Origin: Acidimicrobiia bacterium
GTDB lineage: Bacteria > Acidobacteriota > Terriglobia > Bryobacterales > Bryobacteraceae
Direction of reading: 5' to 3'
Assembly (NCBI GenBank): GCA_016871315.1
Contig: VFZE01000002.1
Location: forward strand, 124,001 to 188,000
DNA: 64,000 nucleotides
The notes under the pieces were generated by a model, which saw nothing but the letters and a program-made list of their open reading frames with translations, was not told the origin of the DNA and ran no database searches. Numbering within the stretch: the first letter of the stretch is position 1; every line of letters begins with the position of its first letter. Below, in pieces: positions 1-64,000 of this stretch. The position numbers and the translations under genes are program-made.

Positions 1-1474
1 AGGTGGAAGGCCGTCCGACGCCGTCGGCTTCCAGTTCCTTCACCAGCGTCGCTTCGGTAAACCGCGGCGGCGGCTCGGTGAAATGCTGCTCCGGCAGAAT
101 CGCCTTGAAGCGCAGCTCCTCGCCCTGAGTCACGGCGGGAAGCTTGTGCTTCAGCTCCTCGTCCTCTTCGTCCTTTTGATCCTTTCCTTCCTGGTATACG
201 GCCCGGAAGCCGTCGAACTTCGGCACCGAACCCGTCGCGCGGAACAGATACTCGGCCTGGTCGCTGCCATTGGCCAGCACTTCGATCGTCGTCTGGTCAA
301 ACAGCGCCGACTTCATCTGGCTCGCCACGAAGCGCGCCCAGATCAGCTTGTACAGCTTCAGCTCATCGTCGGACAGATACGGCTGCACGGCCTCCGGCGT
401 GTTCATCGCCGACGTCGGCCGGATCGCCTCGTGCGCGTCCTGCGCATCCTTCTTGCTCTTGTAGAGATTCGGTGTCGCGGGCAAGTAAGCTTCGCCGTAG
501 CGCTGCGAGATGAACTTGCGCACCTCGTCCAGAGCCTCCTGACCCACACGCGTAGAATCGGTACGCATGTAGGTGATCAGCCCCACCAGCCCTTGCGGCC
601 CCAGCTCGACGCCCTCATATAGCCGCTGCGCCAGCCCCATCGTACGCTTCACCGAAAAGCGCAGTTTGCGCGAGGATTCCTGCTGAAGCGTCGAGGTAAT
701 AAAAGGAGGAACCGGATTGCGCTTCTTCTCCTTGGTCGCCACCGAGCGAACCACATAGGCCGCCCCGTCCAGCACCCCGACGATCGCCTGCGCCCCGGCC
801 TGGTTCGGAATCTCGACGTTCTGCCCGTTCCGCTTGGCAAGCTGCGCCGTGAGCACCGGCGGCTTCTGCGCGTTCAGGTGAACGTCGATGGTCCAGTACT
901 CTTCCTTTTGGAACGCGCGGATTTCCCGCTCGCGGTCCACAATCAGCCGCAGCGCCACCGTCTGCACGCGCCCCGCCGACAGGCCCCGCCGCACCTTGTC
1001 CCATAAAAGCGGCGAGATCTTATAGCCCACAAGCCGGTCCAGCACGCGCCGCGCCTGCTGCGCCTCCACCAGGTGAATGTCCACCTCGCCCGGCGTCTCA
1101 AATGCCTTCCGAATCGCGTTCGCCGTGATCTCGTTGAACATCACCCGGAAGATCCGCGGCGTGTCGCCCTTCTTCGGCTGCAGTTCCTCCATCAGGTGAT
1201 AGCAGATCGCCTCGCCTTCGCGGTCCGGGTCGGCCGCCAGGTAGATGGCTTCGGCGCCCTTTGCCGCCTGCTTCAACTCCTGGATCAGCTTCCTCTTGCC
1301 TTCGATGACCTCGTAGCGCGGCGTGAATCCGCCGTCGATGTCGACTGCCAGGTCCTTCTTCGGAAGATCCTTCACGTGCCCAAGGCTCGCCTTCACGACG
1401 TACTGCTTTCCCAGGTACTTACTGATGGTTTTCGACTTCGCCGGCGATTCGACGATGACGAGAGATTTAGACAT
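1..1474 (-). CDS. topA: DNA topoisomerase I (C-terminal part outside the window)
   Basis: Type IA topoisomerase that relaxes negative supercoils through a transient 5'-phosphotyrosine link. The visible 491 residues start MSKSLVIVESPAKSK, the Toprim strand, followed by the acidic DPDREGEA Toprim motif near residue 70 and the active-site block ITYMRTDS with catalytic Tyr near residue 302. The frame stays open to base 1, so the protein is cut by the window edge and the C-terminal zinc-finger region is not seen. The ATG at 1474 is the natural family start. It lies downstream of dprA on the same strand, a common bacterial arrangement. Confidence 0.97.
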   Translation of the reverse strand, partial: MSKSLVIVESPAKSKTISKYLGKQYVVKASLGHVKDLPKKDLAVDIDGGFTPRYEVIEGKRKLIQELKQAAKGAEAIYLAADPDREGEAICYHLMEELQPKKGDTPRIFRVMFNEITANAIRKAFETPGEVDIHLVEAQQARRVLDRLVGYKISPLLWDKVRRGLSAGRVQTVALRLIVDREREIRAFQKEEYWTIDVHLNAQKPPVLTAQLAKRNGQNVEIPNQAGAQAIVGVLDGAAYVVRSVATKEKKRNPVPPFITSTLQQESSRKLRFSVKRTMGLAQRLYEGVELGPQGLVGLITYMRTDSTRVGQEALDEVRKFISQRYGEAYLPATPNLYKSKKDAQDAHEAIRPTSAMNTPEAVQPYLSDDELKLYKLIWARFVASQMKSALFDQTTIEVLANGSDQAEYLFRATGSVPKFDGFRAVYQEGKDQKDEEDEELKHKLPAVTQGEELRFKAILPEQHFTEPPPRFTEATLVKELEADGVGRPST

Positions 1475-1532
1475 GGACTACCATTGAGATTCTTAGATTG
1501 TCTTGGGTTGCACTCTGCGGAAGCGAGGTGTC

Positions 1533-2738
1533 TCACCACACTTTAACAAAGTTTTTGCCCGGAAGTTGCCTCACCAGGCCCAGCAGTTCGATTTCGAACA
1601 GCACCGCAATCAGCTCAGACGAGGAACAGTTTGGCATCTTTTCGATGATTTCGTCAATCTGGGTCGGCTGGTCCGGGCTCAGCAACTGCAGAATCTGGCC
1701 CGCCAGCGGAGCCGATGGACCCAGGCTGTTTTGCAATGTAGCGGTCGGATCCGCACCCTGTGCCGGTGCAAACGGAAGCCCGCGCTGCCCGAAGATTGAG
1801 CGCCTATCTTCCGGGGAAAGCTCATTCAACACATCTTCGGCTGATTGCACCAGTGTCGCCCCCTGCTTGATCAGCAGATTCGCCCCCCAGCTCATCTTGG
1901 AAGTGATGTTGCCCGGCACCGCGAATACTTCCCTGCCCTGCTCCATCGCCAGCCGCGCCGTAATCGCCGAGCCGCTGTACTGCGCCCCTTCCACCACCAG
2001 TACCCCCGCGCTGATCCCGCTGATGATCCGGTTCCGCACCGGAAAATTCTGCGGGTGGCCGGGCGTTCCCATCGGGTACTCCGACAGGATCAGCCCCTTG
2101 GCCGCAATCTGCTCCGCAAGCGAACGGTTCTCCGCCGGGTAGATCACATCAATGCCGCACCCGAACACCGCGATCGTCGCCCCGTCCACGCGCAAAGCCG
2201 CCTTATGCGCCGCCGTGTCGATCCCGCGCGCCATCCCGCTGACGATCGTCAGCCCCGCCACAGCCAGGTCCGCCGACAGCCTCTCCGCCGCCGTCGCCCC
2301 ATAGGTCGTTGGCCGCCGCGTCCCTACTACCCCCAGCTTCACCGTTTCCAGCAACTCCGTGCGCCCGCGCGCCAACAGCACCAGCGGCGGATCATAGAGC
2401 TGCCGCAATGGCTCCGGATAGAGCGGGTTCTGGAAGGAAATCAGGCTGACGCCGCGCTCATGCATTGTCCGGTGCTGCGCCGCCGCATCCTCGAAGGTGC
2501 AGCCGCTCGAAATCGACTGCGCCACCGAACCCGACAACCCCAGTGCCTGCAACTCAGACCGCGATGCTCGAAACACCGCTTGCGGCGAGCGGAACTTGTC
2601 CACCAGCGGCACAGCCTTTTTCGGGCCGAGTCCCGGGACCAGCCGCAAGGCTAGCCAATGCAGATCCTCGTCCTGTAGTACGGCGGGCGCTGGCATCGCT
2701 TCAAACACGAGGTGCGCGAAGGCGGGGAGGAATCTCAT
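1533..2738 (-). CDS. dprA: DNA-processing protein DprA
   Basis: Cytoplasmic single-strand DNA-binding protein that loads RecA onto incoming DNA during natural transformation. The 401-residue protein has an N-terminal helix-hairpin-helix-like region (LRLVPGLGPKKA), the Rossmann-like DprA core with GTRRPTTYG, SGMARGIDTAAHKAAL, GCGIDVIYPAEN and the Ser/Gly-rich GAQYSGSAITAR block, and a C-terminal winged-helix-like segment. The ATG at 2738 gives the longest protein; ATG at 2696 would drop 14 residues and is also reasonable because neither has a clear ribosome-binding site. It is upstream of topA with a 58-base gap and probably co-transcribed. Confidence 0.95.
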   Translation of the reverse strand: MRFLPAFAHLVFEAMPAPAVLQDEDLHWLALRLVPGLGPKKAVPLVDKFRSPQAVFRASRSELQALGLSGSVAQSISSGCTFEDAAAQHRTMHERGVSLISFQNPLYPEPLRQLYDPPLVLLARGRTELLETVKLGVVGTRRPTTYGATAAERLSADLAVAGLTIVSGMARGIDTAAHKAALRVDGATIAVFGCGIDVIYPAENRSLAEQIAAKGLILSEYPMGTPGHPQNFPVRNRIISGISAGVLVVEGAQYSGSAITARLAMEQGREVFAVPGNITSKMSWGANLLIKQGATLVQSAEDVLNELSPEDRRSIFGQRGLPFAPAQGADPTATLQNSLGPSAPLAGQILQLLSPDQPTQIDEIIEKMPNCSSSELIAVLFEIELLGLVRQLPGKNFVKVW

Positions 2739-2778
2739 CGCAGTTGCGCACGCTAATCAAAATCGTGTAATCTCTTGA

Positions 2779-3072
2779 CACAACCTTTGCGCAGTCAGAG
2801 TTTTAATCGGCGAGGTTACGGCAGCCCCGCCGACTGGTTCGGCCGCTCCCACAGACCGCTTGGTGGAGACGCGGGAAAAGCCCACCGTCACCATCGGGGG
2901 AGTGCAGGCTGACGTTGTCTTCTCCGGACTCGCCCCCGGATTCATCGGTCTTTACCAAGTGAACGTCCGCATACCGGACACGGCGCCGATCGGCGATGCC
3001 GTGCCGCTAAGAATGACTATCGGAGAGGTTCCGTCCAACGAGGTGACGGTGGCGATTGCGGAAGCGCAGTAG
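2779..3072 (+). pseudogene. 3' remnant of a TIGR03437-domain (Solibacter C-terminal) protein
   Basis: The open frame runs from a stop at 2776-2778 to TAG at 3070-3072. From about 2812 it reads like the end of a TIGR03437 domain: SGLAPGFIGLYQVNVRIP followed by a short beta-strand tail. The same signature ([14 protein letters not shown]) occurs inside the intact large protein at 21426-26006. The other roughly two-thirds of the domain and the whole body of a normal host protein are absent, and no start codon with a ribosome-binding site precedes it. It is best read as the stranded 3' end of a deleted secreted-protein gene wedged between dprA and the parvulin gene. Confidence 0.8.
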
Positions 3073-3074
3073 CC

Positions 3075-4007
3075 TTACTGCGCCGCCGGATCCTTGCCGA
3101 AATAACCCTCGTCCATCACCACGCCGGCCTTCTTGCTGACGCCCTGCGCCAGCTCCCGGACGTACTCCGGGCGCAGCCGCTGTTCGATTTCCCCGCGCAC
3201 CTGCTCGAACTGGCGGTTCACCTGATCCTCCACCTGGATGATGTGATAGCCGAACTGCGTACGGACCGGCTCGCTGAGCGCGCCCTTGGCGAGGGAGAAG
3301 GCAGTCTTTTCGAACTCCGGCACCATCTGGCCGCGGCCGAACGTGCCCAGCGCGCCGCCGGATGCGCCGGAACCGACGTCGTCGGATTCCGCCTTGGCGA
3401 TTTCGGCGAAGTCGCCGCCGCCCTCGATGCGCTCCCGCACCTGCTGGATCTTGGCCAGCGCTTCGGCCTCGGTCAGATCCTTCTGCCCGGTTTTCAAGGG
3501 AACTTGAGAGCCTTGAAAACGGATCAGGATATGGCGCGCCTTCACCTGCTGATACTGGTTCGCTTTCTGCTCTTCGTAGTAAGCGCGCAGTTTTTCCTCC
3601 GGCAAAGGAGCGGCTTCCATCAGCTTGCCGATGAGCGCGCTGGCCAGAACCTGGTCGGATTGCAAACGGATCTGCTGTTTCGTCCGCGCCTCCTCGTGCA
3701 GACCGCGGCGGCGCGCCTCCTGCGCCAGCGCCAGAATCTCCACCAGTTGTCCGGCAATCTGCCGTCTGCCTTCCGGCGTCGAGGACTGCGCCCGCAGCTG
3801 CGGAGGCAACACTTCCAAAAGCAACTCGAAATCAGCACGGCTGTAGCTTTCCCCGCCCACCTGCAGCACGCCCGGCTGCGGCGCAGGTTTCGGTTTTGCC
3901 GCTACCGCCGGCTTCGGCCTGGCCGCCACGGCCGCTTTCGGCTTGGGAGCCGGTGTCTGCGCCACCGCCGCACCAAGACACAGCAATACTGAAAGAAACT
4001 TGTTCAT
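3075..4007 (-). CDS. Secreted parvulin-type peptidyl-prolyl isomerase (PpiC/SurA-like)
   Basis: Probable periplasmic folding factor for exported or outer-membrane proteins. A signal peptide (MNKFLSVLLCLGAAVAQ) is followed by an Ala/Lys/Pro-rich linker (about residues 18-48), a SurA-N-like helical region, and a rotamase domain beginning KARHILIRF near residue 158 and ending FGYHIIQVED near 265. The parvulin landmarks GGALGTFGRGQMVPEFE and the C-terminal His-Ile-Ile are present. At 310 residues it is shorter than SurA and has one rotamase domain. It is 32 bases downstream of a secreted BON-domain gene on the same strand, so the two probably form an envelope operon. Confidence 0.9.
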   Translation of the reverse strand: MNKFLSVLLCLGAAVAQTPAPKPKAAVAARPKPAVAAKPKPAPQPGVLQVGGESYSRADFELLLEVLPPQLRAQSSTPEGRRQIAGQLVEILALAQEARRRGLHEEARTKQQIRLQSDQVLASALIGKLMEAAPLPEEKLRAYYEEQKANQYQQVKARHILIRFQGSQVPLKTGQKDLTEAEALAKIQQVRERIEGGGDFAEIAKAESDDVGSGASGGALGTFGRGQMVPEFEKTAFSLAKGALSEPVRTQFGYHIIQVEDQVNRQFEQVRGEIEQRLRPEYVRELAQGVSKKAGVVMDEGYFGKDPAAQ

Positions 4008-4039
4008 GCGTCTGGATTGCCTTTCTGAAATGTGGCCGG

Positions 4040-4570
4040 CTACTTGTCCTTTTCCACTCGGAGATTGTTGGTCACCGAGAAGACGCCGGAAACTCCGTTC
4101 GCCTGCACTCCGGCGATGTTCTTGTCCGACTCGTTTGCCACCACTCCCTCTAGTGTGACATTTCCATTCTTCACGATGATGTGGATGCTCGGAACCGCCA
4201 TGAACGAATAACGATTCAGCGCCGCGTGGCCATACACCGCCCGATAAACCGCCACACGCAGCCTCTCGTCGTTCTGCGACACCGGCAGCACCTCGATCCG
4301 GTTATCCACCTTCTCGATCCCCTCAATCCGCTTCACCACCCCCTCCGCGTCGCTTTTCAGCGTCGGCCGCGTCACCTGCCCCATCAGCGTCACCTTCGAC
4401 CCTTCCACCTTGAATGTCAGGTTGTCGAAAACCCCATAGTAAGGAAGCATCACCAGCTCATGCCGGACCAGCCTCTCCAGCCGTCCCAAATCGCGCGCCG
4501 GCTGCGCAGCCAACACAGAACAGGAAAAAAGCAGCGCCGCAGTCAGCACAGCGATATTGCGTAGTTTCAT
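4040..4570 (-). CDS. Secreted protein with two BON domains
   Basis: A 176-residue exported protein with a signal peptide ending near VLAAQ. It has two BON-like repeats: residues about 30-95 (VTLMGQV then GIEKVDNRIEV) and about 100-172 (VTLEGVV then GVFSVTNNL). BON domains, as in OsmY, are thought to bind membranes or stabilise the envelope under stress. The ATG at 4570 was chosen over an adjacent upstream GTG because an AGGAGG ends six bases before the ATG but only three before the GTG. The ribosome-binding site sits inside the decayed IS110 sequence immediately upstream. Confidence 0.88.
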   Translation of the reverse strand: MKLRNIAVLTAALLFSCSVLAAQPARDLGRLERLVRHELVMLPYYGVFDNLTFKVEGSKVTLMGQVTRPTLKSDAEGVVKRIEGIEKVDNRIEVLPVSQNDERLRVAVYRAVYGHAALNRYSFMAVPSIHIIVKNGNVTLEGVVANESDKNIAGVQANGVSGVFSVTNNLRVEKDK

Positions 4571-4574
4571 CACC

Positions 4575-4818
4575 GCCCTCCTTTCCCGCTATTCTTGCAC
4601 AGGAAGTCCTAACCCGGCCACGAACTGAACTTTGCCGGCGTAGCGAATGGCTCCATGTCCGGCCCACTCTCGGCCAGAATCGCCGCCGAGGCCGTTTCCC
4701 GGATGCCCCGTATCGTCTGCAACAACTCCACTTTTCGCGCCAGGGACCGCAGCTCCGATAGGTTCACCTTCTCCCCATCCAGCGTCTTCAACTCGCAATC
4801 CGGAGCCGGCTGGTTCAA
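4575..4818 (-). pseudogene. Fragment of an IS110-family transposase (Transposase_20 region)
   Basis: About 80 codons on the minus strand contain TIRGIRETASAAILAE, GPDMEPF and KFSSWPG in order. This matches the C-terminal helix-hairpin-helix region of IS110-type transposases, typically TIPGIG..AAILAEIGPDMSRFP..LASWAGL. A stop follows SSWPG. In the same frame beyond it, residues resembling the NESAGKR block remain (CKNSGKG). No N-terminal DEDD domain and no terminal repeats are visible, so this is an inactive scar. The only start is a weak TTG at 4818. Recognition rests on motif memory, not on a search. Confidence 0.75.
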
Positions 4819-4982
4819 CCGGAAAAATGAACATTTGTGCGCATAATTGGCCTCAAATTAAATCATTTGCCTTGCGAAATAATCCCACATCGTTTTCCTT
4901 CCTCCCTCCCTCCGATTTTCCTTCCCATTCACGTCGCGAGCCGCTAAAATAGAAAGAGGCGGAGAGAGAAGGAGGTTTGAGG

Positions 4983-5465
4983 ATGTTGGAGCAAACCGGA
5001 ACCGCCGTGTTCCAATCTCCCGGAGAGCATCTCTGGCGACCCACCCAACTGGTTACGGTTCTTTCTGTCAGCCCTTTCGAGGAAGATCACCGTTGCCTTC
5101 GCTCCATCTTTGATCACTCCAACTGGACTCTGGAGTCGAGTTTCGCCTGCGGCGAAGCCGTCGACTTCATGCGCCGCAACCCGACTCCCGTTATCATTTC
5201 TGAAAAAGAGCTTGCCGGGCACTGTTGGCGCTACATGTTGGAGGAAATCGGGCAGTTGACCAATCGCCCGCGTCCGCGTTTGGTAGTAGCCTCCAGGTTG
5301 GCCGATGACCAGCTGTGGTCGGAGGTCCTAAACCTCGGGGGATACAACGTGCTGGAAAAACCCTTTGACCGCAATGAAGTCTTCTGGGTCATCAGCCATG
5401 CCTGGCTGGACTGGAAGTCGGAACTGCAGCGTCAGCAACTGGCATCGAGCGCCGCAGGCGCCTGA
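4983..5465 (+). CDS. Degenerate response-regulator receiver protein
   Basis: A 160-residue single-domain protein. Residues about 27-140 follow the CheY fold: TVLSVSPFEEDH at the acidic pocket, a variable helix, the strand PTPVIIS, LVVAS (switch Ser) and LEKPF (conserved Lys). The normal phospho-acceptor Asp after beta-3 is replaced by Ser-Glu, so it is probably a pseudo-receiver that does not accept phosphate normally. The start at 4983 is supported by AAGGAGG seven bases upstream; a TTG six bases earlier overlaps the spacing and is less likely. TAAAAT at 4946-4951 may be its -10 box. No output domain and no kinase is adjacent, so the partner is unknown. Confidence 0.75.
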   Translation: MLEQTGTAVFQSPGEHLWRPTQLVTVLSVSPFEEDHRCLRSIFDHSNWTLESSFACGEAVDFMRRNPTPVIISEKELAGHCWRYMLEEIGQLTNRPRPRLVVASRLADDQLWSEVLNLGGYNVLEKPFDRNEVFWVISHAWLDWKSELQRQQLASSAAGA

Positions 5466-5792
5466 TCGTTCATGACTGGAATCGCTTTTGAAACCGGTTT
5501 TCCGGAACGGAACACCGACGCCGCCAAACTGTTGAATTAGAGCGTCCCTGAGTTTGGCATCCCACTTGCTTTAATCCTTTGCGATGAAAAGCAGCAAGGC
5601 TCAGAGGACAAAGGTTGTTCCCCTATTTTCCTACTTCGACAGTTCTCTCCAAATCAAACAATCTCCACAAGTTTCTCTCCCAATAAAGCCCCACCCAACC
5701 AGTTCTCTGAGCCCTCTCTGTTTCACTAGAATGGCGCTGAAATCCTGTCAGACGCCAAAATCCTGACGTAAAGAATTTGCCTGCGACATCCG
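5466..5792 (+). other. AT-richer intergenic stretch with sigma-54-type promoter
   Basis: No convincing protein gene is seen. A 60-codon frame from 5584 has low-complexity Ser/Pro content and no ribosome-binding site. The stretch is visibly richer in A/T than its flanks. It holds the promoter-like site at 5555-5570, a CCGG-tttt-CCGG inverted repeat near 5495-5506, and a stem-loop formed by TGGCG and CGCCA around 5732-5758. It may be a long 5' leader or a small-RNA locus. Confidence 0.5.
5555..5570 (+). promoter_or_regulatory. Sigma-54 (-24/-12) type promoter
   Basis: TGGCATCCCACTTGCT fits the sigma-54 consensus TGGCAC-N5-TTGCW, with GG at 5556-5557 and GC at 5568-5569 separated by exactly ten bases. 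Transcription would begin near 5581. The first frames downstream are the doubtful 5584 frame, the small frame at 5793 and, farther, mazG at 6043. Confidence 0.65.
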
Positions 5793-5984
5793 ATGAGGAA
5801 TCAGAACTACTTCTGCGAGACCGAACCCATGAGATCCGAAAACCAGAACCTGAAGAACGAATTGGAATTCCGACTCAGCCTCATCCGCCTGCTCACCGAG
5901 CCTCATCCGCCAGCAGCCGAGGCCCCCTGCTCCCAGGAATCACGCCAGCTTGAAGAACTGGTTGGCGTCGTCGAAAGCCGCTAA
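5793..5984 (+). CDS. Possible small hypothetical protein
   Basis: A 63-residue frame begins with ATG and is rich in Glu, Asn and Leu. It contains a short predicted helix (KNELEFRLSLIRLLTE) and no recognisable domain. An internal ATG at 5829 would leave the helical part. There is no strong ribosome-binding site. It is kept because it lies downstream of a sigma-54-type promoter and has ordinary amino-acid composition, unlike antisense shadows. A non-coding leader of the mazG operon is an equally good reading. Confidence 0.35.
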   Translation: MRNQNYFCETEPMRSENQNLKNELEFRLSLIRLLTEPHPPAAEAPCSQESRQLEELVGVVESR

Positions 5985-6042
5985 ACCCCCCTCCTGACTA
6001 TGCTAGCCTGAAGCGGAGGGCATACCTCCCTTTCAGCACCCC

Positions 6043-6846
6043 ATGCAACAGAATCCCAGCCCCTCTCCTCCCGGAGAGGAGTTTGATCGACTTGTCCACA
6101 TCATGTCCCTCCTGCGTGGCCCGAACGGCTGCCCCTGGGACCGCAAGCAAACCTTTCAATCCCTGAAACCCTACCTTCTGGAAGAGGCCTACGAGGTTCT
6201 GGACTCCATCGATGCCGAGGACTGGAACGCCCTCTCGGAAGAGCTCGGCGACCTCATCCTCCAGCCCATCTTCCTCGCCCAGATGGCCTCCGAAGACGGC
6301 TTCTTCTCCATCGCCGACTCCCTCCGCGCCCTCAACGACAAGCTCGTCCGCCGCCACCCCCACGTCTTCGGCGACGCCAAGGCCGACACCCCCGACGAGG
6401 TCAAGCAGCGTTGGGAGCTGATCAAGAAGGAGGAGAAACGTCAGCAGGGCAGGGAACAGACGCAGCTCCTGGACGGCATCTCCCGCTCCCAGCCCGCCCT
6501 CGCCGAGGCCCAGCAGATTGGCTCGAAAGTCGCCGGCGTCGGTTTTGACTGGCCCGATGTGGAATCCATCCTCGCCAAGCTCGACGAGGAGCTCAACGAG
6601 CTGCAGCAGGCGCGCCGCAAAGCTAGCCACGAGGAGATCGAACAGGAACTCGGCGACCTGCTCTTCGTCATCACCAATCTCGCGCGGCGCCTCAACGTCG
6701 ATTCCGAGCAAGCCCTGCGCGGCGCCAATCGCAAATTCCGCAAGCGGTTCGCCCACGTCGAGCGCCGCCTCGCCGAACAGGGCATCCAAGCCGCGACACT
6801 GGGTCAAATGGAGGCTATGTGGCAGGAAGCCAAGCAAAACCCGTGA
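6043..6846 (+). CDS. mazG: Nucleoside triphosphate pyrophosphohydrolase MazG
   Basis: Hydrolyses NTPs or dNTPs to the monophosphate and pyrophosphate, a house-cleaning role. The 267-residue protein has two MazG repeats. The first carries GCPWDRKQTFQSLKPYLLEEAYE and SEELGDLILQ (the EEXXE...EXXD metal site); the second carries VDFDWPDVESILAKLDEELNEL-like helices and EQELGDLLF near residues 200-208. The length matches E. coli MazG. It is the first gene of a rightward run whose members overlap or abut through 11544. A TATGCT box lies at 5999-6004, and the ATG follows about 38 bases later. Confidence 0.95.
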   Translation: MQQNPSPSPPGEEFDRLVHIMSLLRGPNGCPWDRKQTFQSLKPYLLEEAYEVLDSIDAEDWNALSEELGDLILQPIFLAQMASEDGFFSIADSLRALNDKLVRRHPHVFGDAKADTPDEVKQRWELIKKEEKRQQGREQTQLLDGISRSQPALAEAQQIGSKVAGVGFDWPDVESILAKLDEELNELQQARRKASHEEIEQELGDLLFVITNLARRLNVDSEQALRGANRKFRKRFAHVERRLAEQGIQAATLGQMEAMWQEAKQNP

Positions 6847-7577
6847 TTGAGGTCCGCGCTCTCACCCAGCTGGAGGAGGTCACCGACGCCGTCCGCCTGC
6901 AAAAGGAGATCTGGGGCTTTGAGGACATCGAGCTGCTTCCCCTGCGCCTGTTCGTCGTCGCCACCAAGATCGGCGGCCAAGCCTTCGGAGCCTATGACGG
7001 CTTGCGCATGGTCGGCTTCTGCCTCGCCATTCCCGGCCTCAAGCCGGGCGGCAAGTATTACCTTCACAGTCACATGCTCGGCGTTACTCATGACTACCGC
7101 AATGCCGGCGTCGGCCGCCTGCTCAAACTCGCGCAGCGCGACGATGCCATCGCCCGCGGCGTCCCGCTGATGGAGTGGACCTTCGATCCGCTCGAAATCA
7201 AGAACGCCTATTTCAATATGCAGCGCCTGGGCGCCATTGTCCGCCGCCACGTCTACAACCAGTACGGCCTCACCTCCAGCCACCTGCATGGCGGCCTCCC
7301 CACCGACCGCTGTGTCGCCGAATGGTATTTGGACACGGACCGCGTCCGCAATATCATCGCCGGAACTCCACCGCCTCAGCCTCCCATCGAGGCGCGTATT
7401 GAAGTGCCCACCGCCATCGAGCGGCTGCGCCTCGAAGACCCCGCCGAGGCGCGCCGCATCCAGAAAACCGTCAGCGACCAGTTCCAGCTTCATTTCTCGA
7501 ACGGACTTGCCGTCGTCGGCGTCGAGAAAAACTCAGAAACAGGTACCTTCCTTCTAGCCAAATGGGATTCAAAATAG
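6819..7577 (+). CDS. GNAT-superfamily acyltransferase (COG3375 type), likely amino-acid N-acyl/succinyltransferase
   Basis: A 252-residue GNAT-fold protein. The acyl-CoA-binding strand-loop LGVTHDYRNAGVGRLLK lies near residues 86-103, and EWTFDPLEIKNAYFN, typical of COG3375, follows. Such genes commonly adjoin enolase-superfamily N-succinylamino-acid racemases, where the transferase succinylates D-amino acids before racemisation; the next gene here is that racemase type, so this role is inferred. The start is uncertain: GTG 6819 has GGAGG four bases upstream, while GTG 6843 would give a GTGA overlap with the mazG stop. The substrate cannot be read from sequence. Confidence 0.85.
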   Translation: MAGSQAKPVIEVRALTQLEEVTDAVRLQKEIWGFEDIELLPLRLFVVATKIGGQAFGAYDGLRMVGFCLAIPGLKPGGKYYLHSHMLGVTHDYRNAGVGRLLKLAQRDDAIARGVPLMEWTFDPLEIKNAYFNMQRLGAIVRRHVYNQYGLTSSHLHGGLPTDRCVAEWYLDTDRVRNIIAGTPPPQPPIEARIEVPTAIERLRLEDPAEARRIQKTVSDQFQLHFSNGLAVVGVEKNSETGTFLLAKWDSK

Positions 7578-8677
7578 ACCGCATCCGCCTGCGCCAGATC
7601 TCCATGCCCCTGGTGCACTTCTTCGAGACCAGCTTCGGCCGCACCACCGAGCGCCACATGATCCTCGCCGAGGTCTCCTCGAGTGGCGTCTCCGGCTGGG
7701 GCGAAGTCACCGCCGGGGAAAACCCCTTCTACAACGAAGAATGGACCGAGTCGGCCTGGCGCATCGCCCGCGACTACGCCGGCCCGCGCCTGCTCGGCCA
7801 CCCGTTTGAAAACGCCGCCCAGGTCGGCGAACGCACCGCGCATATCCGCGGCCACAACATGGCCCGCGGGGCGCTGGAAACCGCCTGCTGGGATCTGGAA
7901 GCCCGCCTCCACAACCGCCCGCTCTATCAACAAATCGGGGGCGGCGCCCGAAAGGAAATCCCCTGCGGCGTCTCGATCGGCATCCAGAACTCCGTCCCCG
8001 AGCTCCTCAAGAAGATTCAAACCGAAATCGAAGCCGGCTATCAGCGCATCAAGATGAAGATCAAGCCCGGCTGGGATGTCGAGGTCATCCGCGAAGTCCG
8101 CCGCGAGTTCCCTTCCATCAAGCTCATGGCCGACGCAAACTCCGCCTACACCCTCGCCGACGCCGATCATCTCCAGAAGCTCGACGAGTTCTTCCTCATG
8201 ATGATCGAGCAGCCGCTTGCCCACGACGAGATCATCGACCATGCCGCTATCCAGGCGCGCCTCCAAACCCCCATCTGTCTCGATGAATGCATCCGCAGCG
8301 CCCACCAGGCCGAGCAGGCCATCCGCATGCGCGCCTGCGGCATCATCAACATCAAGCTCGGCCGCGTCGGCGGCTTCGCGGAAGCCCGCCGCGTGCACGA
8401 CGTCGCGCAGAAGGCCGGTGTGCCCGTCTGGTGCGGCGGCATGCTGGAAGCCGGCATCGGCCGCGCCCACAACATCGCCCTCTCGACACTCGAGAACTTT
8501 GTCCTGCCCGGCGACGTCTCCGCCAGTAAGCGCTACTGGAAGCGCGACATCATTGACCCGTGGGTTGAGGTCAGCCCGCGCGGCACCATCGGAGTCAACG
8601 ACGCGCCCGGCTTCGGCTACAACCTCGACATGGAGTTCCTCGATTCGGTCACCGTGCGGCGGGAGGAGCTTCATTGA
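7562..8677 (+). CDS. o-Succinylbenzoate synthase / N-succinylamino-acid racemase family enzyme
   Basis: Enolase-superfamily enzyme of 371 residues. Catalytic landmarks are in place: Lys164-x-Lys166 (IKMKIKPG), metal Asp191 (MADANSAY), metal Glu in MIEQPL, metal Asp in CLDECI, and Lys265 (NIKLGRVGG), the second acid-base Lys. The sequence resembles the OSBS/NSAR group. No other menaquinone gene is nearby and a GNAT gene precedes it, so N-succinylamino-acid racemisation (D- to L-amino acid conversion) is the better guess. ATG 7562 overlaps the GNAT stop by 16 bases, implying translational coupling. The desuccinylase expected for the full pathway is not adjacent. Confidence 0.9.
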   Translation: MGFKIDRIRLRQISMPLVHFFETSFGRTTERHMILAEVSSSGVSGWGEVTAGENPFYNEEWTESAWRIARDYAGPRLLGHPFENAAQVGERTAHIRGHNMARGALETACWDLEARLHNRPLYQQIGGGARKEIPCGVSIGIQNSVPELLKKIQTEIEAGYQRIKMKIKPGWDVEVIREVRREFPSIKLMADANSAYTLADADHLQKLDEFFLMMIEQPLAHDEIIDHAAIQARLQTPICLDECIRSAHQAEQAIRMRACGIINIKLGRVGGFAEARRVHDVAQKAGVPVWCGGMLEAGIGRAHNIALSTLENFVLPGDVSASKRYWKRDIIDPWVEVSPRGTIGVNDAPGFGYNLDMEFLDSVTVRREELH

Positions 8678-9567
8678 ACGAACCCCATCGAGACCCCCCG
8701 GCACACGTTTGGGTGCTGCTGGGATTGATGGTGTTCTTGTGGTCGGTCAACTTCATCGTCGCCAAGCGTGTCCTGCAAGAGTTCCACCCTGTGCTCGCCG
8801 GCGCGTTGCGATTCACGTTCGCCGGCGGCCTCATCTGGCCTCTCTATTGGTGGCGCCGCCATACGCGCGCGCCGCAGAAACACGATCCCAAGGGCAAGCT
8901 GCGCCTGGTCGCCATCGGTGTACTCGGCGTCGGCCTCAACCAGCTGTTCTTTCTGGTCGGGTTGCAGCGAACCTCGGTCGCACACGCCGCCTTGGTCATC
9001 GCCGGCACGCCCGTCATGGTGCTGCTGCTGTCGGCTTGGATCGGCCATGAGCAGATCAAAACGAAGAAGCTCGTGGGACTGGCGATCGCCATTTCCGGCG
9101 TCGCCTGGCTCCAGTTCTCTCCCTCGAAGAGCGCCGGCGCCAGCGTGACGGGTGATCTCATCGTCCTGGGAGCCTCCATCACCTTCGCGCTGTTCACCGT
9201 CTTCGGCAAGTCCATCGTCATGCGGTATGACAGCCTCACCGTCAACACCTACGCCTACACCGGCAGCGCCATCGTCCTTTCACCCGTCACTCTCTACTTT
9301 GCATGGGGCGCCGATCTCACCTCGGTCAGCTGGGTGGCCTGGGCCTGCATGCTCTACATGGCGATCTTTCCCTCTCTGCTTTGCTACATGATTTACTACT
9401 ATGCGCTGGGCTTCATGCCCGCCACCAGGATCTCCGTCCTCGGATACGCGCAGCCTGTCCTTGCCACCGGTATGGCTGTGCTTCTGCTCGGTGAGCATTT
9501 GAGTCAATCGCTCGTCACCGGCGGCCTGCTGGTGCTGGCCGGCGTCATCTTCGCGGAGCGCACCTAG
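8674..9567 (+). CDS. EamA/RhaT-family (DMT) membrane transporter
   Basis: A 297-residue inner-membrane protein of the drug/metabolite transporter superfamily with two EamA repeats and ten predicted hydrophobic spans. The first repeat starts VWVLLGLMVFLWSVNFIVAK; the second starts near residue 160 with GDLIVLGASITFALFTVFGK. Members usually export amino acids or small metabolites. Start TTG 8674 overlaps the preceding TGA by four bases (TTGA), a coupling signature repeated in this operon. Its place after an amino-acid racemase suggests export of an amino-acid derivative, an inference only. Confidence 0.9.
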   Translation: MNEPHRDPPAHVWVLLGLMVFLWSVNFIVAKRVLQEFHPVLAGALRFTFAGGLIWPLYWWRRHTRAPQKHDPKGKLRLVAIGVLGVGLNQLFFLVGLQRTSVAHAALVIAGTPVMVLLLSAWIGHEQIKTKKLVGLAIAISGVAWLQFSPSKSAGASVTGDLIVLGASITFALFTVFGKSIVMRYDSLTVNTYAYTGSAIVLSPVTLYFAWGADLTSVSWVAWACMLYMAIFPSLLCYMIYYYALGFMPATRISVLGYAQPVLATGMAVLLLGEHLSQSLVTGGLLVLAGVIFAERT

Positions 9568-10832
9568 TGTCGGACTTCCTGCGCCTGCTGCGCCGCAACC
9601 GCAACTACCGCTACCTCTGGCTCGGCCAGATCGTCAGTGAGATCGGCGACCACTTCAACACCATCGCCGTCTTTACGCTGGCGCTTGAAAACACTGGCTC
9701 CGGCGTCATCGTCAGCGGCGTGCTGCTGGCCCGCGCCGTAGCCGTCATCGCCGCCGGCCCCGTAGCCGGCGTGCTGCTGGACCGCATGGACCGCCGGAAG
9801 ATGATGCTCATGAGCGACGTGGTCCGCGCCCTCGTCGGCATCTCATTCCTGCTATGCCTCCAGTTCCGCGATAACTGGATGCTGTTCCTGCTGAGCGGCC
9901 TGCTGATGTTCGCCTCGCCCTTCTTCACGTCCGGCCGCGCGGCGATTCTGCCCATTATCGCCAACCGCCGCCAGTTGCACACCGCCAACTCGCTCACGCA
10001 AACCACGCAGTGGACGACGCTCGCTATCGGCACCATGCTCGGCGGAACCAGCGTCATGCAGTTCGGCTATGCGCTGGCCTTCATCCTCAACGGGCTCTCG
10101 TTCCTGGTCTCCGCAGTCTGCATCGGCCAGATGCGATCTCCCTCCGGCTTCCGCCCCCGGCGCGATCTGCTCGCCGAGCAGCAGGTTGTCCAGCCTTGGA
10201 AGGAATACCGCGAAGGGCTCCGCTACATGCGCGGCGTACCGCTGATCTTCGGGCTCGCTCTGCTCCACGTCGGCTGGGCCACGGGAGGCGGAGCCGCGCA
10301 GGTGCTGTTCTCGCTCTTCGGTGTCCAGGTCTTCAACCGCGGCGCTGCCGGCATCGGTATCATTTGGGCCGCCGCCGCGGTCGGCCTCCTGTTCGGCGGA
10401 GCCATCGCCCACAAGCTCGGCAAGCGGCTCGACTTCAACTCCTATAAATGGACCGTTGCCATCTGCTACGTCATCCACGGCGCCACCTACGTTCTGTTCA
10501 GCCAGATGAAACAGTTCTGGCTGGCGCTCCTGTTCATCGGCCTTTCGCGTGCAGCCGTCGGCGTCACCTCCGTCCTCAACATGACGCAGCTGCTGCGCCA
10601 CGTCGCCGATGAATACCGCGGCCGAGTCTTCTCCACCATTGAATCGATGAACTGGGCCACGATGATGTTCTCGATGATGGCCGCCGGCATCGCCTCCGAC
10701 TATTATTCCCCGCGCCTGATCGGCGCATGCAGCGGCATCCTCTCCGGCTCCACCGCCATCTTCTGGGCCTGGGGACACCTGGCGGGCAAGCTGACCGATC
10801 CTGCGGTACAACCGAAGCAGAGCAATGCCTGA
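9567..10832 (+). CDS. MFS exporter (MFS_3 / enterobactin-exporter-like)
   Basis: A 421-residue major-facilitator transporter with about twelve hydrophobic spans. The N-terminus (NRNYRYLWLGQIVSEIGD) and the loop LLDRMDRRKMMLMSD are characteristic of the MFS_3 branch that contains EntS-like and macrolide-efflux proteins. GTG 9567 shares its G with the previous TAG stop. Two exporters in succession in one operon suggest that a product or side product is pumped out. The substrate is unknown. Confidence 0.9.
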   Translation: MSDFLRLLRRNRNYRYLWLGQIVSEIGDHFNTIAVFTLALENTGSGVIVSGVLLARAVAVIAAGPVAGVLLDRMDRRKMMLMSDVVRALVGISFLLCLQFRDNWMLFLLSGLLMFASPFFTSGRAAILPIIANRRQLHTANSLTQTTQWTTLAIGTMLGGTSVMQFGYALAFILNGLSFLVSAVCIGQMRSPSGFRPRRDLLAEQQVVQPWKEYREGLRYMRGVPLIFGLALLHVGWATGGGAAQVLFSLFGVQVFNRGAAGIGIIWAAAAVGLLFGGAIAHKLGKRLDFNSYKWTVAICYVIHGATYVLFSQMKQFWLALLFIGLSRAAVGVTSVLNMTQLLRHVADEYRGRVFSTIESMNWATMMFSMMAAGIASDYYSPRLIGACSGILSGSTAIFWAWGHLAGKLTDPAVQPKQSNA

Positions 10833-11544
10833 TATGGACGGCAAAATCGTGCTGGTCACCGGCGCCGCGCGCCGCATCGGACGCGGCATCGCCTTGCGCC
10901 TGGCGCGCGAAGGCGCGCGGGTCGCCGTCCACTACCATCATTCGGCGAGGGAAGCTGCCGAGACGGCCGTCGAGTGCGGCGGCCACGCCTTCCAAGCCAA
11001 CCTTGAGAACGTCGCCGAAATCGAGCGCCTCTTCCACGAGGTTGCTTCCCACTACGGCCGGCTCGACGGCTTGGTCAACAACGCCGCACGCTTCACCCAG
11101 ATCGATCCGCTCCAGGTCACCGAAGCCGATTGGGACTTCATCCACAGCGTCAACCTCAAGGCGGCCTTCTTCTGCTGCCAGCAGGCCGCGCTGGTGATGA
11201 AGCGCACCGGCGGCGGCGGGATCGTCAATATCAGCTCGCTCGGCGGCCTGCGCCCATGGGCCGATCATGTGCACTACTGTGCTTCGAAAGCCGGGTTGAT
11301 CATGATGACCCAGGCGCTGGCCAAGGCGCTGGCGCAGGATATTACGGTCAACTCCGTCGCTCCAGGCGTCATTCCGTTCGGCGAGACGGATGAACCGCGT
11401 ATCCGGAAGCTGGTTGAGGTGACTCCCGCCGGCCGCCCCGGCACTGCCGATGAGATTGCCGACGCCGTTCTCTACTTTCTCACCGCCGGCAACTTCGTCA
11501 CCGGCCAGGTTATCGCCGTCGACGGTGGCCTCGGGCTGCGCTAA
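10825..11544 (+). CDS. Short-chain dehydrogenase/reductase, pteridine-reductase-like
   Basis: A 239-residue NAD(P)-dependent SDR. The cofactor motif is TGAARRIG at residues 12-19 rather than the usual TGxxxGIG; the Arg-Ile-Gly form is typical of pteridine and dihydromonapterin reductases. Catalytic residues are seen in NNAA, NISSLGG (Ser) and HYCASKAG (Tyr-x-x-x-Lys), with a normal DGG C-terminus. The start overlaps the MFS stop by eight bases; ATG 10834 is an alternative. It ends four bases into the convergent M24 peptidase gene. A general FabG-like oxidoreductase remains possible. Confidence 0.88.
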   Translation: MPDMDGKIVLVTGAARRIGRGIALRLAREGARVAVHYHHSAREAAETAVECGGHAFQANLENVAEIERLFHEVASHYGRLDGLVNNAARFTQIDPLQVTEADWDFIHSVNLKAAFFCCQQAALVMKRTGGGGIVNISSLGGLRPWADHVHYCASKAGLIMMTQALAKALAQDITVNSVAPGVIPFGETDEPRIRKLVEVTPAGRPGTADEIADAVLYFLTAGNFVTGQVIAVDGGLGLR

Positions 11545-12716
11545 ACTCCGATCAGCACCGGCGCCCGCTGGATCTCGCCGGTCACCCTGGCGTCGGTCTC
11601 CCCCACGTAGACGTTCACCTCACTGCGGATCCCGAACTCCGGCAAGTAAACGCCCGGTTCGATTGAAAAGCAGGTGCGCGCCATGATGCGGCGCGTGTCG
11701 TGCGTCTCCAGGTTGTCCATGTTCGCGCCCGCGCCGTGGACGTCGCGGCCGATCGAGTGACCCGTGCGATGGATGAAGTAGTCGCCATAGCCCGCCTGGT
11801 GAATGTGGCCGCGCGCGGCGTCATCCACCTGGAATCCGGCCAACTGCTCGCCTGCCGTTATCGCCGTCTGGATCCGCGCAATGGCTGCATCACGCGCCCC
11901 GGTCACCACTTCGAAGACCTTCTGCACCTCCGCCGGCGCCGCCGAGCCGCAGTAGCCGGTCCATGTGACGTCGTAGTAAACGGCATCGGGTGAGTCGAGC
12001 TTGGCCCACAGGTCGAGCAGCACATTGTCGCCGGCGCGGATGGGTAGATGCGCCTCCGCCGTTGGCTCATAGTGAGGGTTCGACGCATTGGCGTTCACCG
12101 CGACAATCGGGCCGTGATCGGTAAACAGCCCGGCGCGGGAAAAGGCGCCCAAGATGAAACCCTTGATGTCGAACTCGGTCACGGTCTTCGAAGCCTTCAG
12201 CCGCACGGCGATCTCCGCGAATGCCGCACGACGCACGTCGTCCACGCGCCGCCCGGCCTCCAGGTGCATCTCCAACTGCTCGGCGCTCCACCGTGCTTCA
12301 AAGTACTGCACCAGGTCGGCCGAACTCTCGACCTCCACTCCCAGCGAGCGCACAAGCTCCACCGTCCCGGCATCCACCATAGACACATAGGGAATTGCGC
12401 AGTCGGGCGAATACTGCATTGCCACGCGGCGGCAACCGTCCAGCAACCCGCGCAGTCCTTCTTTTTGCGTCTGCCAGCTCGAATAGGGCTGCTTCGCTCC
12501 GGCCAGAGCATCCAGCATTCCGGACTCGATCCTGTGCACCAGCCCGCGCGGCTCGCCCTTGGCGGGAATCAGGTAATACCAGCGTCGCGTCACGTGACGG
12601 GCCGGGCGGAAGCCGAGAATGCGGTAGGCCAGCGGGTCGCGCTCATGATGGTCGAAGAACAGCCAGCCGTCCAGGCCGGCGGCGGCCAGCGCCGCTTGAA
12701 TCTCTCGCAGTTGCAT
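11541..12716 (-). CDS. M24-family metallopeptidase (Xaa-Pro aminopeptidase-like)
   Basis: A 391-residue cytoplasmic protein with a creatinase-like N-terminal domain (residues about 1-150) and a pita-bread M24 domain. The five metal ligands can be placed: Asp in LLDLWAK, Asp in DVTWTG, His in HRTGHSIG, Glu in FSIEPGVY and Glu in RSEVNVY. It probably cleaves an N-terminal residue before proline. It is the last gene of a leftward three-gene run, beginning five bases after the AAA+ gene stop. No signal peptide is seen. The peptide substrate is unknown. Confidence 0.92.
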   Translation of the reverse strand: MQLREIQAALAAAGLDGWLFFDHHERDPLAYRILGFRPARHVTRRWYYLIPAKGEPRGLVHRIESGMLDALAGAKQPYSSWQTQKEGLRGLLDGCRRVAMQYSPDCAIPYVSMVDAGTVELVRSLGVEVESSADLVQYFEARWSAEQLEMHLEAGRRVDDVRRAAFAEIAVRLKASKTVTEFDIKGFILGAFSRAGLFTDHGPIVAVNANASNPHYEPTAEAHLPIRAGDNVLLDLWAKLDSPDAVYYDVTWTGYCGSAAPAEVQKVFEVVTGARDAAIARIQTAITAGEQLAGFQVDDAARGHIHQAGYGDYFIHRTGHSIGRDVHGAGANMDNLETHDTRRIMARTCFSIEPGVYLPEFGIRSEVNVYVGETDARVTGEIQRAPVLIGV

Positions 12717-12721
12717 GGGTG

Positions 12722-14320
12722 TCAGACGTGTTTGCGAGCCGAAACGACCGGCTTGCCCTTTAGCTCCGCAAACTCCTCCATCTCCTCGTTGTGTTTCGAC
12801 TCGCGCTGCTCGGTGAGCACTTCCTGAATCGCCAGCTCCAGGTCGCGGCGGTTCAACCCGATCCGCACGTTGTTCTCGATACAGTACTCCATCTTGTTCG
12901 CCGTAGCCCGGTCGACGATGTTCTGGATCAGCGCGCCGCTGGCCAAGTCCTTCAGCAGGAACTCATCGATAGAGTCCTCAAAGGCAACCTGATACAGCTT
13001 GTGTGCATGGGAGAACAGCTCGTGCGCGGCATGGGCGCACAGCTCTTCCAGCGCAAGCCCCTCTTCCAGGAACACGCCGTCAAGATGGATGCGGAAGATT
13101 CTCTCGCTGGCGGCTTCATCGGGGCGCGTGACGCGGATGCGCCGGTCAATGCGTCCGGGCCGCGTAATGGCCGGGTCTAGCGTATCGGGCCGGTTGGTCG
13201 CCAGGATGAGGAATGCGCCGCTTTCATCCATGCCGTCCATCTCGGCCAGCAGCGCCGGAACCAGCGTGAAGCCGGACTCGCGTGCGTTGGCGGGCCGCCG
13301 CTTGAACAGCGCATCGGCTTCGTCGAAGAACAGCACCGCCGGGTATCCCTTCAGTTCGCGCCAGCGGCGTGACTCATCAAATAGCGCCTTCACCGCTTTT
13401 TCCGAGTTGCCCACGTATTGATCCAGCAGCTGGTGGCCCTTGACGTATTTGAAGCCGCCGTCGTCGGCCTTGCGGTGGTAGAGGGCGGCCAGCAGCCGCA
13501 CCACCGCCTTGCCGAGCAGCGTCTTGCCGCAGCCCGGGGGACCATAGAGCAGCACGCCGCGGCTGCGCCGCCGCTTGAACAGCAGGAACAACTCCGGGTA
13601 AAGCACCGGCCATTGAATCGCGCGCGCCAGTTCGCGCTTTGCTTCATCCTGCCCGCCGATCTCTCCCCAAACGCTGTCGAGCGCGGTTTGCAGAACGGGC
13701 GATTCCGGATCGAAGGCCAGCAGCTCCAGCTCTTGCGCCGATCCGTTCTGCCAGCGCCGCCAGATACGGCCGCCGAAGCGGATCATGTAGCTTCCGCTCG
13801 AGCCGGCTTCGCTCTCTTTTACGAGCCCGAGCGAGGCGTGTTCACCGCACTCGAGCGCGTCCAGGTCGGCCAGCGGGACGCCGTTACGGAAAGCCCACGC
13901 TCCGGAGGCGTGGCCGGGCGCTTCCACAGTGTCGCCATCCATGGAAGGCATCTCCAGAGTCGCCGGATCGACCAGCCGCGCGATCTCCCACTGGCAGCTG
14001 CGCCAGTTGAAGTTGGAAGCCGAGAAGCCGTGAACCTTGATGGCCGGACGGTCATCCTCCAGCTGCGCCGGCACCGGCATGAAGACCGCTGGTCCCACGC
14101 CTGTCCTTCCCCATCGCGCGAGGAAGGCCTGCACCGGTTCGTTGCTGTTCACGGGCGCGAGCACAAACGCCGCCAACTGGTCGTCAGGGTCCACACCATG
14201 CACATGCAGCGCGTAGGCGGGCCGGCCGCCGGAGCGTTCCTTGGGCTCAAAGTGCGGGTAGCAGAACTCGACGGTGTGGCTGCCGGCGCTGATCGGCGCC
14301 ATATTCGGCGAGCAGATCAC
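12722..14320 (-). CDS. AAA+ ATPase with unrecognised N-terminal region
   Basis: A 532-residue protein. The C-terminal half is a classical AAA module of the FtsH/Cdc48/ARC clade: Walker A GPPGCGKT near residue 259, pore-loop candidate YVGNSEKAV, Walker B VLFFDEADALF near 326, and second region of homology ATNRPDTLDPAITRPGRIDRRI with two Arg fingers. The first 220 residues lack coiled coil, membrane span, protease or metal motif and were not recognised. GTG 14320 overlaps the upstream Wzt-like ATPase stop (GTGA), so the two are translationally coupled. It may remodel a protein partner; the N-terminal region presumably sets the target. Confidence 0.85.
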   Translation of the reverse strand: MICSPNMAPISAGSHTVEFCYPHFEPKERSGGRPAYALHVHGVDPDDQLAAFVLAPVNSNEPVQAFLARWGRTGVGPAVFMPVPAQLEDDRPAIKVHGFSASNFNWRSCQWEIARLVDPATLEMPSMDGDTVEAPGHASGAWAFRNGVPLADLDALECGEHASLGLVKESEAGSSGSYMIRFGGRIWRRWQNGSAQELELLAFDPESPVLQTALDSVWGEIGGQDEAKRELARAIQWPVLYPELFLLFKRRRSRGVLLYGPPGCGKTLLGKAVVRLLAALYHRKADDGGFKYVKGHQLLDQYVGNSEKAVKALFDESRRWRELKGYPAVLFFDEADALFKRRPANARESGFTLVPALLAEMDGMDESGAFLILATNRPDTLDPAITRPGRIDRRIRVTRPDEAASERIFRIHLDGVFLEEGLALEELCAHAAHELFSHAHKLYQVAFEDSIDEFLLKDLASGALIQNIVDRATANKMEYCIENNVRIGLNRRDLELAIQEVLTEQRESKHNEEMEEFAELKGKPVVSARKHV

Positions 14321-15585
14321 AACCGAGCCGCGCTTTCCGCCGGAATGCGCTGATGGCTGACTTCCACCGGGAAGCTGGCCAAGCCCGCCACGGCACGGCG
14401 GTCGACGACGGTGAAGCTGAGCACGTCATCCAGCCAGTCCTGACTGGAGCCATCCCAATGCTGCGTGGCGGCGGTGAGCGTGTAGTCCTGCTGCGCCAGC
14501 AGGCACGGGAACCGGAACTCCACCTCCACCACCTCGCCGGCTTCAAAGTTGCCGAGCTTTCTGCCCTCCACGCGCGTGTTGGTGCCGAAGACGTCGACGC
14601 CGAGCCGGTTGCGGATGAGGATGCCCACCATCGGTTCCTCGATCTCGGCGAGGAACTCGGCCCGCACGCGCACCACCGCCTGCGCGCCTGTTTCTACCGT
14701 GTTCAAGGGCCTGTAGGCCCCATCGAGAATCTCCACGGACACGATGCGGCTTTTCTGATCGCCATGCCGGTTGCTTGATTTCAGACTTTCGCCGGCGCCG
14801 GCCGGGCGTGGATCGTGACGCCGTTCCCATTCATGCACCAGGCCAACGTAGTGGTTCACAACCTGGCTGGGCGGACCGTCCATTTCGACACGCCCGTTCA
14901 ACAACAGGATGGCGCGGTCGGCCAGGCGCTTCACCAAGCCCAGGTCGTGCGAGACGAACAGCACGGTCACGCCGCGCTGCTTCAGCTCTTCAAACTTTTG
15001 CATGCAGCGGTTGGCGAAGATGGCGTCGCCCACGGCCAGCGCCTCATCGACGATCAGAATGTCGGGCTGCACATGGATCGCTGTGGAAAAGGCCAGCCGG
15101 ATGTACATGCCCGATGAGTACTCCTTCACCGGGCGGTCAATGAATTCGCCGATGTCAGCAAAGGCTTCGATGCGCGGGAAAACCTCTTTGATCTGGCGCT
15201 TGGTCAGCCCGAGGATCTCGCTGTTCAGAGCAACGTTTTCGCGGCCGGTGAACTCCGGGTTGAAGCCCGCACCCAACTCGAGCAGGGCGGCAATGCGGCC
15301 TTCGGTGCGGATGCGGCCGCTCGATAGCCGTGCGATCCCCGCCACCAGTTGCAGCAGCGTGCTTTTCCCGGAGCCGTTGGGGCCGATGATGGCGGCAAAT
15401 TCGCCGGTCTCGACCTTGAAGGAGACGTCTTTGAGCGCCCAGAAGTCCGTATGGCGCCTGCGTCCGAACAGGGGAATGGTTTCCAGCAGACGGTCCGATG
15501 GCCGCCGGTAGAGCGCGTAATGCTTGGAAACCTTCTGAAGAAGGATCACTTCAGCATCAGTGTATCGCGCCGCCGCCGCTTGCAT
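14317..15585 (-). CDS. Wzt-like ABC transporter ATPase for polysaccharide export
   Basis: A 422-residue ATPase that would energise export of a lipid-linked polysaccharide. Residues about 10-260 form the nucleotide-binding domain with Walker A GPNGSGKS, signature EYSSGM, Walker B ILIVDEALAVGD and switch His in FVSHD. Residues about 280-415 form a Wzt-type C-terminal beta-sandwich, which in known systems recognises the capped glycan end. The permease partner (Wzm) and glycosyltransferases that normally adjoin it are absent; an AAA+ ATPase follows instead. ATG 15585 has no clear ribosome-binding site and lies inside the promoter of the divergent M16 operon. Confidence 0.9.
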   Translation of the reverse strand: MQAAAARYTDAEVILLQKVSKHYALYRRPSDRLLETIPLFGRRRHTDFWALKDVSFKVETGEFAAIIGPNGSGKSTLLQLVAGIARLSSGRIRTEGRIAALLELGAGFNPEFTGRENVALNSEILGLTKRQIKEVFPRIEAFADIGEFIDRPVKEYSSGMYIRLAFSTAIHVQPDILIVDEALAVGDAIFANRCMQKFEELKQRGVTVLFVSHDLGLVKRLADRAILLLNGRVEMDGPPSQVVNHYVGLVHEWERRHDPRPAGAGESLKSSNRHGDQKSRIVSVEILDGAYRPLNTVETGAQAVVRVRAEFLAEIEEPMVGILIRNRLGVDVFGTNTRVEGRKLGNFEAGEVVEVEFRFPCLLAQQDYTLTAATQHWDGSSQDWLDDVLSFTVVDRRAVAGLASFPVEVSHQRIPAESAARL

Positions 15586-15609
15586 GCGGGGGTTCGGCTC
15601 CGCTACGCT
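15580..15609 (+). promoter_or_regulatory. Sigma-70-like promoter of the M16 peptidase operon
   Basis: TTGCAT at 15580-15585 and TACGCT at 15604-15609 are separated by 18 bases. Transcription would start about 27 bases before the ATG at 15643, leaving room for the GAGAGGAA ribosome-binding site. The -35 box overlaps the start codon of the divergent Wzt-like gene. Confidence 0.55.
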
Positions 15610-15642
15610 TGACTCGTCAGCTCAGAAACGAGAGGAATTCCC

Positions 15643-17142
15643 ATGAATATCCGTTTGCCCTTAGCCGGAATCTGTGTGGCCGCGCTGGTTGCGCTGCCGC
15701 TGCCGGCCCAGGAGGCTTTCACCAGCGTCCAGAGCCGGGTGAGTGAGTTCACGCTGGCCAATGGTTTGAAGTTTCTTGTGATGGAGCGCCACCAGGCGCC
15801 CGTCGTCTCCTTTTATACGTACGCCGATGTCGGCTCGGCGCAGGAGGTGAAGGGCATCACGGGCCTGGCGCACATGTTCGAGCATATGGCGTTCAAGGGC
15901 ACCGATAAGATCGGGACCAAGAATTACGCTGAGGAGAAGCTGTCGCTGGACCGCGTGGATCAGGCGTTTGTGGCGTTGCAGAAGGAGAAATCGAAGCTCG
16001 GCGGGCCGGATAAGGCGGCGCTGGAGAAGCTGCAAAAGGAGTTCGATGCCGCGCAGGAAGGGGCAGCGAAGTTCGTGGTCAGCAACGAATTCTCGCAGAT
16101 CATCGATGCCGCCGGAGGCCGTGGCCTGAACGCGACAACGGCCGCTGACCGAACGGACTATTTCTACAGCCTGCCGTCGAATGCGCTGGAGCTGTGGTTC
16201 TATCTCGAATCGGAACGGTTCCTGAATCCGGTGCTGAGGGATTTTTATAAGGAAGCCGGCGTGGTGCGCGAAGAGCGGCGCATGCGCACGGAGAACAACC
16301 CGATCGGCAAGCTGTTGGAGGAGTTCAAGGCGGTGGCGTATAAGGCGCACCCGTATGGCGAGCCGGAAGTGGGCCACATGAGCGACCTGGAAAGCTTCAC
16401 GCGCATGGATGCCGAGGAATTCTTCCGGAAGTACTACGGTCCGTCGAACCTGACGATTGCCGTTGTCGGCGACGTGGATCCGAAGCGGGTGAAGCAGCTG
16501 GCGGAGTCTTATTTCGGCCGCTTGCAGCCGCGTGAGAAACCGATGCCGCTGCGCACGATGGAGCCGGAGCAAACGGTGGAGCGCAGCGTCACGGTGCGCG
16601 CGCAGGCGCAGCGGATCATCGTGATCGGCTATCACAAGCCGTCCATTACGCATCCCGACCATGCGGTGTATGAGGCGATCAGCAGCCTGCTCAGCGCGGG
16701 GCGCAGTTCACGGATGCATGAAAGCCTGGTGACGAAGAAGAAGGTGGCGGTGCAGGCCGGCGGATTCCCCGGCTTCCCCGGCGAGAAATACCCGGGACTG
16801 TTCCTGTTCTTCGCCGTGACCGCGCCGGGCAAGACCAACGAGGACGCGGAGAAGGAAATGATGGTGGAGATCAACCGGCTGAAGGATGATCTGCCGAGCA
16901 AGGAGGAGCTGGAAGGGGTGAAGAATCGTGCCCGCGCGGGACTGCTTTCCCGGATGTCGAACAACTCGAACATGGCGCAGTCCCTGGTGCACTGGCAGGC
17001 GCTGACCGGAGACTGGCGGAATCTGTTCAAGTATCTGGACAGGATCAATGCCGTCACACCCGAGGACGTGCAGCGGGTGGCGAAGGCGACATTCACCGAA
17101 AGCAACCGCACGACTGGCTATCTGGAGCCGGCGCCGAAGTAA
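15643..17142 (+). CDS. Secreted M16 zinc metallopeptidase, catalytic subunit
   Basis: A 499-residue exported peptidase with a signal peptide ending LPLPAQ. The inverted zinc motif His77-Met-Phe-Glu80-His81 and a downstream Glu near 150-160 belong to the pitrilysin/M16 family. It resembles the catalytic half of two-subunit bacterial M16B enzymes that degrade peptides in the periplasm. The partner with the Arg/Tyr pair is the next gene, 12 bases downstream. GAGAGG precedes the ATG at a normal distance. Confidence 0.93.
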   Translation: MNIRLPLAGICVAALVALPLPAQEAFTSVQSRVSEFTLANGLKFLVMERHQAPVVSFYTYADVGSAQEVKGITGLAHMFEHMAFKGTDKIGTKNYAEEKLSLDRVDQAFVALQKEKSKLGGPDKAALEKLQKEFDAAQEGAAKFVVSNEFSQIIDAAGGRGLNATTAADRTDYFYSLPSNALELWFYLESERFLNPVLRDFYKEAGVVREERRMRTENNPIGKLLEEFKAVAYKAHPYGEPEVGHMSDLESFTRMDAEEFFRKYYGPSNLTIAVVGDVDPKRVKQLAESYFGRLQPREKPMPLRTMEPEQTVERSVTVRAQAQRIIVIGYHKPSITHPDHAVYEAISSLLSAGRSSRMHESLVTKKKVAVQAGGFPGFPGEKYPGLFLFFAVTAPGKTNEDAEKEMMVEINRLKDDLPSKEELEGVKNRARAGLLSRMSNNSNMAQSLVHWQALTGDWRNLFKYLDRINAVTPEDVQRVAKATFTESNRTTGYLEPAPK

Positions 17143-17154
17143 GGAGATGGAACG

Positions 17155-19320
17155 ATGTTGAAGAAGAAATGCCTGACCGGATTTCTCCTGCTGGCGCTGG
17201 CGGCCGGCGCATTCGCACAGACGCGGGCGCAGGTGCCCAAGCCGGCCGCGGTGGTCAAGACGCACAAGGAGATCAAACTCCCGGAGCTGAACCCGATCAC
17301 GGTTCCGCAGGTTCACAAGCACGTGCTACCGAACGGGCTGACGCTGTTCCTGGTGGAGGACCCGGAGTTACCGCTGGTTCGGGCGCAGGCCGTGATCCGC
17401 ACGGGTGAGAGGTGGGAGCCGGCGGCCAAGGCTGGTCTTGCCGACATCGCGTTGCGCGTAATGCGGACCGGCGGCAGCACGACACGTAGCGGCGATGCGC
17501 TGGATAAGGATCTGGACCGGTTGTCGATGACGGTGGAAACCGGGGCCGGCAAGAATTCCTCCTCGGCGTCGATTTTCGCCTTGAAAGAGGATGGCGAGAA
17601 GGCGTTCACGATTCTGGCGGACTTGCTGCGGAATCCGGCCTTTCCGCAGGACAAGATTGATTTGGCGAAGATCGATATGCGTGACTCGATCGCGCGGCGC
17701 AATGACGAACCGATGGGGATACACGGACGCGAACAGCTAAGGCTGCTGTACGGAAAGAACAGTGCGTATGCGCGGCAGATGGAATATGCGACGCTCGATT
17801 CGATCACCCGCGACGATCTGGTGAACTTCCACAAGCAGTACTTCCAGCCGGAGAACGTGATCCTTGCGGTGTGGGGCGACTTCAAGGCTCCGGCGATGAA
17901 GACGCAAATGGAAAAGGTATTCGGCTCCTGGGCAAAGGGGGGTAAGCCGAAGCCGGAGGCTCCGCAGGTGGATCCGCAGGTGGCCGGCAAGCCGGGCATT
18001 TACCTGATCGATAAGGATGACGTGACGCAATCGACGCTGGCGATGAGCATGCTGTTGGGCAGGCGCGACGATCCCGATTATCACGCGATGGTGGTGATGA
18101 CTAACGTGCTGGGCGGCAGCTTCGGCTCGCGCATGACGAACAACATCCGCGCCAAGGAGGGTCTTGCTTACATGGCCTTCTCGCATTACGCGGCGGAGTT
18201 TGACCATGCCGGGATGTGGTTTGCACAGACCGGGACCAAGAGCGGCACGACGATCAAGGCGCTGGAGCTGATGCGCCAGGAGATCGCGCGGATGAAGGAA
18301 GTGGAGCCGACCGATGACGAGATGAGTGTGGCCAAGGACGGCATCCTCAGGGGAGAGGCATTCGACTTCGATTCCACGGGGAAGATTGTGGGGCGGCTGG
18401 CGACGTATGAGTACTACGGCTACCCGAGCGATTATCTGCAGCGCTACCGGGAAGGCATCAAGAAGGTGACGAAGGCGGATGTGCTGCGCGCGGCGCAGAA
18501 ATATCTCGATATGGACAAGTTCCAGATTCTGGTGCTGGGCAAATCGAAGGATTTCGACAAGCCGCTTTCTTCACTGGGTACGGTGACGCCGGTGGATGTC
18601 ACGATTCCACAGCCGAAGGGCGCCGAGGTTTCCGCCGCCACGGACGAGACACGGGCGAAGGGAGTTGCCCTGCTCACACGCGCGCGGCAGCTGCACGGCG
18701 GCGATGCGATCAAGGCCGTGAAGCAGTATCAGGCAAAGATGGACTTGACGATGGTGACCCCGCAGGGCGAGATGTCCTTGGGCACCGACGCCACGGTGGA
18801 TCTGGCCGATGTCAAATACCTGATGAAGATCGCCTCGCCGATGGGGGAGATCATTCAGGCGTTTGACGGGGAGAAGGGCTGGATGAAGACTCCGCAGGGT
18901 GTGCAGGACGCGCCGCCGGCGGTGGCCGATCAAGCACGCAAGAACGCGGTGCAGGACAACATCTCGCTGCTGAGTAACTTTGACGCGGCCGGCTACGCCG
19001 TCCAAGCGGTAGGAATTTCCAAGCTCGGCGATAAGGATGTGGAAGGGGTTCTGGTAAAGAACGAGGCGTTGAAACTCGAGGTGACGATGCTCATCGATCC
19101 GGCGACGGGGATGCTTGCCGGCAAGGGTTATCAGGGCGCACTGATGGGCCCGCCGGGCGCGCTGGTGGAAACATTCTCCGAGATGAGGGATGTGGGCGGG
19201 GTGAAGTTGCCTTTCCATGTCTCGATCACGAATAATGGCCGGAAAGCAGCCGAGCAGAAGGTCTCGGAATATAAACTGAACCCAGGGGTCTCTGATGACA
19301 TTTACAAGAAGCCGCAATAG
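17155..19320 (+). CDS. Secreted M16 non-catalytic partner subunit fused to a LolA-like C-terminal domain
   Basis: A 721-residue exported protein with a signal peptide ending AGAFAQ. The M16 fold spans residues about 45-475, but the zinc motif is lost: the expected position reads LADIALRVMRTGG. The substrate-binding Arg/Tyr region GGSFGSRMTNNIRAKEGLAY near residue 319 is kept, so it should be the inactive half of a heterodimer with the preceding gene. The last 210 residues (from QLHGGDAIKAVKQY) look like a LolA/LppX-type beta-sheet domain, extra to normal M16B subunits. It overlaps the next gene by 26 bases. Confidence 0.9.
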   Translation: MLKKKCLTGFLLLALAAGAFAQTRAQVPKPAAVVKTHKEIKLPELNPITVPQVHKHVLPNGLTLFLVEDPELPLVRAQAVIRTGERWEPAAKAGLADIALRVMRTGGSTTRSGDALDKDLDRLSMTVETGAGKNSSSASIFALKEDGEKAFTILADLLRNPAFPQDKIDLAKIDMRDSIARRNDEPMGIHGREQLRLLYGKNSAYARQMEYATLDSITRDDLVNFHKQYFQPENVILAVWGDFKAPAMKTQMEKVFGSWAKGGKPKPEAPQVDPQVAGKPGIYLIDKDDVTQSTLAMSMLLGRRDDPDYHAMVVMTNVLGGSFGSRMTNNIRAKEGLAYMAFSHYAAEFDHAGMWFAQTGTKSGTTIKALELMRQEIARMKEVEPTDDEMSVAKDGILRGEAFDFDSTGKIVGRLATYEYYGYPSDYLQRYREGIKKVTKADVLRAAQKYLDMDKFQILVLGKSKDFDKPLSSLGTVTPVDVTIPQPKGAEVSAATDETRAKGVALLTRARQLHGGDAIKAVKQYQAKMDLTMVTPQGEMSLGTDATVDLADVKYLMKIASPMGEIIQAFDGEKGWMKTPQGVQDAPPAVADQARKNAVQDNISLLSNFDAAGYAVQAVGISKLGDKDVEGVLVKNEALKLEVTMLIDPATGMLAGKGYQGALMGPPGALVETFSEMRDVGGVKLPFHVSITNNGRKAAEQKVSEYKLNPGVSDDIYKKPQ

Positions 19321-20218
19321 AGCAGATCAGCCGAGCCGGCGAGGCTTTCTCGCCGCGCCGCTTTTGGCCGCCATGCCCGCGATGGCCGCCAACCGGATCA
19401 CGCGGTCGCGCGTGAGCGCGATCACCGACGAGATCGCGAGGTCACCGGAGGGGGCGATCGAGTTCGCCAAGCAGTACGGGTTGGAGTGGCTGGAGTTGCG
19501 TAGCGTACCCGGCGGCCGGAAGGAGTATTTTCAGCTTTCGGAAGCGGAGTTGAGGGAGGCGGCGAAGCAGTTTCGAGACGCCGGCGTGAAGATCTCCTTC
19601 CTGAATACGAGCATGCTGAAGTATGCGATGCCGGGCGCTGTGAATCCGAACCCACAGCGGCGATGGGACGTCTCGCGGTTTGAGAAACGCCAGCAGGAGC
19701 TGGAGCAGTCGATTGCGGCGGCAAGGATTCTGGGCGTGAACAAGGTTCGCGTGTTCACTTTCCTGCGCGCCGCCGACCGTGAGCAGCAGATCCCCAAAGT
19801 GGCCGAGATCCTGAATCAGATGGCCGAGACGGCGGCGAAGGAAAAGATCCACCTGCTGATCGAGAACGAAGGCGCCTGCAACGTGGCCACTTGCGGGGAA
19901 CTGGTGGAGCTGCTGAAACAGGTGCCGTCGAAATGGTTGGGCATTAACTGGGACCCGCTGAACGCGGCGAACAAACAGGAAGTGGCGTTCCCGGACGGCT
20001 ACAACATGCTTCCGAACAAGCGAATCCAGAACGTGCAGATCAAGGGGCGGAGCATATTGCCCGGACCGCAGCTGATGGATTGGGCTGAAATCTTCCGGCG
20101 GCTGGAGAAGGATGGCTACAAAGGCCAAGTGGGGCTGGAGACGCACATCTTCGGCGAGATCCAGGTGCAGAAGTCGCATGAATCGATCAGGGAGATTCTG
20201 CGGTTGGTCACAAGTTAG
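19295..20218 (+). CDS. Tat-exported sugar phosphate isomerase/epimerase-like TIM barrel
   Basis: A 307-residue protein of the xylose-isomerase-like/AP-endonuclease-2 TIM-barrel family. A twin-arginine-type leader (SRRGFLAAPLLAAMPAMA) predicts export. Barrel strands and metal-ligand positions include VKISFLNTS, NKVRVFTF, HLLIENEG (Glu), GINWDPLN (Asp) and GQVGLETH (Glu). Members act on sugars or inositols. The start lies within the preceding gene, as a coupled overlap. The Tat export of such enzymes is frequent in Acidobacteriota and Planctomycetes. The substrate is unknown. Confidence 0.88.
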   Translation: MTFTRSRNRADQPSRRGFLAAPLLAAMPAMAANRITRSRVSAITDEIARSPEGAIEFAKQYGLEWLELRSVPGGRKEYFQLSEAELREAAKQFRDAGVKISFLNTSMLKYAMPGAVNPNPQRRWDVSRFEKRQQELEQSIAAARILGVNKVRVFTFLRAADREQQIPKVAEILNQMAETAAKEKIHLLIENEGACNVATCGELVELLKQVPSKWLGINWDPLNAANKQEVAFPDGYNMLPNKRIQNVQIKGRSILPGPQLMDWAEIFRRLEKDGYKGQVGLETHIFGEIQVQKSHESIREILRLVTS

Positions 20219-20228
20219 TCCGCACAGT

Positions 20229-20723
20229 ATGAAGGAGAGAATCCTCCCGCTATCGATTGGATTGCTTGCCGTGGTGGCGATTGTCGGAGGCATTCTCTTT
20301 TTCACGCGTGGCTCGCACATCCGGCTGACCGGCGGGATTCAGAAGGTGCGGACGCAACCGATGGAGGACACCTCCACGGTAGTGATCGCCGATTTCCGGT
20401 TCGTGAATCCAGCCAATTATCCGTTCGTGGTGCGCAGCGTGGAGATGTTCATCGAGGACGAGAATGGCAAGCAGCTGGAGAGCAGCATGTCGGTGAGCGA
20501 GCCGGACGCACGGCGGATGTTCGATTACTACAAGATGCTTGGGCCGAAGTACAACGACACGTTCACGATTCGCGAGAAGGTCCCGGCGGGCGCGTCGATG
20601 GACCGGATGCTGGCGGCGCGCTTTGAGGTGCCGGCGCCGATCATCGAGAAACGGCGCAAGCTTTGGATCCGGGTGGAGGATGTTGACGGAGCGGTGAGCA
20701 CGTTGGAAGAGGGAAAGCCCTAG
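20229..20723 (+). CDS. Membrane-anchored hypothetical protein
   Basis: A 164-residue protein with one N-terminal membrane span (LSIGLLAVVAIVGGILFF) and a predicted extracytoplasmic beta-rich domain. The domain contains VVIADFRFVNPANYPFVVRSVEM, which recalls LEA/WHy-like or FxLYD folds found in envelope stress proteins. ATG 20229 was chosen because it gives a clean membrane anchor right after the previous stop, although the frame is open farther upstream. It is co-linear with, and two bases from, the hydrolase gene downstream. No function is assigned. Confidence 0.75.
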   Translation: MKERILPLSIGLLAVVAIVGGILFFTRGSHIRLTGGIQKVRTQPMEDTSTVVIADFRFVNPANYPFVVRSVEMFIEDENGKQLESSMSVSEPDARRMFDYYKMLGPKYNDTFTIREKVPAGASMDRMLAARFEVPAPIIEKRRKLWIRVEDVDGAVSTLEEGKP

Positions 20724-20725
20724 CC

Positions 20726-21355
20726 TTGGCGCGGCGTATTGAATCGCTGATGCTGGCCGGGCCCGCCGGCAAACTGGAAGCGCTTCTGGAGGAGCCGGAA
20801 GAGGGTGAGCCGCGTTTTGCGGCGCTGGTTTGTCATCCGCATCCCCAGCACGGCGGGACGATGCATAACAAGGTGGTCTATAGGGTGGCGCGTGGATTGC
20901 GGAAGGCGGGGGCGGTGGTGCTGCGGTTCAACTATCGCGGCGTGAACCTGAGCGAGGGCGAATACGACAACGTCGTGGGGGAGTTGCTGGATGCGGAAGC
21001 GGCGCTGGCAGTTGTGCGCGAGCGCTACCCGGATCTGCCATGGTGGCTGGCGGGATTTTCCTTCGGATCGAGGATAGTGCTGCAGCTGGCGGCGAAACAG
21101 CCAGGCGCCGGGCGGGTCATCGCGGTCGGCTTTCCGGCGCAGAAAACCGTATGGGAGCCATTTCTGGATTGCACGGCGCCGACGGTGTTTGTGCAGAGCC
21201 CAAATGATGAGTTCGGCCCGAAGGACGTGTTTGAGCGGTACTATGCGCAGGTTCGTGGAGAGAAGGAGCTGATCTGGATCGCCTCCTCGGATCATTTCTT
21301 CGCGGGCGGCCTGGACGAGCTGGAAGCGGCTGCGGAAAACCTGGCGCGGAAATAG
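20726..21355 (+). CDS. Alpha/beta hydrolase (COG2945-like)
   Basis: A 209-residue cytoplasmic serine hydrolase. The N-terminal [15 protein letters not shown] block is the hallmark of the COG2945 group. The nucleophile Ser lies in GFSFGS near residue 114, the Asp in SPNDEF near 158 and the His in SSDHFF near 191. The start is TTG, two bases after the upstream TAG, so translation is probably coupled. Substrates of this group are poorly defined; short acyl esters are plausible. Confidence 0.88.
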
Positions 21356-21425
21356 GCAAACCGCCTTAGACGAAATCTATTTCAATCGAAAATCAGTGGG
21401 TGTAGGATGGATACGGGACTCCAAT

Positions 21426-24400
21426 ATGACAAGGATCCGTGTTCTTGTTTTGGCGGCTTTTTGCGCCGCGCCAGCGCACGCCGCGCTCGACAAGCTGCCG
21501 CTGCGCTTTGAGCCGAACCAGGGCCAGGCGCCCGCGGCGGTTCAGTTTCTGGCGCGGGGGCCGGGCTATTCGCTCGGCCTGGACGCGACGGGAGCGACGC
21601 TGGCATCCGGCGGTTCCTTGCTGCGCATGGTGCTTGTTGAGGCAAACCGGAACGCCGCCGGCAAACCCGAGCAGCCTCTGGGCGGGAGTTCGCACTATTT
21701 GCGGGGTGGCCGGGAAAGCTGGCAGACCGGAGTGGCGCACTATGGGCGCGTGCGTTACCGCGACGTTTATCCCGGGATCGATGTTTTCTACTACGGGAAC
21801 CCGGCGGAGCTGGAGTACGATTTCATCCTCCGGCCCGGCGCCGATCCGCGGAGGATACGGTTGCAGTTTGAGGGGGCGCGGTCGGTTTCGCTTGACAGTG
21901 GTGATCTGGTGGTGGAGACGGAGTCGGGCAAACTGCGGCACAAGGCTCCGCATGCCTACCAGCAGACTCCGGAGGGGCGGCGGCGCGTGGAGGCGCGATA
22001 CCGGCTTTCGGCCCAGAACCGAGTGGAGTTTGAATTGGCAGCCTATGACCGGACGCGGGAGCTGATCATCGATCCTGTGATTCTGTTTTCCACCTACTAT
22101 GGCGGCCAGCTGCGCGATGAGGCGCGTAGCATCGCGCTGGACACGCAGGGGAACGTGTATGTGGCCGGGCTGGCCACATCAATGGACTACCCGGTGACGC
22201 CAGGAGCGTTGAAGGGCCGGATCACGGGAACGGCCAACGACTTGTTTATCGTCAAAATCAACAGCACGGGCACGCAGGTACTGTATTCGACGCTGCTCGG
22301 CGGCACGGATGAGGAGACGGTGCATTCGATGGCGGTGAACGAGGCGGGGGAAGTTTTTCTCGGCGGCGCCACGCGCTCGGCCGATTTTCCGACGACCGCC
22401 GGGGCATTGATCACCGCGCCACAGGGCGGGCTGGACGGCTTTGTGTTGAAGCTGAACTCGACCGGCTCGGGCCTGATCTATTCGACGCGCATCGGGGGTC
22501 GCGGCAATGACACGGTGTATGGGATCGATATCGATGCGGCCGGCAGCGCCTACGTCGCCGGTGAAACCGGGTCGGCGGACTATCCGGTCACGCCGGATGT
22601 TTTTCAAACGCAGCGCAAGGGGGCGACCGATTGTTTCGTGACGAAGCTGAGCGCGGCCGGTTCGGCGATGATTTATTCGACCTTGCTTGGAGGCGATGCT
22701 GATTCCAGCGCCATCGCCGCCGAGGGCTGCCGCGCGATTGCGGTGGACCGGTTCGGCATGGCGCACGTGGGCGGCATCACGACGCTACGGGATTTTCCGG
22801 TGATCCCGTCGGGTTTTCAAAGCGTGCATGGCGGGCTGGTGGATTCGTTCGTGGTGAAGTTCAACGAAACGGCGACCACCACGCTGATCTCGACGTTCAT
22901 TGGAGGCGAGAGCGCGGACACGTTGAGAGCCGTGGCGGTGGATGCGAGCGGCAACGTCTACGCCGCCGGCGGCACCTCGAGCATGCGGTTCCCCACCACG
23001 CCGGGAGTGGTGCGCAGCTTTTTCGGCGGGGGAACGCTGACTTTGAGTGACGGCTGGGTGACCAAGCTGACCGCCAACGGCACGACGGTTTTTTCAACTT
23101 ACATCGCCGGAACGGGCGACGATCAGATCAATGGAATGCGCGTGGACGCGACGGGGATGGCCTATCTGGTGGGGACGACGAATTCGACGGACTTTCCCGT
23201 GACGTCGAATGCGGTGCAACTGGCCAAGGGGAGCGGATCGGGCGAGCCGGATGACGCCTTCATCACGCAGTTGGATCCGCTGGGGCAGCAGATTGTCTTC
23301 TCCACTTATCTGGGGGGATCGCGCAACGAGATCGGCGCGGCGATCGCACGGGATTCGATGGGGAACATTTTTGTCGCGGGCTACACACAGTCGAACGACT
23401 TCCCGCGCAACCCCGGAGCACTTCAGCGCTCTTCCGGTTTCGGCACGACGACTTCATTCATCACGCGCATTGGGGATACAACCACGGCCCCGGCGAGAGT
23501 CATCGTCATTTCCGGGAACAATCAGACCGCCGATCAGGACACGGAACTGCCGCTGCCGCTGGTGGTGGAAGTGCGGGATCAATTCCACAACCCGATGGCA
23601 AACGTACTGGTGAATTTCAGCGCGGTGAATGCCGTGGTCAGCGCACCGTCGCAGAACACAGGCGCGGATGGGCGGGCGAGCATTCGCGCGCGTCTGGGGA
23701 ACCGAGGGGCGACGGCGACGGTGTCGGCGACATTCGGAAACTTGCCTCCGGCGCAGTTTACGTTCACGGTGATCCGGACCGGTCCGCCGCTGCCGGCGAT
23801 CAATACGGCAGGGGTAGTCGGCGGCGGGCTGAGTTCGCCCCCGCAGGCGCGGATCGCGCTGAACGGGATTGCAGCTGTTTTTGGGAATTCGTTCGCACCG
23901 CCGGGTACGCTACTGGTAGCGGGGGCGAATGACCTGGTGGGCGGGCGGCTGCCGACGAACCTGGGGGGTGTCTGCGTGACTATTCACGGCACGGCGGCGC
24001 GCATCATCAGCGTGACGCCGACGCACATCAACCTGCAGGTGCCGGATAACGTGGCGCCTGGAGATGGGCGCGTGGTGGTGATCATCAACTGCGGAGTGAC
24101 GGGCGAGTTGCGCAGCGATGAGGAGCGCGTGGTGATCGCATCGGTGTCGCCGGAGCTATTCAGCGTGGCGCGCGCCTCCGGACGGAATTACGTGGCCGCC
24201 GTGAATGCGGTGACGGGCGCGTTCGTAGCTCCTGGGGAACTGGTTCCCGGGGCCGTCAACGCGCAGCCGAACGATAACGTGATGGTGTTCGGCACCGGGT
24301 TCGGCCCGACGAATCCTCCAGTTCCGACGGGTGAGCTGGCTGCCGGAGCGGCGCGGACGGCGCTGCCGGTGGTGGTAATTCTGGACGGCGAGGAGTTGCC

Positions 24401-26006
24401 GGCGGAGCTTGTGCCCTATGCGGGCGCGGCGCCGGGACTGGCGGGCGTGTACCAGGTGAATTTCCGCGTTCCGGCCAGGGTGCGCAACGGAGATCTGCGG
24501 CTGAGTATCCGAGTAGGCGAGTTCACCGCGCCGCTGATGTTTCTGCGCGTCGCCGGAGGGCTGGACATTTCGCCGCGTCTGGCGGTGACTCCGGCGCGCG
24601 TGGATTTCGGGGATGTGTTCGTCGGGCAGGCGCGCGAACTGCCGCTGACCATCTCGAACGCCGGATCGGCGGGGTTAACGATCACCGAGATCGCGCTCTC
24701 TCCTTCGGCATTCAGCTTGTCCTCCACCGCGGGTTTCCGGCTGAATCCCGGCGAGCAGCGCATCTTGCAGGTGAGATTTCAGGCCGCGCAGCCCGGCCAG
24801 TTCAGCGCGAACATCGTCATCCGCAGCGATGCGGAGGCCAACGCGGAACTGAGCGTGCCGTTGACGGCGAATTCCATCAACACGCCGCCGCCACCGAATC
24901 CTGCACCGTCGCTGACGTCACTATCGCCGACGTCGGTGGAGGCAGGCGGTAGCGGGTTCAACCTTCTGGTGAACGGAGCCGGGTTTGTGCGGGCCTCGGT
25001 AGTGCAGTGGAACGGGCAGGCGCGATCCACCTTCTTCAATCATGCGGGGCAGTTGATTGCGGCGATCACCACAGCGGACATCGCGGCGGCGGGCACGGCG
25101 CAGGTAACGGTATTCACGCCGGAGCCCGGCGGAGGCCGCACCGCAGCATTGCCGTTCACGATCACCGCATCGACTCAGGCCGGCGCGCGAGTGTTGCTGA
25201 ATCAGATTCAGGTTCAGGCGTGCCCGGAGATTAACACGCTGGCGATGGTATTGAACCGCGACGGGCAACCGGTGGCCGGGCTTCCCACGCCATCGTGCAC
25301 CGAGGACGGCGATCCGATTGCGTGCACGCTTGGAGTGACGGGGGAACTGCCGTTATCGGTGGTGCTGGCGATCAGCTTGAACGGGCTGGCCGCGCAGCAG
25401 GACATCACGTTGTTGCAGACGGCGGTGCGCGGCTTCGTCAACCGGTTGCCGGATAATGTGCGCATCGCGTTGGTGCACGTGGAAAGCGATGCGAGGCCGC
25501 TGCTGGGGTTCACCGAGGACAGGGGAGAGATTCACCGGTTCCTGGACCTGCTGCGGCCGGTGGGCGCGGGCAACGCGCTGATCGACGCGGTGGGGCTGGT
25601 GAACAACCTGGTGCGTGATCAGGCTGGGCGGAGGCTGGCGGTGGTGCTGATCACGGCGCAGGATACGCTTTCCGGCGTGCTGCGCGATCCGGGACAGGTG
25701 CTGCTGCCGGCGCAGCAGAGCGGCGCGCCGTACTTCGCGTTCGCGATCGGCGCCGGGGCGGCCGACGTCAACCTGACAGGATTCCTGCGGCAGTTGGGGC
25801 GAGACACGGGCGGACAACTGGTGCAGGAGGCTTCGTCGCTTAACTTCGACCGGATGCTGCGCACGATGGGCGAGCTGCTGGCAAGCCAGTACCGGGTGCA
25901 GCATACGGTGCGGCAGTTGAACGCGCAGCCGCACACGCTGCGGTTCACGTTTCTGGGCCCGGATGGGGCGATCTCGGGGACGCGAAGCTTCCGCTGCACA
26001 CCGTAG
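21426..26006 (+). CDS. Giant secreted SBBP-repeat / TIGR03437 / vWA-like protein
   Basis: A 1,526-residue exported protein of unknown role. After a signal peptide ([14 protein letters not shown]) come: an N-terminal beta domain ([11 protein letters not shown]) common to SBBP proteins; about eight SBBP beta-propeller repeats (residues about 220-690, each with YSTYLGG-like and DFPVT motifs); a Big_1-like Ig domain (about 700-790); a TIGR03437 domain (about 800-1040); an ASH/HYDIN-like Ig domain ([10 protein letters not shown], about 1060-1155); an IPT/TIG-like domain (about 1170-1260); and a C-terminal vWA-like domain whose MIDAS reads AISLNG rather than DxSxS. ATG 21426 was chosen over an in-frame ATG 30 bases upstream because it starts the signal peptide. 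Confidence 0.88.
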
Positions 26007-26032
26007 CGGGAACAATTCGCGGTCCGGGTGCG

Positions 26033-26038
26033 TAAAAT
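26033..26038 (+). promoter_or_regulatory. TAAAAT -10 box placed for a leaderless transcript
   Basis: TAAAAT ends seven bases before ATG 26046, so a transcript starting six or seven bases downstream would begin at or next to the start codon. No good -35 hexamer is seen at 17 bases. Confidence 0.4.
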
Positions 26039-26045
26039 AGAAGAG

Positions 26046-26975
26046 ATGACGCGACGCGGCTGGATAGCCGGAGTAGGAACCGTTGCCGCCGGCGGGCTGG
26101 GCGTCGCCGCTTACCGAGTGTCCCCATCCTTCTGGCGACAATACGCACGGGAATGGAACCGTCCGATCGGCGAGGCGCCGCATGCGCCCAACCCGGCGAA
26201 GTGGCCGGATCGGGGTTTGCATGCGGCGTGGCTGGGCCACAGCACGGTGCTCCTCAAGATCGACGGCTTTACGATCCTCACCGATCCTGTCTTTAGCGAC
26301 CGTGCCGGGTTGAATGTTGGGCCCGTGACGCTGGGGGTGAAGCGGCTGATCGCGCCGGCGCTGGAGATGGAAGCGCTGCCGAAACTGGATCTGATCCTTG
26401 TTTCGCATGCGCACATGGATCATTTCGACGTGCCGACGCTGAATGAACTGGAGGACAAGCGCGTGGACCTGGTGACGGCGCATGAGACCAGCGACCTGCT
26501 GCGTGCCGGGCGTTACCGCTCCACGCGCGAGCTGCGCTGGGGCCAGCAGGCGCAGTTTAACGGCGTCAGTGTGCAGGCGATCGAGGTGAACCACTGGGGA
26601 GCGCGCATGCGGACCGATACTTATCGCGGTTATAACGGCTACACGATCACGGCGGGGAATTATCGGGTGCTGTTTGCCGGGGACACCGCCAATACCGAGG
26701 CGTTTCAGCAGATTCACACGGCGCGCGGCTATGATCTGGCGATTATGCCGATCGGCGCCTATAACCCGTGGATCCGTTACCACTGCACGCCGGAGCAGGC
26801 CTGGAGGATGGGCAACGAAGCGGGCGCGCAGTTCTTCATGCCGGTGCATCATCAGACGTTCAGCCTGTCGCGGGAACAGAAGCTGGAGCCGATTGAGCGA
26901 TTTCATGCGGCGGCGGGGCCGGCGGTTTCGCGTGTCGCCACCCATTCCATCGGGCAGGAGTTTCATTTAAGCTGA
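26046..26975 (+). CDS. Metallo-beta-lactamase-fold hydrolase (UlaG/NAPE-PLD-like)
   Basis: A 309-residue metal-dependent hydrolase with an N-terminal leader (MTRRGWIAGVGTVAAGGLGVAAY) containing an RR motif, so probably Tat-exported or membrane-anchored. Metal-binding residues: SHAHMDHFD (HxHxDH) near residues 119-125, a further Asp in FAGDTANTE, and His in MPVHHQTF near 265. The family acts on phosphodiesters, lactones or N-acyl-phosphatidylethanolamine-like lipids. The upstream GTG 26028 is in frame but lies before the -10-like box, so ATG 26046 is preferred. Confidence 0.88.
   Translation: MTRRGWIAGVGTVAAGGLGVAAYRVSPSFWRQYAREWNRPIGEAPHAPNPAKWPDRGLHAAWLGHSTVLLKIDGFTILTDPVFSDRAGLNVGPVTLGVKRLIAPALEMEALPKLDLILVSHAHMDHFDVPTLNELEDKRVDLVTAHETSDLLRAGRYRSTRELRWGQQAQFNGVSVQAIEVNHWGARMRTDTYRGYNGYTITAGNYRVLFAGDTANTEAFQQIHTARGYDLAIMPIGAYNPWIRYHCTPEQAWRMGNEAGAQFFMPVHHQTFSLSREQKLEPIERFHAAAGPAVSRVATHSIGQEFHLS
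26968..26973 (+). promoter_or_regulatory. TAAGCT -10-like box seven bases before ATG 26981
   Basis: TAAGCT overlaps the stop codon of the preceding gene and ends seven bases before the M23 peptidase ATG. The spacing matches the leaderless pattern seen elsewhere in the window. Read-through from upstream is also likely. Confidence 0.3.
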
Positions 26976-26980
26976 GACGC

Positions 26981-28399
26981 ATGGTGCGTCTCTGGCTGAT
27001 CAGTCTGTCCGTCGCGGCGTTTGCCGCGACTCCACTTCACACCACGGTTGATCTGAATATCGGCGAGGAGCAGGAGGTGAAGCTCACGGACGGGAGCACG
27101 GCGACGGTAAAGCTGCACTACACCAACACGGTGAAGGATTCGACGCAGCAGGCGGTAAGGGCGGCGTATGCGGGTGTCGAGGTGAACGGGCTGCTGCTGA
27201 AGCTTGGGTGCGGGAACTACGAGTTGCCGCTGATGGCGGCGGGTGTGCAGATCGACTGCACGGTGTCGAGAGCTTACTACGAAAACTCGAATACCGATCA
27301 TTGGGGGCTGGAGAAGGATGCGCGTGTGCGAGTGTGGCCGTTCAGTTCGCGATGGCTTGCGGCTGGAGCGATGATTTATCCGGTGCGGGCGCGCTGGAAC
27401 GCTTCGATGACGCAGATGTCTAACGAGCCGACGTATGTGGATCGGGGCGAGCGCGTGACGCGCAAGAAGATCTACTATCACAGCGGACTGGACATCGGCG
27501 GGGCGGAAGGACTGACGGAGGTGATCTCGGCTACCGATGCGCAGGTGGTCAGCTTGGGTAACGAGGTGCTGGCGGGTCATGAAAAGGAGACGCCGGTGGC
27601 CAAGCGCTATGACGTGATCTACCTGCTGGATGATCGCGGCTGGTATTACCGCTACTCGCACCTGCACTCGTTCGATGCTGAGATCAAGTTGGGGGCGAGG
27701 ATCAAGCAGGGTACGAGGTTGGGGCTGCTGGGGAAGGAGGGCGGGAGTGGAGGTTGGTCGCACCTGCATTTCGAGATCAAGGCCCGGCAGCCGTCAGGGA
27801 AGTGGGGGACCGAGGAGGGCTACGCGTTTCTGTGGGAGGCATATCAGCGGCAGTTTTCTCCGGAGGTGATCGCGGTGGCGCGGCCGCACCGTGTGGCGGC
27901 GCTGGGCGAAAAGATCACGCTGGACGCGCGGAAGTCATATAGTCCGTCGGGGCGGATCTCTTCTTATGAGTGGAGCTTTTCCGGCGGCGGCAAATCGAGC
28001 GAGCCGGTGGTGGAGCGCAGCTACGAGAAGCCGGGGACCTACAGTGAAGTCCTGAAGGTGACCAGCCGGACTGGGGCGGTTGCCTATGATTTCGCGGTGA
28101 TCAATATCATCACCGCGGCCGAAACTCCGGCGATTCACGCGTCTTTCCATCCGAGCACGGGGATCCGCGCCGGAGATCAGGTGACGTTCAAGGTCCGGAC
28201 TTTTGGCACCACGGAGGGCGAGGAGGCGTGGGAGTTTGGAGACGGGAGCAAGGCAGCAACGCGATCGGACGGGAACGTGAAAATGCACGATCCGAATGGC
28301 TATGCGATGACGCGGCACACCTATGCGAAGCCCGGAGATTACGTTGTCTCGGTCCGGCGGGGAGATGCGGAGGCGCATTTGTGGGTAAGGGTGGAGTGA
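26981..28399 (+). CDS. Secreted M23 peptidase with PKD domains
   Basis: A 472-residue exported protein with signal peptide LWLISLSVAAFAA. The M23 (LytM-type) zinc site is visible as HSGLDIGG near residue 167 (HxxxD) and SHLHFEIK near 258 (HxH), predicting cell-wall or peptide endopeptidase activity. Two PKD-like beta-sandwich modules follow: about residues 290-380 (SPSGRISSYEWSFSGGG) and about 385-470 (AWEFGDGS). PKD modules usually aid protein or polysaccharide binding. It follows the MBL gene by five bases. Confidence 0.9.
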   Translation: MVRLWLISLSVAAFAATPLHTTVDLNIGEEQEVKLTDGSTATVKLHYTNTVKDSTQQAVRAAYAGVEVNGLLLKLGCGNYELPLMAAGVQIDCTVSRAYYENSNTDHWGLEKDARVRVWPFSSRWLAAGAMIYPVRARWNASMTQMSNEPTYVDRGERVTRKKIYYHSGLDIGGAEGLTEVISATDAQVVSLGNEVLAGHEKETPVAKRYDVIYLLDDRGWYYRYSHLHSFDAEIKLGARIKQGTRLGLLGKEGGSGGWSHLHFEIKARQPSGKWGTEEGYAFLWEAYQRQFSPEVIAVARPHRVAALGEKITLDARKSYSPSGRISSYEWSFSGGGKSSEPVVERSYEKPGTYSEVLKVTSRTGAVAYDFAVINIITAAETPAIHASFHPSTGIRAGDQVTFKVRTFGTTEGEEAWEFGDGSKAATRSDGNVKMHDPNGYAMTRHTYAKPGDYVVSVRRGDAEAHLWVRVE

Positions 28400-28416
28400 A
28401 ACCGGCGGCCGCCGGC

Positions 28417-28446
28417 TTGCGTCCAAGAGTTTGCCCGAACTATGCT
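28417..28446 (+). promoter_or_regulatory. Sigma-70-like promoter for the gene at 28466
   Basis: TTGCGT at 28417-28422 and TATGCT at 28441-28446 are spaced by 18 bases. The ATG at 28466 follows with AAAGGGG as its ribosome-binding site. Confidence 0.5.
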
Positions 28447-28465
28447 CAATGCGAAAGGGGATTCG

Positions 28466-29188
28466 ATGGCCTATAAACTCGTGTTTGCCGTGATGGCCGC
28501 CGGGCTGGCGGGATTTGGCCAGCAGCGGGGAGTAGGTCATGCCCCTGCGCCTCCGCCCGTTCGCGGGATCGGTATTGGTTCTGTCGGGCACGGGTTCGGC
28601 AATGTGGTGTTCCCGGGGACGGGGATTCCGCGGACGGGGCCGTCGTTCCCGCAGCAGTTGGGAGCAACGGTGCGCGGCGGATTCATCCCTGGCTATCACG
28701 GGGTGAATCGAGGTGGAGCGATTCCTGTGGCAGTGCCGGTTTTCGTTGGTGGATATGGTTACGCTGCCCCGGCTCCGCCGCCTCCGCAGAACATCACGAT
28801 CTTCAATCAGCCGCCGATGGTGCCATCGGTGATCATCAATCAGAACTATGTGCCGGACCGGGCGAATCCGGTGATGCGCGACTACACGAAAGCGGATCTT
28901 CCGGAGGCTGCTGAACCCTCGATGCGTGTCTACCAAGCGCCGATTCCCTCCTTCCCTGATCCGCCGAAGAAGGCCGCCGCGTCAGATAAGCCGACGATTT
29001 ACCTGATCGCGTTCCAGGACGGGACGATTTATCCGGCGCTTGCGTTCTGGGTGGAGGGCGAGACGCTGCACTACATCACGACGAAGCATAGCCACAACAA
29101 GGCATCCATCGATCTCGCCGATATCGCGCTGAGCCGGCAGTTGAACCAGGAACGCGGCGTCGAGTTCAATCTGAAGGGCGTCGAGTAA
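28466..29188 (+). CDS. Secreted Gly/Pro-rich hypothetical protein
   Basis: A 240-residue protein with signal peptide MAYKLVFAVMAAGLAGFG. Residues about 20-130 are low-complexity Gly, Pro and Val sequence. A compact C-terminal domain (about 170-235) contains IYLIAFQDGTIYPALAFWVEGETLHYIT, a pattern seen in many acidobacterial secreted proteins of unknown role. ATG 28466 was chosen over ATG 28442 because AAAGGGG lies five bases before it and the upstream ATG overlaps the -10 box. It has its own promoter and is probably monocistronic. Confidence 0.75.
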   Translation: MAYKLVFAVMAAGLAGFGQQRGVGHAPAPPPVRGIGIGSVGHGFGNVVFPGTGIPRTGPSFPQQLGATVRGGFIPGYHGVNRGGAIPVAVPVFVGGYGYAAPAPPPPQNITIFNQPPMVPSVIINQNYVPDRANPVMRDYTKADLPEAAEPSMRVYQAPIPSFPDPPKKAAASDKPTIYLIAFQDGTIYPALAFWVEGETLHYITTKHSHNKASIDLADIALSRQLNQERGVEFNLKGVE

Positions 29189-29214
29189 CGCCTCCCGATT
29201 CCGCCGCGATGCGT

Positions 29215-29220
29215 TATGCT
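29215..29220 (+). promoter_or_regulatory. TATGCT -10-like box nine bases before ATG 29230
   Basis: TATGCT ends nine bases upstream of the chosen start of the DUF3604 protein, leaving almost no leader. The -35 region is not recognisable. Confidence 0.35.
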
Positions 29221-29229
29221 GGCGGGATC

Positions 29230-32022
29230 ATGAAAGCGAAGAGCGCGAAATTCCTCATTCCACTTCTTGGACTGTGCCTTGCGGCGCTCACGCTGCGCAC
29301 CACGTTGTCACAGCAGCCGGCGCCAATGGCGGAGCAGGCGGTTTATCTGTTGCAGTTCGGACTGACTGCGACGTCGGTGGAGCGCTGGGACGGTTCCTTG
29401 AAACTCTCCGCAGGCAGGCTGGTGAACGTGGAAGGGCGTCACTTCAGCGACACGGATGCAGTGTCGGCCGATGGTTCCTGGAAATGCACGACGCGGCGGG
29501 ATGAAGTGGCGCCGTACGCCGATATTCATTACACCGAAATGAGGCCGGGTTCGCGGCCGGAAGTGTTTCATCTGCCGGTGGGCGTCTATTTCCGCGTGGA
29601 ACGGCAGGCAGGCGCGCGCGCAGCGGTGCAGACGGCGAAGGGGAGCTTCGAGGTTTCCCTTGATGAAGTCACTGCGCAGCCGAAGATGTTTCTGAACGGA
29701 GCGGTCTCGTTGCAGCGCGTGGCAGCGCCGGATCAGCTGTCCGCGGGCGAGTTTGAAGATGATGAGCCTTCCGTGGCGGCATTGCCCGGTGGCGAGCTTG
29801 CCGTGGCGTGGGTGGCTTACCGGGAGCAGGCTGACCGGGTTCTGCTGCGCCAACGCGTGAAGGGAGTCTGGTCGAAGCCAGAGGAGATAACGCTGAAGCC
29901 CGGCGATATCTTCCGCACGTCGGTGGCGGCGACGGCCGGCGGCGCGCTGTGGGTGTTCTGGAGCGAGCGATCTGGAGAGACGTGGCATCTGTGGGGCCGG
30001 AAGAAGGAGGGCGGGTCATGGTCGGCTCCGGAACAGTTGACAAGCAGTGGCTCCTCTACCTTCCATCGCGCGGCGGCTGCCGGCGATGCGGTGCATGTTG
30101 TCTGGCAGAGTTTCCGCAACGGGCAGGGCGACATTTATCTGAAGAGTCACACTTCGGGGCGATGGTCGAGCGAGGTGAAGCTGAGCGAAACGGCGGCGAA
30201 CGATTGGGAGCCGGCGGTGGCGGCAGCGGCGGATGGAACGACGCACGTGGCTTGGGACAGCTACGAGAAGGGCAATTACGACGTTCACTACCGGTCGCAC
30301 AAGGCGGGTGTCAGCTCGGCGCTACGCCGGATCACTTCTTCCCCTCTGTTTCAGGCGCATGCCTCCGTTGCGGTGGATTCGCAGAACCGACCGTGGATTG
30401 CATGGAATGAATCGGGCGTGAACTGGGGCAAGGATCAGGGCTTTCTGATTCCGACACCGCTGGCCACGCCGTTGCACCAGCAGCGCTGGGTGAAGGTCGC
30501 AGTGTTCGACGGCGCTGGATTTCAGACAGTGAAGCAGGCGCCGCCGGACATGGAGATGAACGCCGAGCATCCGCAGATGAGTTTCACGCGGCAAGGCGCG
30601 CTGGCGCTATTGTTCCGGCACTGGACGCGGCGCGCTTCACGCAGCATCGGCAGCCCGCTGGTTTGGGAGACGTATCTTGCGCACTATGATGGGGAGTCGT
30701 GGACGGCGCCGCGGCCGCTGCCGTCAACGGGCGGCTGGATCGAGAAGTATCCGCTGATGGCGCGCGATGCGGAGGGAGAACTGTGGGCGGCCTGGGCGGC
30801 GGATAATCGGCCGTTTGCGACGATGGTTCCGGGCAACTCCAACGTCTTTGCGGCGAAGTTGACCGAGGGGCCGCAGGGTAAGATTTCCTCGGCTTCGATG
30901 GTTGCCTATGCCGAGCCGTTCCTGGAAGAGATTCCCGTGCACAACAATGAGACAGGCGATGTGGCGGCGATACGCAACTTCACGATCGCGTCGGGCGGAA
31001 AGACGTATCGCGTGATGCGCGGCGATATGCACCGGCACACGGATCTGTCGACCGATTTCAAATACGACGGGTCATTGTTTGAGGTGTACCGGTATGCGCT
31101 GGATGCGGCGGGGTTCGACTACATTGTGCCGACCGATCACCAGGTGGGCTTCGATCAGGAGTTCAGCTGGTGGCAGCATCAGAAATACGTGGATCTGTTC
31201 CTGATGCCGGGGCGGTTTGTGCCGCTGTTCGGCTATGAGCGCAGCCTGCGCTACCCGAACGGGCATCGCAATATCGTGTGGAGTTACCGCGGCGTGCGGA
31301 CTTTGCCGATCCCCCAGGATGAGGCTTCCGGCAAGGTGGGCGCGGCGAAACTGTATGAATACCTGCGCGCCAGCAAGGGGATCTCGATGCCGCACACCTC
31401 GGCCACCGCGCAGGGCACCGACTGGCGGGACAATGATCCGGAAGTGGAGCCACTGATGGAGATCTTCCAGGGCTACCGCGCCAGCTATGAATATGAAGGC
31501 GCGCCGAAGGCGGCGACGACGCTGAACCAGCATGCACAGAAGAGCGGATGGCAGCCGGAAGGCTTCTGGTGGAACGCGCTGGAGAAGGGTTTCAAGCTGG
31601 GCGTGCAGGCGTCAAGCGATCACTGGTCGACGCACATCTCCTATGCGTGCATTGTAACGGAGGCGCCGACGCGGGAGGCGATGATGGACGCGCTGCGGAG
31701 GCGGCACGCCTATGCGGCAACGGACAATATCGCGGTGGATTTCCGGGCGCGAGATGGGAACAAGGAGTACATCATGGGCGATGTGTTTCGAGCTTCCGCT
31801 TCGCCGAAACTTTCCTTGAAGGTGCGCGGGACCGGGGTGATCAAACAGATTGATCTGATTTCGAACAAGCGGTTTCTGTATACGACGCGGCCTGGCACGG
31901 CGACGGCGAATTGGGAGTTTACCGAGCAGAATCCGCGGGCGGGCGAGAGCTGGTACTACGTACGGGTGATGCAGGAGGACGGGCAGATGGCGTGGAGCAG
32001 TCCGATTTGGATCACGCGATAG
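29230..32022 (+). CDS. Secreted beta-propeller protein fused to a DUF3604/PHP metallohydrolase domain
   Basis: A 930-residue exported protein with signal region FLIPLLGLCLAALTLRTTLS. Residues about 165-560 hold sialidase-like propeller repeats (AVAWVAYREQ, HVVWQSFRNGQGDIYLKS, HVAWDSYEKGNYDVHYRS). From about residue 597 a PHP-like metallohydrolase begins with GDMHRHTD (His601 and His603 as metal ligands), then VPTDHQ, MPHTSAT and ASSDHWSTH, the ligand pattern of DUF3604. It probably hydrolyses a phosphoester or related bond outside the cytoplasm. ATG 29230 gives the signal peptide; the in-frame ATG 21 bases upstream lies before the -10-like box. Confidence 0.87.
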   Translation: MKAKSAKFLIPLLGLCLAALTLRTTLSQQPAPMAEQAVYLLQFGLTATSVERWDGSLKLSAGRLVNVEGRHFSDTDAVSADGSWKCTTRRDEVAPYADIHYTEMRPGSRPEVFHLPVGVYFRVERQAGARAAVQTAKGSFEVSLDEVTAQPKMFLNGAVSLQRVAAPDQLSAGEFEDDEPSVAALPGGELAVAWVAYREQADRVLLRQRVKGVWSKPEEITLKPGDIFRTSVAATAGGALWVFWSERSGETWHLWGRKKEGGSWSAPEQLTSSGSSTFHRAAAAGDAVHVVWQSFRNGQGDIYLKSHTSGRWSSEVKLSETAANDWEPAVAAAADGTTHVAWDSYEKGNYDVHYRSHKAGVSSALRRITSSPLFQAHASVAVDSQNRPWIAWNESGVNWGKDQGFLIPTPLATPLHQQRWVKVAVFDGAGFQTVKQAPPDMEMNAEHPQMSFTRQGALALLFRHWTRRASRSIGSPLVWETYLAHYDGESWTAPRPLPSTGGWIEKYPLMARDAEGELWAAWAADNRPFATMVPGNSNVFAAKLTEGPQGKISSASMVAYAEPFLEEIPVHNNETGDVAAIRNFTIASGGKTYRVMRGDMHRHTDLSTDFKYDGSLFEVYRYALDAAGFDYIVPTDHQVGFDQEFSWWQHQKYVDLFLMPGRFVPLFGYERSLRYPNGHRNIVWSYRGVRTLPIPQDEASGKVGAAKLYEYLRASKGISMPHTSATAQGTDWRDNDPEVEPLMEIFQGYRASYEYEGAPKAATTLNQHAQKSGWQPEGFWWNALEKGFKLGVQASSDHWSTHISYACIVTEAPTREAMMDALRRRHAYAATDNIAVDFRARDGNKEYIMGDVFRASASPKLSLKVRGTGVIKQIDLISNKRFLYTTRPGTATANWEFTEQNPRAGESWYYVRVMQEDGQMAWSSPIWITR

Positions 32023-32025
32023 TGG

Positions 32026-32874
32026 TCAAAGTTCCAGTCCGAGACGTTGCACCATGTAGTCCCTGTTCGCCTCAAGCACGCCGCCCTCGGCATTGACCGA
32101 CCCGGTGAAGCTAGTTTCTCGCAGATACGCGATTAACGCGGCAAGTTTGATTACTCCTTGGCCAAGCGGCACAAACGCGCCCCGGCCTTGCGCCATCGGA
32201 TCGAAATCGCGCAGATGAATCGCAATGATGCGCGAACGGTACTTTTTGACGGCCGCCAGCTGGTCCAGCCCGCCTGCCTGAAAATGGCCGACATCGGCGA
32301 CCAGTCCGAAGAATCGCGGATCGCTGGACTCCATCACGGGCTCCAGCATCCCCGCCACGACATCCTCGCGCTCGGCGTGAAATCCCATCCCCAGACCAGT
32401 CTCTCCAAGCACGCGGCGACCGACCTCATTCACATTTGCCGCGAAGTTCCTGTAATCCTCCGCGACCGGCTTTCTCGAAAGAGGAGTCCACAATTGCGTG
32501 ATGTATCGGGCGCCTAGCGGCTGAGCAAACCTGGCGATGCGCAGGTGCAATTCGATGAGTTCCTGCCGGCGCGTGGCATCGCCCATCATCGAATACTGCG
32601 CGTACCCGGCGAGTTTCAAATTACGCCGGTCAAACTCATCCTTGATTTCCGCCTCCCGTCCGGCATACAGGTCCGCCAAGCGAATTCCGCCGCCGCTCGA
32701 TTCTAGATACCGAATTCCCAGCCGGGCCAATTCCTCGGTTAATCGCCGCAATCCTTCCTCATCCTGAACCCCGGCGCTGACGCCGGCAAGAAAAGTTTGA
32801 GCCGCGGCTCCTTGACGGAGGCCGGCTATGGGCCCGGCCAATCCGAAACGTATCCAGTCACGCCTGTTCCACAT
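32026..32874 (-). CDS. Tat-exported sugar isomerase/epimerase-like TIM barrel
   Basis: A 282-residue xylose-isomerase-like TIM-barrel protein, paralogous in fold to the one at 19295 but divergent. The leader MWNRRDWIRFGLAGPIAG has an RR motif. Barrel features include GIRYLESS, FGLVADVGHFQ (Asp/His ligands), IIAIHLRDFD and SVNAEGG. ATG 32874 was chosen because it starts the Tat-like leader; the in-frame ATG 48 bases upstream adds a non-signal stretch. Two perfect palindromes lie just upstream, at 32905 and 32936. It converges on the DUF3604 gene with a three-base gap. Confidence 0.82.
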   Translation of the reverse strand: MWNRRDWIRFGLAGPIAGLRQGAAAQTFLAGVSAGVQDEEGLRRLTEELARLGIRYLESSGGGIRLADLYAGREAEIKDEFDRRNLKLAGYAQYSMMGDATRRQELIELHLRIARFAQPLGARYITQLWTPLSRKPVAEDYRNFAANVNEVGRRVLGETGLGMGFHAEREDVVAGMLEPVMESSDPRFFGLVADVGHFQAGGLDQLAAVKKYRSRIIAIHLRDFDPMAQGRGAFVPLGQGVIKLAALIAYLRETSFTGSVNAEGGVLEANRDYMVQRLGLEL

Positions 32875-32904
32875 CGGCACTCCATTGTGTCTCAGTCCGA
32901 GCCG

Positions 32905-32951
32905 GCTCTTCAAGAAGAGCATGGCAAGGCCTGGGGGAAACTTCAGTTTCC
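32905..32951. promoter_or_regulatory. Two perfect 7-2-7 palindromes upstream of the TIM-barrel gene
   Basis: GCTCTTC-AA-GAAGAGC spans 32905-32920 and GGAAACT-TC-AGTTTCC spans 32936-32951. Their centres are 31 bases apart, three helical turns. Both lie in the 260-base non-coding interval 32875-33133, in which nothing else was recognised. They could be dimeric repressor operators or hairpins in the leader. Confidence 0.45.
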
Positions 32952-33133
32952 GCGAGGCTTCAATCTCGCATTCTAGAGAACACCCGCAAACCCGGGCGAG
33001 GCCGGTTTTCTTGATGCAAGCATGAAACCTCTAACCGAGCCACGACCAAACGGTTTCTCGGGATCCTCTCGTCCTCAAAACTGGAACCGCGTCACCGCTC
33101 GCCACTGAGGTTTAGCGACGCATGAGGGCGGTA

Positions 33134-33480
33134 TCAACGAGGGCGGTCCAAATCAAATGAGCTGTAGGAGTACTCGAAGTCGATGGCTCCGGGAATGGAA
33201 ATGCGGGTGAGTTGGTGGAGAGAGTTGAAGGTGCGGGTTTCGACACCGGCGGGGGTGGTGAGCTGTGTCATCTGTCCGGCGGCGTTGTAGGAGATGGCGG
33301 AGACCCAGGCGGTTTGGGTGGCCTGGTGCGTCATGCCGGAAGGGCGGTGCATCGCGTCGTAGGAATAAGTGAAGGTTTGGCCGGGGAGCGGGTTGTAGGC
33401 AGAGTCGTGACTGGCGGGATAGGTCATCGCGGTGCGCGCCCCTTCATTCAATGTCGTACTACTGACTCCATCTTCGATGG
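33134..33480 (-). pseudogene. RHS/YD-repeat protein fragment
   Basis: About 110 codons on the minus strand read as RHS core repeats: FTYSYDAMHRPSGMT, ISYNAAGQMTQLTTPAG, RTFNSLHQLTRI and FEYSYSS, with the repeating Tyr-Asp spacing of YD repeats. A complete RHS protein exceeds a thousand residues. Here the frame ends at a stop just after the FEYSYSS repeat and begins near a junction with a TIR fragment on the other strand. There is no signal peptide, C-terminal toxin domain or ribosome-binding site. It is a relic of a polymorphic-toxin/RHS locus. Confidence 0.8.
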
Positions 33481-33711
33481 GTAGTCAGTGGGTCCTATGG
33501 GAGATCGGCGCCACTTGGGCCCTTGGAAAACCTGTGATCCCGATAGTCACGAGACCTGAGGTTCTGGATTCTCTCCCCGTTTCACTGAAAGCTGTCCAAA
33601 CTCTCGTCATCCACCCGGAAGAACTTGGATCAGATGCAGGGACGCCAGAGAATCGCCGAAGAAATCGACAACGCGATCTCTCGATTGCACGCTCACTCCG
33701 CGGGCCTAAGC
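33456..33711 (+). pseudogene. TIR-domain 3' remnant with a frameshift
   Basis: From 33456 the frame reads VVLLTPSSMGSQWVLWEIG then ALGKPVIPIV, the second half of a bacterial TIR domain (the S-x-W-x-x-x-E alpha-C block with its Glu). The fold continues to LVIHPEELG. Near 33628 the plausible continuation (MQGRQRIAEEIDNAISRL, a C-terminal helix) moves to the +1 frame, indicating an indel. The first half with the phosphate-binding loop is missing. The fragment abuts an RHS relic on its left and the intact S9 peptidase gene on its right. Not functional as it stands. Confidence 0.65.
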
Positions 33712-35703
33712 TCACTTCGCCCGCCACTTCTCAAACCACGCCAGCAGGTACTGCTGCTGCGCCAACTGGTGTGACGGACGCCGCCAGCCGTGAAACTCAT
33801 CCGGCATCCGCACCAGCAGTGTCTCTTTCTTCAGCATCTTCAGCGCCCGGTAGTACTCTTCGCTCTGCGCCATTGGTGTCCGCAGGTCCGCTTCGCCCGT
33901 CATCACCATCGTGGGTGTCGTCACGTTCGCCACATAGTGCAGCGGCGAGCGCACCGCGTACTCCATCGGATCCTCCCACGGGTACTTCTTAAACTGGTCG
34001 TACCACATGATCCCGTCGGTGGTCCCGACAAAGGAGTGCCAGTTGATCACCGGCCGCATCGACACCGCCGCGCGGAAACGGTTCGTATGGCCTACGATCC
34101 ACGCCGTCAGCACGCCGCCGCCGCTGCCGCCGCACACGAACAGGTTCTTCTCGTCCACCCAACCCTTCGCAATCGCCGCGTCCACGCCCGCCATCAGATC
34201 GTCGTAGTCTTTTCCCGGATAGGAATACTGAATCCCGTTCACGAAATCCTGTCCGTAGCCCGTGCTCCCGCGCGGGTTCATGTACAGCACGCCGTAGCCC
34301 TTCGCCGCGAAGTTCTGCCAGGCCCAGTTGAAGCCAACGGTGTAAGCCGACCATGGCCCGCCGTGAATATAGAGCACCAGCGGGTACTTCTTGCCATTCT
34401 CCAGCTCGGCCGGCTGTACCAGCCAGCCCTGCACCTTCAGCCCATCCTTGCTCGTCACCCAGAGTGTCTCCACCTCGCCCAGCTTCCGGCCCTCCAGCAC
34501 ATCGCTGTTCACATCCACCAACTCTTTCCAGCCGTTCGGACGCTTCAAATCACTCACCACCAGCACGCCCGGCTGATGATAGCTGGTCTTCACGGCCGCC
34601 GCGTAGCCGTTTCTGGAAATCGACACGCTCGTCAGCACGTGATTGCCTTCGGTCACCTTCTTCGGCTTCCCGTCCAGGCTCAGCGAATAGAGGTTCGTCG
34701 TCCCGTTCTCATTCATCAGGTAGGTCACGCCGGAGCCGTCCGCCGCCCAATCGACATCACCCGGGGAATCCGGCAGATTGCGGGCCCACGTCTTCTTTCC
34801 GCCGCCGTCGGCCGCCATCAGATAGATGCTCGACAGGTGCCGCGTGTACTTCTTATCGTCGTAGCCTGTGTAGGCGATCCACTTGCCGTCCGGCGACACG
34901 CGCGGATTCCCGTCGGGCCCTTTGCGCTCCGTCAGCGTCCTGATCGCCCCGTTCGTCAGATCGATCGCATAGATCTCGCTGTCGTTCCGGAGATACTCCG
35001 CCTCCGGCTTCCGGATCCCGCTCACATACAGCATCTTTGAATCCTGAGACCATGCCGGCGAGCCGTGATTGTAGTTGCCCTCGGTCACCTGCTTCGGCGT
35101 CCCGCCCACCACCGCATCCACCGTAAACACGTGCCGGTAGCCCTTCGGCACCGGGCCCACGCCGTCCGCCGCCCAACTCGGCCGGTCAATCACGACGGCC
35201 GGCCGCGCCCATTCGGCGCCGCGCGGCTTGTTGGGAAGTTTGATCTCCAGCGCCGGCTTCTCATCGGGCAGGGTCATCGTGAAGGCGATGCGCTTGGAAT
35301 CGGGCGACCACTCGATCCCGTCCACGCGCCGGCTCAGATGCGTGAGCTGCGCCACTTCCTTGGTGTCCACCCACATCACGTGCAGCTGCGATGTCCCGTC
35401 GCGGTCCGAGAGAAAGGCGATCCGCTTGCCGTCCGGCGACCAGACCGGCGAGGTGTCGCGCCAGTTGCCATTGGTCAGCTCGCGTAGCCGCGTCCCCTCA
35501 CGGTCGATCATCCACAGGTTCGATCTCGTTTGGTCCTTCATCTGATCCGCGTAGCTTCGCGAGAAAACGATCAACGAGCCGTCGGGCGAGATCGCCGGGT
35601 TCGACACCGACTCCATATCGAAGAACGTTTCGGTGTCGAGCAGCTTGGCCTTCTCCGCCGCCGAAGCGAGCAGACAGCACACCAGTAATAAGCGCAGTTT
35701 CAT
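33712..35703 (-). CDS. Secreted S9 prolyl oligopeptidase-family peptidase
   Basis: A 663-residue exported peptidase with signal peptide MKLRLLLVCCLLASA. Residues about 30-390 form a beta-propeller with WD40/TolB-like ISPDG, WSPDGKRIAF and VSPDGKWIAY repeats. Residues about 420-660 form the alpha/beta-hydrolase domain with oxyanion region YIHGGPWSAY, nucleophile Ser in GGSGGG near residue 527, Asp in GEADLRTP and His in EFHGW. It resembles acylaminoacyl/dipeptidyl peptidases. GGAGG seven bases before the ATG supports the start. A relic TIR fragment abuts its 3' end. Confidence 0.94.
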   Translation of the reverse strand: MKLRLLLVCCLLASAAEKAKLLDTETFFDMESVSNPAISPDGSLIVFSRSYADQMKDQTRSNLWMIDREGTRLRELTNGNWRDTSPVWSPDGKRIAFLSDRDGTSQLHVMWVDTKEVAQLTHLSRRVDGIEWSPDSKRIAFTMTLPDEKPALEIKLPNKPRGAEWARPAVVIDRPSWAADGVGPVPKGYRHVFTVDAVVGGTPKQVTEGNYNHGSPAWSQDSKMLYVSGIRKPEAEYLRNDSEIYAIDLTNGAIRTLTERKGPDGNPRVSPDGKWIAYTGYDDKKYTRHLSSIYLMAADGGGKKTWARNLPDSPGDVDWAADGSGVTYLMNENGTTNLYSLSLDGKPKKVTEGNHVLTSVSISRNGYAAAVKTSYHQPGVLVVSDLKRPNGWKELVDVNSDVLEGRKLGEVETLWVTSKDGLKVQGWLVQPAELENGKKYPLVLYIHGGPWSAYTVGFNWAWQNFAAKGYGVLYMNPRGSTGYGQDFVNGIQYSYPGKDYDDLMAGVDAAIAKGWVDEKNLFVCGGSGGGVLTAWIVGHTNRFRAAVSMRPVINWHSFVGTTDGIMWYDQFKKYPWEDPMEYAVRSPLHYVANVTTPTMVMTGEADLRTPMAQSEEYYRALKMLKKETLLVRMPDEFHGWRRPSHQLAQQQYLLAWFEKWRAK

Positions 35704-35725
35704 CTTCCAACCTCCCTGGGTAAAC

Positions 35726-36895
35726 TCAGCTATTATCGCGCATGCTCACCCAGTAGTACAGGCTTCCGGCCGCGCCTACCGCCGCCGCCGCCCAGAAGTT
35801 CGCCCGCGGACTTACCGCCCACAGCAGCCCCCCAACCAGCGCCCCCATGCTCACCGCCAGATCCCGTATCAAGTAATAAGCGCCCACCACCGCGCCCCGC
35901 TCCTCCGGCCTTGCGTAGCTCACGATAAGCGCCTTCCGCGACGGATCACCGAACTCCTTCAACCCACGGATCACAAACGCCACCGCCAGCATCGCCACGC
36001 TCCCGCTGAATGCCAGCGCCACGGGAAACAGCGTGAAAAACCCGAACGTCGCCAGCACGAACGGCTTCTTGTCGCCCTGGTCAGCCCAGTGCGACACCGG
36101 AATGTAGCAGAGCATCGCCACCGCCATCTCCAGCGCCGTCAGCATCCCCACCTCCGCCGCGCTCGCCTGCACCTCGTTCATCGCATAGATCACAATCCAT
36201 GCCGCCGGTATCCGCTCGCAGAACCGCACCAGAATATCGCTTACCAGCAGCGACCGCAGCCTTGCGTCAAACCCGCGCACCACTCTCCAGAACTCCGGCC
36301 GCCCTTGGTTGCGCACTTCCCCGGTCGCATCAATTCTGCTCTCCAGCGCCAGCGCCCCCGCCGACAGCACCAGGCACACCGCCAGTCCGATCCGCGTCCC
36401 CTCCACCACGCCATACGCATCCAGCAGCATTCCTCCCACCACCGGCCCGACGATGATTGGCGCACGCTTCACCAGCGACTGTACCCCGATCCCCATCACC
36501 AGCTTGTTGGAAGGCAGGTTCGCCGCGACGAGCGAGAACATCGCCGGCAACGACAGGTTCGCCCATGCCGTGAACAGGAACATCGCCGCCAGCGCCGCTT
36601 CCCACCGTGGCCACGCCAGCATCAGCGCGTAGCCTGCCATCGACACCAGGCTGAAACTCACGAACGCCCGCCGGTGGCCCCAACGGTCGCTCACGACGCC
36701 GCCCGGATACGCATAGAGCGCCGCGAGCGCGGTCATCATCCCGTCGTAGAATGCGATCGCGAAGGTCCCGGCGCCCAGCACCTCCAGGTACTTCGGCACG
36801 AACCGCATCCATAGTTCCTCGCCTGCGCCCACCATCACGATGGCCGCCAGCAGCAGCACTACGTTCCGCCGCAGTCCGAGATATTCGGCAATCAC
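35726..36895 (-). CDS. MFS transporter
   Basis: A 389-residue inner-membrane protein with about twelve hydrophobic spans and the MFS loop-2/3 motif GGVVSDRWGHRRAFV near residue 65. A second conserved loop (ADQGDKKPFVLATFGFF) lies between spans 8 and 9. The start is GTG 36895. Upstream lies the glycine-zipper gene on the same strand, separated by 13 bases, and downstream the S9 peptidase starts 22 bases after its stop, so an exported-peptide theme is possible. The substrate is not predictable. Confidence 0.88.
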   Translation of the reverse strand: MIAEYLGLRRNVVLLLAAIVMVGAGEELWMRFVPKYLEVLGAGTFAIAFYDGMMTALAALYAYPGGVVSDRWGHRRAFVSFSLVSMAGYALMLAWPRWEAALAAMFLFTAWANLSLPAMFSLVAANLPSNKLVMGIGVQSLVKRAPIIVGPVVGGMLLDAYGVVEGTRIGLAVCLVLSAGALALESRIDATGEVRNQGRPEFWRVVRGFDARLRSLLVSDILVRFCERIPAAWIVIYAMNEVQASAAEVGMLTALEMAVAMLCYIPVSHWADQGDKKPFVLATFGFFTLFPVALAFSGSVAMLAVAFVIRGLKEFGDPSRKALIVSYARPEERGAVVGAYYLIRDLAVSMGALVGGLLWAVSPRANFWAAAAVGAAGSLYYWVSMRDNS

Positions 36896-36908
36896 TCCAT
36901 GAGAGATC

Positions 36909-37331
36909 TTACCTCGGCACCGTCACCGGAGCCTTCAACGCAAAACTCACCAGCGACTCGCCGGAGATCACCGCCGGTTCACCATGCGTTGCCAACACCA
37001 CCCCCGTGCCTGCTCCGGCGCCCGCCGCCGCGCCGATCGCCGCCCCTTTCCCCCCTCCGGCAATCGCACCAGCCACAGCCCCGACGCCGCTGCCGATACC
37101 CACTTTCGCGGCATCCTTCTTCTTAGTAGTAGGCGCGTAGCGCGTAAACACCTCCGTCTGCAGCTCCACCTGTTTGCCGTCCGGCAGCCTTGAGCTCGTC
37201 AGGCGGATCGCCAGTTGCGCCACGCCCCTCACCCGCCCGCCCGGGTCAGACTCGACAACCTTCCCCGTCACCTCGGCTGCCTTCCCTAAACCATGTAATC
37301 TTTTCCACCTCCGCCGTGTCGTTGTTTCCAC
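36909..37331 (-). pseudogene. 5'-truncated glycine-zipper envelope protein
   Basis: The frame encodes a C-terminal piece of a secreted glycine-zipper protein: KVVESDPGGRVRGVAQLAIRL, then GSGVGAVAGAIAGGGKGAAIG (a helical Gly-zipper hairpin) and the closing strand SLVSFALKAPVTV. Intact relatives usually begin with a signal peptide and a strand such as VPSGTxIxVRTND; neither is found here. The frame instead begins METTTRRRWKRLHG from a GTG inside the regulatory region of the SPFH gene. A short functional form cannot be excluded, but loss of the 5' end is more likely. Confidence 0.6.
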
Positions 37332-37356
37332 GGAACATTCCCGAACCCTTCAGCGT

Positions 37357-37375
37357 TATACTTTGCAAGGAGGTG
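37357..37375 (+). promoter_or_regulatory. TATACT -10 box and AAGGAGGTG ribosome-binding site of the SPFH operon
   Basis: TATACT at 37357-37362 is followed by AAGGAGGTG at 37367-37375. The ATG lies at 37389, an unusually long spacing of about 15 bases. A small GTGG-GGAAA-CCAC hairpin in between could shorten the effective distance. No clear -35 box is seen. Confidence 0.5.
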
Positions 37376-37388
37376 TGGGGAAACCACC

Positions 37389-38363
37389 ATGGCCCTAAAA
37401 GACTTCATCAAAAAGCAATTCATCGACGTCATCCACTGGACGGAGCCCGAGGAGGGCATTCTGTCCTGGCGCTACCCGATGCGCGACATGGAAATCCAGA
37501 ACGGCGCACAGCTTACCGTCCGCGAGTCTCAGATGGCCGTCTTCGTCAATGAAGGCCGGTGCGCCGATGTCTTCAACCCCGGCCTATACAAGCTGACTAC
37601 CCAGACGCTGCCTCTGCTCACCAACCTGTTGAACTGGGACAAGCTCTTCGACTCGCCCTTCAAGAGCGACGTCTACTTCATGAGCACCCGCCTACAGGTC
37701 AACCAGAAGTGGGGCACACAGCAACCCATCACCATCCGCGACAAGGAATTCGGCGCCGTGCGCCTGCGCGCCTTCGGCATCTACTCCTGGCGCATCTCCG
37801 ATCCACGCACCTTCCACTCAAAAGTCAGCGGTACGGTGGAAACCTACCGCGTCGCCGACATTGAAGGCCAGCTCCGCCACACCATCACCGGCCGCATGGC
37901 CGACACCTTCGGCGAGAGCGGCGTCCCCTTCCTCGACATGGCCGCCAACCAGATCGAGCTGGGCCAGAAGATCGCCGAATTCCTCCGCCCCTCCTTCACC
38001 GACCTCGGACTTCAGCTCGACAGCTTCGTCGTCGAGAACCTCTCGCTGCCGGAAGAGCTGCAAAAGCGGCTTGATGAACGCATCGGCATGACGATGGTCG
38101 GCGACATGGGCAGGTACACCCAGTTCCAGGTCGCGCAGGCGGTTCCCATCGCCGCCGCCAATGAAGGCGCCGGCGGCACGGCGGGACTGGGAGCCGGACT
38201 CGGCGCGGGCCTCGTTATGGCGCAGCAGATGATGGGCTCCATGCAGCAGGCGCAACCTGGGGGAGCCGGGGCAACCGGCGAGACCAAGTTCTGCGTCGAA
38301 TGCGGCAAGTCCATCATCAAGGCCGCCAAATTCTGTCCGGAGTGTGGTAAACCTCAAGCCTGA
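37389..38363 (+). CDS. SPFH/Band-7-like protein with C-terminal zinc ribbon (YdjI-like)
   Basis: A 324-residue protein of the YdjI/virion-core-like SPFH family. Residues about 25-245 carry the SPFH core (VNEGRCADVFNPGLYKL, FMSTRLQVNQKWGT, FGIYSWRISDP, SFVVENLSLPEELQKRL). A Gly/Ala/Met-rich linker follows, then a zinc ribbon FCVECG...FCPECGKPQ (residues about 302-322). There is no N-terminal membrane span, so membrane contact is probably peripheral, as for flotillin-like scaffolds. In Bacillus the relative YdjI works with PspA-type membrane-stress proteins. Here it heads a seven-gene polyamine-linked operon with a strong ribosome-binding site. Confidence 0.9.
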   Translation: MALKDFIKKQFIDVIHWTEPEEGILSWRYPMRDMEIQNGAQLTVRESQMAVFVNEGRCADVFNPGLYKLTTQTLPLLTNLLNWDKLFDSPFKSDVYFMSTRLQVNQKWGTQQPITIRDKEFGAVRLRAFGIYSWRISDPRTFHSKVSGTVETYRVADIEGQLRHTITGRMADTFGESGVPFLDMAANQIELGQKIAEFLRPSFTDLGLQLDSFVVENLSLPEELQKRLDERIGMTMVGDMGRYTQFQVAQAVPIAAANEGAGGTAGLGAGLGAGLVMAQQMMGSMQQAQPGGAGATGETKFCVECGKSIIKAAKFCPECGKPQA

Positions 38364-38365
38364 CG

Positions 38366-38734
38366 ATGCCCGGCGTCGAATGGATCGTAGAGGCTTTCGA
38401 GTGTAACCCCGCGGCGCTGGCCGACCCCGGCCGGCTCCGCGCCCTGCTCGACCGCCTGGTCGCCGACCTCCCGCTGCACCCGGTCGGCGATCCGCTCTGG
38501 CACCAGTTCCCCGGCGCAGGCGGTATTACCGGGCTTTGTCTGCTGGCCGAATCGCACTTTGCCTGCCACAGCTTTCCCGAGCACCGCTCGCTCACCATCA
38601 ATTTGTTCTGCTGCAAGCCGCGCCCGGAATGGGATTTCCGCTCCTACCTCGCACGCGAGTTCGGCGCGGCCCATGTCCGCGTACGGCGCCTCGACCGTCC
38701 CTACACCGCAACGCTGGAGGCAACGGGAACATGA
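38366..38734 (+). CDS. speD: S-adenosylmethionine decarboxylase, pyruvoyl class (SpeD-like)
   Basis: A 122-residue proenzyme of the short prokaryotic SpeD class. It would self-cleave in LLAE-SH, turning Ser63 into the pyruvoyl cofactor. The catalytic His68 and Cys83 fall at the residue numbers known for the Thermotoga enzyme, strong support for activity. The product, decarboxylated SAM, is the aminopropyl donor for the synthase encoded four genes downstream. Sequence around the site (ESHFACHSFPEHRS) is more divergent than in standard SpeD, so an unusual member is likely. It starts two bases after the SPFH stop and overlaps the next gene by ATGA. Confidence 0.88.
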   Translation: MPGVEWIVEAFECNPAALADPGRLRALLDRLVADLPLHPVGDPLWHQFPGAGGITGLCLLAESHFACHSFPEHRSLTINLFCCKPRPEWDFRSYLAREFGAAHVRVRRLDRPYTATLEATGT

Positions 38735-39366
38735 GCCGCCGCTCCGGAGCCTGCCCGCAATGCGGCGCCACGATCAACTTCAAGTTTTCGAGCGCCGTGC
38801 AGACCATCTGCGAATACTGCCGCTCGATCCTGGTCCGCCACGACGTGGATCTGGAAAAGGTCGGCGTTGCCGCGGACCTGCCGCCGGACGTCTCGCCTAT
38901 CCAACTCGGCACTGAAGGCATCTTCGGCAACAAGGCATTCTGGGTCGCCGGCCGCATCGCCTATCAGTACGATCTCGGCGGCTGGAACGAATGGCACATC
39001 GTCTTTAACGACGGTGAGAGCGGCTGGCTCTCCGACGCCCAGGCCGACTACGCCATCAGCTTCCCTTTTGCTCCGCCTGCTCCGCTGCCGGCTTGTTCTG
39101 AACTCATTCCAGGCCGGCCCTTCCAGTTCGACAACACGCGCTTTGAGGTCACAACGCTGACCAAGGCCTTCTACTCCGGCGTCGAAGGCGAGCTTCCCTT
39201 CGAGTACTGGGACAAGGAAGAGGTCCTGTTCGCCGACCTGCGTTCGGCTTCCTCCCGCTTCGGCACCATCGACTACAGCGAAGAGCCTCCGCTTCTCTTC
39301 CTCGGCCAGGCCGTTGAGTTCGACTCGCTGCGTCTCAAGAACCTGAAGGAGTTCGAGGGCTGGTAA
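38731..39366 (+). CDS. Zinc-ribbon DUF4178 protein (first copy)
   Basis: A 211-residue soluble protein. An N-terminal zinc ribbon (CPQCG ... CEYC, residues about 8-32) precedes a DUF4178 domain with IQLGTEGIFGNKAFWVAGRIAYQYDLGGWNEWHIVFNDGESGWL. This is the beta-rich domain found beside polyamine synthases and PspA/SPFH proteins (compare the YjfK-type family in E. coli). ATG 38731 overlaps the speD stop and yields a clean zinc ribbon at the N-terminus; in-frame upstream starts would run through speD. The function is unknown; binding to a membrane or modified substrate is only a guess. Confidence 0.85.
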   Translation: MSRRSGACPQCGATINFKFSSAVQTICEYCRSILVRHDVDLEKVGVAADLPPDVSPIQLGTEGIFGNKAFWVAGRIAYQYDLGGWNEWHIVFNDGESGWLSDAQADYAISFPFAPPAPLPACSELIPGRPFQFDNTRFEVTTLTKAFYSGVEGELPFEYWDKEEVLFADLRSASSRFGTIDYSEEPPLLFLGQAVEFDSLRLKNLKEFEGW

Positions 39367-40677
39367 ATGAGCACACCGGTCAAGGCGAAAGCCCTGAACT
39401 GTCCAAACTGCGGCGGCACCGTGCAGCTCCGCGGCCTTGGCCAGGCGCTTAGCGCCGTCTGCATACAGTGCCTCTCCATCATCGACACCAGCTCCGCCGA
39501 GCTCCGCATCATTCAACAGTTCAAGGTCAAGGAACGTGTCGCGCCGCTCATCCCGCTCGGCACGCGCGGCAAGCTGCACGGCGCCGACTATGAAGCCATC
39601 GGCTTCCAGACGCGCCAGATCATGGTCGAAGGCACCGCCTACGAGTGGCGCGAGTATGTGCTCTTTAATCCTTATAAGGGCTTCCGCTACTTGAGCGAGT
39701 ACGACGGCCATTGGAACGACATCAAGCCGCTCACCGGCCTGCCGGAGCGCGTTTCCCATCAAGGCAAGCCCGCCGCTACATGGCTTGGCAAGACCTACCG
39801 CCACTTCCAGAACGCCGACGCGGAAACCACCTACGTGATGGGCGAGTTCCCTTGGAAGGTCATGGTCGGCGAACGGGCGATCACCGATGACTATGTCGCC
39901 CCGCCCGACATGCTCAGCTCGGAGAAAACGGGTTCGGAAGTCAACTGGTCCCACGGCGTCTACATGGCCGGCGAGCAGGTGCGCGCCGCCTTCTCGCTGC
40001 CCAATCCGCTCCCGCCCTCGCGTGGCGTCTTCGCCAACCAGCCGTCGCCGCACGCGGGAAAGCCGGGCTCCGCTTGGCGCACCGCCGTTCTGCTCTGGGC
40101 CGCCCTCGCCATGGTGATGTTCGGCAGTTCGCTGCTGATGGGCCAGAAGGAAGTCTTCAAGCAGATGTTCACCTTCACGCAGGGCTCGCGCGGAGAACCT
40201 TCACTGGTCACAGGCGCCTTTGACCTCGACGGCCGCGAAACCAACGTAGAACTCTCTGTCCGCACCGACCTCGACAACCGCTGGGCCTATTTCAACTTCG
40301 CCCTCATCAACGAAAAGACCGGGCAAGCCTACGACTTCGGCCGCGAGGTCAGCTACTACCGCGGCCGCGACTCCGACGGCGACTGGACGGAAGGCAGCTC
40401 CGGTGACACCGTGCTGATTCCGTCAGTTCCGGCCGGCCGGTACTACCTGCGCGTCGAGCCGGAAATGGACCCTTCGCGGCCCGGCCAGTCCATGCGCTAC
40501 TCGCTCACCTTGCGCCGCGACGTGCCCTGGAATCTCCCTTTCTTTGTTGCCTTCATTCTGATCGCGATTCCGGCCATTCTCATCACCCTGCGCTCGGCCG
40601 GCTTTGAATCCCGCCGCTGGGCCGAATCCGACTACGCGCCCAGCTCCAGCGGCGACGACGAGGACGACGACGAATGA
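39367..40677 (+). CDS. Zinc-ribbon DUF4178 membrane protein (second copy)
   Basis: A 436-residue protein with three parts: a zinc ribbon (CPNCGG ... CIQC, residues 12-35); a DUF4178 domain (about 58-190, IPLGTRGKLHGADYEAIGF, EWREYVLFNPYKGFRYL); and two membrane spans (about 238-258 and 388-408) enclosing a 130-residue periplasmic beta-sandwich (TGAFDLDGRETNVELSV ... PSVPAGRYYLRVEPE). The cytoplasmic tail is acidic (DDEDDDE). It starts immediately after the previous stop. Its topology would connect a cytoplasmic polyamine-related domain with a sensor-like periplasmic domain; this is inference. Confidence 0.85.
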   Translation: MSTPVKAKALNCPNCGGTVQLRGLGQALSAVCIQCLSIIDTSSAELRIIQQFKVKERVAPLIPLGTRGKLHGADYEAIGFQTRQIMVEGTAYEWREYVLFNPYKGFRYLSEYDGHWNDIKPLTGLPERVSHQGKPAATWLGKTYRHFQNADAETTYVMGEFPWKVMVGERAITDDYVAPPDMLSSEKTGSEVNWSHGVYMAGEQVRAAFSLPNPLPPSRGVFANQPSPHAGKPGSAWRTAVLLWAALAMVMFGSSLLMGQKEVFKQMFTFTQGSRGEPSLVTGAFDLDGRETNVELSVRTDLDNRWAYFNFALINEKTGQAYDFGREVSYYRGRDSDGDWTEGSSGDTVLIPSVPAGRYYLRVEPEMDPSRPGQSMRYSLTLRRDVPWNLPFFVAFILIAIPAILITLRSAGFESRRWAESDYAPSSSGDDEDDDE

Positions 40678-40862
40678 TCAAGCATCCCCTCTTCATGGCC
40701 TACGGCCTGCTCACCATTCTCCTCTCCGGCTACACGCAGTACCGCGGCTGGGGCAACATCTCCACCAATGAACTGCGGAACGTCCCCAAGACCATCCGCG
40801 ACAACCCGGGCTCCTACCGTTCCCACTACGGTTACATCCCACGCTACGCAGGAGGCAAATAA
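40674..40862 (+). CDS. Small membrane protein of the SPFH-polyamine operon
   Basis: A 62-residue protein with one N-terminal span (LFMAYGLLTILLSGYTQY) and a basic, Tyr/Arg-rich tail (SYRSHYGYIPRYAGG). It starts in an ATGA overlap with the DUF4178 gene. It is too short for confident family assignment, but the overlap, membrane span and position in an unbroken operon support a real gene. It may be an accessory subunit of the neighbouring membrane proteins. Confidence 0.75.
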   Translation: MIKHPLFMAYGLLTILLSGYTQYRGWGNISTNELRNVPKTIRDNPGSYRSHYGYIPRYAGGK

Positions 40863-40865
40863 GCC

Positions 40866-41078
40866 ATGGCCGAATTCCAAGTCGTTTACCTCATTAACGC
40901 GCTGGTCTTTTCCTTGATGGGCATCGTCATCTTCGTCGTCGCTTTCAAGGTGATCGACAAGGCGACGCCGTTCCAGCTCTGGAAAGAGATCATCGAGGAG
41001 CACAACACTGCCCTCGCCATCCTGTTGGGCGCCATGTCCATCGGCCTATGCCTGATCATCGCCGCCGCCGTCCACTAA
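40866..41078 (+). CDS. DUF350-family small membrane protein
   Basis: A 70-residue protein with two membrane spans (VYLINALVFSLMGIVIFVVAF and LAILLGAMSIGLCLIIAAAV) joined by a short acidic loop (WKEIIEEHN). The spacing and the repeated small residues fit DUF350, usually 60-140 residues and here a one-unit form. DUF350 genes co-occur with DUF4178, PspA-like and polyamine or glutathionylspermidine synthase genes, including E. coli yjfL. The biochemical role is unknown; a channel or membrane scaffold is plausible. It precedes the synthase by one base. Confidence 0.82.
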   Translation: MAEFQVVYLINALVFSLMGIVIFVVAFKVIDKATPFQLWKEIIEEHNTALAILLGAMSIGLCLIIAAAVH

Positions 41079-41079
41079 C

Positions 41080-42582
41080 TTGACCGCTGTACTCTTTCTC
41101 TCGGTCTTCCTGATCGCCGCTTGCGGGCTCATCTATGAGTTGATCGCCGGCACGCTGGCCAGCTACCTGCTCGGCGACTCCGTGCTCCAGTTCTCCACCG
41201 TCATCGGCAGCTACCTGTTCGCCATGGGCATCGGCAGCTACCTCTCGCGTTTCCTGCACAAGGGCCTCGTGGCGCGCTTCGTGCAGATCGAGCTTCTGGT
41301 CGGGTTGATCGGCGGCTTCTCCTCCACGCTCCTGTTCCTCGCCTTCTCCTACACCGAGAGCTTTCGGTTCATCCTCTACTCGCTCGTGCTGATCATCGGC
41401 ATCCTCGTCGGTCTGGAAATCCCTCTGCTAATGCGCATTCTCAAGGAGCGCTTCCAGTTCCACGACCTGGTCGCCAACATCCTCACCTTCGACTATCTCG
41501 GCGCGCTCGGCGCATCGCTGCTGTTCCCGTTGTTGCTGGTCCCGCGACTCGGCCTGGTCCGCTCGGCCATCCTGTTCGGAATGCTGAACGCCGGCGTCGC
41601 GCTTTGGTCCACCTGGATCTTCAAGTCGCACATCGCGCGGCCGCTGCCGATGCGCGCCGCCTGCTTCCTCGGGCTTGCCGCCCTTGCCGGCGGAATGTTC
41701 CGCGCCGAACAGATCACGACTCTTGCCGAGCAGACACTCTACGCCGATGAAGTCATTCTGGCCCGCTCCACGCGCTACCAGCGCATCGTGCTCACCCGCT
41801 TCAAGGACGACGTCCGCCTTTTTCTTAACTCGCATTTGCAGTTCTCCTCGCGCGATGAGTACCGCTACCATGAAGCGTTAGTCCATCCCGGCCTCGCCGC
41901 GCGGCCCAGCGCCCGCCGTGTTCTGATCCTTGGCGGCGGCGACGGGTTGGCCGCCCGCGAGATCCTACGCTATCCCGGCGTCGAGTCCATCACCCTGGTT
42001 GATCTCGACCCTGAGATGACCGGGCTCTTCTCCACCCACCCCCTGCTCACCGGCATCAATCAAAACGCCCTCAACTCACCCCGCTTGAAGATCGTCAACG
42101 CCGACGCCTTCGTCTGGCTGGATGAGACGCAGGACGAGTTCGACTTCACCGTCATCGACCTGCCCGACCCCACCAACTTCTCCTTAGGCAAGCTCTACAC
42201 CACCGCCTTCTACCGCCTGCTCTCGCGCCACCTCACTCCCGGCGGCCTGATCGCCGTGCAGAGTACCTCGCCGCTATTCGCCCGCCAGTCCTTCTGGTGC
42301 GTAGTGGAAACCATCCGCCACTCCGGCTGGCGTCCGTATCCTTATCATGTCTACGTTCCCTCCTTCGGGGAATGGGGTTTCGTGCTGGCCTCCCACGGCA
42401 ACTCGGCCTACGAGCCGCCGATGCAGCTCCCCTCCGGGCTACGCTTTCTGACCGCCGCCAATATCGCGCAACTCTTCCACTTCCCCAAGGACATGGAGCC
42501 CGTCGACGCCGAACCCAACCGCCTCAACAACCAGGTCCTGGTCCGCTACTACGAACACGAGTGGAGCCAGATTACGCGGTAA
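41080..42582 (+). CDS. Membrane-fused polyamine aminopropyltransferase (spermidine synthase-like)
   Basis: A 500-residue fusion. Residues 1-215 form about seven hydrophobic spans related to the membrane half of long SpeE proteins. Residues about 220-490 form the aminopropyltransferase: YQRIVLTRF, GGGDGLAAREILRYPGVESITLVDLDPEM near 285-310, and VIDLPDPTNFSLGKLYT carrying the catalytic Asp-x-x-Asp region. It would transfer an aminopropyl group from decarboxylated SAM to an amine acceptor at the inner face of the membrane. The acceptor cannot be read from sequence. TTG 41080 is the start, one base after the DUF350 stop. It closes the seven-gene operon. Confidence 0.9.
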   Translation: MTAVLFLSVFLIAACGLIYELIAGTLASYLLGDSVLQFSTVIGSYLFAMGIGSYLSRFLHKGLVARFVQIELLVGLIGGFSSTLLFLAFSYTESFRFILYSLVLIIGILVGLEIPLLMRILKERFQFHDLVANILTFDYLGALGASLLFPLLLVPRLGLVRSAILFGMLNAGVALWSTWIFKSHIARPLPMRAACFLGLAALAGGMFRAEQITTLAEQTLYADEVILARSTRYQRIVLTRFKDDVRLFLNSHLQFSSRDEYRYHEALVHPGLAARPSARRVLILGGGDGLAAREILRYPGVESITLVDLDPEMTGLFSTHPLLTGINQNALNSPRLKIVNADAFVWLDETQDEFDFTVIDLPDPTNFSLGKLYTTAFYRLLSRHLTPGGLIAVQSTSPLFARQSFWCVVETIRHSGWRPYPYHVYVPSFGEWGFVLASHGNSAYEPPMQLPSGLRFLTAANIAQLFHFPKDMEPVDAEPNRLNNQVLVRYYEHEWSQITR

Positions 42583-42592
42583 CTTCCCGTGC

Positions 42593-42598
42593 TACCCT
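42593..42598 (+). promoter_or_regulatory. TACCCT -10-like box seven bases before ATG 42606
   Basis: TACCCT is followed by seven bases and then the ATG of the coiled-coil gene, the same geometry as at 26033 and 26968. No -35 box was recognised. Confidence 0.35.
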
Positions 42599-42605
42599 GA
42601 CGGGT

Positions 42606-42911
42606 ATGGATATCCAGAAGACCATGGAGTTCATCCTCGAACAGCAGGCGGCGATGACCGCCCGTCAAGCTGAGCGCGGAGAACGCATGGCTGAGCATGA
42701 CAAGCGCATGCTCAAGATCGACAAGCGAATTGATGCCACCACGAAGCTGATTCAGACGGGGATGAGAATGCTGGTCAAGACGGACGAAAGGCTAAAGGCC
42801 TTGGCTGACGCTCAATTGCGTGCCGAGCAACGCTCCGCTGAAATCGACGCCCGCCTCGACCGTCTCATCCAAGCTTTGTCCCGTGGCAGCAACGGCCACA
42901 AGAAGAACTAG
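42606..42911 (+). CDS. Small coiled-coil hypothetical protein
   Basis: A 101-residue, strongly charged helical protein with heptad-like repeats (FILEQQAAMTARQAERGERM, KRMLKIDKRIDATTKLI, LRAEQRSAEIDARLDRLIQAL). Such small coiled-coil proteins are scattered in many copies in Solibacter-type genomes. Their function is unknown. ATG 42606 was chosen because the frame upstream runs antisense to nothing useful and through the synthase gene, and because a -10-like box lies just before it. It converges on the next gene with a four-base gap. Confidence 0.7.
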   Translation: MDIQKTMEFILEQQAAMTARQAERGERMAEHDKRMLKIDKRIDATTKLIQTGMRMLVKTDERLKALADAQLRAEQRSAEIDARLDRLIQALSRGSNGHKKN

Positions 42912-42915
42912 TAAC

Positions 42916-43605
42916 TCACAAGCTGCGCACGAGGAACAGCGGCGTCGTGGCCTGTTCGGCAGGCACGTTGATGCCGGTGTGCGTGGACAATTCGTCGATG
43001 AAGGCTTTGATCGCCTGCTCCTTGCCTGCCGGATTGCCGCGGGCCGCGGCATCGCGCGCGAGCTGTCGTTGATGGAGAAGGAAACCGCGCGCCTTGCCCG
43101 CGGGCACGTGTGTCCGCACGCTGGTTTCGGCGAAGTTGAAGGTAAACGGCGGAGGAGGATTCGGAATGGTCAGATTCATCCTCACGCCCGGAATGGCCAG
43201 CCAGTTTTCGTTATTCACGCCCAGCTGCATGATCTTCTGCGCGCTGGTCAGAATGGGACTAAAAATCGGAGCGTCACGATGGTCGGCCTGATTCTGAACG
43301 GTCTTTTCATCACTCATTGGCACGTCGGTAAAGATCGTGGCCAGAGAGTATCCGGTCGGCCCCGATAGTTTGCTGAAGTAGTTATTCACAGGGCTGGTGA
43401 TTGCCGAGGAGGGTCTGGCGAAATCGGTCTGGATGCTCCTGTGGAAGCTATCCTGCTCGAGGAACGGCAGAAGGTGGTAAAAGTGGTTTACGGTCCGGGC
43501 TGCCTCCGCCATGAGGCTGTCGAACATCCTCTTGCGCCCTTCATCGGCCAGAGGAGTGGGGAAGAAACTGATGTTGGCGGCGAGCGAACCTTGGGATGTG
43601 TTCAT
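42916..43605 (-). CDS. Hypothetical protein
   Basis: A 229-residue soluble protein not recognised as any family. It has no signal peptide or membrane span. A helical N-terminal half (EGRKRMFDSLMAEAARTVNHFYHLLPFLEQ) is followed by a Pro-rich strand region (LTIPNPPPPFTFNF) and a C-terminal helix (GKEQAIKAFIDELSTH). The ATG is preceded by GGAGGG at five bases, good evidence of translation. It stands alone next to a fossil of a gluconolactonase gene, so it may be a recent insertion. Confidence 0.65.
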   Translation of the reverse strand: MNTSQGSLAANISFFPTPLADEGRKRMFDSLMAEAARTVNHFYHLLPFLEQDSFHRSIQTDFARPSSAITSPVNNYFSKLSGPTGYSLATIFTDVPMSDEKTVQNQADHRDAPIFSPILTSAQKIMQLGVNNENWLAIPGVRMNLTIPNPPPPFTFNFAETSVRTHVPAGKARGFLLHQRQLARDAAARGNPAGKEQAIKAFIDELSTHTGINVPAEQATTPLFLVRSL

Positions 43606-43667
43606 CAGTACCCTCCGTGACTGTTGTTACGGAAGTCTACTGGATTTGGATTTCGAGATGCAACCTT

Positions 43668-43721
43668 TTAGCAGATGTGGGCGCCGATCGCTTCCGTACA
43701 AACGGATGAAAGGGACTGGCT
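43668..43721 (-). pseudogene. Fossil 3' tail of a gluconolactonase (SMP-30) gene
   Basis: Seventeen codons and a TAA read SQSLSSVCTEAIGAHIC. The intact SMP-30 gene at 46121-47164 ends SQSLYAVYTESIGAHIC, and the nucleotide match is evident too. The rest of the copy is missing. It sits in the 154-base gap between the hypothetical gene and the cytochrome gene and marks a lost paralogue. Confidence 0.75.
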
Positions 43722-43759
43722 GGCAGAACTGGGGCTGGCGCGGCGTTGACGGCAAGCTC

Positions 43760-44485
43760 TCAACGCGCGTCAGGCTGCTGCTTCCGAGCCCACTGGAGGA
43801 AAGGCCGGATGAGCTGCAATTCCGCGTCGGAATATGCGCGCGTCTCCGCGGCGTGATCCCATCGGCTGGCCGCGTCGGTTTGCAAATCGGCGCCCGCAAC
43901 GGTCCGCAGAACCGGGAGCCTGGAACCAAGATCCCACAACCTGGTCACACTCCCGGGTTCCAGCACGAGTGCAGGAAACGTCTCTGCGCCGATCCGCGCT
44001 GTCACCACGCCTTTGCCGGAGCCGCCCCGCAGGTTCCAGGAGGCGGACCGGCTCAAGTCGGGGCCGACTTTCGATCCCCAGCCATCCACCTCATGACAGC
44101 GGCCGCAGCCGTTCATCCGGGCGGCGTCGAAGAACAGGTTGCGTGACCGCTCGAGTTCCGGCGTAAGCTGGGTTCTCGAGGAGATGCCCCATTCATTCTT
44201 CCTAGGACCGGCTCCCGCAAATGTCATCACGTATCGGGTGACCGCTTCGATCTCCTCTGCCGTGAGGTCTCTGTCGAAACCCGGCATTCCCTTCGCCGGC
44301 AGGCCGCCGGAGACAATGGAAAACACCGCCGAGGAATTGTAGGTATGCCCAATCAGTTTTGGAGCCCTGCCTGCGCTGCCCGCCTGACCATGACAGTAGG
44401 GCACGGCGCAACGGGCACGGAACAATGCCGCACCATCCTGGGCGATGGCTGCCGCGGTGACGGCAAATAGCACAAAGCTCTTCAT
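43760..44485 (-). CDS. Periplasmic diheme cytochrome c with an atypical CX4CH motif
   Basis: A 241-residue exported protein (signal MKSFVLFAVTAAAIAQ). The first heme site reads CAVPYCH at residues 26-32, four residues between the cysteines instead of two; the second is CGRCH near residue 122. Methionine ligand candidates include KGMPGF. It overlaps the PQQ dehydrogenase stop by ATGA and has GGAGG before ATG 44485, so it is almost surely the electron acceptor of that enzyme. The long frame continuing upstream is the shadow of the dehydrogenase and was not used. CX4CH sites are known but rare. Confidence 0.88.
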   Translation of the reverse strand: MKSFVLFAVTAAAIAQDGAALFRARCAVPYCHGQAGSAGRAPKLIGHTYNSSAVFSIVSGGLPAKGMPGFDRDLTAEEIEAVTRYVMTFAGAGPRKNEWGISSRTQLTPELERSRNLFFDAARMNGCGRCHEVDGWGSKVGPDLSRSASWNLRGGSGKGVVTARIGAETFPALVLEPGSVTRLWDLGSRLPVLRTVAGADLQTDAASRWDHAAETRAYSDAELQLIRPFLQWARKQQPDAR

Positions 44486-46104
44486 TGACCCACCTCCGGG
44501 AGCGCAAACACCATCAGCGCCGAGCCGGCTCGCGGCGCCGGCGCATCCGGGAATATGCTGAGATGGAACATTCCCAAAAACGACCCCCACCCCAACGGGG
44601 TCGCCACATATTGCCTGCCATTCACGGCGTAGGTAATCGCGCCTCCCCTGTGCCCGCCTCCGGTTTGAAAGCTCCAGAGTTTCTTGCCGTCGCGTGCGTC
44701 CAGCGCGAAGAAGTTCCCTTCGGGGTCGCCGGTAAACAGCAGGTCTCCGGCGGTGGCCAGCAGTGATGCCATAAACCATGTCTTGCCGGGCAGGCTCCAT
44801 TTCCTGGACCCGGTCAAGGGATCAAACGCAGCAAGGTAGCCTTCGATTTTGCCGTCGGGTGGAGGTTTGATGATCCAACTGCCGCCAATGTATATTTGGC
44901 CTTCCTGCGGTTCCTGCTCGCGCGCCATCAAGTCATTACATGCCTCCACTACCGGCAAGTACAGGAGCCCGGTCCGCGGCGACCATGCGGATTCGTTCCA
45001 GCTTTTGCCACCCATCGCGCTCGGGCACACGAACAGCCCTTTCCCGATTTCGGGGTCCCGCCGCCCCACCAGTTTTCCGCCTTCGGTGATGCCGGCCACC
45101 CAATTGCTGTGTTTCACAAACTGCCAGGCTTTGATGAACTCGCCGTTGGAACGGTCCAGCAACCAGGTGTAGCCCGCCTTGGTGGAATGAAAAAGCAACT
45201 TACGCATCTTTCCCGCGACCGGCAGATCGGCCAGGACCAGCTCGTAGACGGAATCGTAATCCCATACGTCGTGCGGAACCTCCTGGTAGTGCCAGACAAG
45301 CTTGCCGGTGTCCGGATTCAGCGCCACCACACTGGCCGTGTACAAGTTGTCGCCGCGCCGGTTTTTTGACAGAATGTCGCCCGCCGCATTCCCGACGCCC
45401 CAATAGAGCAGATTCAGTTCCGCGTCATAGGAGCCGGTCATCCAGGTGGAGCCTCCTCCATGACGCCAACTGTCTCCGGGCCACGTTTCGTGACCGTTCT
45501 CCTCGGGACCGGGAATCGTGTAGAAGCGCCAGTGGAACCGGCCTGTCCGAATGTTCAGCGCCGTCAGGTAGCCGCGGTGCGCCGAGTCGCCGCCGGTCAC
45601 GCCGAACACCGCCACGTCCTTTACCGCCAAGGGAGCGCCGGTGATATTGCAGCCGCACTGGCGGGTATCTTCCATGTTGACCCGCCACTTCTCCTTCCCG
45701 GTTTGCGCGTCGATACCGACGGCGTGGTTGTCGGCGGTGCCGAGCAGCACCATCCCTTGCGACACGGCCACGCCGCGGTTCTGCTTTCCATAGACAGCGG
45801 TGTTCTCGGGAGCATATCGATACTCCCAGATGAGGCGCCCGTCGGCTGCATTCAGCGCGATCACCCAGCCTTGCGAAGTCGACACATACATCACGCCGCG
45901 CTGCACAATCGGTGTTGCCTGCAAGCCGTGTTCGATATCACCGGTCTGGAATGACCATGCGGGCGTGAGCCGCCCTACGTTGCTTGTATGGATCTGGGCG
46001 AGGCTGCTATAGCGCCATGCCGCATAGTTTCCGCCATGCGTACCCCAGTCGGCCTGCGCCAACAGATTGGCGACAACAACAAAAAGACACGACCATGTTC
46101 TCAT
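44482..46104 (-). CDS. PQQ-dependent dehydrogenase (quinoprotein)
   Basis: A 540-residue periplasmic quinoprotein with signal MRTWSCLFVVVANLLAQA and an eight-bladed propeller. Blade motifs include AAWRYSSL, GRLIWEYR, GDNLYTASVVALNPDTGKLVWH and RDGKKLWSFQTGG. The active-site loop HDVWDYDS near residue 281 has Asp-x-Asp, the pattern linked to lanthanide use in XoxF-like enzymes. The usual vicinal Cys-Cys is replaced by QCGC. It would oxidise an alcohol or sugar and pass electrons to the coupled cytochrome downstream. No fused cytochrome domain is present. Confidence 0.9.
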   Translation of the reverse strand: MRTWSCLFVVVANLLAQADWGTHGGNYAAWRYSSLAQIHTSNVGRLTPAWSFQTGDIEHGLQATPIVQRGVMYVSTSQGWVIALNAADGRLIWEYRYAPENTAVYGKQNRGVAVSQGMVLLGTADNHAVGIDAQTGKEKWRVNMEDTRQCGCNITGAPLAVKDVAVFGVTGGDSAHRGYLTALNIRTGRFHWRFYTIPGPEENGHETWPGDSWRHGGGSTWMTGSYDAELNLLYWGVGNAAGDILSKNRRGDNLYTASVVALNPDTGKLVWHYQEVPHDVWDYDSVYELVLADLPVAGKMRKLLFHSTKAGYTWLLDRSNGEFIKAWQFVKHSNWVAGITEGGKLVGRRDPEIGKGLFVCPSAMGGKSWNESAWSPRTGLLYLPVVEACNDLMAREQEPQEGQIYIGGSWIIKPPPDGKIEGYLAAFDPLTGSRKWSLPGKTWFMASLLATAGDLLFTGDPEGNFFALDARDGKKLWSFQTGGGHRGGAITYAVNGRQYVATPLGWGSFLGMFHLSIFPDAPAPRAGSALMVFALPEVGQ

Positions 46105-46120
46105 TGGCGTAATTCTATCA

Positions 46121-47164
46121 CTAACAGATATGGGCGCCGATGGATTCCGTGTACACGGCGTACAGGGACTGGCTTCCGGTCATGAACAGGCGGTTGCGCT
46201 TGGTTCCGCCGAAGCAGACGTTGGAGCAGATCTCGGGGAGCTTGATGAGGCCGATGCGCACGCCGTCGGGCGAGAAGATGTGCACACCGTCGTAGCCGTC
46301 GCCGACCCAGCCGGCGCTGGCCCAGACGTTGCCATCGGTGTCGGCGCGGATGCCGTCGGCGAAGCCGGCGCCGACGCCAGGGAGTTCCATCGACACAAAC
46401 TGGCGGCCCTTCACGAGCTTGTTATCGGCGACATCCCAGACCTTGATGTTGCGCGGCGCTTGCGGGTAATGCGAGGCGCCGGTGTCGGCAATGTACAGTT
46501 TCTTATAGTCGGGTGAGAAGCAGAGACCGTTGGGTTTGAAGATCTCGTCGGTGACTTTGTCGAGCTTGCCGGTTTTCGGATCGAGACGATAGACCGCCTC
46601 CTTGATCACTAACTCGCCCTTGTTGCCTTCATAATGCATCAGGCTGCCGTAGCCGGGATCGGTGAACCAGATGCCACCGTCGGGATGAACCACGGCGTCG
46701 TTAGGAGCATTGAGCGGCTTGCCCTCGAACTTGTCGGCCAGCGCGGTGATCTTGCCGTTGTACTCGTAGCGGACGACGCGCCGGTTGCCGTGTTCGCAGG
46801 CGATCTGGCGGCCCTCCCAATCAAACGTGTTGCCGTTGCTGTTGCCGGCCGGGCTGCGGAAGACGCTGACGTGGCCATCCTCCTCCAGCCACCGGAGTTG
46901 CACGTTGTTGGGAATGTCGCTCCAGAGCAGATAGCGGCCGACGCCGTTCCATGCCGGACCTTCGGCCCACAGGGTGCCGGTGTGCAGGCGCTGGATGGGC
47001 GTGTTGCCCAGCTTGTACTTGTTGAAGCGCGGGTCGAGGGCGACGATGTCGGGGTCGGGGTAACGGACGGGCTCCTTGCCGGTCCAGTCGCGCTTGGATT
47101 GGGCGAAGGCGGCGGCGAGGGAAGCGGCGCCGGCAAGGAATCCTCTGCGGTGCATCTTGGTCAT
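46121..47164 (-). CDS. Tat-exported SMP-30/gluconolactonase-family lactonase
   Basis: A 347-residue six-bladed propeller enzyme with twin-arginine leader MHRRGFLAGAASLAAAFAQ. Metal-site residues are recognisable in WAEGPAW (Glu), LNAPNDAVV (Asn) and GFADGIRADTDG (Asp). It should hydrolyse a sugar lactone. It is upstream of, and on the same strand as, a PQQ dehydrogenase and a cytochrome, a sensible periplasmic sugar-oxidation set in which the dehydrogenase makes a lactone. A fossil second copy of its 3' end lies at 43668. Confidence 0.92.
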   Translation of the reverse strand: MTKMHRRGFLAGAASLAAAFAQSKRDWTGKEPVRYPDPDIVALDPRFNKYKLGNTPIQRLHTGTLWAEGPAWNGVGRYLLWSDIPNNVQLRWLEEDGHVSVFRSPAGNSNGNTFDWEGRQIACEHGNRRVVRYEYNGKITALADKFEGKPLNAPNDAVVHPDGGIWFTDPGYGSLMHYEGNKGELVIKEAVYRLDPKTGKLDKVTDEIFKPNGLCFSPDYKKLYIADTGASHYPQAPRNIKVWDVADNKLVKGRQFVSMELPGVGAGFADGIRADTDGNVWASAGWVGDGYDGVHIFSPDGVRIGLIKLPEICSNVCFGGTKRNRLFMTGSQSLYAVYTESIGAHIC

Positions 47165-47201
47165 GGTCTTTTTAAGCTACAACGCGGGGGCAGGGTTTGT
47201 C

Positions 47202-47274
47202 TGCACGCAGCTGGCAACCGGATTGCACGACGGAAGCCGCGAAGGGTGACGCATGCACGCAAGCTGGTTGCACG
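47202..47274 (+). repeat. Imperfect direct repeat in the SMP-30/octaheme divergent region
   Basis: TGCACGCAGCTGG at 47202 and TGCACGCAAGCTGG at 47254 are each followed by TTGCACG, at 47223 and 47268. The second unit lacks the intervening nine or so bases. The repeats lie between divergent promoters of a gluconolactonase and an octaheme cytochrome; no gene occupies 47165-47435. Confidence 0.5.
47212..47227 (+). promoter_or_regulatory. Possible sigma-54-type promoter of the octaheme cytochrome gene
   Basis: TGGCAACCGGATTGCA has GG at 47213-47214 and GC at 47225-47226, ten bases apart, with TTGCA at -12. A start near 47238 would leave a leader of about 200 bases before ATG 47436. Confidence 0.4.
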
Positions 47275-47435
47275 GAGAGCGGAGAAGCAGGCCATGTTCG
47301 CTGTTGGGAAGGGAATGGCTGAGTGTTGAAGAATACAACAGGCTGCCCGTGCAGATAGCGGCGTGGGTGAGTTGCCGCAACGTCGCGAAACACCGCACTC
47401 ACCTCACGACGATTTTCGTTCCAAGGAGCTTCATA

Positions 47436-49184
47436 ATGCACATTCGAAGGAGCGCATTTCTACTTACCATTTTTCTGCTACTGTTCAGCGCAGCCGCCTG
47501 GTCTGCCGACCAGAAGCCATTTCGTAACGACGGGATCATTCAGCAAGTGGTGCAAAGGATGGCCGAGGCATCGGTGAACGGCAACGTCGTGCAGAATGCT
47601 TTTGTAGGAACTGACGCGTGTCTGGCCTGTCATCCCGGCTACCAGGACTTCAAGCGCACGGCGCACCACACAGGCCTGAAGATGGTCCGGGACGACCGCT
47701 TTTCCCTCAAAGTGATGGATGGCATCATCGCCGACTACGACCGCAACGGGGTGGATGACTTCAAGCAGGGCCTGGACTTCAACAAGATCAACAGCGCCTT
47801 TGACCGGTTCAAGCCGAACGCACCGATACTCGCTTACAAGGTTGGGTCAGGTTACTCTGTCACGATTGCCGGCGTGGAATACCCGGTGGTTTTCACCCAC
47901 GGCGGCACGGGACTGGCCAAGCAGCGCTACGCGGTGAGGTTCCCGGTGACGGACCGGCCATCGGGCTGGAGCGCCGACTACTACTATCTGCCGATCCAGT
48001 ACAACGACAAGTCGGGCACGTGGGTGACGTATTCCACGGGCAACTGGTACAACGCCGACAACACGCCCAAGATTCGCGGGCCGGTCACTTCGCGCGTGGC
48101 GGGATCGACGGGGATCTCCTTCTACGGGGGCTGTTCGGGCTGCCATGGCAGCGCGGTGAAGACGACACGGGATGCGCTGGGGGAATGGATCAGCACGGCG
48201 CAATCTCCGGTCTACACACCGCCCGGCGAGCCGCACTACCTGGATCTGGATGGCAACGGGTGGCCGGAATCGTTCAACGTGGGATGCGAGCGGTGCCACG
48301 GCCCCGGCGCGCGTCATATCGTGAATCTGCGGGATCCGAAAGAAGTGATCCAGCCGGCACGGGACTTTACGCCGCGGCAGATCAACGCGCTGTGTGGATC
48401 CTGCCATACACGCGGCACCTCCTCGGCCGGCAGCTTCGGTTATCCCTACGATGAGGCGCGCGGGGAAGATTACTCGACGCACCTCGGCAAGGATGTGGAT
48501 TCCACGTTCTGGCGGCCGAACCCGACGCGCTGGCCGGACCGCAAGACCCCCAACGCGCACCGGCAGCAGTTCAACGAGATGAGCACATCGGGGAAAGGTC
48601 CGGGCGATTCACCGAAGGCCATCTGTTCGCAGTGCCATGATCCGCACCGCACCAGCGGGCGCGGCCAGCTACGGCAAGCGATGATGGTCACCGGCTCCGG
48701 AGGCGCATCGTTGCAGTTGAACGTGAAGGTGGAAGACAACACGCTGTGCCTGGCTTGCCATGCCGGGAAGGGTTCGTTTGCCGCGTTGCGGCCCGAGGAG
48801 CTTACCGATCCGCAGCGCAACGCCTCCGTCATCGCCAATGTGGTGACGCAACACACGCGGCATCCGTACCGTCCGGAGGGCTTCATGGGGCTGAGCCGCT
48901 GCACGGAATGCCACATGGCCAAGACGACGACCAACGGCGATCCCTACGATGTCAGCTCGCACACCTTCGAGGCGATTTCGCCGCAGAAGACGCTGGACTT
49001 CCAGGCGCAGGGCGGCATGCCGAACTCCTGCGCTGCTCGTTGCCATCGGCCGCTTGCGCCTTTCTTCGGGCTGCCCGCCGATTCGAGCCTCACGAACTGG
49101 GCCGAAACCAGCGACAAACTGCTGGCGGAATGGCTGGCCCGTTACCATGGCCCGAATGGCATCTGGTGGAAGACCAATCCGTAG
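47436..49184 (+). CDS. Secreted octaheme c-type cytochrome
   Basis: A 582-residue periplasmic multiheme protein with signal AFLLTIFLLLFSAAAWSA. Seven CXXCH sites occur in order (CLACH near residue 62, CSGCH, CERCH, CGSCH, CSQCH, CLACH, CTECH) plus one CAARCH, a CX3CH site near the C-terminus, giving up to eight hemes. An Asp-rich DYDRNGVDDF and DLDGNGWPE stretch may bind calcium. It resembles cytochrome c554/nitrite-reductase-type multiheme carriers. ATG 47436 is supported by AAGGAG and the signal peptide. The partner is unknown. Confidence 0.9.
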   Translation: MHIRRSAFLLTIFLLLFSAAAWSADQKPFRNDGIIQQVVQRMAEASVNGNVVQNAFVGTDACLACHPGYQDFKRTAHHTGLKMVRDDRFSLKVMDGIIADYDRNGVDDFKQGLDFNKINSAFDRFKPNAPILAYKVGSGYSVTIAGVEYPVVFTHGGTGLAKQRYAVRFPVTDRPSGWSADYYYLPIQYNDKSGTWVTYSTGNWYNADNTPKIRGPVTSRVAGSTGISFYGGCSGCHGSAVKTTRDALGEWISTAQSPVYTPPGEPHYLDLDGNGWPESFNVGCERCHGPGARHIVNLRDPKEVIQPARDFTPRQINALCGSCHTRGTSSAGSFGYPYDEARGEDYSTHLGKDVDSTFWRPNPTRWPDRKTPNAHRQQFNEMSTSGKGPGDSPKAICSQCHDPHRTSGRGQLRQAMMVTGSGGASLQLNVKVEDNTLCLACHAGKGSFAALRPEELTDPQRNASVIANVVTQHTRHPYRPEGFMGLSRCTECHMAKTTTNGDPYDVSSHTFEAISPQKTLDFQAQGGMPNSCAARCHRPLAPFFGLPADSSLTNWAETSDKLLAEWLARYHGPNGIWWKTNP

Positions 49185-49236
49185 GGCGCAAGGTCCTGTT
49201 CGCGCGCTAAGATAGCAGGCAAGCGGAGGGAACCCA

Positions 49237-50133
49237 TTGCCTAGGCGCGCCATTACACCGCTGGAACTCACCGAATTCCCGCCGGAATCGGTGACGATTC
49301 TGGAGCGCTGGCTGTGTCTGGCTTGCATCCTGGATGTCTACACACGCCACTTGAAACTGAGCGCGAGAACGGCGCGCAGCGAGATTAAGAAATACACCCC
49401 AACCATAGAGGAGATTCATCCGCACCAGCTGAGCCGTCCTTTCTTTGAGCCGGAGAGGCCGAAGGATCGGTGTCCGCATTGCGGCTCGGCGGCAAAATGG
49501 CATGCGCGGCTGTGTATCTACCGGATTGAAAGCGGCAAGGCTAGCGATGGGCGACGCCGCGAACTGGTCAAGTCGCTGACCGATTCCTTCGCCGTGGTGG
49601 ATGAGAAAACGACGCGGCGGCATGCCTTCTATGAGTGGTTGGAGAAGTTGAGCGCCGAGCTTGACTTCGACGCACCGGGCTGGCTGATGGAAGCTTCGAT
49701 GCACTACCTGGGACGGAAGGAGCCGAAGGTGGACTGAGCGGGGCAGTTCGCGGGACTACAGGCGATACGGCGGTCACGGCGGCTGGAGGAGGGCTGGGAG
49801 GTGGAGCTTGGGCGGCTCTATCTCAATCCGGTGTTGTTTGATGAGCTGCTGTTGGTGCAGTATCTGTTGAGCCGGTCGCATAAGTCCGGCGGGCAGACGG
49901 TGGAGGGCCGTTACACGCTGGCCGAGCTATTCCACCGGTTGCGCAATTCCGGTTACCTGCGGTCGGTGGGCGTGACCGCGCACGGGCCGTCGGATGTTTT
50001 CGAGGAGCTGCTGGCCTACTTAAGCGGCGGAGAAACCACGGCGCGCTACTACTACATCGTCGACCGGCGGGATGTGCAGGCGAAGCGGGAGGCGTTGAAA
50101 GAAAAGTCGCCGCCGAAGCCGAAGAAGATCTGA
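49237..50133 (+). pseudogene. Hypothetical gene interrupted by an in-frame UGA
   Basis: Two open stretches lie in one frame: 49237-49737 (166 codons, TTG start with GGAGGG upstream) and 49738-50133, separated only by TGA at 49735-49737. The first part has a CPHCG zinc-finger half-site and helices; the second (from AGQFAGLQAIRRSRRLEEGW) continues in normal-looking protein and ends in a basic PKPKKI tail. A TGG-to-TGA change would explain it. Two separate proteins are possible because GTG 49801 could start the second. Family not recognised. TAAGAT at 49208 may be the -10 box. Confidence 0.6.
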
Positions 50134-50263
50134 GGGACTATTGGCGGTCGAAGACGAACTTGATGTCCACGCCATCCCAGCGGCCAGGGGTATTTTGGGT
50201 AGCGGAAAAGCCATAAGCCCCACATTCTAGTGGGGGTTAAGTAAAACACTGATTGGAAAGGGG

Positions 50264-50292
50264 TTGACAGGGATGTGCGAATGGGGCATACT
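50264..50292 (+). promoter_or_regulatory. Sigma-70-like promoter of the 2-oxoacid operon
   Basis: TTGACA at 50264-50269, a 17-base spacer, and CATACT at 50287-50292. Transcription would start near 50299, about 20 bases before ATG 50319. Nothing else is recognised in the 185-base gap 50134-50318. Confidence 0.75.
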
Positions 50293-50318
50293 GGGGGGCA
50301 GATAACAGGTATTAAGAC

Positions 50319-51623
50319 ATGAAATTCCTAAATAAGGCCGTCTCTCCTGATCTTGCCCTCGCCGCCGTCGGTTCCGGCCAGTCCGTTCATATCCACCCGG
50401 GGTGCGCCAATCCGGAACTGCTGGTTCAGGCGCTGCTGGCGCGCGCCCCTCAGTTGCGCGATGTCGAGCTGTTGCTCATGCTGACGCTCGGCGAGTCCGG
50501 CTATAACAGCACGGCCATGGATGGCATCTTCAGGGGCAATGCGTTTTTCATCGGCCCAAACATCCGCGCGGCGGTTCAGGAGGGACGCGCCGACTACACG
50601 CCGATCTTCCTGCATCAGATCGAGGATCTCTATCTTTCCGGCGCCAAGCCGGTTGACGTCGCGCTGGTTCACTGCAGCCCGCCCGATTCGCGCGGCTACG
50701 TGAGCCTGGGGGTGGGAGTGGACTGCACGCTGACGGCGGCCCGCTGCGCGCGCCATGTGATCGCGCAGGTGAACCCGCGGATGCCTCGCACTTGTGGAGA
50801 AACCCTTCTTCACCTCGACCAGATTCACTCGCTGGTGGAAGCCGATCACCCGCTGCCGGAGTTGGTCTCGGAGCGGGCCGATAGGGCTCAGGAGAGAATC
50901 GCTGCTCACGTGGCATCGCTGATTCCCGATGGCGCGACGCTGCAGCTTGGGATCGGCGCGATTCCTGACGCGGTGCTGAGCTGCCTGATCGATCGCAAGG
51001 ATCTCGGGCTGCACACGGAAATGTTCTCCGACGGCGTAATGCCGCTGATCGAGAGGGGCGTGATGAACGGGGCGCGCAAGACGCTGCTGCCGAACAAGCT
51101 GGTGGCGGGGTTCGTGCTGGGGACGCGGCGGCTGTTCGACTTCATCGAGTGCAATCCGCTGTTTGAATTCCGTCCCATACGCTACGTGAACCACCCGTTC
51201 ACCGTTGCGCAGAACGAGAACATGGTGGCGATCAACTCCGCCATCCAGGTGGATTTGACGGGGCAGGTTTGCGCGGATTCGATCGGGTTGAAGCCGTATT
51301 CAGGCTTCGGCGGGCAGGTGGATTTTATCCGCGGCGCGGCGCATTCGAAAGGCGGCAAGCCGGTAATCGCGCTGCCGTCGACGGCGCACGGCGGCAGAGT
51401 TTCGCGCATCGTACCGACGCTCGATGCCGGCGCAGGCGTAGTCACCTCGCGCGCCGATGTGCACTACGTGGTTACCGAGTACGGCGCCGCGTATCTACAC
51501 GGCAAGACACTGCGGCAGAGGGCGTTGTCGTTGATTGAGATTGCCGACCCCAGGTTCCGGGATGAACTCTATGAGTTCGCCGTGCGCGCCCGTTATCTGG
51601 AGCCGCAGGAGGTGTGCTCATGA
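50319..51623 (+). CDS. Acetyl-CoA hydrolase/transferase-family CoA transferase
   Basis: A 434-residue family I CoA transferase resembling 4-hydroxybutyrate or butyrate:acetyl-CoA transferases. The catalytic Glu lies in HTEMFSDG near residue 231, and conserved regions include [21 protein letters not shown] and VVTEYGAA. It would move CoA between short-chain acyl groups. As first gene of an operon with a branched-chain 2-oxoacid:ferredoxin oxidoreductase, it probably releases isobutyrate-type acids or loads CoA onto them. The start ATG 50319 follows a clear promoter, and the stop overlaps the ferredoxin ATG (ATGA). Confidence 0.9.
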
Positions 51624-51859
51624 AGACCAGTGATTTGGGTTTTGTCGAGATCAGCCCGGACCTATGCAAGGGCTGCGGCCTTTGCCTGGAAGTCTGTGTG
51701 CCTCGGGTGCTCGAGTTGGCCGGGGGGCTGAACCGTTTCGGCTACCGTCCGGCCGTCTATTTGGGCCAGGGATGCAACGGCTGCGGGCTGTGCTTTTACG
51801 CGTGTCCGGAACCGGGGGCGATTCAGGTCTTCAAGCAGGATCGCCGCCGGGCGGCATGA
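51620..51859 (+). CDS. 2[4Fe-4S] ferredoxin subunit of 2-oxoacid oxidoreductase
   Basis: A 79-residue ferredoxin with two cluster motifs: [13 protein letters not shown] and [15 protein letters not shown]. It corresponds to the delta subunit of VOR/KOR-type enzymes, passing electrons from the thiamine-containing beta subunit to soluble ferredoxin. ATG 51620 overlaps the previous TGA. The alpha-subunit gene begins 13 bases downstream. Confidence 0.93.
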
Positions 51860-51872
51860 AGGGAGGCTCGCC

Positions 51873-52929
51873 ATGAGACAGCTTCTGAAGGGCAACGAAG
51901 CGATTGTGAAGGGCGCCCTTTTGGCAGGCTGCCGCGCCTTCTACGGCTATCCGATCACGCCGGCCAATGAAATCGCCGAAGCGGCCGCATACTATTTCCC
52001 ACGCTGCGGCGGGACATTCCTTCAGGCGGAAAGCGAGGTGGCGGCCATCAACATGGTGTACGGCGCGGCCTCGGCCGGGGTGCTGACGATGACGGCTTCC
52101 TCGGGGCCGGGTATCAGCCTGATGAGCGAAGGGATCAGTTATCTAGCGGGGGCGGAACTGCCGTGCGTGATCGCCGATATCACGCGCGGCGGCCCCGGCT
52201 TGGGCAACATCGCGCCGGAACAAAGCGATTACTGGCAAGTGGTGAAGAACGGCGGCCATGGCAGCTATCGATCGCTTGTGCTGGCTCCGTCTTCGGTGCA
52301 GGAGATGGCCGATCTGACACGGCTCGCCTTTGCGCTGGCGGCGCGTTACCGCAATCCGGTGTTTGTAATGGCCGATGGCGTCATCGGACAGATGATGGAG
52401 CCGGTCCGCTTCGGTGAGCCCGCCGCAGTGCCGCCGCGACCGCAATGGGCGGTGGACGGTACCGCGGAAACCAGAAAGAACCTGGTCAGCTCGATCTTCC
52501 TGCAGCCGGATGAGTTGGAGGCGCACATCGGGAAGCTGGGGGCGAAGTACGCCGAAGCGTCGCGCCGGGAGACACGCTTGGAAAGCTACCGGACCGAGGA
52601 TGCCGAGGTGGTGCTGACCGGCTACGGAATCGTGAGGCGTATTTTGCGGCACGTGGTGGATGAGTTGCGCGGGCAGGGCATCGCCGCGGGGCTGCTGCGC
52701 CCCATCACGCTGTTTCCGTTTCCGACGGAGGAGTTCGAGAGGCTGGCCAGGCGCGTGCCGCTGTTTGTTGCGGTGGAAATGAGCACCGGCCAGATGGTGG
52801 AGGACGTGCGGCTGGCAGTGAGCGGCCGCGCGGAGGTGAAGTTTTATGGCCGCTGCGGCGGCAATCTGCCGGACGCGGCCGGGATCGTGGAATTCGTGAA
52901 AACGCGCCTCGGCGCGATGGAGGCAAGCC

Positions 52930-52937
<8 letters not shown>
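51873..52937 (+). CDS. vorB: 2-oxoacid:ferredoxin oxidoreductase alpha subunit (VorB-like)
   Basis: A 354-residue alpha subunit. Residues about 1-190 form the pyrimidine-binding domain ([53 protein letters not shown]), and about 240-350 the C-terminal transketolase-like domain ([24 protein letters not shown]). The short form resembles the 3-methyl-2-oxobutanoate (VOR) type more than 2-oxoglutarate forms with a fused gamma domain. The branched-chain aminotransferase in the same operon supports branched-chain substrates. It overlaps the next gene by eight bases. Confidence 0.9.
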
Positions 52938-54361
<1,424 letters not shown>

Positions 54362-54369
<8 letters not shown>

Positions 54370-55309
54370 AAATGTCATTGTCTATTTCCAAGGCTCCTAT
54401 GTCAGGCTTGAGGATGCCAAGTTGCCCGTGCTGACGCACGCGCTGCACTACGGGACGGGAGTGTTTGAGGGCATCCGCGGTTACTGGTCCGAGCGCGAGA
54501 AGGAGATCTATCTGGTGCGGCCGGAGGATCATTACGCGCGCTGGAAAGCCAACTGCCGCATTCTGGGGATCGAACCCGCGCCATCTCCTGCGGAGCTGAC
54601 GGCTATCACCGGCGAGTTGATCCGCCGGAATCGTTTCGAGACTGACATTTATGTGAGGCCGCTGGCCTACATGTCGTCGCCTCGGATCGGGGTGCGGCCG
54701 GACGGCAAGTCGAGCTTCGCGATTGTTGCCGTGCCGTTCGGTGTCTATTTGCCAAGTGAAGGCGGCATCCACGCCGGCGTAGTGAGCTGGCGGCGTCTTG
54801 AGGACACGGCGATTCCTTGCCGCGCCAAGATCTGCGGCGCCTATGTGAACTCCGTGCTGGCGACGATGGAGGCTCACGCTCACGGCTACGACGAAGCGAT
54901 CCTGTTGAATGAAGACGGCCACGTCGCCGAGGGCGCAACATGCAACATCTTTCTGGTGCGCAACGGGCAGTTGCTGACGCCGCCGCCGTCGGACAACGTG
55001 CTGGAGGGCATTACGCGCGCCTGCGTGATGGAGCTTGCGCGGCGCCAGTTGAAGATGGACGTGGCAGAACGGGGGATTGACCGCAGCGAGCTGTATGTGG
55101 CCGAGGAGGTTTTCTTCACCGGGACGGCGGTGGAGATCGCACCGATTGTCCGCATTGATCATCGCCAGGTGGGGAATGGTTCGGTCGGGAGGGTGACTGA
55201 GCGGTTACGGCATCTCTATCATCAGGCGACGCGTGGAATGATGCCGGCCTACGCGCATTGGCTCAGCATCCCGCGTCCGCTGGCGCCGCAGGTCTGGGTG
55301 AGGCGGTAA
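54362..55309 (+). CDS. ilvE: Branched-chain amino-acid aminotransferase
   Basis: A 315-residue fold-type IV PLP aminotransferase. The PLP Lys is in CRAKICGAYVNS near residue 158; other landmarks are HALHYGTGVFEGIRGY, EGATCNIFLV and EEVFFTGTAVEIAPI. It interconverts Val/Leu/Ile with their 2-oxoacids, feeding or draining the oxidoreductase encoded just upstream (eight-base overlap). The length and motifs fit IlvE rather than D-amino-acid transaminase. The stop codon lies in the first of two hairpins ending the operon. Confidence 0.93.
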
Positions 55310-55360
55310 CTTTTACCGCGCCGGAGGCGTATATTTGAGTGTGCGGAGCGCACACTCTTT
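55303..55360 (+). terminator. Tandem hairpins after the 2-oxoacid operon
   Basis: GCGGTAA-CTT-TTACCGC (55303-55319) overlaps the ilvE stop. GAGTGTGCG-GAG-CGCACACTC (55337-55357) is a perfect nine-base stem followed by TTT and then directly by GTG 55361. The second may be a weak intrinsic terminator, an operator, or a hairpin controlling the next start. Confidence 0.6.
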
Positions 55361-56524
55361 GTGACTGCAGGCAACAGGATTATTCTGCTTTTTTCGCTTG
55401 CAGTTTCCTGCTTCGCGCAAGCCTTCATCAGCCCGGAAGACACGAGAGTGCTCAATGAGCGCAAGCCACGCCGTGACTTTTCCTGCAGGCTGCGGCGGCA
55501 ATCCCCGATGCTGGGTTTCGATCTGCGCTACCTGGCGGGATGGCAGGCGACGATGAAGCCGCAGGAGTTCCAGCCCGCCGGAGACAGGTTGCGTGTGGTG
55601 ATTCGGGTGATGCCGGAAAAGGAAGGCAACCGGCCCCTGTCGCTAGCCGATTCGCTGACTCTTCCATCGCGCGACCGGATGGGCGGACGAGAGATCATGA
55701 TTAGCGGCGGATTTGCATTGGGCGAGGGCCGCTACCAGGTGGACTGGCTGGTGCGCGACGGCCGCGACCGCTATTGCAGCTCGCACTGGAGCATTGAGGT
55801 AAAGGGCGGCGGAGATTTCCGCCTTGCCATCGCGCCGCACACGGCCACGCCGATCAATCCGGGCCGCGGCCGGCGCGGCGCCGCCCCCGAGCCCGCGCCA
55901 GCTGACAACGGCGGACGCAAGTTCAAGATCAAGATCCTGGCGAACTTTTCCAATACCAATCCGCGCCGCTCCACGCTGAACATGCAGGACGCGCTGGCGG
56001 TGGCCTCCATTCTGCGCACCGTCGCACGCGAGCCGCGCTTTGACAAGCTGACGCTGGTCGCCTTCAACATGCAGGAGGAGCGCGTGATTTACGAATCCGG
56101 CGAGACGACGCGGATCGATTTCGGCGCCTTGGGGGAGGCGATCTCCGGCCTGCAACTGGGCGTGATTGATTATGAGCGCTACGCCGACAAGAACAGTGGA
56201 ACGAAGTTCCTGACGCGGCTGCTCAGCGCGCACCTGGATCCCCGCGCGCATTCCGCCGATGCCGTACTGGTGGTGGGGCCGAAGCTGTTTCTCGATAAGA
56301 AGGTGCCGAAGGAGGCGACGGAGGCGCTGTCGGGCGCAGCCGCTCCGGTGTTCTATTTGAATTATGTCGCCAGCCCGCGCATGATGCCGTGGCGCGACAC
56401 GATGGGCTCGGCGGTGAGGACCTACGGCGGGAAGGAGTTCCGCATCACATATCCCAAGCAGTTGGCCGAGGCGCTGGGCGAGATGCTGCGCCAGTTGGAT
56501 GAGACAAAACTTACGGGAGGCTGA
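55361..56524 (+). CDS. Secreted hypothetical protein
   Basis: A 387-residue exported protein with signal peptide IILLFSLAVSCFAQAF. An N-terminal beta domain (to about residue 150) contains FALGEGRYQVDWLVRDG. A Pro/Arg-rich linker follows, then a C-terminal alpha/beta domain (about 185-380) with KIKILANFSNTN, LTLVAFNMQEE and DAVLVVGPKLFLDK, which looks vWA-like in strand order but lacks a clear MIDAS. This composite is common in acidobacterial secretomes and has no known role. GTG 55361 lies immediately after a hairpin and has no ribosome-binding site. It overlaps the convergent PQQ gene by 14 bases. Confidence 0.75.
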   Translation: MTAGNRIILLFSLAVSCFAQAFISPEDTRVLNERKPRRDFSCRLRRQSPMLGFDLRYLAGWQATMKPQEFQPAGDRLRVVIRVMPEKEGNRPLSLADSLTLPSRDRMGGREIMISGGFALGEGRYQVDWLVRDGRDRYCSSHWSIEVKGGGDFRLAIAPHTATPINPGRGRRGAAPEPAPADNGGRKFKIKILANFSNTNPRRSTLNMQDALAVASILRTVAREPRFDKLTLVAFNMQEERVIYESGETTRIDFGALGEAISGLQLGVIDYERYADKNSGTKFLTRLLSAHLDPRAHSADAVLVVGPKLFLDKKVPKEATEALSGAAAPVFYLNYVASPRMMPWRDTMGSAVRTYGGKEFRITYPKQLAEALGEMLRQLDETKLTGG

Positions 56525-58091
56525 AGGTCATCATCGCGGAGCCGGCGGCGATGGCGATGTATTGCTTGCCGCGGAACTCATAGGAGATCGGCGGCGCGAT
56601 CACCATGCCGCCTGTCTGGAAGCGCCAAAGCACCTTGCCTGTGGCGGAGTCCAGCGCGAATACATAACCTTCGCGGTCTCCGCCGAATACAAGTCCGCCG
56701 GCCGTGGATAACAGACCCGAAGTCGGCGTGCTGACCAACCGGTAGCGCCAAGCGATTTCACCGGATGCAGGCTTGACCGCGACAATGGAGCCCACCAGCG
56801 GCTCATCGCCGATGCCTTGTGTGGTGCTCGCCTGGTACCAGAGGCCATCCACGTATTCCTGCGCATACTTGAAATAGATCTGGCAGCCGTCGGTGGTGGG
56901 GAAGTAATAGAGACCGGTGGCCGGAGAGTAGGTTGTGGCTTGCCAGTTATGGCCTCCCCCGATGCCGGGGCAGCTCTTGTTGCCGTCCTCTGTGGGGTCC
57001 TGCCCGGCGATCAGGTTCGGCCGGCCGTCGGGACGGATGCCGTCGGCCCAACTGACCTGCGTGTAGGCTTTCGCGGTCAGCATTTTTCCGTTGGTGCGGT
57101 CGAGCGCGTAGTAGAAGCCGTTGCGGTTGGCGATGAGCACGGCCTTCACCTTGCGCCCGTTGTGGTCCAGGTCCACCAGCACGGGATCATGCGTGGAGTC
57201 CCAGTCATGCACGTCGTGCGGTGTGAACTGAAAATGCCATTTCAGCTTGCCGGTAGTGGCGTCGACGGCGACCAGGGAGCAGGAGTAGAGATTGTCGCCC
57301 TTGCGCACGCTGCCGTCGAAATCGGGGCCCGGGTTGCCGGTACCCCAGTAGGTGAGATTCAACTCAGGGTCGTAGCTGCCGGTGACCCAGGTGGATGCGC
57401 CGCCGCGCTTCCAGGAGTCGCCGGCCCAGGACTCTGCGCCGGGCTCGCCGGGTCCGGCGACGGTCCAGAAGCGCCATAGCCGTTTACCGGTGGTTGCGTC
57501 GTAGGAGTCAATAAAGCCGCGGGTGCCGAACTCGGCCCCGGCCATGCCGACGATCACGGAGTTTTTCACGATCAGCGGCGTTGCCGTTGTGCTGTAGCCT
57601 CGCTTAGGGTCCTCCACTGGCGTCTCCCAGAGCAGTTGGCCGGTCTTGCTGTCGATGGCTTGTAGCGTGGCTTCCAGGCTTACCTTGTACAGGGTGTCGC
57701 CGAGCATCGCGAAGCCGCGGTTTACCTGGCCGCAACAGACGTTCACGCCACGCGGCACGGGCTTGTAGTGATGCCAGATTGGCCGTCCTGTGGCCAGATC
57801 CAATGCGTAGGAATGGTTGGAGGGCGCGGTGATGTACATCAGCCCGCCGTGCACGATGGGCGTGGTTTCGAACTTTCCGTTGACGCCGGTCTGGTAGATC
57901 CAGCGCGGCGCGAGGCGGGCCACGTTGGAGGCATTGATCCCGGTCTGCTCGCTGTAGCGCCAGGCCGCGTAGTTACGGCCGTAGTGAAGCCAGGAGCCAG
58001 GGTCCCTTTGCGCCTCCAGAAGTTGTTTCTCGGTGACCGGTCCGGCGCCGAATGCCAGCGTGACCGCCAAAACCAGAACGAGGGTTCTCAT
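56511..58091 (-). CDS. PQQ-dependent dehydrogenase (quinoprotein) with vicinal cysteines
   Basis: A 526-residue periplasmic quinoprotein with signal MRTLVLVLAVTLAFGAG and eight propeller blades (AAWRYSEQTG, TTGKLKWHF, ATGKVLWRFQTGG). The vicinal disulfide typical of PQQ alcohol dehydrogenases is present (VNVCCGQVNRG). The active-site loop HDVHDWDS near residue 293 has Asp-x-Asp, again the lanthanide-associated pattern. The ATG overlaps the upstream cytochrome stop (ATGA), so the pair is co-translated. It is a distant paralogue of the enzyme at 44482, which lacks the Cys-Cys. Confidence 0.92.
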   Translation of the reverse strand: MRTLVLVLAVTLAFGAGPVTEKQLLEAQRDPGSWLHYGRNYAAWRYSEQTGINASNVARLAPRWIYQTGVNGKFETTPIVHGGLMYITAPSNHSYALDLATGRPIWHHYKPVPRGVNVCCGQVNRGFAMLGDTLYKVSLEATLQAIDSKTGQLLWETPVEDPKRGYSTTATPLIVKNSVIVGMAGAEFGTRGFIDSYDATTGKRLWRFWTVAGPGEPGAESWAGDSWKRGGASTWVTGSYDPELNLTYWGTGNPGPDFDGSVRKGDNLYSCSLVAVDATTGKLKWHFQFTPHDVHDWDSTHDPVLVDLDHNGRKVKAVLIANRNGFYYALDRTNGKMLTAKAYTQVSWADGIRPDGRPNLIAGQDPTEDGNKSCPGIGGGHNWQATTYSPATGLYYFPTTDGCQIYFKYAQEYVDGLWYQASTTQGIGDEPLVGSIVAVKPASGEIAWRYRLVSTPTSGLLSTAGGLVFGGDREGYVFALDSATGKVLWRFQTGGMVIAPPISYEFRGKQYIAIAAGSAMMTFSLP

Positions 58092-58858
58092 TGCGTGTCT
58101 CCTTTTCCGCGCAGGCTGGCCAGGAAGGCGAGCATGTCGTCCAACTCCCGCGGGGAGAGAGTAGCGGCATAGGAAGGCATCATCGACTCAAGCGACCGCT
58201 CCATGGATCTCACCTCGTCGCGGAAGAAGGAATGGTAGTTCTCCTGCGCGTCCATGACCTGCGCCGAGAACGCATCGTAGTTGCGTTGCACGCCGGCGAT
58301 CTTCTTGCCTTCCTTGGTCACGATTGTAATGGTGTTATATCCGGGCGTGATGGAGGCGTTCGGCGCGACAAGCGCTTCCTTGAGATACTCGACGCTGCGC
58401 GTGCGTCCAACCAGGGTCAGGTCAGGCGCGATGCGGCTTCCACGCATGCCGAGGCGGTGGCAGGCCCCGCAGGCTCCTTTACCCCAGAACAGCTTTTCCC
58501 CCGCGGCGCGGTTACCGGTGAGAGGCGGGGCAGGCCTTCCGGCCACCGAACGTATGTAGGAGACGACGCGCCAGATGCCATCGGAATCAAAGCGGTCGCT
58601 GTAGCCCGGCATTTCCGTGCCCGCCACGCCGTTGGCGATCACGCGGTAGAGGGAGGCGTCCTCGTTACCGGCGGTGTAAGAGCCCAGCGTGAGGTCAGGC
58701 CCGCGCCCGCCCTGCGCGGCGATGCCGTGGCAAGGCGCACAGTAAATGCGGAACATCCCCTTGCCGGCTTCGATGGCATCTTTGTTGCCGTGCAGCGGGT
58801 TCTTGTCCTGGGCTGAGCCGGCTGTCAGCAGCAGCAATCCTGTCAGCAGAACTCTCAC
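58088..58858 (-). CDS. Periplasmic diheme cytochrome c partner of the PQQ dehydrogenase
   Basis: A 256-residue exported cytochrome with signal VRVLLTGLLLLTAGSAQ. Heme sites are CAPCH (near residue 41) and CGACH (near 133), with Met ligand candidates in GTEMPGY and ESMMPSY. It should accept electrons from the dehydrogenase encoded immediately downstream. The start was set at GTG 58858, not at the far upstream TTG 58894, because that TTG is the -35 box of a strong promoter whose -10 box ends six bases before GTG 58858; the transcript is therefore probably leaderless. Confidence 0.88.
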   Translation of the reverse strand: MRVLLTGLLLLTAGSAQDKNPLHGNKDAIEAGKGMFRIYCAPCHGIAAQGGRGPDLTLGSYTAGNEDASLYRVIANGVAGTEMPGYSDRFDSDGIWRVVSYIRSVAGRPAPPLTGNRAAGEKLFWGKGACGACHRLGMRGSRIAPDLTLVGRTRSVEYLKEALVAPNASITPGYNTITIVTKEGKKIAGVQRNYDAFSAQVMDAQENYHSFFRDEVRSMERSLESMMPSYAATLSPRELDDMLAFLASLRGKGDTQ

Positions 58859-58864
58859 CACAGA

Positions 58865-58894
58865 AGAATATGCGGGGAAAGACCACGCTGTCAA
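58865..58894 (-). promoter_or_regulatory. TTGACA-N18-TATTCT promoter, probably leaderless
   Basis: On the minus strand TTGACA (58894-58889) and TATTCT (58870-58865) are spaced by 18 bases. The GTG start of the cytochrome gene begins six bases after the -10 box, at the expected transcription start. Confidence 0.75.
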
Positions 58895-58910
58895 ACGCGG
58901 GACGAAAGTG

Positions 58911-60064
58911 CTATTTGGCTACGATTTCGATGATGCGCTCCGCCGGACCAGCGGTAATGCGGAACAGGTTCGGTCCCGCTTCAGGCCCGAGTTTCAATGC
59001 GATCATGTAAGCGCCGGGGACCTCCTGGGCGATGGATTCGACGCCGATCAGTTGGCCGCCGCCGGGACCGATGTCAACCCCAGGTTTCAAGTCCAGCGCG
59101 AGTCCGGAGGCATCCAGAACGCGGACTCCGAAGCGTACCTCGCCGCCGGCCGGGCCTTCCTGCTTGGCCGACAGAAGCGTGATCCTGGACGGGGCAGGGG
59201 TGCTTACGGCGTACCAGTAAGGCGCCAGCAACTCGGCGCCAAATCCGAGCCCAGGCTCAAGTTGAGGATGTCCATGCCATCCTTCACGCCGTCGTCAAGC
59301 GCCTTGATAATGGCGTCGGTGGAGCCGCCGCCATTGTCGCCAAGCACCTTGTAGTTGCCCAGGTAAGCCCTCGGCGCCACGCCGCTGACGATCAACCCAC
59401 GGAAGGCGAAAGGCACGGCGGCAGCGGCCGCCGCGGCATTGGTTCCATGGCTGTCCCGGTCCGCGGCATCGGTGCTGTAGCTTTCGCCACTCAGCTGTTC
59501 ATAGCTGCGAGCCACGATTACCTTGCTGCTGGTATAGGCCAAGTTGGCCTCCTTGCTCACCTTGGGGAATCCTTCCACTGGAGGAAGTTCGGAATCCACG
59601 AGCCACGGATGCGTGTTGTCGACCCCAGTGTCTAGAATCCCCATCCTGACCCCCAACCCGGCTTTCTCGACTCCCCCGATCCTGTCCCACGCATCGACCA
59701 CCTTATGCAGATGGATGACCCGGCTCAGCGAGGCTTTCACTTGATAAACGGGATACACGCGCGCAACACCGGGAATGGACTTCAACTGTTCCGGATCGGA
59801 GTGGTTCACGATCAGGCTGTTCATCACCGTGTCGGTGGATGTCAATGTCTGGCCGCCGAGCTGGGACACCGCAGCCCTTGTCTGCTGTTGTTCCAATGAG
59901 ATCTGTGCGCGCCGCTCAACGGCGGCGGTGCTTGTGTTGCCCCGTTTGGCGGCATAAGCGGCCGCGGGCTCGCCGCGGAGTTCGACCACGTAGCGTCCCG
60001 GCACAACTTGGCAGAGGCACAAGGAGCAGGTAAAGGCAAAGAGGAGAAGTCTGTGTTGGCTCAT
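58911..60064 (-). pseudogene. Subtilase (S8) gene with internal deletion and frameshift
   Basis: The 5' part (60064 to about 59230) encodes a signal peptide (LLLFAFTCSLCLCQ), an I9-like propeptide and a subtilisin domain with catalytic Asp in MGILDTGVD and His in DRDSHGTN, up to NLSLGSD. The frame then runs to a quick stop. The 3' part (from about 59231 to 58911, another frame) resumes at LLAPYWYAVSTPAPS with a C-terminal beta domain. The segment with the catalytic Ser (GTSMA-type) is gone. Two GGCGCC repeats, at 59221 and 59235, mark the junction. Intact relatives are long secreted proteases. Confidence 0.82.
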
Positions 60065-60265
60065 GTTTAAGTTATTTAATGTAAAGGACTTAGTTTCGTC
60101 CGCGTCACGACGATAGCAGAATAGCAGTGTAAAGGTGGAAGGGCCAACTGCATTACGCCCTGAACATGGTTGCCAACTTCGCTGTAGTCCCCGTTAAGGT
60201 CCTTGCTTTAGAATCATCGGAGCAATCGGAGGCAAACCATGCGCTTCGATTCGGCTGCCTCAGGC

Positions 60266-60271
60266 TACAAT
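60266..60271 (+). promoter_or_regulatory. TACAAT -10 box eight bases before ATG 60280
   Basis: TACAAT is a near-consensus -10 element ending eight bases before the transhydrogenase start, so its leader would be very short or absent. Recognition of a -35 box is poor. Confidence 0.5.
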
Positions 60272-60279
60272 GGGAACGG

Positions 60280-61698
60280 ATGAGCAAGTTCGACTATGAC
60301 CTAGTGGTCATCGGCTCGGGCCCGGCTGGTCAGCGGGCTGCCATCCAAGCTGCCAAGCTTGAAAAGCGCGTCGCGCTAGTCGAGAAAAAGACGGTCGTCG
60401 GCGGGATCTGCATCAACACCGGCACGATACCGAGCAAAACACTGCGCGAGGCTGTCCTCTATCTATCCGGCTATCGCGAGAGGAGTGTCTACGGCGCATC
60501 CTACACGGTGAAGCAGAACATCACCATGCAGGATCTGCTGTTGCGCACCGATCATGTGATCCGGCACGAGGTGGATGTCACACGGCACCAGTTGATCCGC
60601 AATCGGGTGGAGCTGATTACCGCCGGCGCTTCGTTTATCGATTCGCGGACATTGCGATTGGAGTCATCCGACGGATCCAGCCAGCGGACGGTGACGGCGG
60701 AAAAGATCGTGGTCGCCACGGGGACCGAAGCAACCAAGACTGACCATATCCCCTTCGACGGGAAACGCATCTTCACGAGCGACGATATCCTCCATCTGGA
60801 CAAACTGCCGAAGACGGTGGCCGTGGTGGGAGCAGGTGTGATCGGCTGCGAGTATGCCAGCATGTTCGCCACTCTCGGCGTGCGTGTAACGTTGGTGGAC
60901 ATGCGGGATCAGCTGCTGCCGTTTGTCGATTCGGAAATCACCGACGCTTTGGCCTATCAGCTGCGGGAAAACCGGGTTACTTTGCGGCTGGGCGAAGAGG
61001 TGGCGGCGATAGAACGGGACGGAGAGGTGAACGGGGAGTCGCGTGTGCGACTTCATCTAAGCAGCGGCAAGCAGATCGTTGCCGACAAATGCCTTTACAG
61101 CATCGGCCGGACCGGCGCTACCAGCCGCATCTCGGCGGAGTTGGCGGGCCTGCAGCCCGACGACCGCGGCCGTCTCAAGGTGGATGAACATTATCAGACT
61201 CCTGTGGAAGGCATCTACGCCGTCGGGGACGTGATCGGCTTCCCGAGCCTTGCCTCGACATCGATGGAGCAGGGAAGGCTGGCCGCCTGCCACGCCTTTG
61301 GTGTCGATTCCAAGAGCGTGCCGGAGTTGTTCCCCTACGGGATCTATACAATCCCGGAAATCTCCATGGTCGGCAAGAACGAAGAGGAACTCACAAGCGA
61401 AGGTGTGCCCTATGAAGTGGGCAAGGCGCGTTACCGCGAGATCGCCCGCGGCCAGATCATCGGCGACCTGAGCGGCCTGCTGAAGCTCATCTTCAACTAC
61501 GAAACCCGCCAGCTGCTGGGCGTACACATCATCGGCGAAGGCGCCAGCGAGTTGATCCACATCGGCCAGGCCGTACTTGCCTTCAACGGCAAGGTAGACT
61601 ACTTTGTGAAGACCGTGTTCAACTATCCGACGCTTGCCGAATGCTACAAGACGGCCGCCTATGACGGCATGAATCGTCTCGGTGTGACACTGACGTGA
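60280..61698 (+). CDS. sthA: Soluble pyridine nucleotide transhydrogenase (SthA-like flavoprotein)
   Basis: A 472-residue FAD-dependent pyridine nucleotide-disulfide family protein: FAD motif GSGPAGQRAA near residue 13, NAD motif GAGVIGCEYASMFA near 180, second FAD motif YAVGDVIGFP near 310, and a dimer domain. The redox motif reads CINTGTIPSKTLRE: the second Cys of the usual CxxxxC is Thr, and the TIPSKxLRE form is typical of SthA, which transfers hydride between NADPH and NAD without a disulfide. ATG 60280 was chosen because MSKFDYDLVVIG is the family start and a -10 box lies just before it. Confidence 0.9.
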   Translation: MSKFDYDLVVIGSGPAGQRAAIQAAKLEKRVALVEKKTVVGGICINTGTIPSKTLREAVLYLSGYRERSVYGASYTVKQNITMQDLLLRTDHVIRHEVDVTRHQLIRNRVELITAGASFIDSRTLRLESSDGSSQRTVTAEKIVVATGTEATKTDHIPFDGKRIFTSDDILHLDKLPKTVAVVGAGVIGCEYASMFATLGVRVTLVDMRDQLLPFVDSEITDALAYQLRENRVTLRLGEEVAAIERDGEVNGESRVRLHLSSGKQIVADKCLYSIGRTGATSRISAELAGLQPDDRGRLKVDEHYQTPVEGIYAVGDVIGFPSLASTSMEQGRLAACHAFGVDSKSVPELFPYGIYTIPEISMVGKNEEELTSEGVPYEVGKARYREIARGQIIGDLSGLLKLIFNYETRQLLGVHIIGEGASELIHIGQAVLAFNGKVDYFVKTVFNYPTLAECYKTAAYDGMNRLGVTLT

Positions 61699-62303
61699 GC
61701 CGCCTTCTTCTTGCGGCGCTGCTCGCGTTGCCTCTTGCCGCCGAGGACGGTTTCCGTCCGCTGTTCAACGGCAAGGATCTCTCGGAATGGATCGTCGGCA
61801 CGCCGGGGCTGTGGCGCGTCGAAAATGGCGGGATCATCGGCGTCTCGCAGGGCCTGAAGTACAACGATTTCCTGCGCACCCGCAAGCAATACTCCGATTT
61901 CGTGCTGAAACTCAAGTTCCGCATGATCGATTCCAGCGGCCGCGGCAACTCCGGGATCCAGTTCCGCAGCAAGCCGATGGAGGGTTCGCATGAAGTGATC
62001 GGCTATCAGGCCGACATCGGGCAGCAGTACTGGGGCTGCTTGTACGATGAGTCGCGCCGTAAACGAGTGCTGGCCCAGGCTTCCGCGGAAAGCCTCGCCG
62101 GGCTCGACAAAACCGGCTGGAACGAGTATACGATCACCGCGCAAGGAAAGCGCATCAAGCTGGAACTGAACGGCCGCGTGACGGTCGATTACACGGAAAT
62201 CGAGGACGGCATCGATACCACCGGCTTCATCGCCCTGCAACTGCACAGCGGCCCGGCGCTGGAGATGCACTTCAAGGACCTGTTGATCAAGGAGCTGCGA
62301 TAA
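61695..62303 (+). CDS. Secreted DUF1080 (3-keto-disaccharide hydrolase-like) protein
   Basis: A 202-residue exported protein with signal LLLAALLALPLAA. The DUF1080 beta-sandwich carries the usual FRPLFNGKDLSEW, RGNSGIQFRS and GFIALQLHSG motifs. Members act on or bind disaccharide derivatives such as 3-keto-glycosides. GTG 61695 overlaps the sthA stop by four bases (GTGA). A second, divergent DUF1080 gene converges on it without a gap. Confidence 0.88.
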   Translation: MSRLLLAALLALPLAAEDGFRPLFNGKDLSEWIVGTPGLWRVENGGIIGVSQGLKYNDFLRTRKQYSDFVLKLKFRMIDSSGRGNSGIQFRSKPMEGSHEVIGYQADIGQQYWGCLYDESRRKRVLAQASAESLAGLDKTGWNEYTITAQGKRIKLELNGRVTVDYTEIEDGIDTTGFIALQLHSGPALEMHFKDLLIKELR

Positions 62304-63005
62304 CTAGCGCTTCAGCGGCTCTCCCTTGTTCCACAGGTGATGTGACGGCGCGTGGCGACGGACACGGATATTGCGGAACTCGGCCGGCACACCTTCCGAT
62401 TGCAACGCGATGTGGCCGATACGGGGATTGGCTTCAGCGGCCAATCCAACGATGGTGCCGTTGAGCACCGTCGCTAAGCGCCCCTCTTCGGAATAAACCT
62501 CGTAGGTATTCCATTCCCCCGTCGGCTTCGAGTTCTCGTGGATCATCTCGCCACCTTCCAGATAGGCGCCCTGGATGGGGAAGATCCGCCCCATGTGCGA
62601 TTGGTAGAGCTGGCATTCAATCGCCCGCGGCCAAACTTCATCGCGTTGGATATGCACCAGCACGCCGCTGTTGCCGCGCTGCGGGAAACGCACTTCGACG
62701 TGAAAGACGTAGTTGTCATAGACGTCACTGGTGCGGATGTAGCCGTTCGGCGTGCCGGTGGTCTTCAGCAGTCCGCCTTCGATGAAGAACGTGGACTGGT
62801 TGGCCGTTGTGTCCTCGAAGTACTTCTTGTTCCGGCCATCCTCGCCTTTCAGCACGATCACCATCTTGCCGAAATCCTTGCCATTGAACAGCGAGGTCCA
62901 GCCCTCTTCATACTTCAGGTCCGGGTCGCGCATATCTCCGGTTCGTTGTGCAAAGGCGCCGTCGGCTAGAGCGCCCATCAATCCCATGGCAGTTCTGCGG
63001 TTCAT
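62304..63005 (-). CDS. Tat-exported DUF1080 (3-keto-disaccharide hydrolase-like) protein
   Basis: A 233-residue protein with an RR leader (MNRRTAMGLMGALADGAFA). DUF1080 landmarks are WTSLFNGKDFGKM, RGNSGVLVHIQ, ECQLYQSHMG and GHIALQSEG. ATG 63005 has AAGGAGC/AGAGGA upstream. It follows a Gfo/Idh/MocA pseudogene on the same strand by 11 bases. Such pairs form sugar-oxidation clusters: the dehydrogenase makes a keto-sugar and the DUF1080 protein cleaves it. With the partner broken here, it may rely on other dehydrogenases. Confidence 0.88.
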   Translation of the reverse strand: MNRRTAMGLMGALADGAFAQRTGDMRDPDLKYEEGWTSLFNGKDFGKMVIVLKGEDGRNKKYFEDTTANQSTFFIEGGLLKTTGTPNGYIRTSDVYDNYVFHVEVRFPQRGNSGVLVHIQRDEVWPRAIECQLYQSHMGRIFPIQGAYLEGGEMIHENSKPTGEWNTYEVYSEEGRLATVLNGTIVGLAAEANPRIGHIALQSEGVPAEFRNIRVRRHAPSHHLWNKGEPLKR

Positions 63006-63016
63006 TCCTCTGCTCC

Positions 63017-63802
63017 TTACAGGTTCACCCCGAAACTCTTCCATTCCATCACTTTCTTCTGGTAAATGGCTTCCCGTCCCAGAATTGCTGTCAGCGCGCC
63101 GCTGGCCCCTTCTTCGATTCCCGCCGGGGGCTTGGACCCGGTTCGGATCGCATCATAGAAGGCGGTTATGTGCTGCAGATTCAGATCCTCCTTGCCCTCC
63201 TCCACCAGCCGGCGGGGTTTTTCGCCGCGGTTCCGCGGATAGTACATCGACTGATCCAGGTCAATGCCGCCTTGTGTTCCCTAGACATGGCAGAATTGGC
63301 CCGAGCCGGGCATGCCACGCGGGTGGAAGAACACTTGGGTGTAAGACAGTTTCGCGCCGCCCGGGTATTCGTAGCTGAGCGTGTATCCATCCATATTCGT
63401 GCGGCCGGGCGGCTGGTTGTTCCAAACCAATGCGCCGCCAAAACCGGCTGCGCGCTCCGGATACTCGCCCATCACCCAGTTGCAGACGTCGAGATTGTGG
63501 ACGCTCATCTCGACAATCACGTCGCCGCTGCGGTTGGCATCGAAGAGCCAGTCCGCCGAGGGTCCGTCGTGATTCAAATCGTCGTTTGCATGCCTTTGCG
63601 CCTTGATCATGACCACCTTGCCGATCAGTCCATCGCGAATGTGACGAATCGTGGCGGCAAGCCGCCTGTTGGAACGGTTTTGTTGGCCGGTGACGAACAC
63701 CTTGCCGGATGCGCGCACCGCCTTGATCAGCTCACCGATTGATGCCGGTGTGATGCCGACCGGCTTTTCGCAATAGACGTGCTTGCCGGCCTTCAAGGGC
63801 AC
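63017..63802 (-). pseudogene. Gfo/Idh/MocA oxidoreductase, 5'-truncated and interrupted by an amber stop
   Basis: The coding trace starts abruptly at PLKAGKHVYCEKPVG, the loop that normally lies more than 70 residues into the protein, so the Rossmann NAD motif is absent. It continues through GDVIVEMSVHNLDVCNWVMG (catalytic His region) to GQFCHV. There TAG at 63281-63283 interrupts the frame; the same frame resumes with GTQGGIDLDQSMYY and runs to the normal C-terminus at 63017. A TAC-to-TAG change would explain the stop. Upstream lies another in-frame TAG and an A8 run. It is non-functional unless the assembly is wrong here. Confidence 0.82.
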
Positions 63803-63824
63803 CTAGAAAAAAAATACCGCCGGT

Positions 63825-64000
63825 TCAGCATTTCTGTTTCTCCCTGATCTTCTGCCAATAGACTTCCGGACGCCGGTCCGGGCCCAGCGCCGGATTCTCC
63901 TCGAGCATCTTCCCGTACAGCTCCGGACGCCGTGCGCGGATGTAGCTGGCGCCGGAAGCCGACTCCAGATTCTCCGGTTGCAGGCGCGCCATCACCACTT
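63825..64000 (-). CDS. C-terminus of a carbon-nitrogen hydrolase (nitrilase superfamily)
   Basis: The last 58 codons of a gene entering from the right edge. It ends with SYIRARRPELYG, ENPALGPDRRPEVYW and a basic tail. The ARxRRPELYG segment is typical of the end of nitrilase/amidase-superfamily proteins. The catalytic Glu-Lys-Cys residues lie outside the window, so the assignment rests on this tail only. Confidence 0.55.
   Translation of the reverse strand, partial: VVMARLQPENLESASGASYIRARRPELYGKMLEENPALGPDRRPEVYWQKIREKQKC

Follow-up and report, generated by a model that had tools for sequence, protein, structure and literature searches.

In the 64-kb window, i.e., the whole stretch of DNA analyzed here, seven open reading frames (ORFs) were found on one strand between positions 37389 and 42582, and all seven genes of the previously described operon are present:

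37389..38363, + strand: SPFH/Band_7_1 protein of 324 aa with a C-terminal zinc ribbon (PF13421, 259.7 bits; PF13240, 25 bits, just at the cut-off)
38366..38734, + strand: SpeD-like class 1b AdoMet decarboxylase of 122 aa with S63, H68, C83 and P71 (PF02675, 82.4 bits)
38731..39366, + strand: DUF4178 protein A, 211 aa, with an N-terminal zinc ribbon (CxxC...CxxC by eye; PF13785, 47.2 bits)
39367..40677, + strand: DUF4178 protein B, 436 aa, with an N-terminal CxxC...CxxC zinc ribbon (PF13785, 70.2 bits)
40674..40862, + strand: single-pass membrane protein of 62 aa ending ...RYAGGK, the candidate acceptor; the terminal Lys (codon 40857-40859) is conserved in relatives
40866..41078, + strand: DUF350 protein of 70 aa, last residue His, with two hydrophobic spans by eye (PF03994, 52.4 bits, about half of the model)
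41080..42582, + strand: SpeE-TM, seven helices (2-207) followed by an aminopropyltransferase domain (about 224-500), TTG start (PF01564, 120.3 bits; NF002956, 691.7 bits)

Read 5' to 3' from the coordinates, the junctions are a gap of 2, an overlap of 4, a gap of 0, an overlap of 4, a gap of 3 and a gap of 1, which matches the unbroken order with overlaps or 0-3 base gaps reported in the first-pass annotation. The three zinc-ribbon proteins that it listed are the SPFH protein and both DUF4178 proteins, and the five families that it named for a Pfam search (PF13421, PF02675, PF13785, PF03994 and PF01564) were all matched; the 62-aa ORF matched no Pfam or NCBIfam family. The SPFH protein, for which no convincing solved relative was found by sequence, is likely to act as a membrane scaffold. 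An AlphaFold2 model of DUF4178 protein B (mean pLDDT 89.9) consists of the zinc ribbon, a DUF4178 beta domain, a helix (232-257), a beta domain (261-384), a second helix (390-419) and an acidic tail; the two helices are read as putative transmembrane (TM) segments and, the Foldseek matches listed for the model are all beta proteins with low TM-scores.

With the window proteins as phmmer queries, the same order of all seven genes was found in nine loci of relatives, and much of this order also recurs in other phyla; the operon is therefore more than a chance arrangement. SpeE-TM proteins scoring above the NF002956 cut-off were found in 37 of 199 Acidobacteriota, 31 of 299 Pseudomonadota, 18 of 247 Bacteroidota and 62 of 117 Myxococcota genomes. 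Of 562 loci found, the 80 best were named, which biases this sample to close relatives, and actinobacterial clusters (the DUF4247 variant) lie outside the locus sample. Because several loci represent one genome reached twice (e.g., L056/L098, L075/L081 and most of L253-L262), distinct-sequence counts are used; kinship was handled by identity clusters only, and the hydrophobicity threshold for small ORFs was lowered before counting, the first setting having missed many of them.

Among published systems, PspA-linked operons encoding a spermidine-synthase-like 7TM protein, DUF350, DUF4178 and a lipoprotein have been described, along with variants that carry band-7, AdoMet decarboxylase and polyamine oxidase genes and an actinobacterial DUF4247 variant (mSystems 2024, PMC11237479); the section on these operons mentions neither a terminal lysine nor an acceptor. 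The group 2 operon of that section shares SpeE-TM, DUF350 and DUF4178 with the window cluster, whereas its CesT/Tir-PspA dyad is absent here, the eight window ORFs tested with Pfam having given no match to PspA or CesT; the band-7 variants of this group are the closest to the window cluster. The general idea of a dedicated aminopropyl system is already in print (PMC11237479). This gene class has been published, and what is new here is the result on the 62-aa protein. A 2019 study by Li et al. reportedly linked AdoMetDC genes to membrane-SpdSyn fusions, with DUF350, and is said to have proposed that membrane-SpdSyn aminopropylates something other than putrescine, with no acceptor named.

In the SpeD-like protein, Ser63, His68 and Cys83 were verified at exactly the positions given by the first-pass annotation. 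The divergence that it saw around the cleavage site was not borne out; the motif ESHFACHSFPEH, followed by Cys83, is intact, and Pro71 is kept. With the window protein counted, the SpeD frames at the loci have the three residues in 114/114 (S), 110/114 (H) and 107/114 (C) cases; in class 1b AdoMetDC they serve self-processing and catalysis (PMC10407285). A proline is described as separating AdoMetDC from arginine decarboxylase (PMC10407285), and Pro71, present in 113/114 of the locus set, is assumed to be this diagnostic residue. A neofunctionalized ornithine or arginine decarboxylase was considered and set aside, as the motif and the proline favor AdoMetDC, with the substrate not certain from sequence. 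The TIGR03330 score (53.8 bits) is below the cut-off of 75.65, and the protein is therefore called SpeD-like.

SpeE-TM passed the curated cut-off of 472 bits for membrane-type polyamine aminopropyltransferases (NF002956) and did not reach that for spermidine synthase (TIGR00417; 121 bits against 249.55). In its AlphaFold2 model (mean pLDDT 87.9), N-terminal helices running from 2-31 to 188-207 precede the catalytic domain; they are read as seven predicted membrane spans, in agreement with the roughly seven proposed earlier. The best Foldseek match among those listed, all of which cover the catalytic domain only, was the Thermus aminopropyltransferase 1uir (E 1.4e-16). The catalytic fold and the AdoMet-binding and catalytic residues of soluble SpeE are kept, whereas the N-terminal helices are additional and the acceptor pocket is altered. 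Position 396 was never acidic in 215 comparable SpeE-TM frames (T in 202), and gate-loop position 371 was K or R in 214 of the 215. Among the six soluble SpeE controls on which this comparison is based, the acidic pocket residue is present in four; the other two carry Gly (E. coli) and Ile (Acidobacteriota). The side chain of lysine shares the (CH2)4-NH2 group of putrescine and bears a carboxylate at the far end. On this comparison, the SpeE-TM pocket fits a lysine acceptor, with no acid and with a conserved basic residue at 371 that would suit a carboxylate.

These data bear on whether SpeD and SpeE-TM simply produce spermidine, or some related polyamine, at the membrane, with the lysine tail serving some other role. 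The intact catalytic and AdoMet-binding residues of SpeE-TM agree with such ordinary synthesis, as does the search of this genome for a second speD/speE, which recovered no other PF02675 match and, for SpeE, a single marginal hit within a frame of 792 aa; with a lone SpeD and a near-lone SpeE, ordinary spermidine synthesis is possible on this genome alone. Against it stand the uniformly changed pocket with its basic gate residue, the TIGR00417 score below cut-off, the repeated linkage to DUF350, DUF4178 and a Lys-tail protein, and one genome (G003) that has an ordinary speD-speE pair elsewhere and a cluster without its own SpeD. Li et al. (2019) reportedly found that a speE mutant was not complemented, which also counts against it. 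Overall, ordinary synthesis appears improbable. A sole speD/speE pair making ordinary spermidine, or conservation limited to close relatives, had been named as weakening the idea of a dedicated membrane-bound aminopropyl system; the pair is essentially the only one in its genome, yet the system is conserved far beyond close relatives, with SpeE-TM in four phyla, and together with the uniformly changed acceptor pocket this supports the dedicated system.

A candidate acceptor emerged from the gene located just upstream of DUF350, which was picked blind to its last residue. In the 221 loci examined, DUF350 lies upstream of SpeE in 167, of which 16 gave no pick, and lysine is the last residue of 144 of the 151 blind picks (92/92, 24/29 and 28/30 in three sets; 138 distinct sequences), mostly as -GK or -HK. 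The seven picks with another last residue come from loci that all have a Lys-tail protein elsewhere. The same rule applied to control genes gave a terminal lysine in 7/55 genes upstream of SpeD, 0/14 upstream of SPFH and 3/114 upstream of DUF4178-B. A general habit of cluster proteins was rejected as an explanation, since a terminal lysine occurs in only 13 of 751 proteins from six other families of the clusters. Shared ancestry alone was likewise rejected; when the 138 distinct picks were trimmed of their last six residues and clustered, 54 of 59 clusters were all-K at 50% identity though the rest of the protein diverges (24/28 at 40% and 94/101 at 70% identity). The lysine end is common to proteins of different build: short single-pass ones, fusions of DUF4178 with a TM segment and tail, and lipoproteins, the last with 17/17 members ending in Lys, although these were collected by their ends. 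A linked Lys-tail protein was not found for 4/30 Pseudomonadota, 3/18 Bacteroidota and 4/28 Myxococcota SpeE-TM genes, in 16 loci of an earlier set, or at the distant relative L073. The rescue searches for tail proteins used the terminal K as criterion, and the K pick of locus L343 (-RK) is likely to be a spurious ORF.

The -GGK end might also arise because the last codons hold the Shine-Dalgarno sequence (GGAGGNAAR) of the following gene. A Shine-Dalgarno-like 4-6-mer does occur within the last five codons of 56/86 -GK genes, and the window reads GGAGGCAAATAAGCCATG, but one occurs in only 2/41 -HK genes. The lysine is kept with both codons (73 AAA, 58 AAG), with all three stops, and in displaced or fused genes, so it is not a DNA-level signal. 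This explanation is largely refuted for the lysine and has very little probability left, while a Shine-Dalgarno constraint may contribute to the Gly-Gly before it.

Alternatively, the terminal lysine could be a docking or sorting signal recognized by DUF350, by SPFH or by some other factor of the envelope, with SpeE-TM acting on another substrate such as a lipid, a component of the cell wall or a small amine. C-terminal motifs often serve recognition, the tail protein adjoins DUF350 in most loci having one, and DUF350 has a conserved end of its own (H or G in 77 of 82 frames of one locus set). In some loci, however, the tail protein adjoins SpeE rather than DUF350, lies on the opposite strand or is fused to DUF4178, and the basic gate residue of SpeE-TM suits a carboxylate. 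E. coli yjfLM, in addition, has a DUF350 but a -GG tail and a different enzyme, from which it follows that the lysine goes with SpeE-TM in the loci examined. A docking signal is a possible but rather unlikely reading.

The E. coli loci ygiB-ygiC and yjfM-yjfC, reportedly described by Pederick et al. in 2023 as a DUF1190 protein with a peptide-spermidine ligase, resemble the window cluster in that an envelope-type protein with a Gly/Ser/Arg-rich tail adjoins a polyamine-handling enzyme, and the yjf locus also has DUF350. The enzyme there is an ATP-grasp ligase instead of SpeE-TM (no ATP-grasp match was found among the eight window ORFs tested with Pfam), and the YgiB/YjfM tails end in -GG instead of -K. 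By analogy, the YgiC/YjfC systems may work like the window cluster, which is not a member of them. The lipoproteins of SpeE-TM loci showed no clear homology to DUF1190, and a common origin was rejected, as the weak scores are confined to the signal peptide and low-complexity tail.

K+R counts peak in SpeE-TM loops 2-3, 4-5 and 6-7. Loop 5-6 is net positive too (+1.44), which makes the topology call only moderate. The positive-inside rule probably places the catalytic domain of SpeE-TM on the outer side of the membrane, where the acceptor tail probably lies too. Lipoprotein partners and the twin-arginine-like motif of the associated oxidase were counted as support for this placement.

We infer that SpeD makes decarboxylated AdoMet and that SpeE-TM aminopropylates the C-terminal lysine of a partner protein, probably outside the cytoplasm, to give a hypusine-like tail, a proposal that we regard as evenly balanced between right and wrong. 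AdoMet would be decarboxylated by SpeD. In an envelope partner, at this locus the 62-aa protein whose gene directly precedes that of DUF350, the C-terminal lysine would then be aminopropylated on its side-chain amine by the catalytic domain of SpeE-TM. The flexible tail would thereby end in N-epsilon-(3-aminopropyl)lysine, similar to deoxyhypusine. SPFH, DUF4178 and DUF350 could form a scaffold. A catalytic domain on the outside requires that decarboxylated AdoMet pass through the membrane, possibly carried by DUF350 or the 7-TM domain; we know of no precedent for such a crossing. A flavin amine oxidase with a Tat-like signal is encoded beside SpeE in many relatives and might act on the product. 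The gene set, the lysine end, the kept catalytic residues and the changed pocket are observations, from which the acceptor, the product, the membrane side and the parts played by SPFH, DUF4178 and DUF350 are proposed. With regard to the earlier reading of this locus, the dedicated system is supported, whereas neither SpeD divergence nor a lipid acceptor is; no evidence for a lipid was found, against much indirect evidence for a protein C-terminal lysine.

The oxidase could also have the larger part, SpeE-TM using the lysine and the oxidase making the end product, e.g., an allysine-type aldehyde through which the protein becomes cross-linked to the envelope. A PF01593-type oxidase is present in 145/225 loci, with a twin-arginine-like motif in 125 of the 145 by a loose pattern and sometimes a lipobox; among 45 matches listed it lies on the same strand, within about 2 kb after SpeE-TM, and this genome has an unlinked orthologue. 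The oxidase was found in only 9/30 Pseudomonadota and 14/28 Myxococcota loci, however, and is therefore not essential; that it makes the end product seems quite unlikely.

Hypusine and deoxyhypusine on eIF5A, like the proposed product, bear a polyamine-type amine on the side chain of a lysine, but they are aminobutyl-based, lie on an internal lysine and are made by an unrelated enzyme. Microcin C is likewise a peptide product decorated with an aminopropyl group, which is on a nucleotide phosphate.

More broadly, and tentatively, an outward-facing anchored aminopropyltransferase may be widespread that modifies the C-terminal Lys of envelope proteins, often followed by a Tat-exported oxidase, within a complex moving decarboxylated AdoMet; YgiC/YjfC would then represent a parallel route (-GG versus -GK/-HK tails) to polyamine-tipped envelope proteins. 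The terminal lysine and the basic gate residue provide a concrete candidate acceptor for the membrane-fused SpeE of several phyla. If aminopropylation of this lysine is correct, a shift of +57.058 Da is expected on one C-terminal peptide, a polyamine-type protein modification would be added beside hypusine, and polyamine chemistry would be tied to SPFH scaffolds and envelope stress genes.

Seven open reading frames make up the operon, and several other features were recorded within it or near it:

37389-42582, forward strand: seven-ORF operon, in the order SPFH, SpeD, DUF4178-A, DUF4178-B, 62-aa protein, DUF350 and SpeE-TM (an aminopropyltransferase fused to seven membrane spans), with junctions of 2, -4, 0, -4, 3 and 1 bases
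40674-40862, forward strand: the 62-aa ORF, with no family in Pfam or NCBIfam
40866-41078, forward strand: DUF350; this protein and its homologues end in H or G in 77 of 82 frames, and in -HG in those inspected
42606-42911, forward strand: 101-aa coiled-coil-like ORF after SpeE, with no Pfam match over the cut-off
33432-33992, forward strand: TIR-like fragment (by eye), overlapping a YD/RHS-repeat-like fragment on the reverse strand (33134-33451); both resemble remnants
43760-46104, reverse strand: PQQ-quinoprotein-like protein adjoining a cytochrome-c-like protein (by eye)

The gene names proposed in the first-pass annotation were backed by Pfam and NCBIfam, and S63, H68 and C83 are all present in SpeD. 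The divergence that it had suggested around the SpeD cleavage site was not borne out, as the motif is unremarkable. Its membrane-fused SpeE-like protein does contain seven helices that were read as spans; SpeE-TM is a member of NF002956 (691.7 bits against a cut-off of 472), and its catalytic domain matches solved aminopropyltransferases. In 2019, Li et al. reportedly found functional AdoMetDCs in bacteria that carry fusions of this type but lack spermidine, and speE-deficient E. coli was reportedly not complemented. The mSystems 2024 paper (PMC11237479), which cites Li et al. 2019, describes operons encoding DUF350, DUF4178, a lipoprotein and a 7TM protein that bears a spermidine-synthase-like domain, with variants including band-7, AdoMet decarboxylase and polyamine oxidase. 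Neither this type of cluster nor the idea that its acceptor is unusual is therefore new. Within open-licence PubMed Central, this mSystems paper alone brought together at least two of DUF4178, DUF350, DUF4247, Rv2600 and Rv2601, and no paper on aminopropyl-lysine or protein aminopropylation was found there; parts of PMC10407285, PMC8503589, PMC11107197, PMC12568646, PMC12270671 and PMC10948618 were also used.

A search for a second, ordinary speD/speE in the window's own genome found the operon's SpeD as the single PF02675 match and, for PF01564, one clear match and a second, marginal match within a frame of 792 aa. Among 41 genomes (this one and 40 relatives), SpeE-TM was found at 58% identity or above in 17, counting partial matches on cut contigs, and SpeD was present in 15 of these 17 compared to 3 of the 24 others; two of these three (G022 and G025) carry SPFH, SpeD and DUF4178 on short contigs. 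The relative G003 (loci L052 and L053) has a cluster lacking SpeD and, on a different contig, an ordinary speD-speE pair; this is a natural example either of divided roles or of a SpeD that works in trans. In 18 further genomes, selected by the author from those holding the found loci, SpeD was present in 17, and a clear second SpeE, judged from scores and frame lengths, was seen in G242 and G254. G254 has no SpeD match. In G242, which holds SpeE-TM as well, the second SpeE and the genome's only SpeD share one 458-aa open frame (G242:C23:19128-20219), making this a SpeD-SpeE fusion.

The 62-aa protein, aligned with its neighbours, ends in -GK in 16 of 16 sequences. In the best 80 of the 562 loci found (the named loci), 23 HMM matches of at least 40 bits ended in -GK (22) or -HK (1), and several loci from other phyla that lacked such a match encode short membrane proteins with -HK or -GGK at the end. 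Two blind rules were also applied. The first, which took a short ORF that has a hydrophobic N-terminus and stops where DUF350 or SpeE begins, gave a terminal K in 83 of the 87 loci with a candidate; another 40 loci gave none. The second, run on 221 loci, took the gene immediately before DUF350; in 167 of these loci DUF350 precedes SpeE on the same strand, and 151 picks (138 distinct sequences) resulted. K was terminal in 92/92 picks from the named loci, relatives and further loci, in 24/29 from 30 Pseudomonadota, 10 Acidobacteriota and four plasmid loci, and in 28/30 from 18 Bacteroidota and 28 Myxococcota loci. One K pick (-RK, L343) looks spurious, and in all seven loci with a non-K pick a Lys-tail protein was located by another search. 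Clustering the picks at 50% identity after trimming the last six residues gave 59 clusters, of which 54 were all-K. As controls, the rule applied upstream of SpeD, SPFH and DUF4178-B gave K in 7/55, 0/14 and 3/114; upstream of SpeE it gave 14/150, partly tail proteins themselves. Across the DUF4178 A and B, DUF350, SPFH, SpeD and SpeE-TM families, a terminal K was found in 13 of 751 proteins; this count excludes 22 DUF4178 frames with -HK or -GK ends. The terminal-lysine rule is well supported.

Of the 131 distinct picks that end in K, 86 have G before the lysine and 41 have H. The window's gene ends in GGA-GGC-AAA, which might also serve DUF350 as a ribosome-binding site, and 56 of the 86 -GK genes do contain Shine-Dalgarno-like words within their last five codons; however, 2 of the 41 -HK genes do so, both lysine codons are used (AAA in 73, AAG in 58), and so are all three stops. 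The lysine therefore does not seem to be an effect at the DNA level, although Gly-Gly may owe something to the Shine-Dalgarno sequence.

The lysine also ends proteins of other architectures. Fourteen loci, mostly Burkholderiales, have no small Lys-tail gene; in all 14 the DUF4178 protein has a C-terminal TM plus a Gly/Ser tail that terminates in -HK. Over all sets, 21 of the 22 DUF4178 proteins ending in -HK or -GK have a hydrophobic span; the other (L124) may be due to chance. Gammaproteobacterial, some Bacteroidota and some Acidobacteriota clusters have a larger partner ending in -RGK, -GGK, -SGK or -FGK (17/17, collected by their ends and hence not a blind count); the ten checked were all related by BLAST, and eight have a lipobox-like motif. 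Counting all forms, again not blindly, a Lys-tail protein was linked in 26 of 30 Pseudomonadota loci (not found in L226, L233, L243 and L246; a thirty-first positive, G245, is the centre genome, counted as locus L143), 15 of 18 Bacteroidota loci (not found in L304, L314 and L315) and 24 of 28 Myxococcota loci, chosen by the author from 62 positive genomes (not found in L321, L331, L344 and L348, with only 458 bases upstream in L331). None was found in 16 loci of the earlier set, some on short contigs, or in L073, one of four distant relatives examined.

In 32 aligned SpeE-TM proteins, the catalytic and AdoMet-binding positions of spermidine synthases are kept. Position 396 is Thr in all 32 and acidic in four of six soluble controls. 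In a larger, redundant survey of 223 frames (222 from loci plus the window), this column was present in 215, with T in 202, G in 10 and S, A and C in one each; position 371 in the gate loop was K in 195, R in 19 and H in one, and a basic residue there was absent from all six soluble SpeE controls. Some frames differ at other positions (e.g., E265 is kept in 215/223). Judged from sequence, a basic residue opposite the distal end of the acceptor would accommodate a C-terminal lysine, with its carboxylate, better than putrescine, with its second amine.

Mean K+R counts in SpeE-TM over A2 were 2.6, 3.3 and 2.3 for loops 2-3, 4-5 and 6-7, and 0, 0.9, 1.4 and 1.0 for loops 1-2, 3-4, 5-6 and after helix 7, with loop 5-6 still net positive. 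This pattern, with seven spans, would put the catalytic domain outside. The small Lys-tail proteins carry more positive charge ahead of the TM (+1.25) than behind it (+0.38; 36 vs 14, of 68), and the lipoprotein partners and DUF4178-TM-tail fusions would also put the tail outside, if the zinc-ribbon DUF4178 is cytoplasmic. A PF01593-type amine oxidase was found in 145 of 225 loci (two checked by Pfam): 62/80 named, 9/30 Pseudomonadota, 9/10 Acidobacteriota, 10/18 Bacteroidota and 14/28 Myxococcota. Among the 45 matches listed, it lies on the same strand near the SpeE-TM end. A loose twin-arginine pattern occurs in 125, an approximate count as the frames searched can run beyond the true start, and some have a lipobox too. 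The window has no PF01593-type oxidase of this kind; elsewhere in its genome, unlinked, lies a single orthologue (G000:C49:16500-17363, L353) of the oxidase found after SpeE-TM in relatives, with a Tat-like RRRFL start.

In E. coli, the DUF1190 proteins YgiB (L361:1745-2416) and YjfM (L188:12388-13026) have low-complexity, Ser/Gly/Arg-rich tails ending in SRSMGG and GHWGG, and adjoin YgiC and YjfC, annotated as peptide-spermidine ligases. The YgiB and YjfM tails are possibly the ligases' own acceptors. By this analogy, both systems would attach a polyamine to the C-terminus of a protein whose final residues suit the enzyme. The cluster belongs to an already described class, for which the best current explanation, with roughly an even chance of being correct, is that the lysine of the Lys-tail protein is the acceptor of SpeE-TM.
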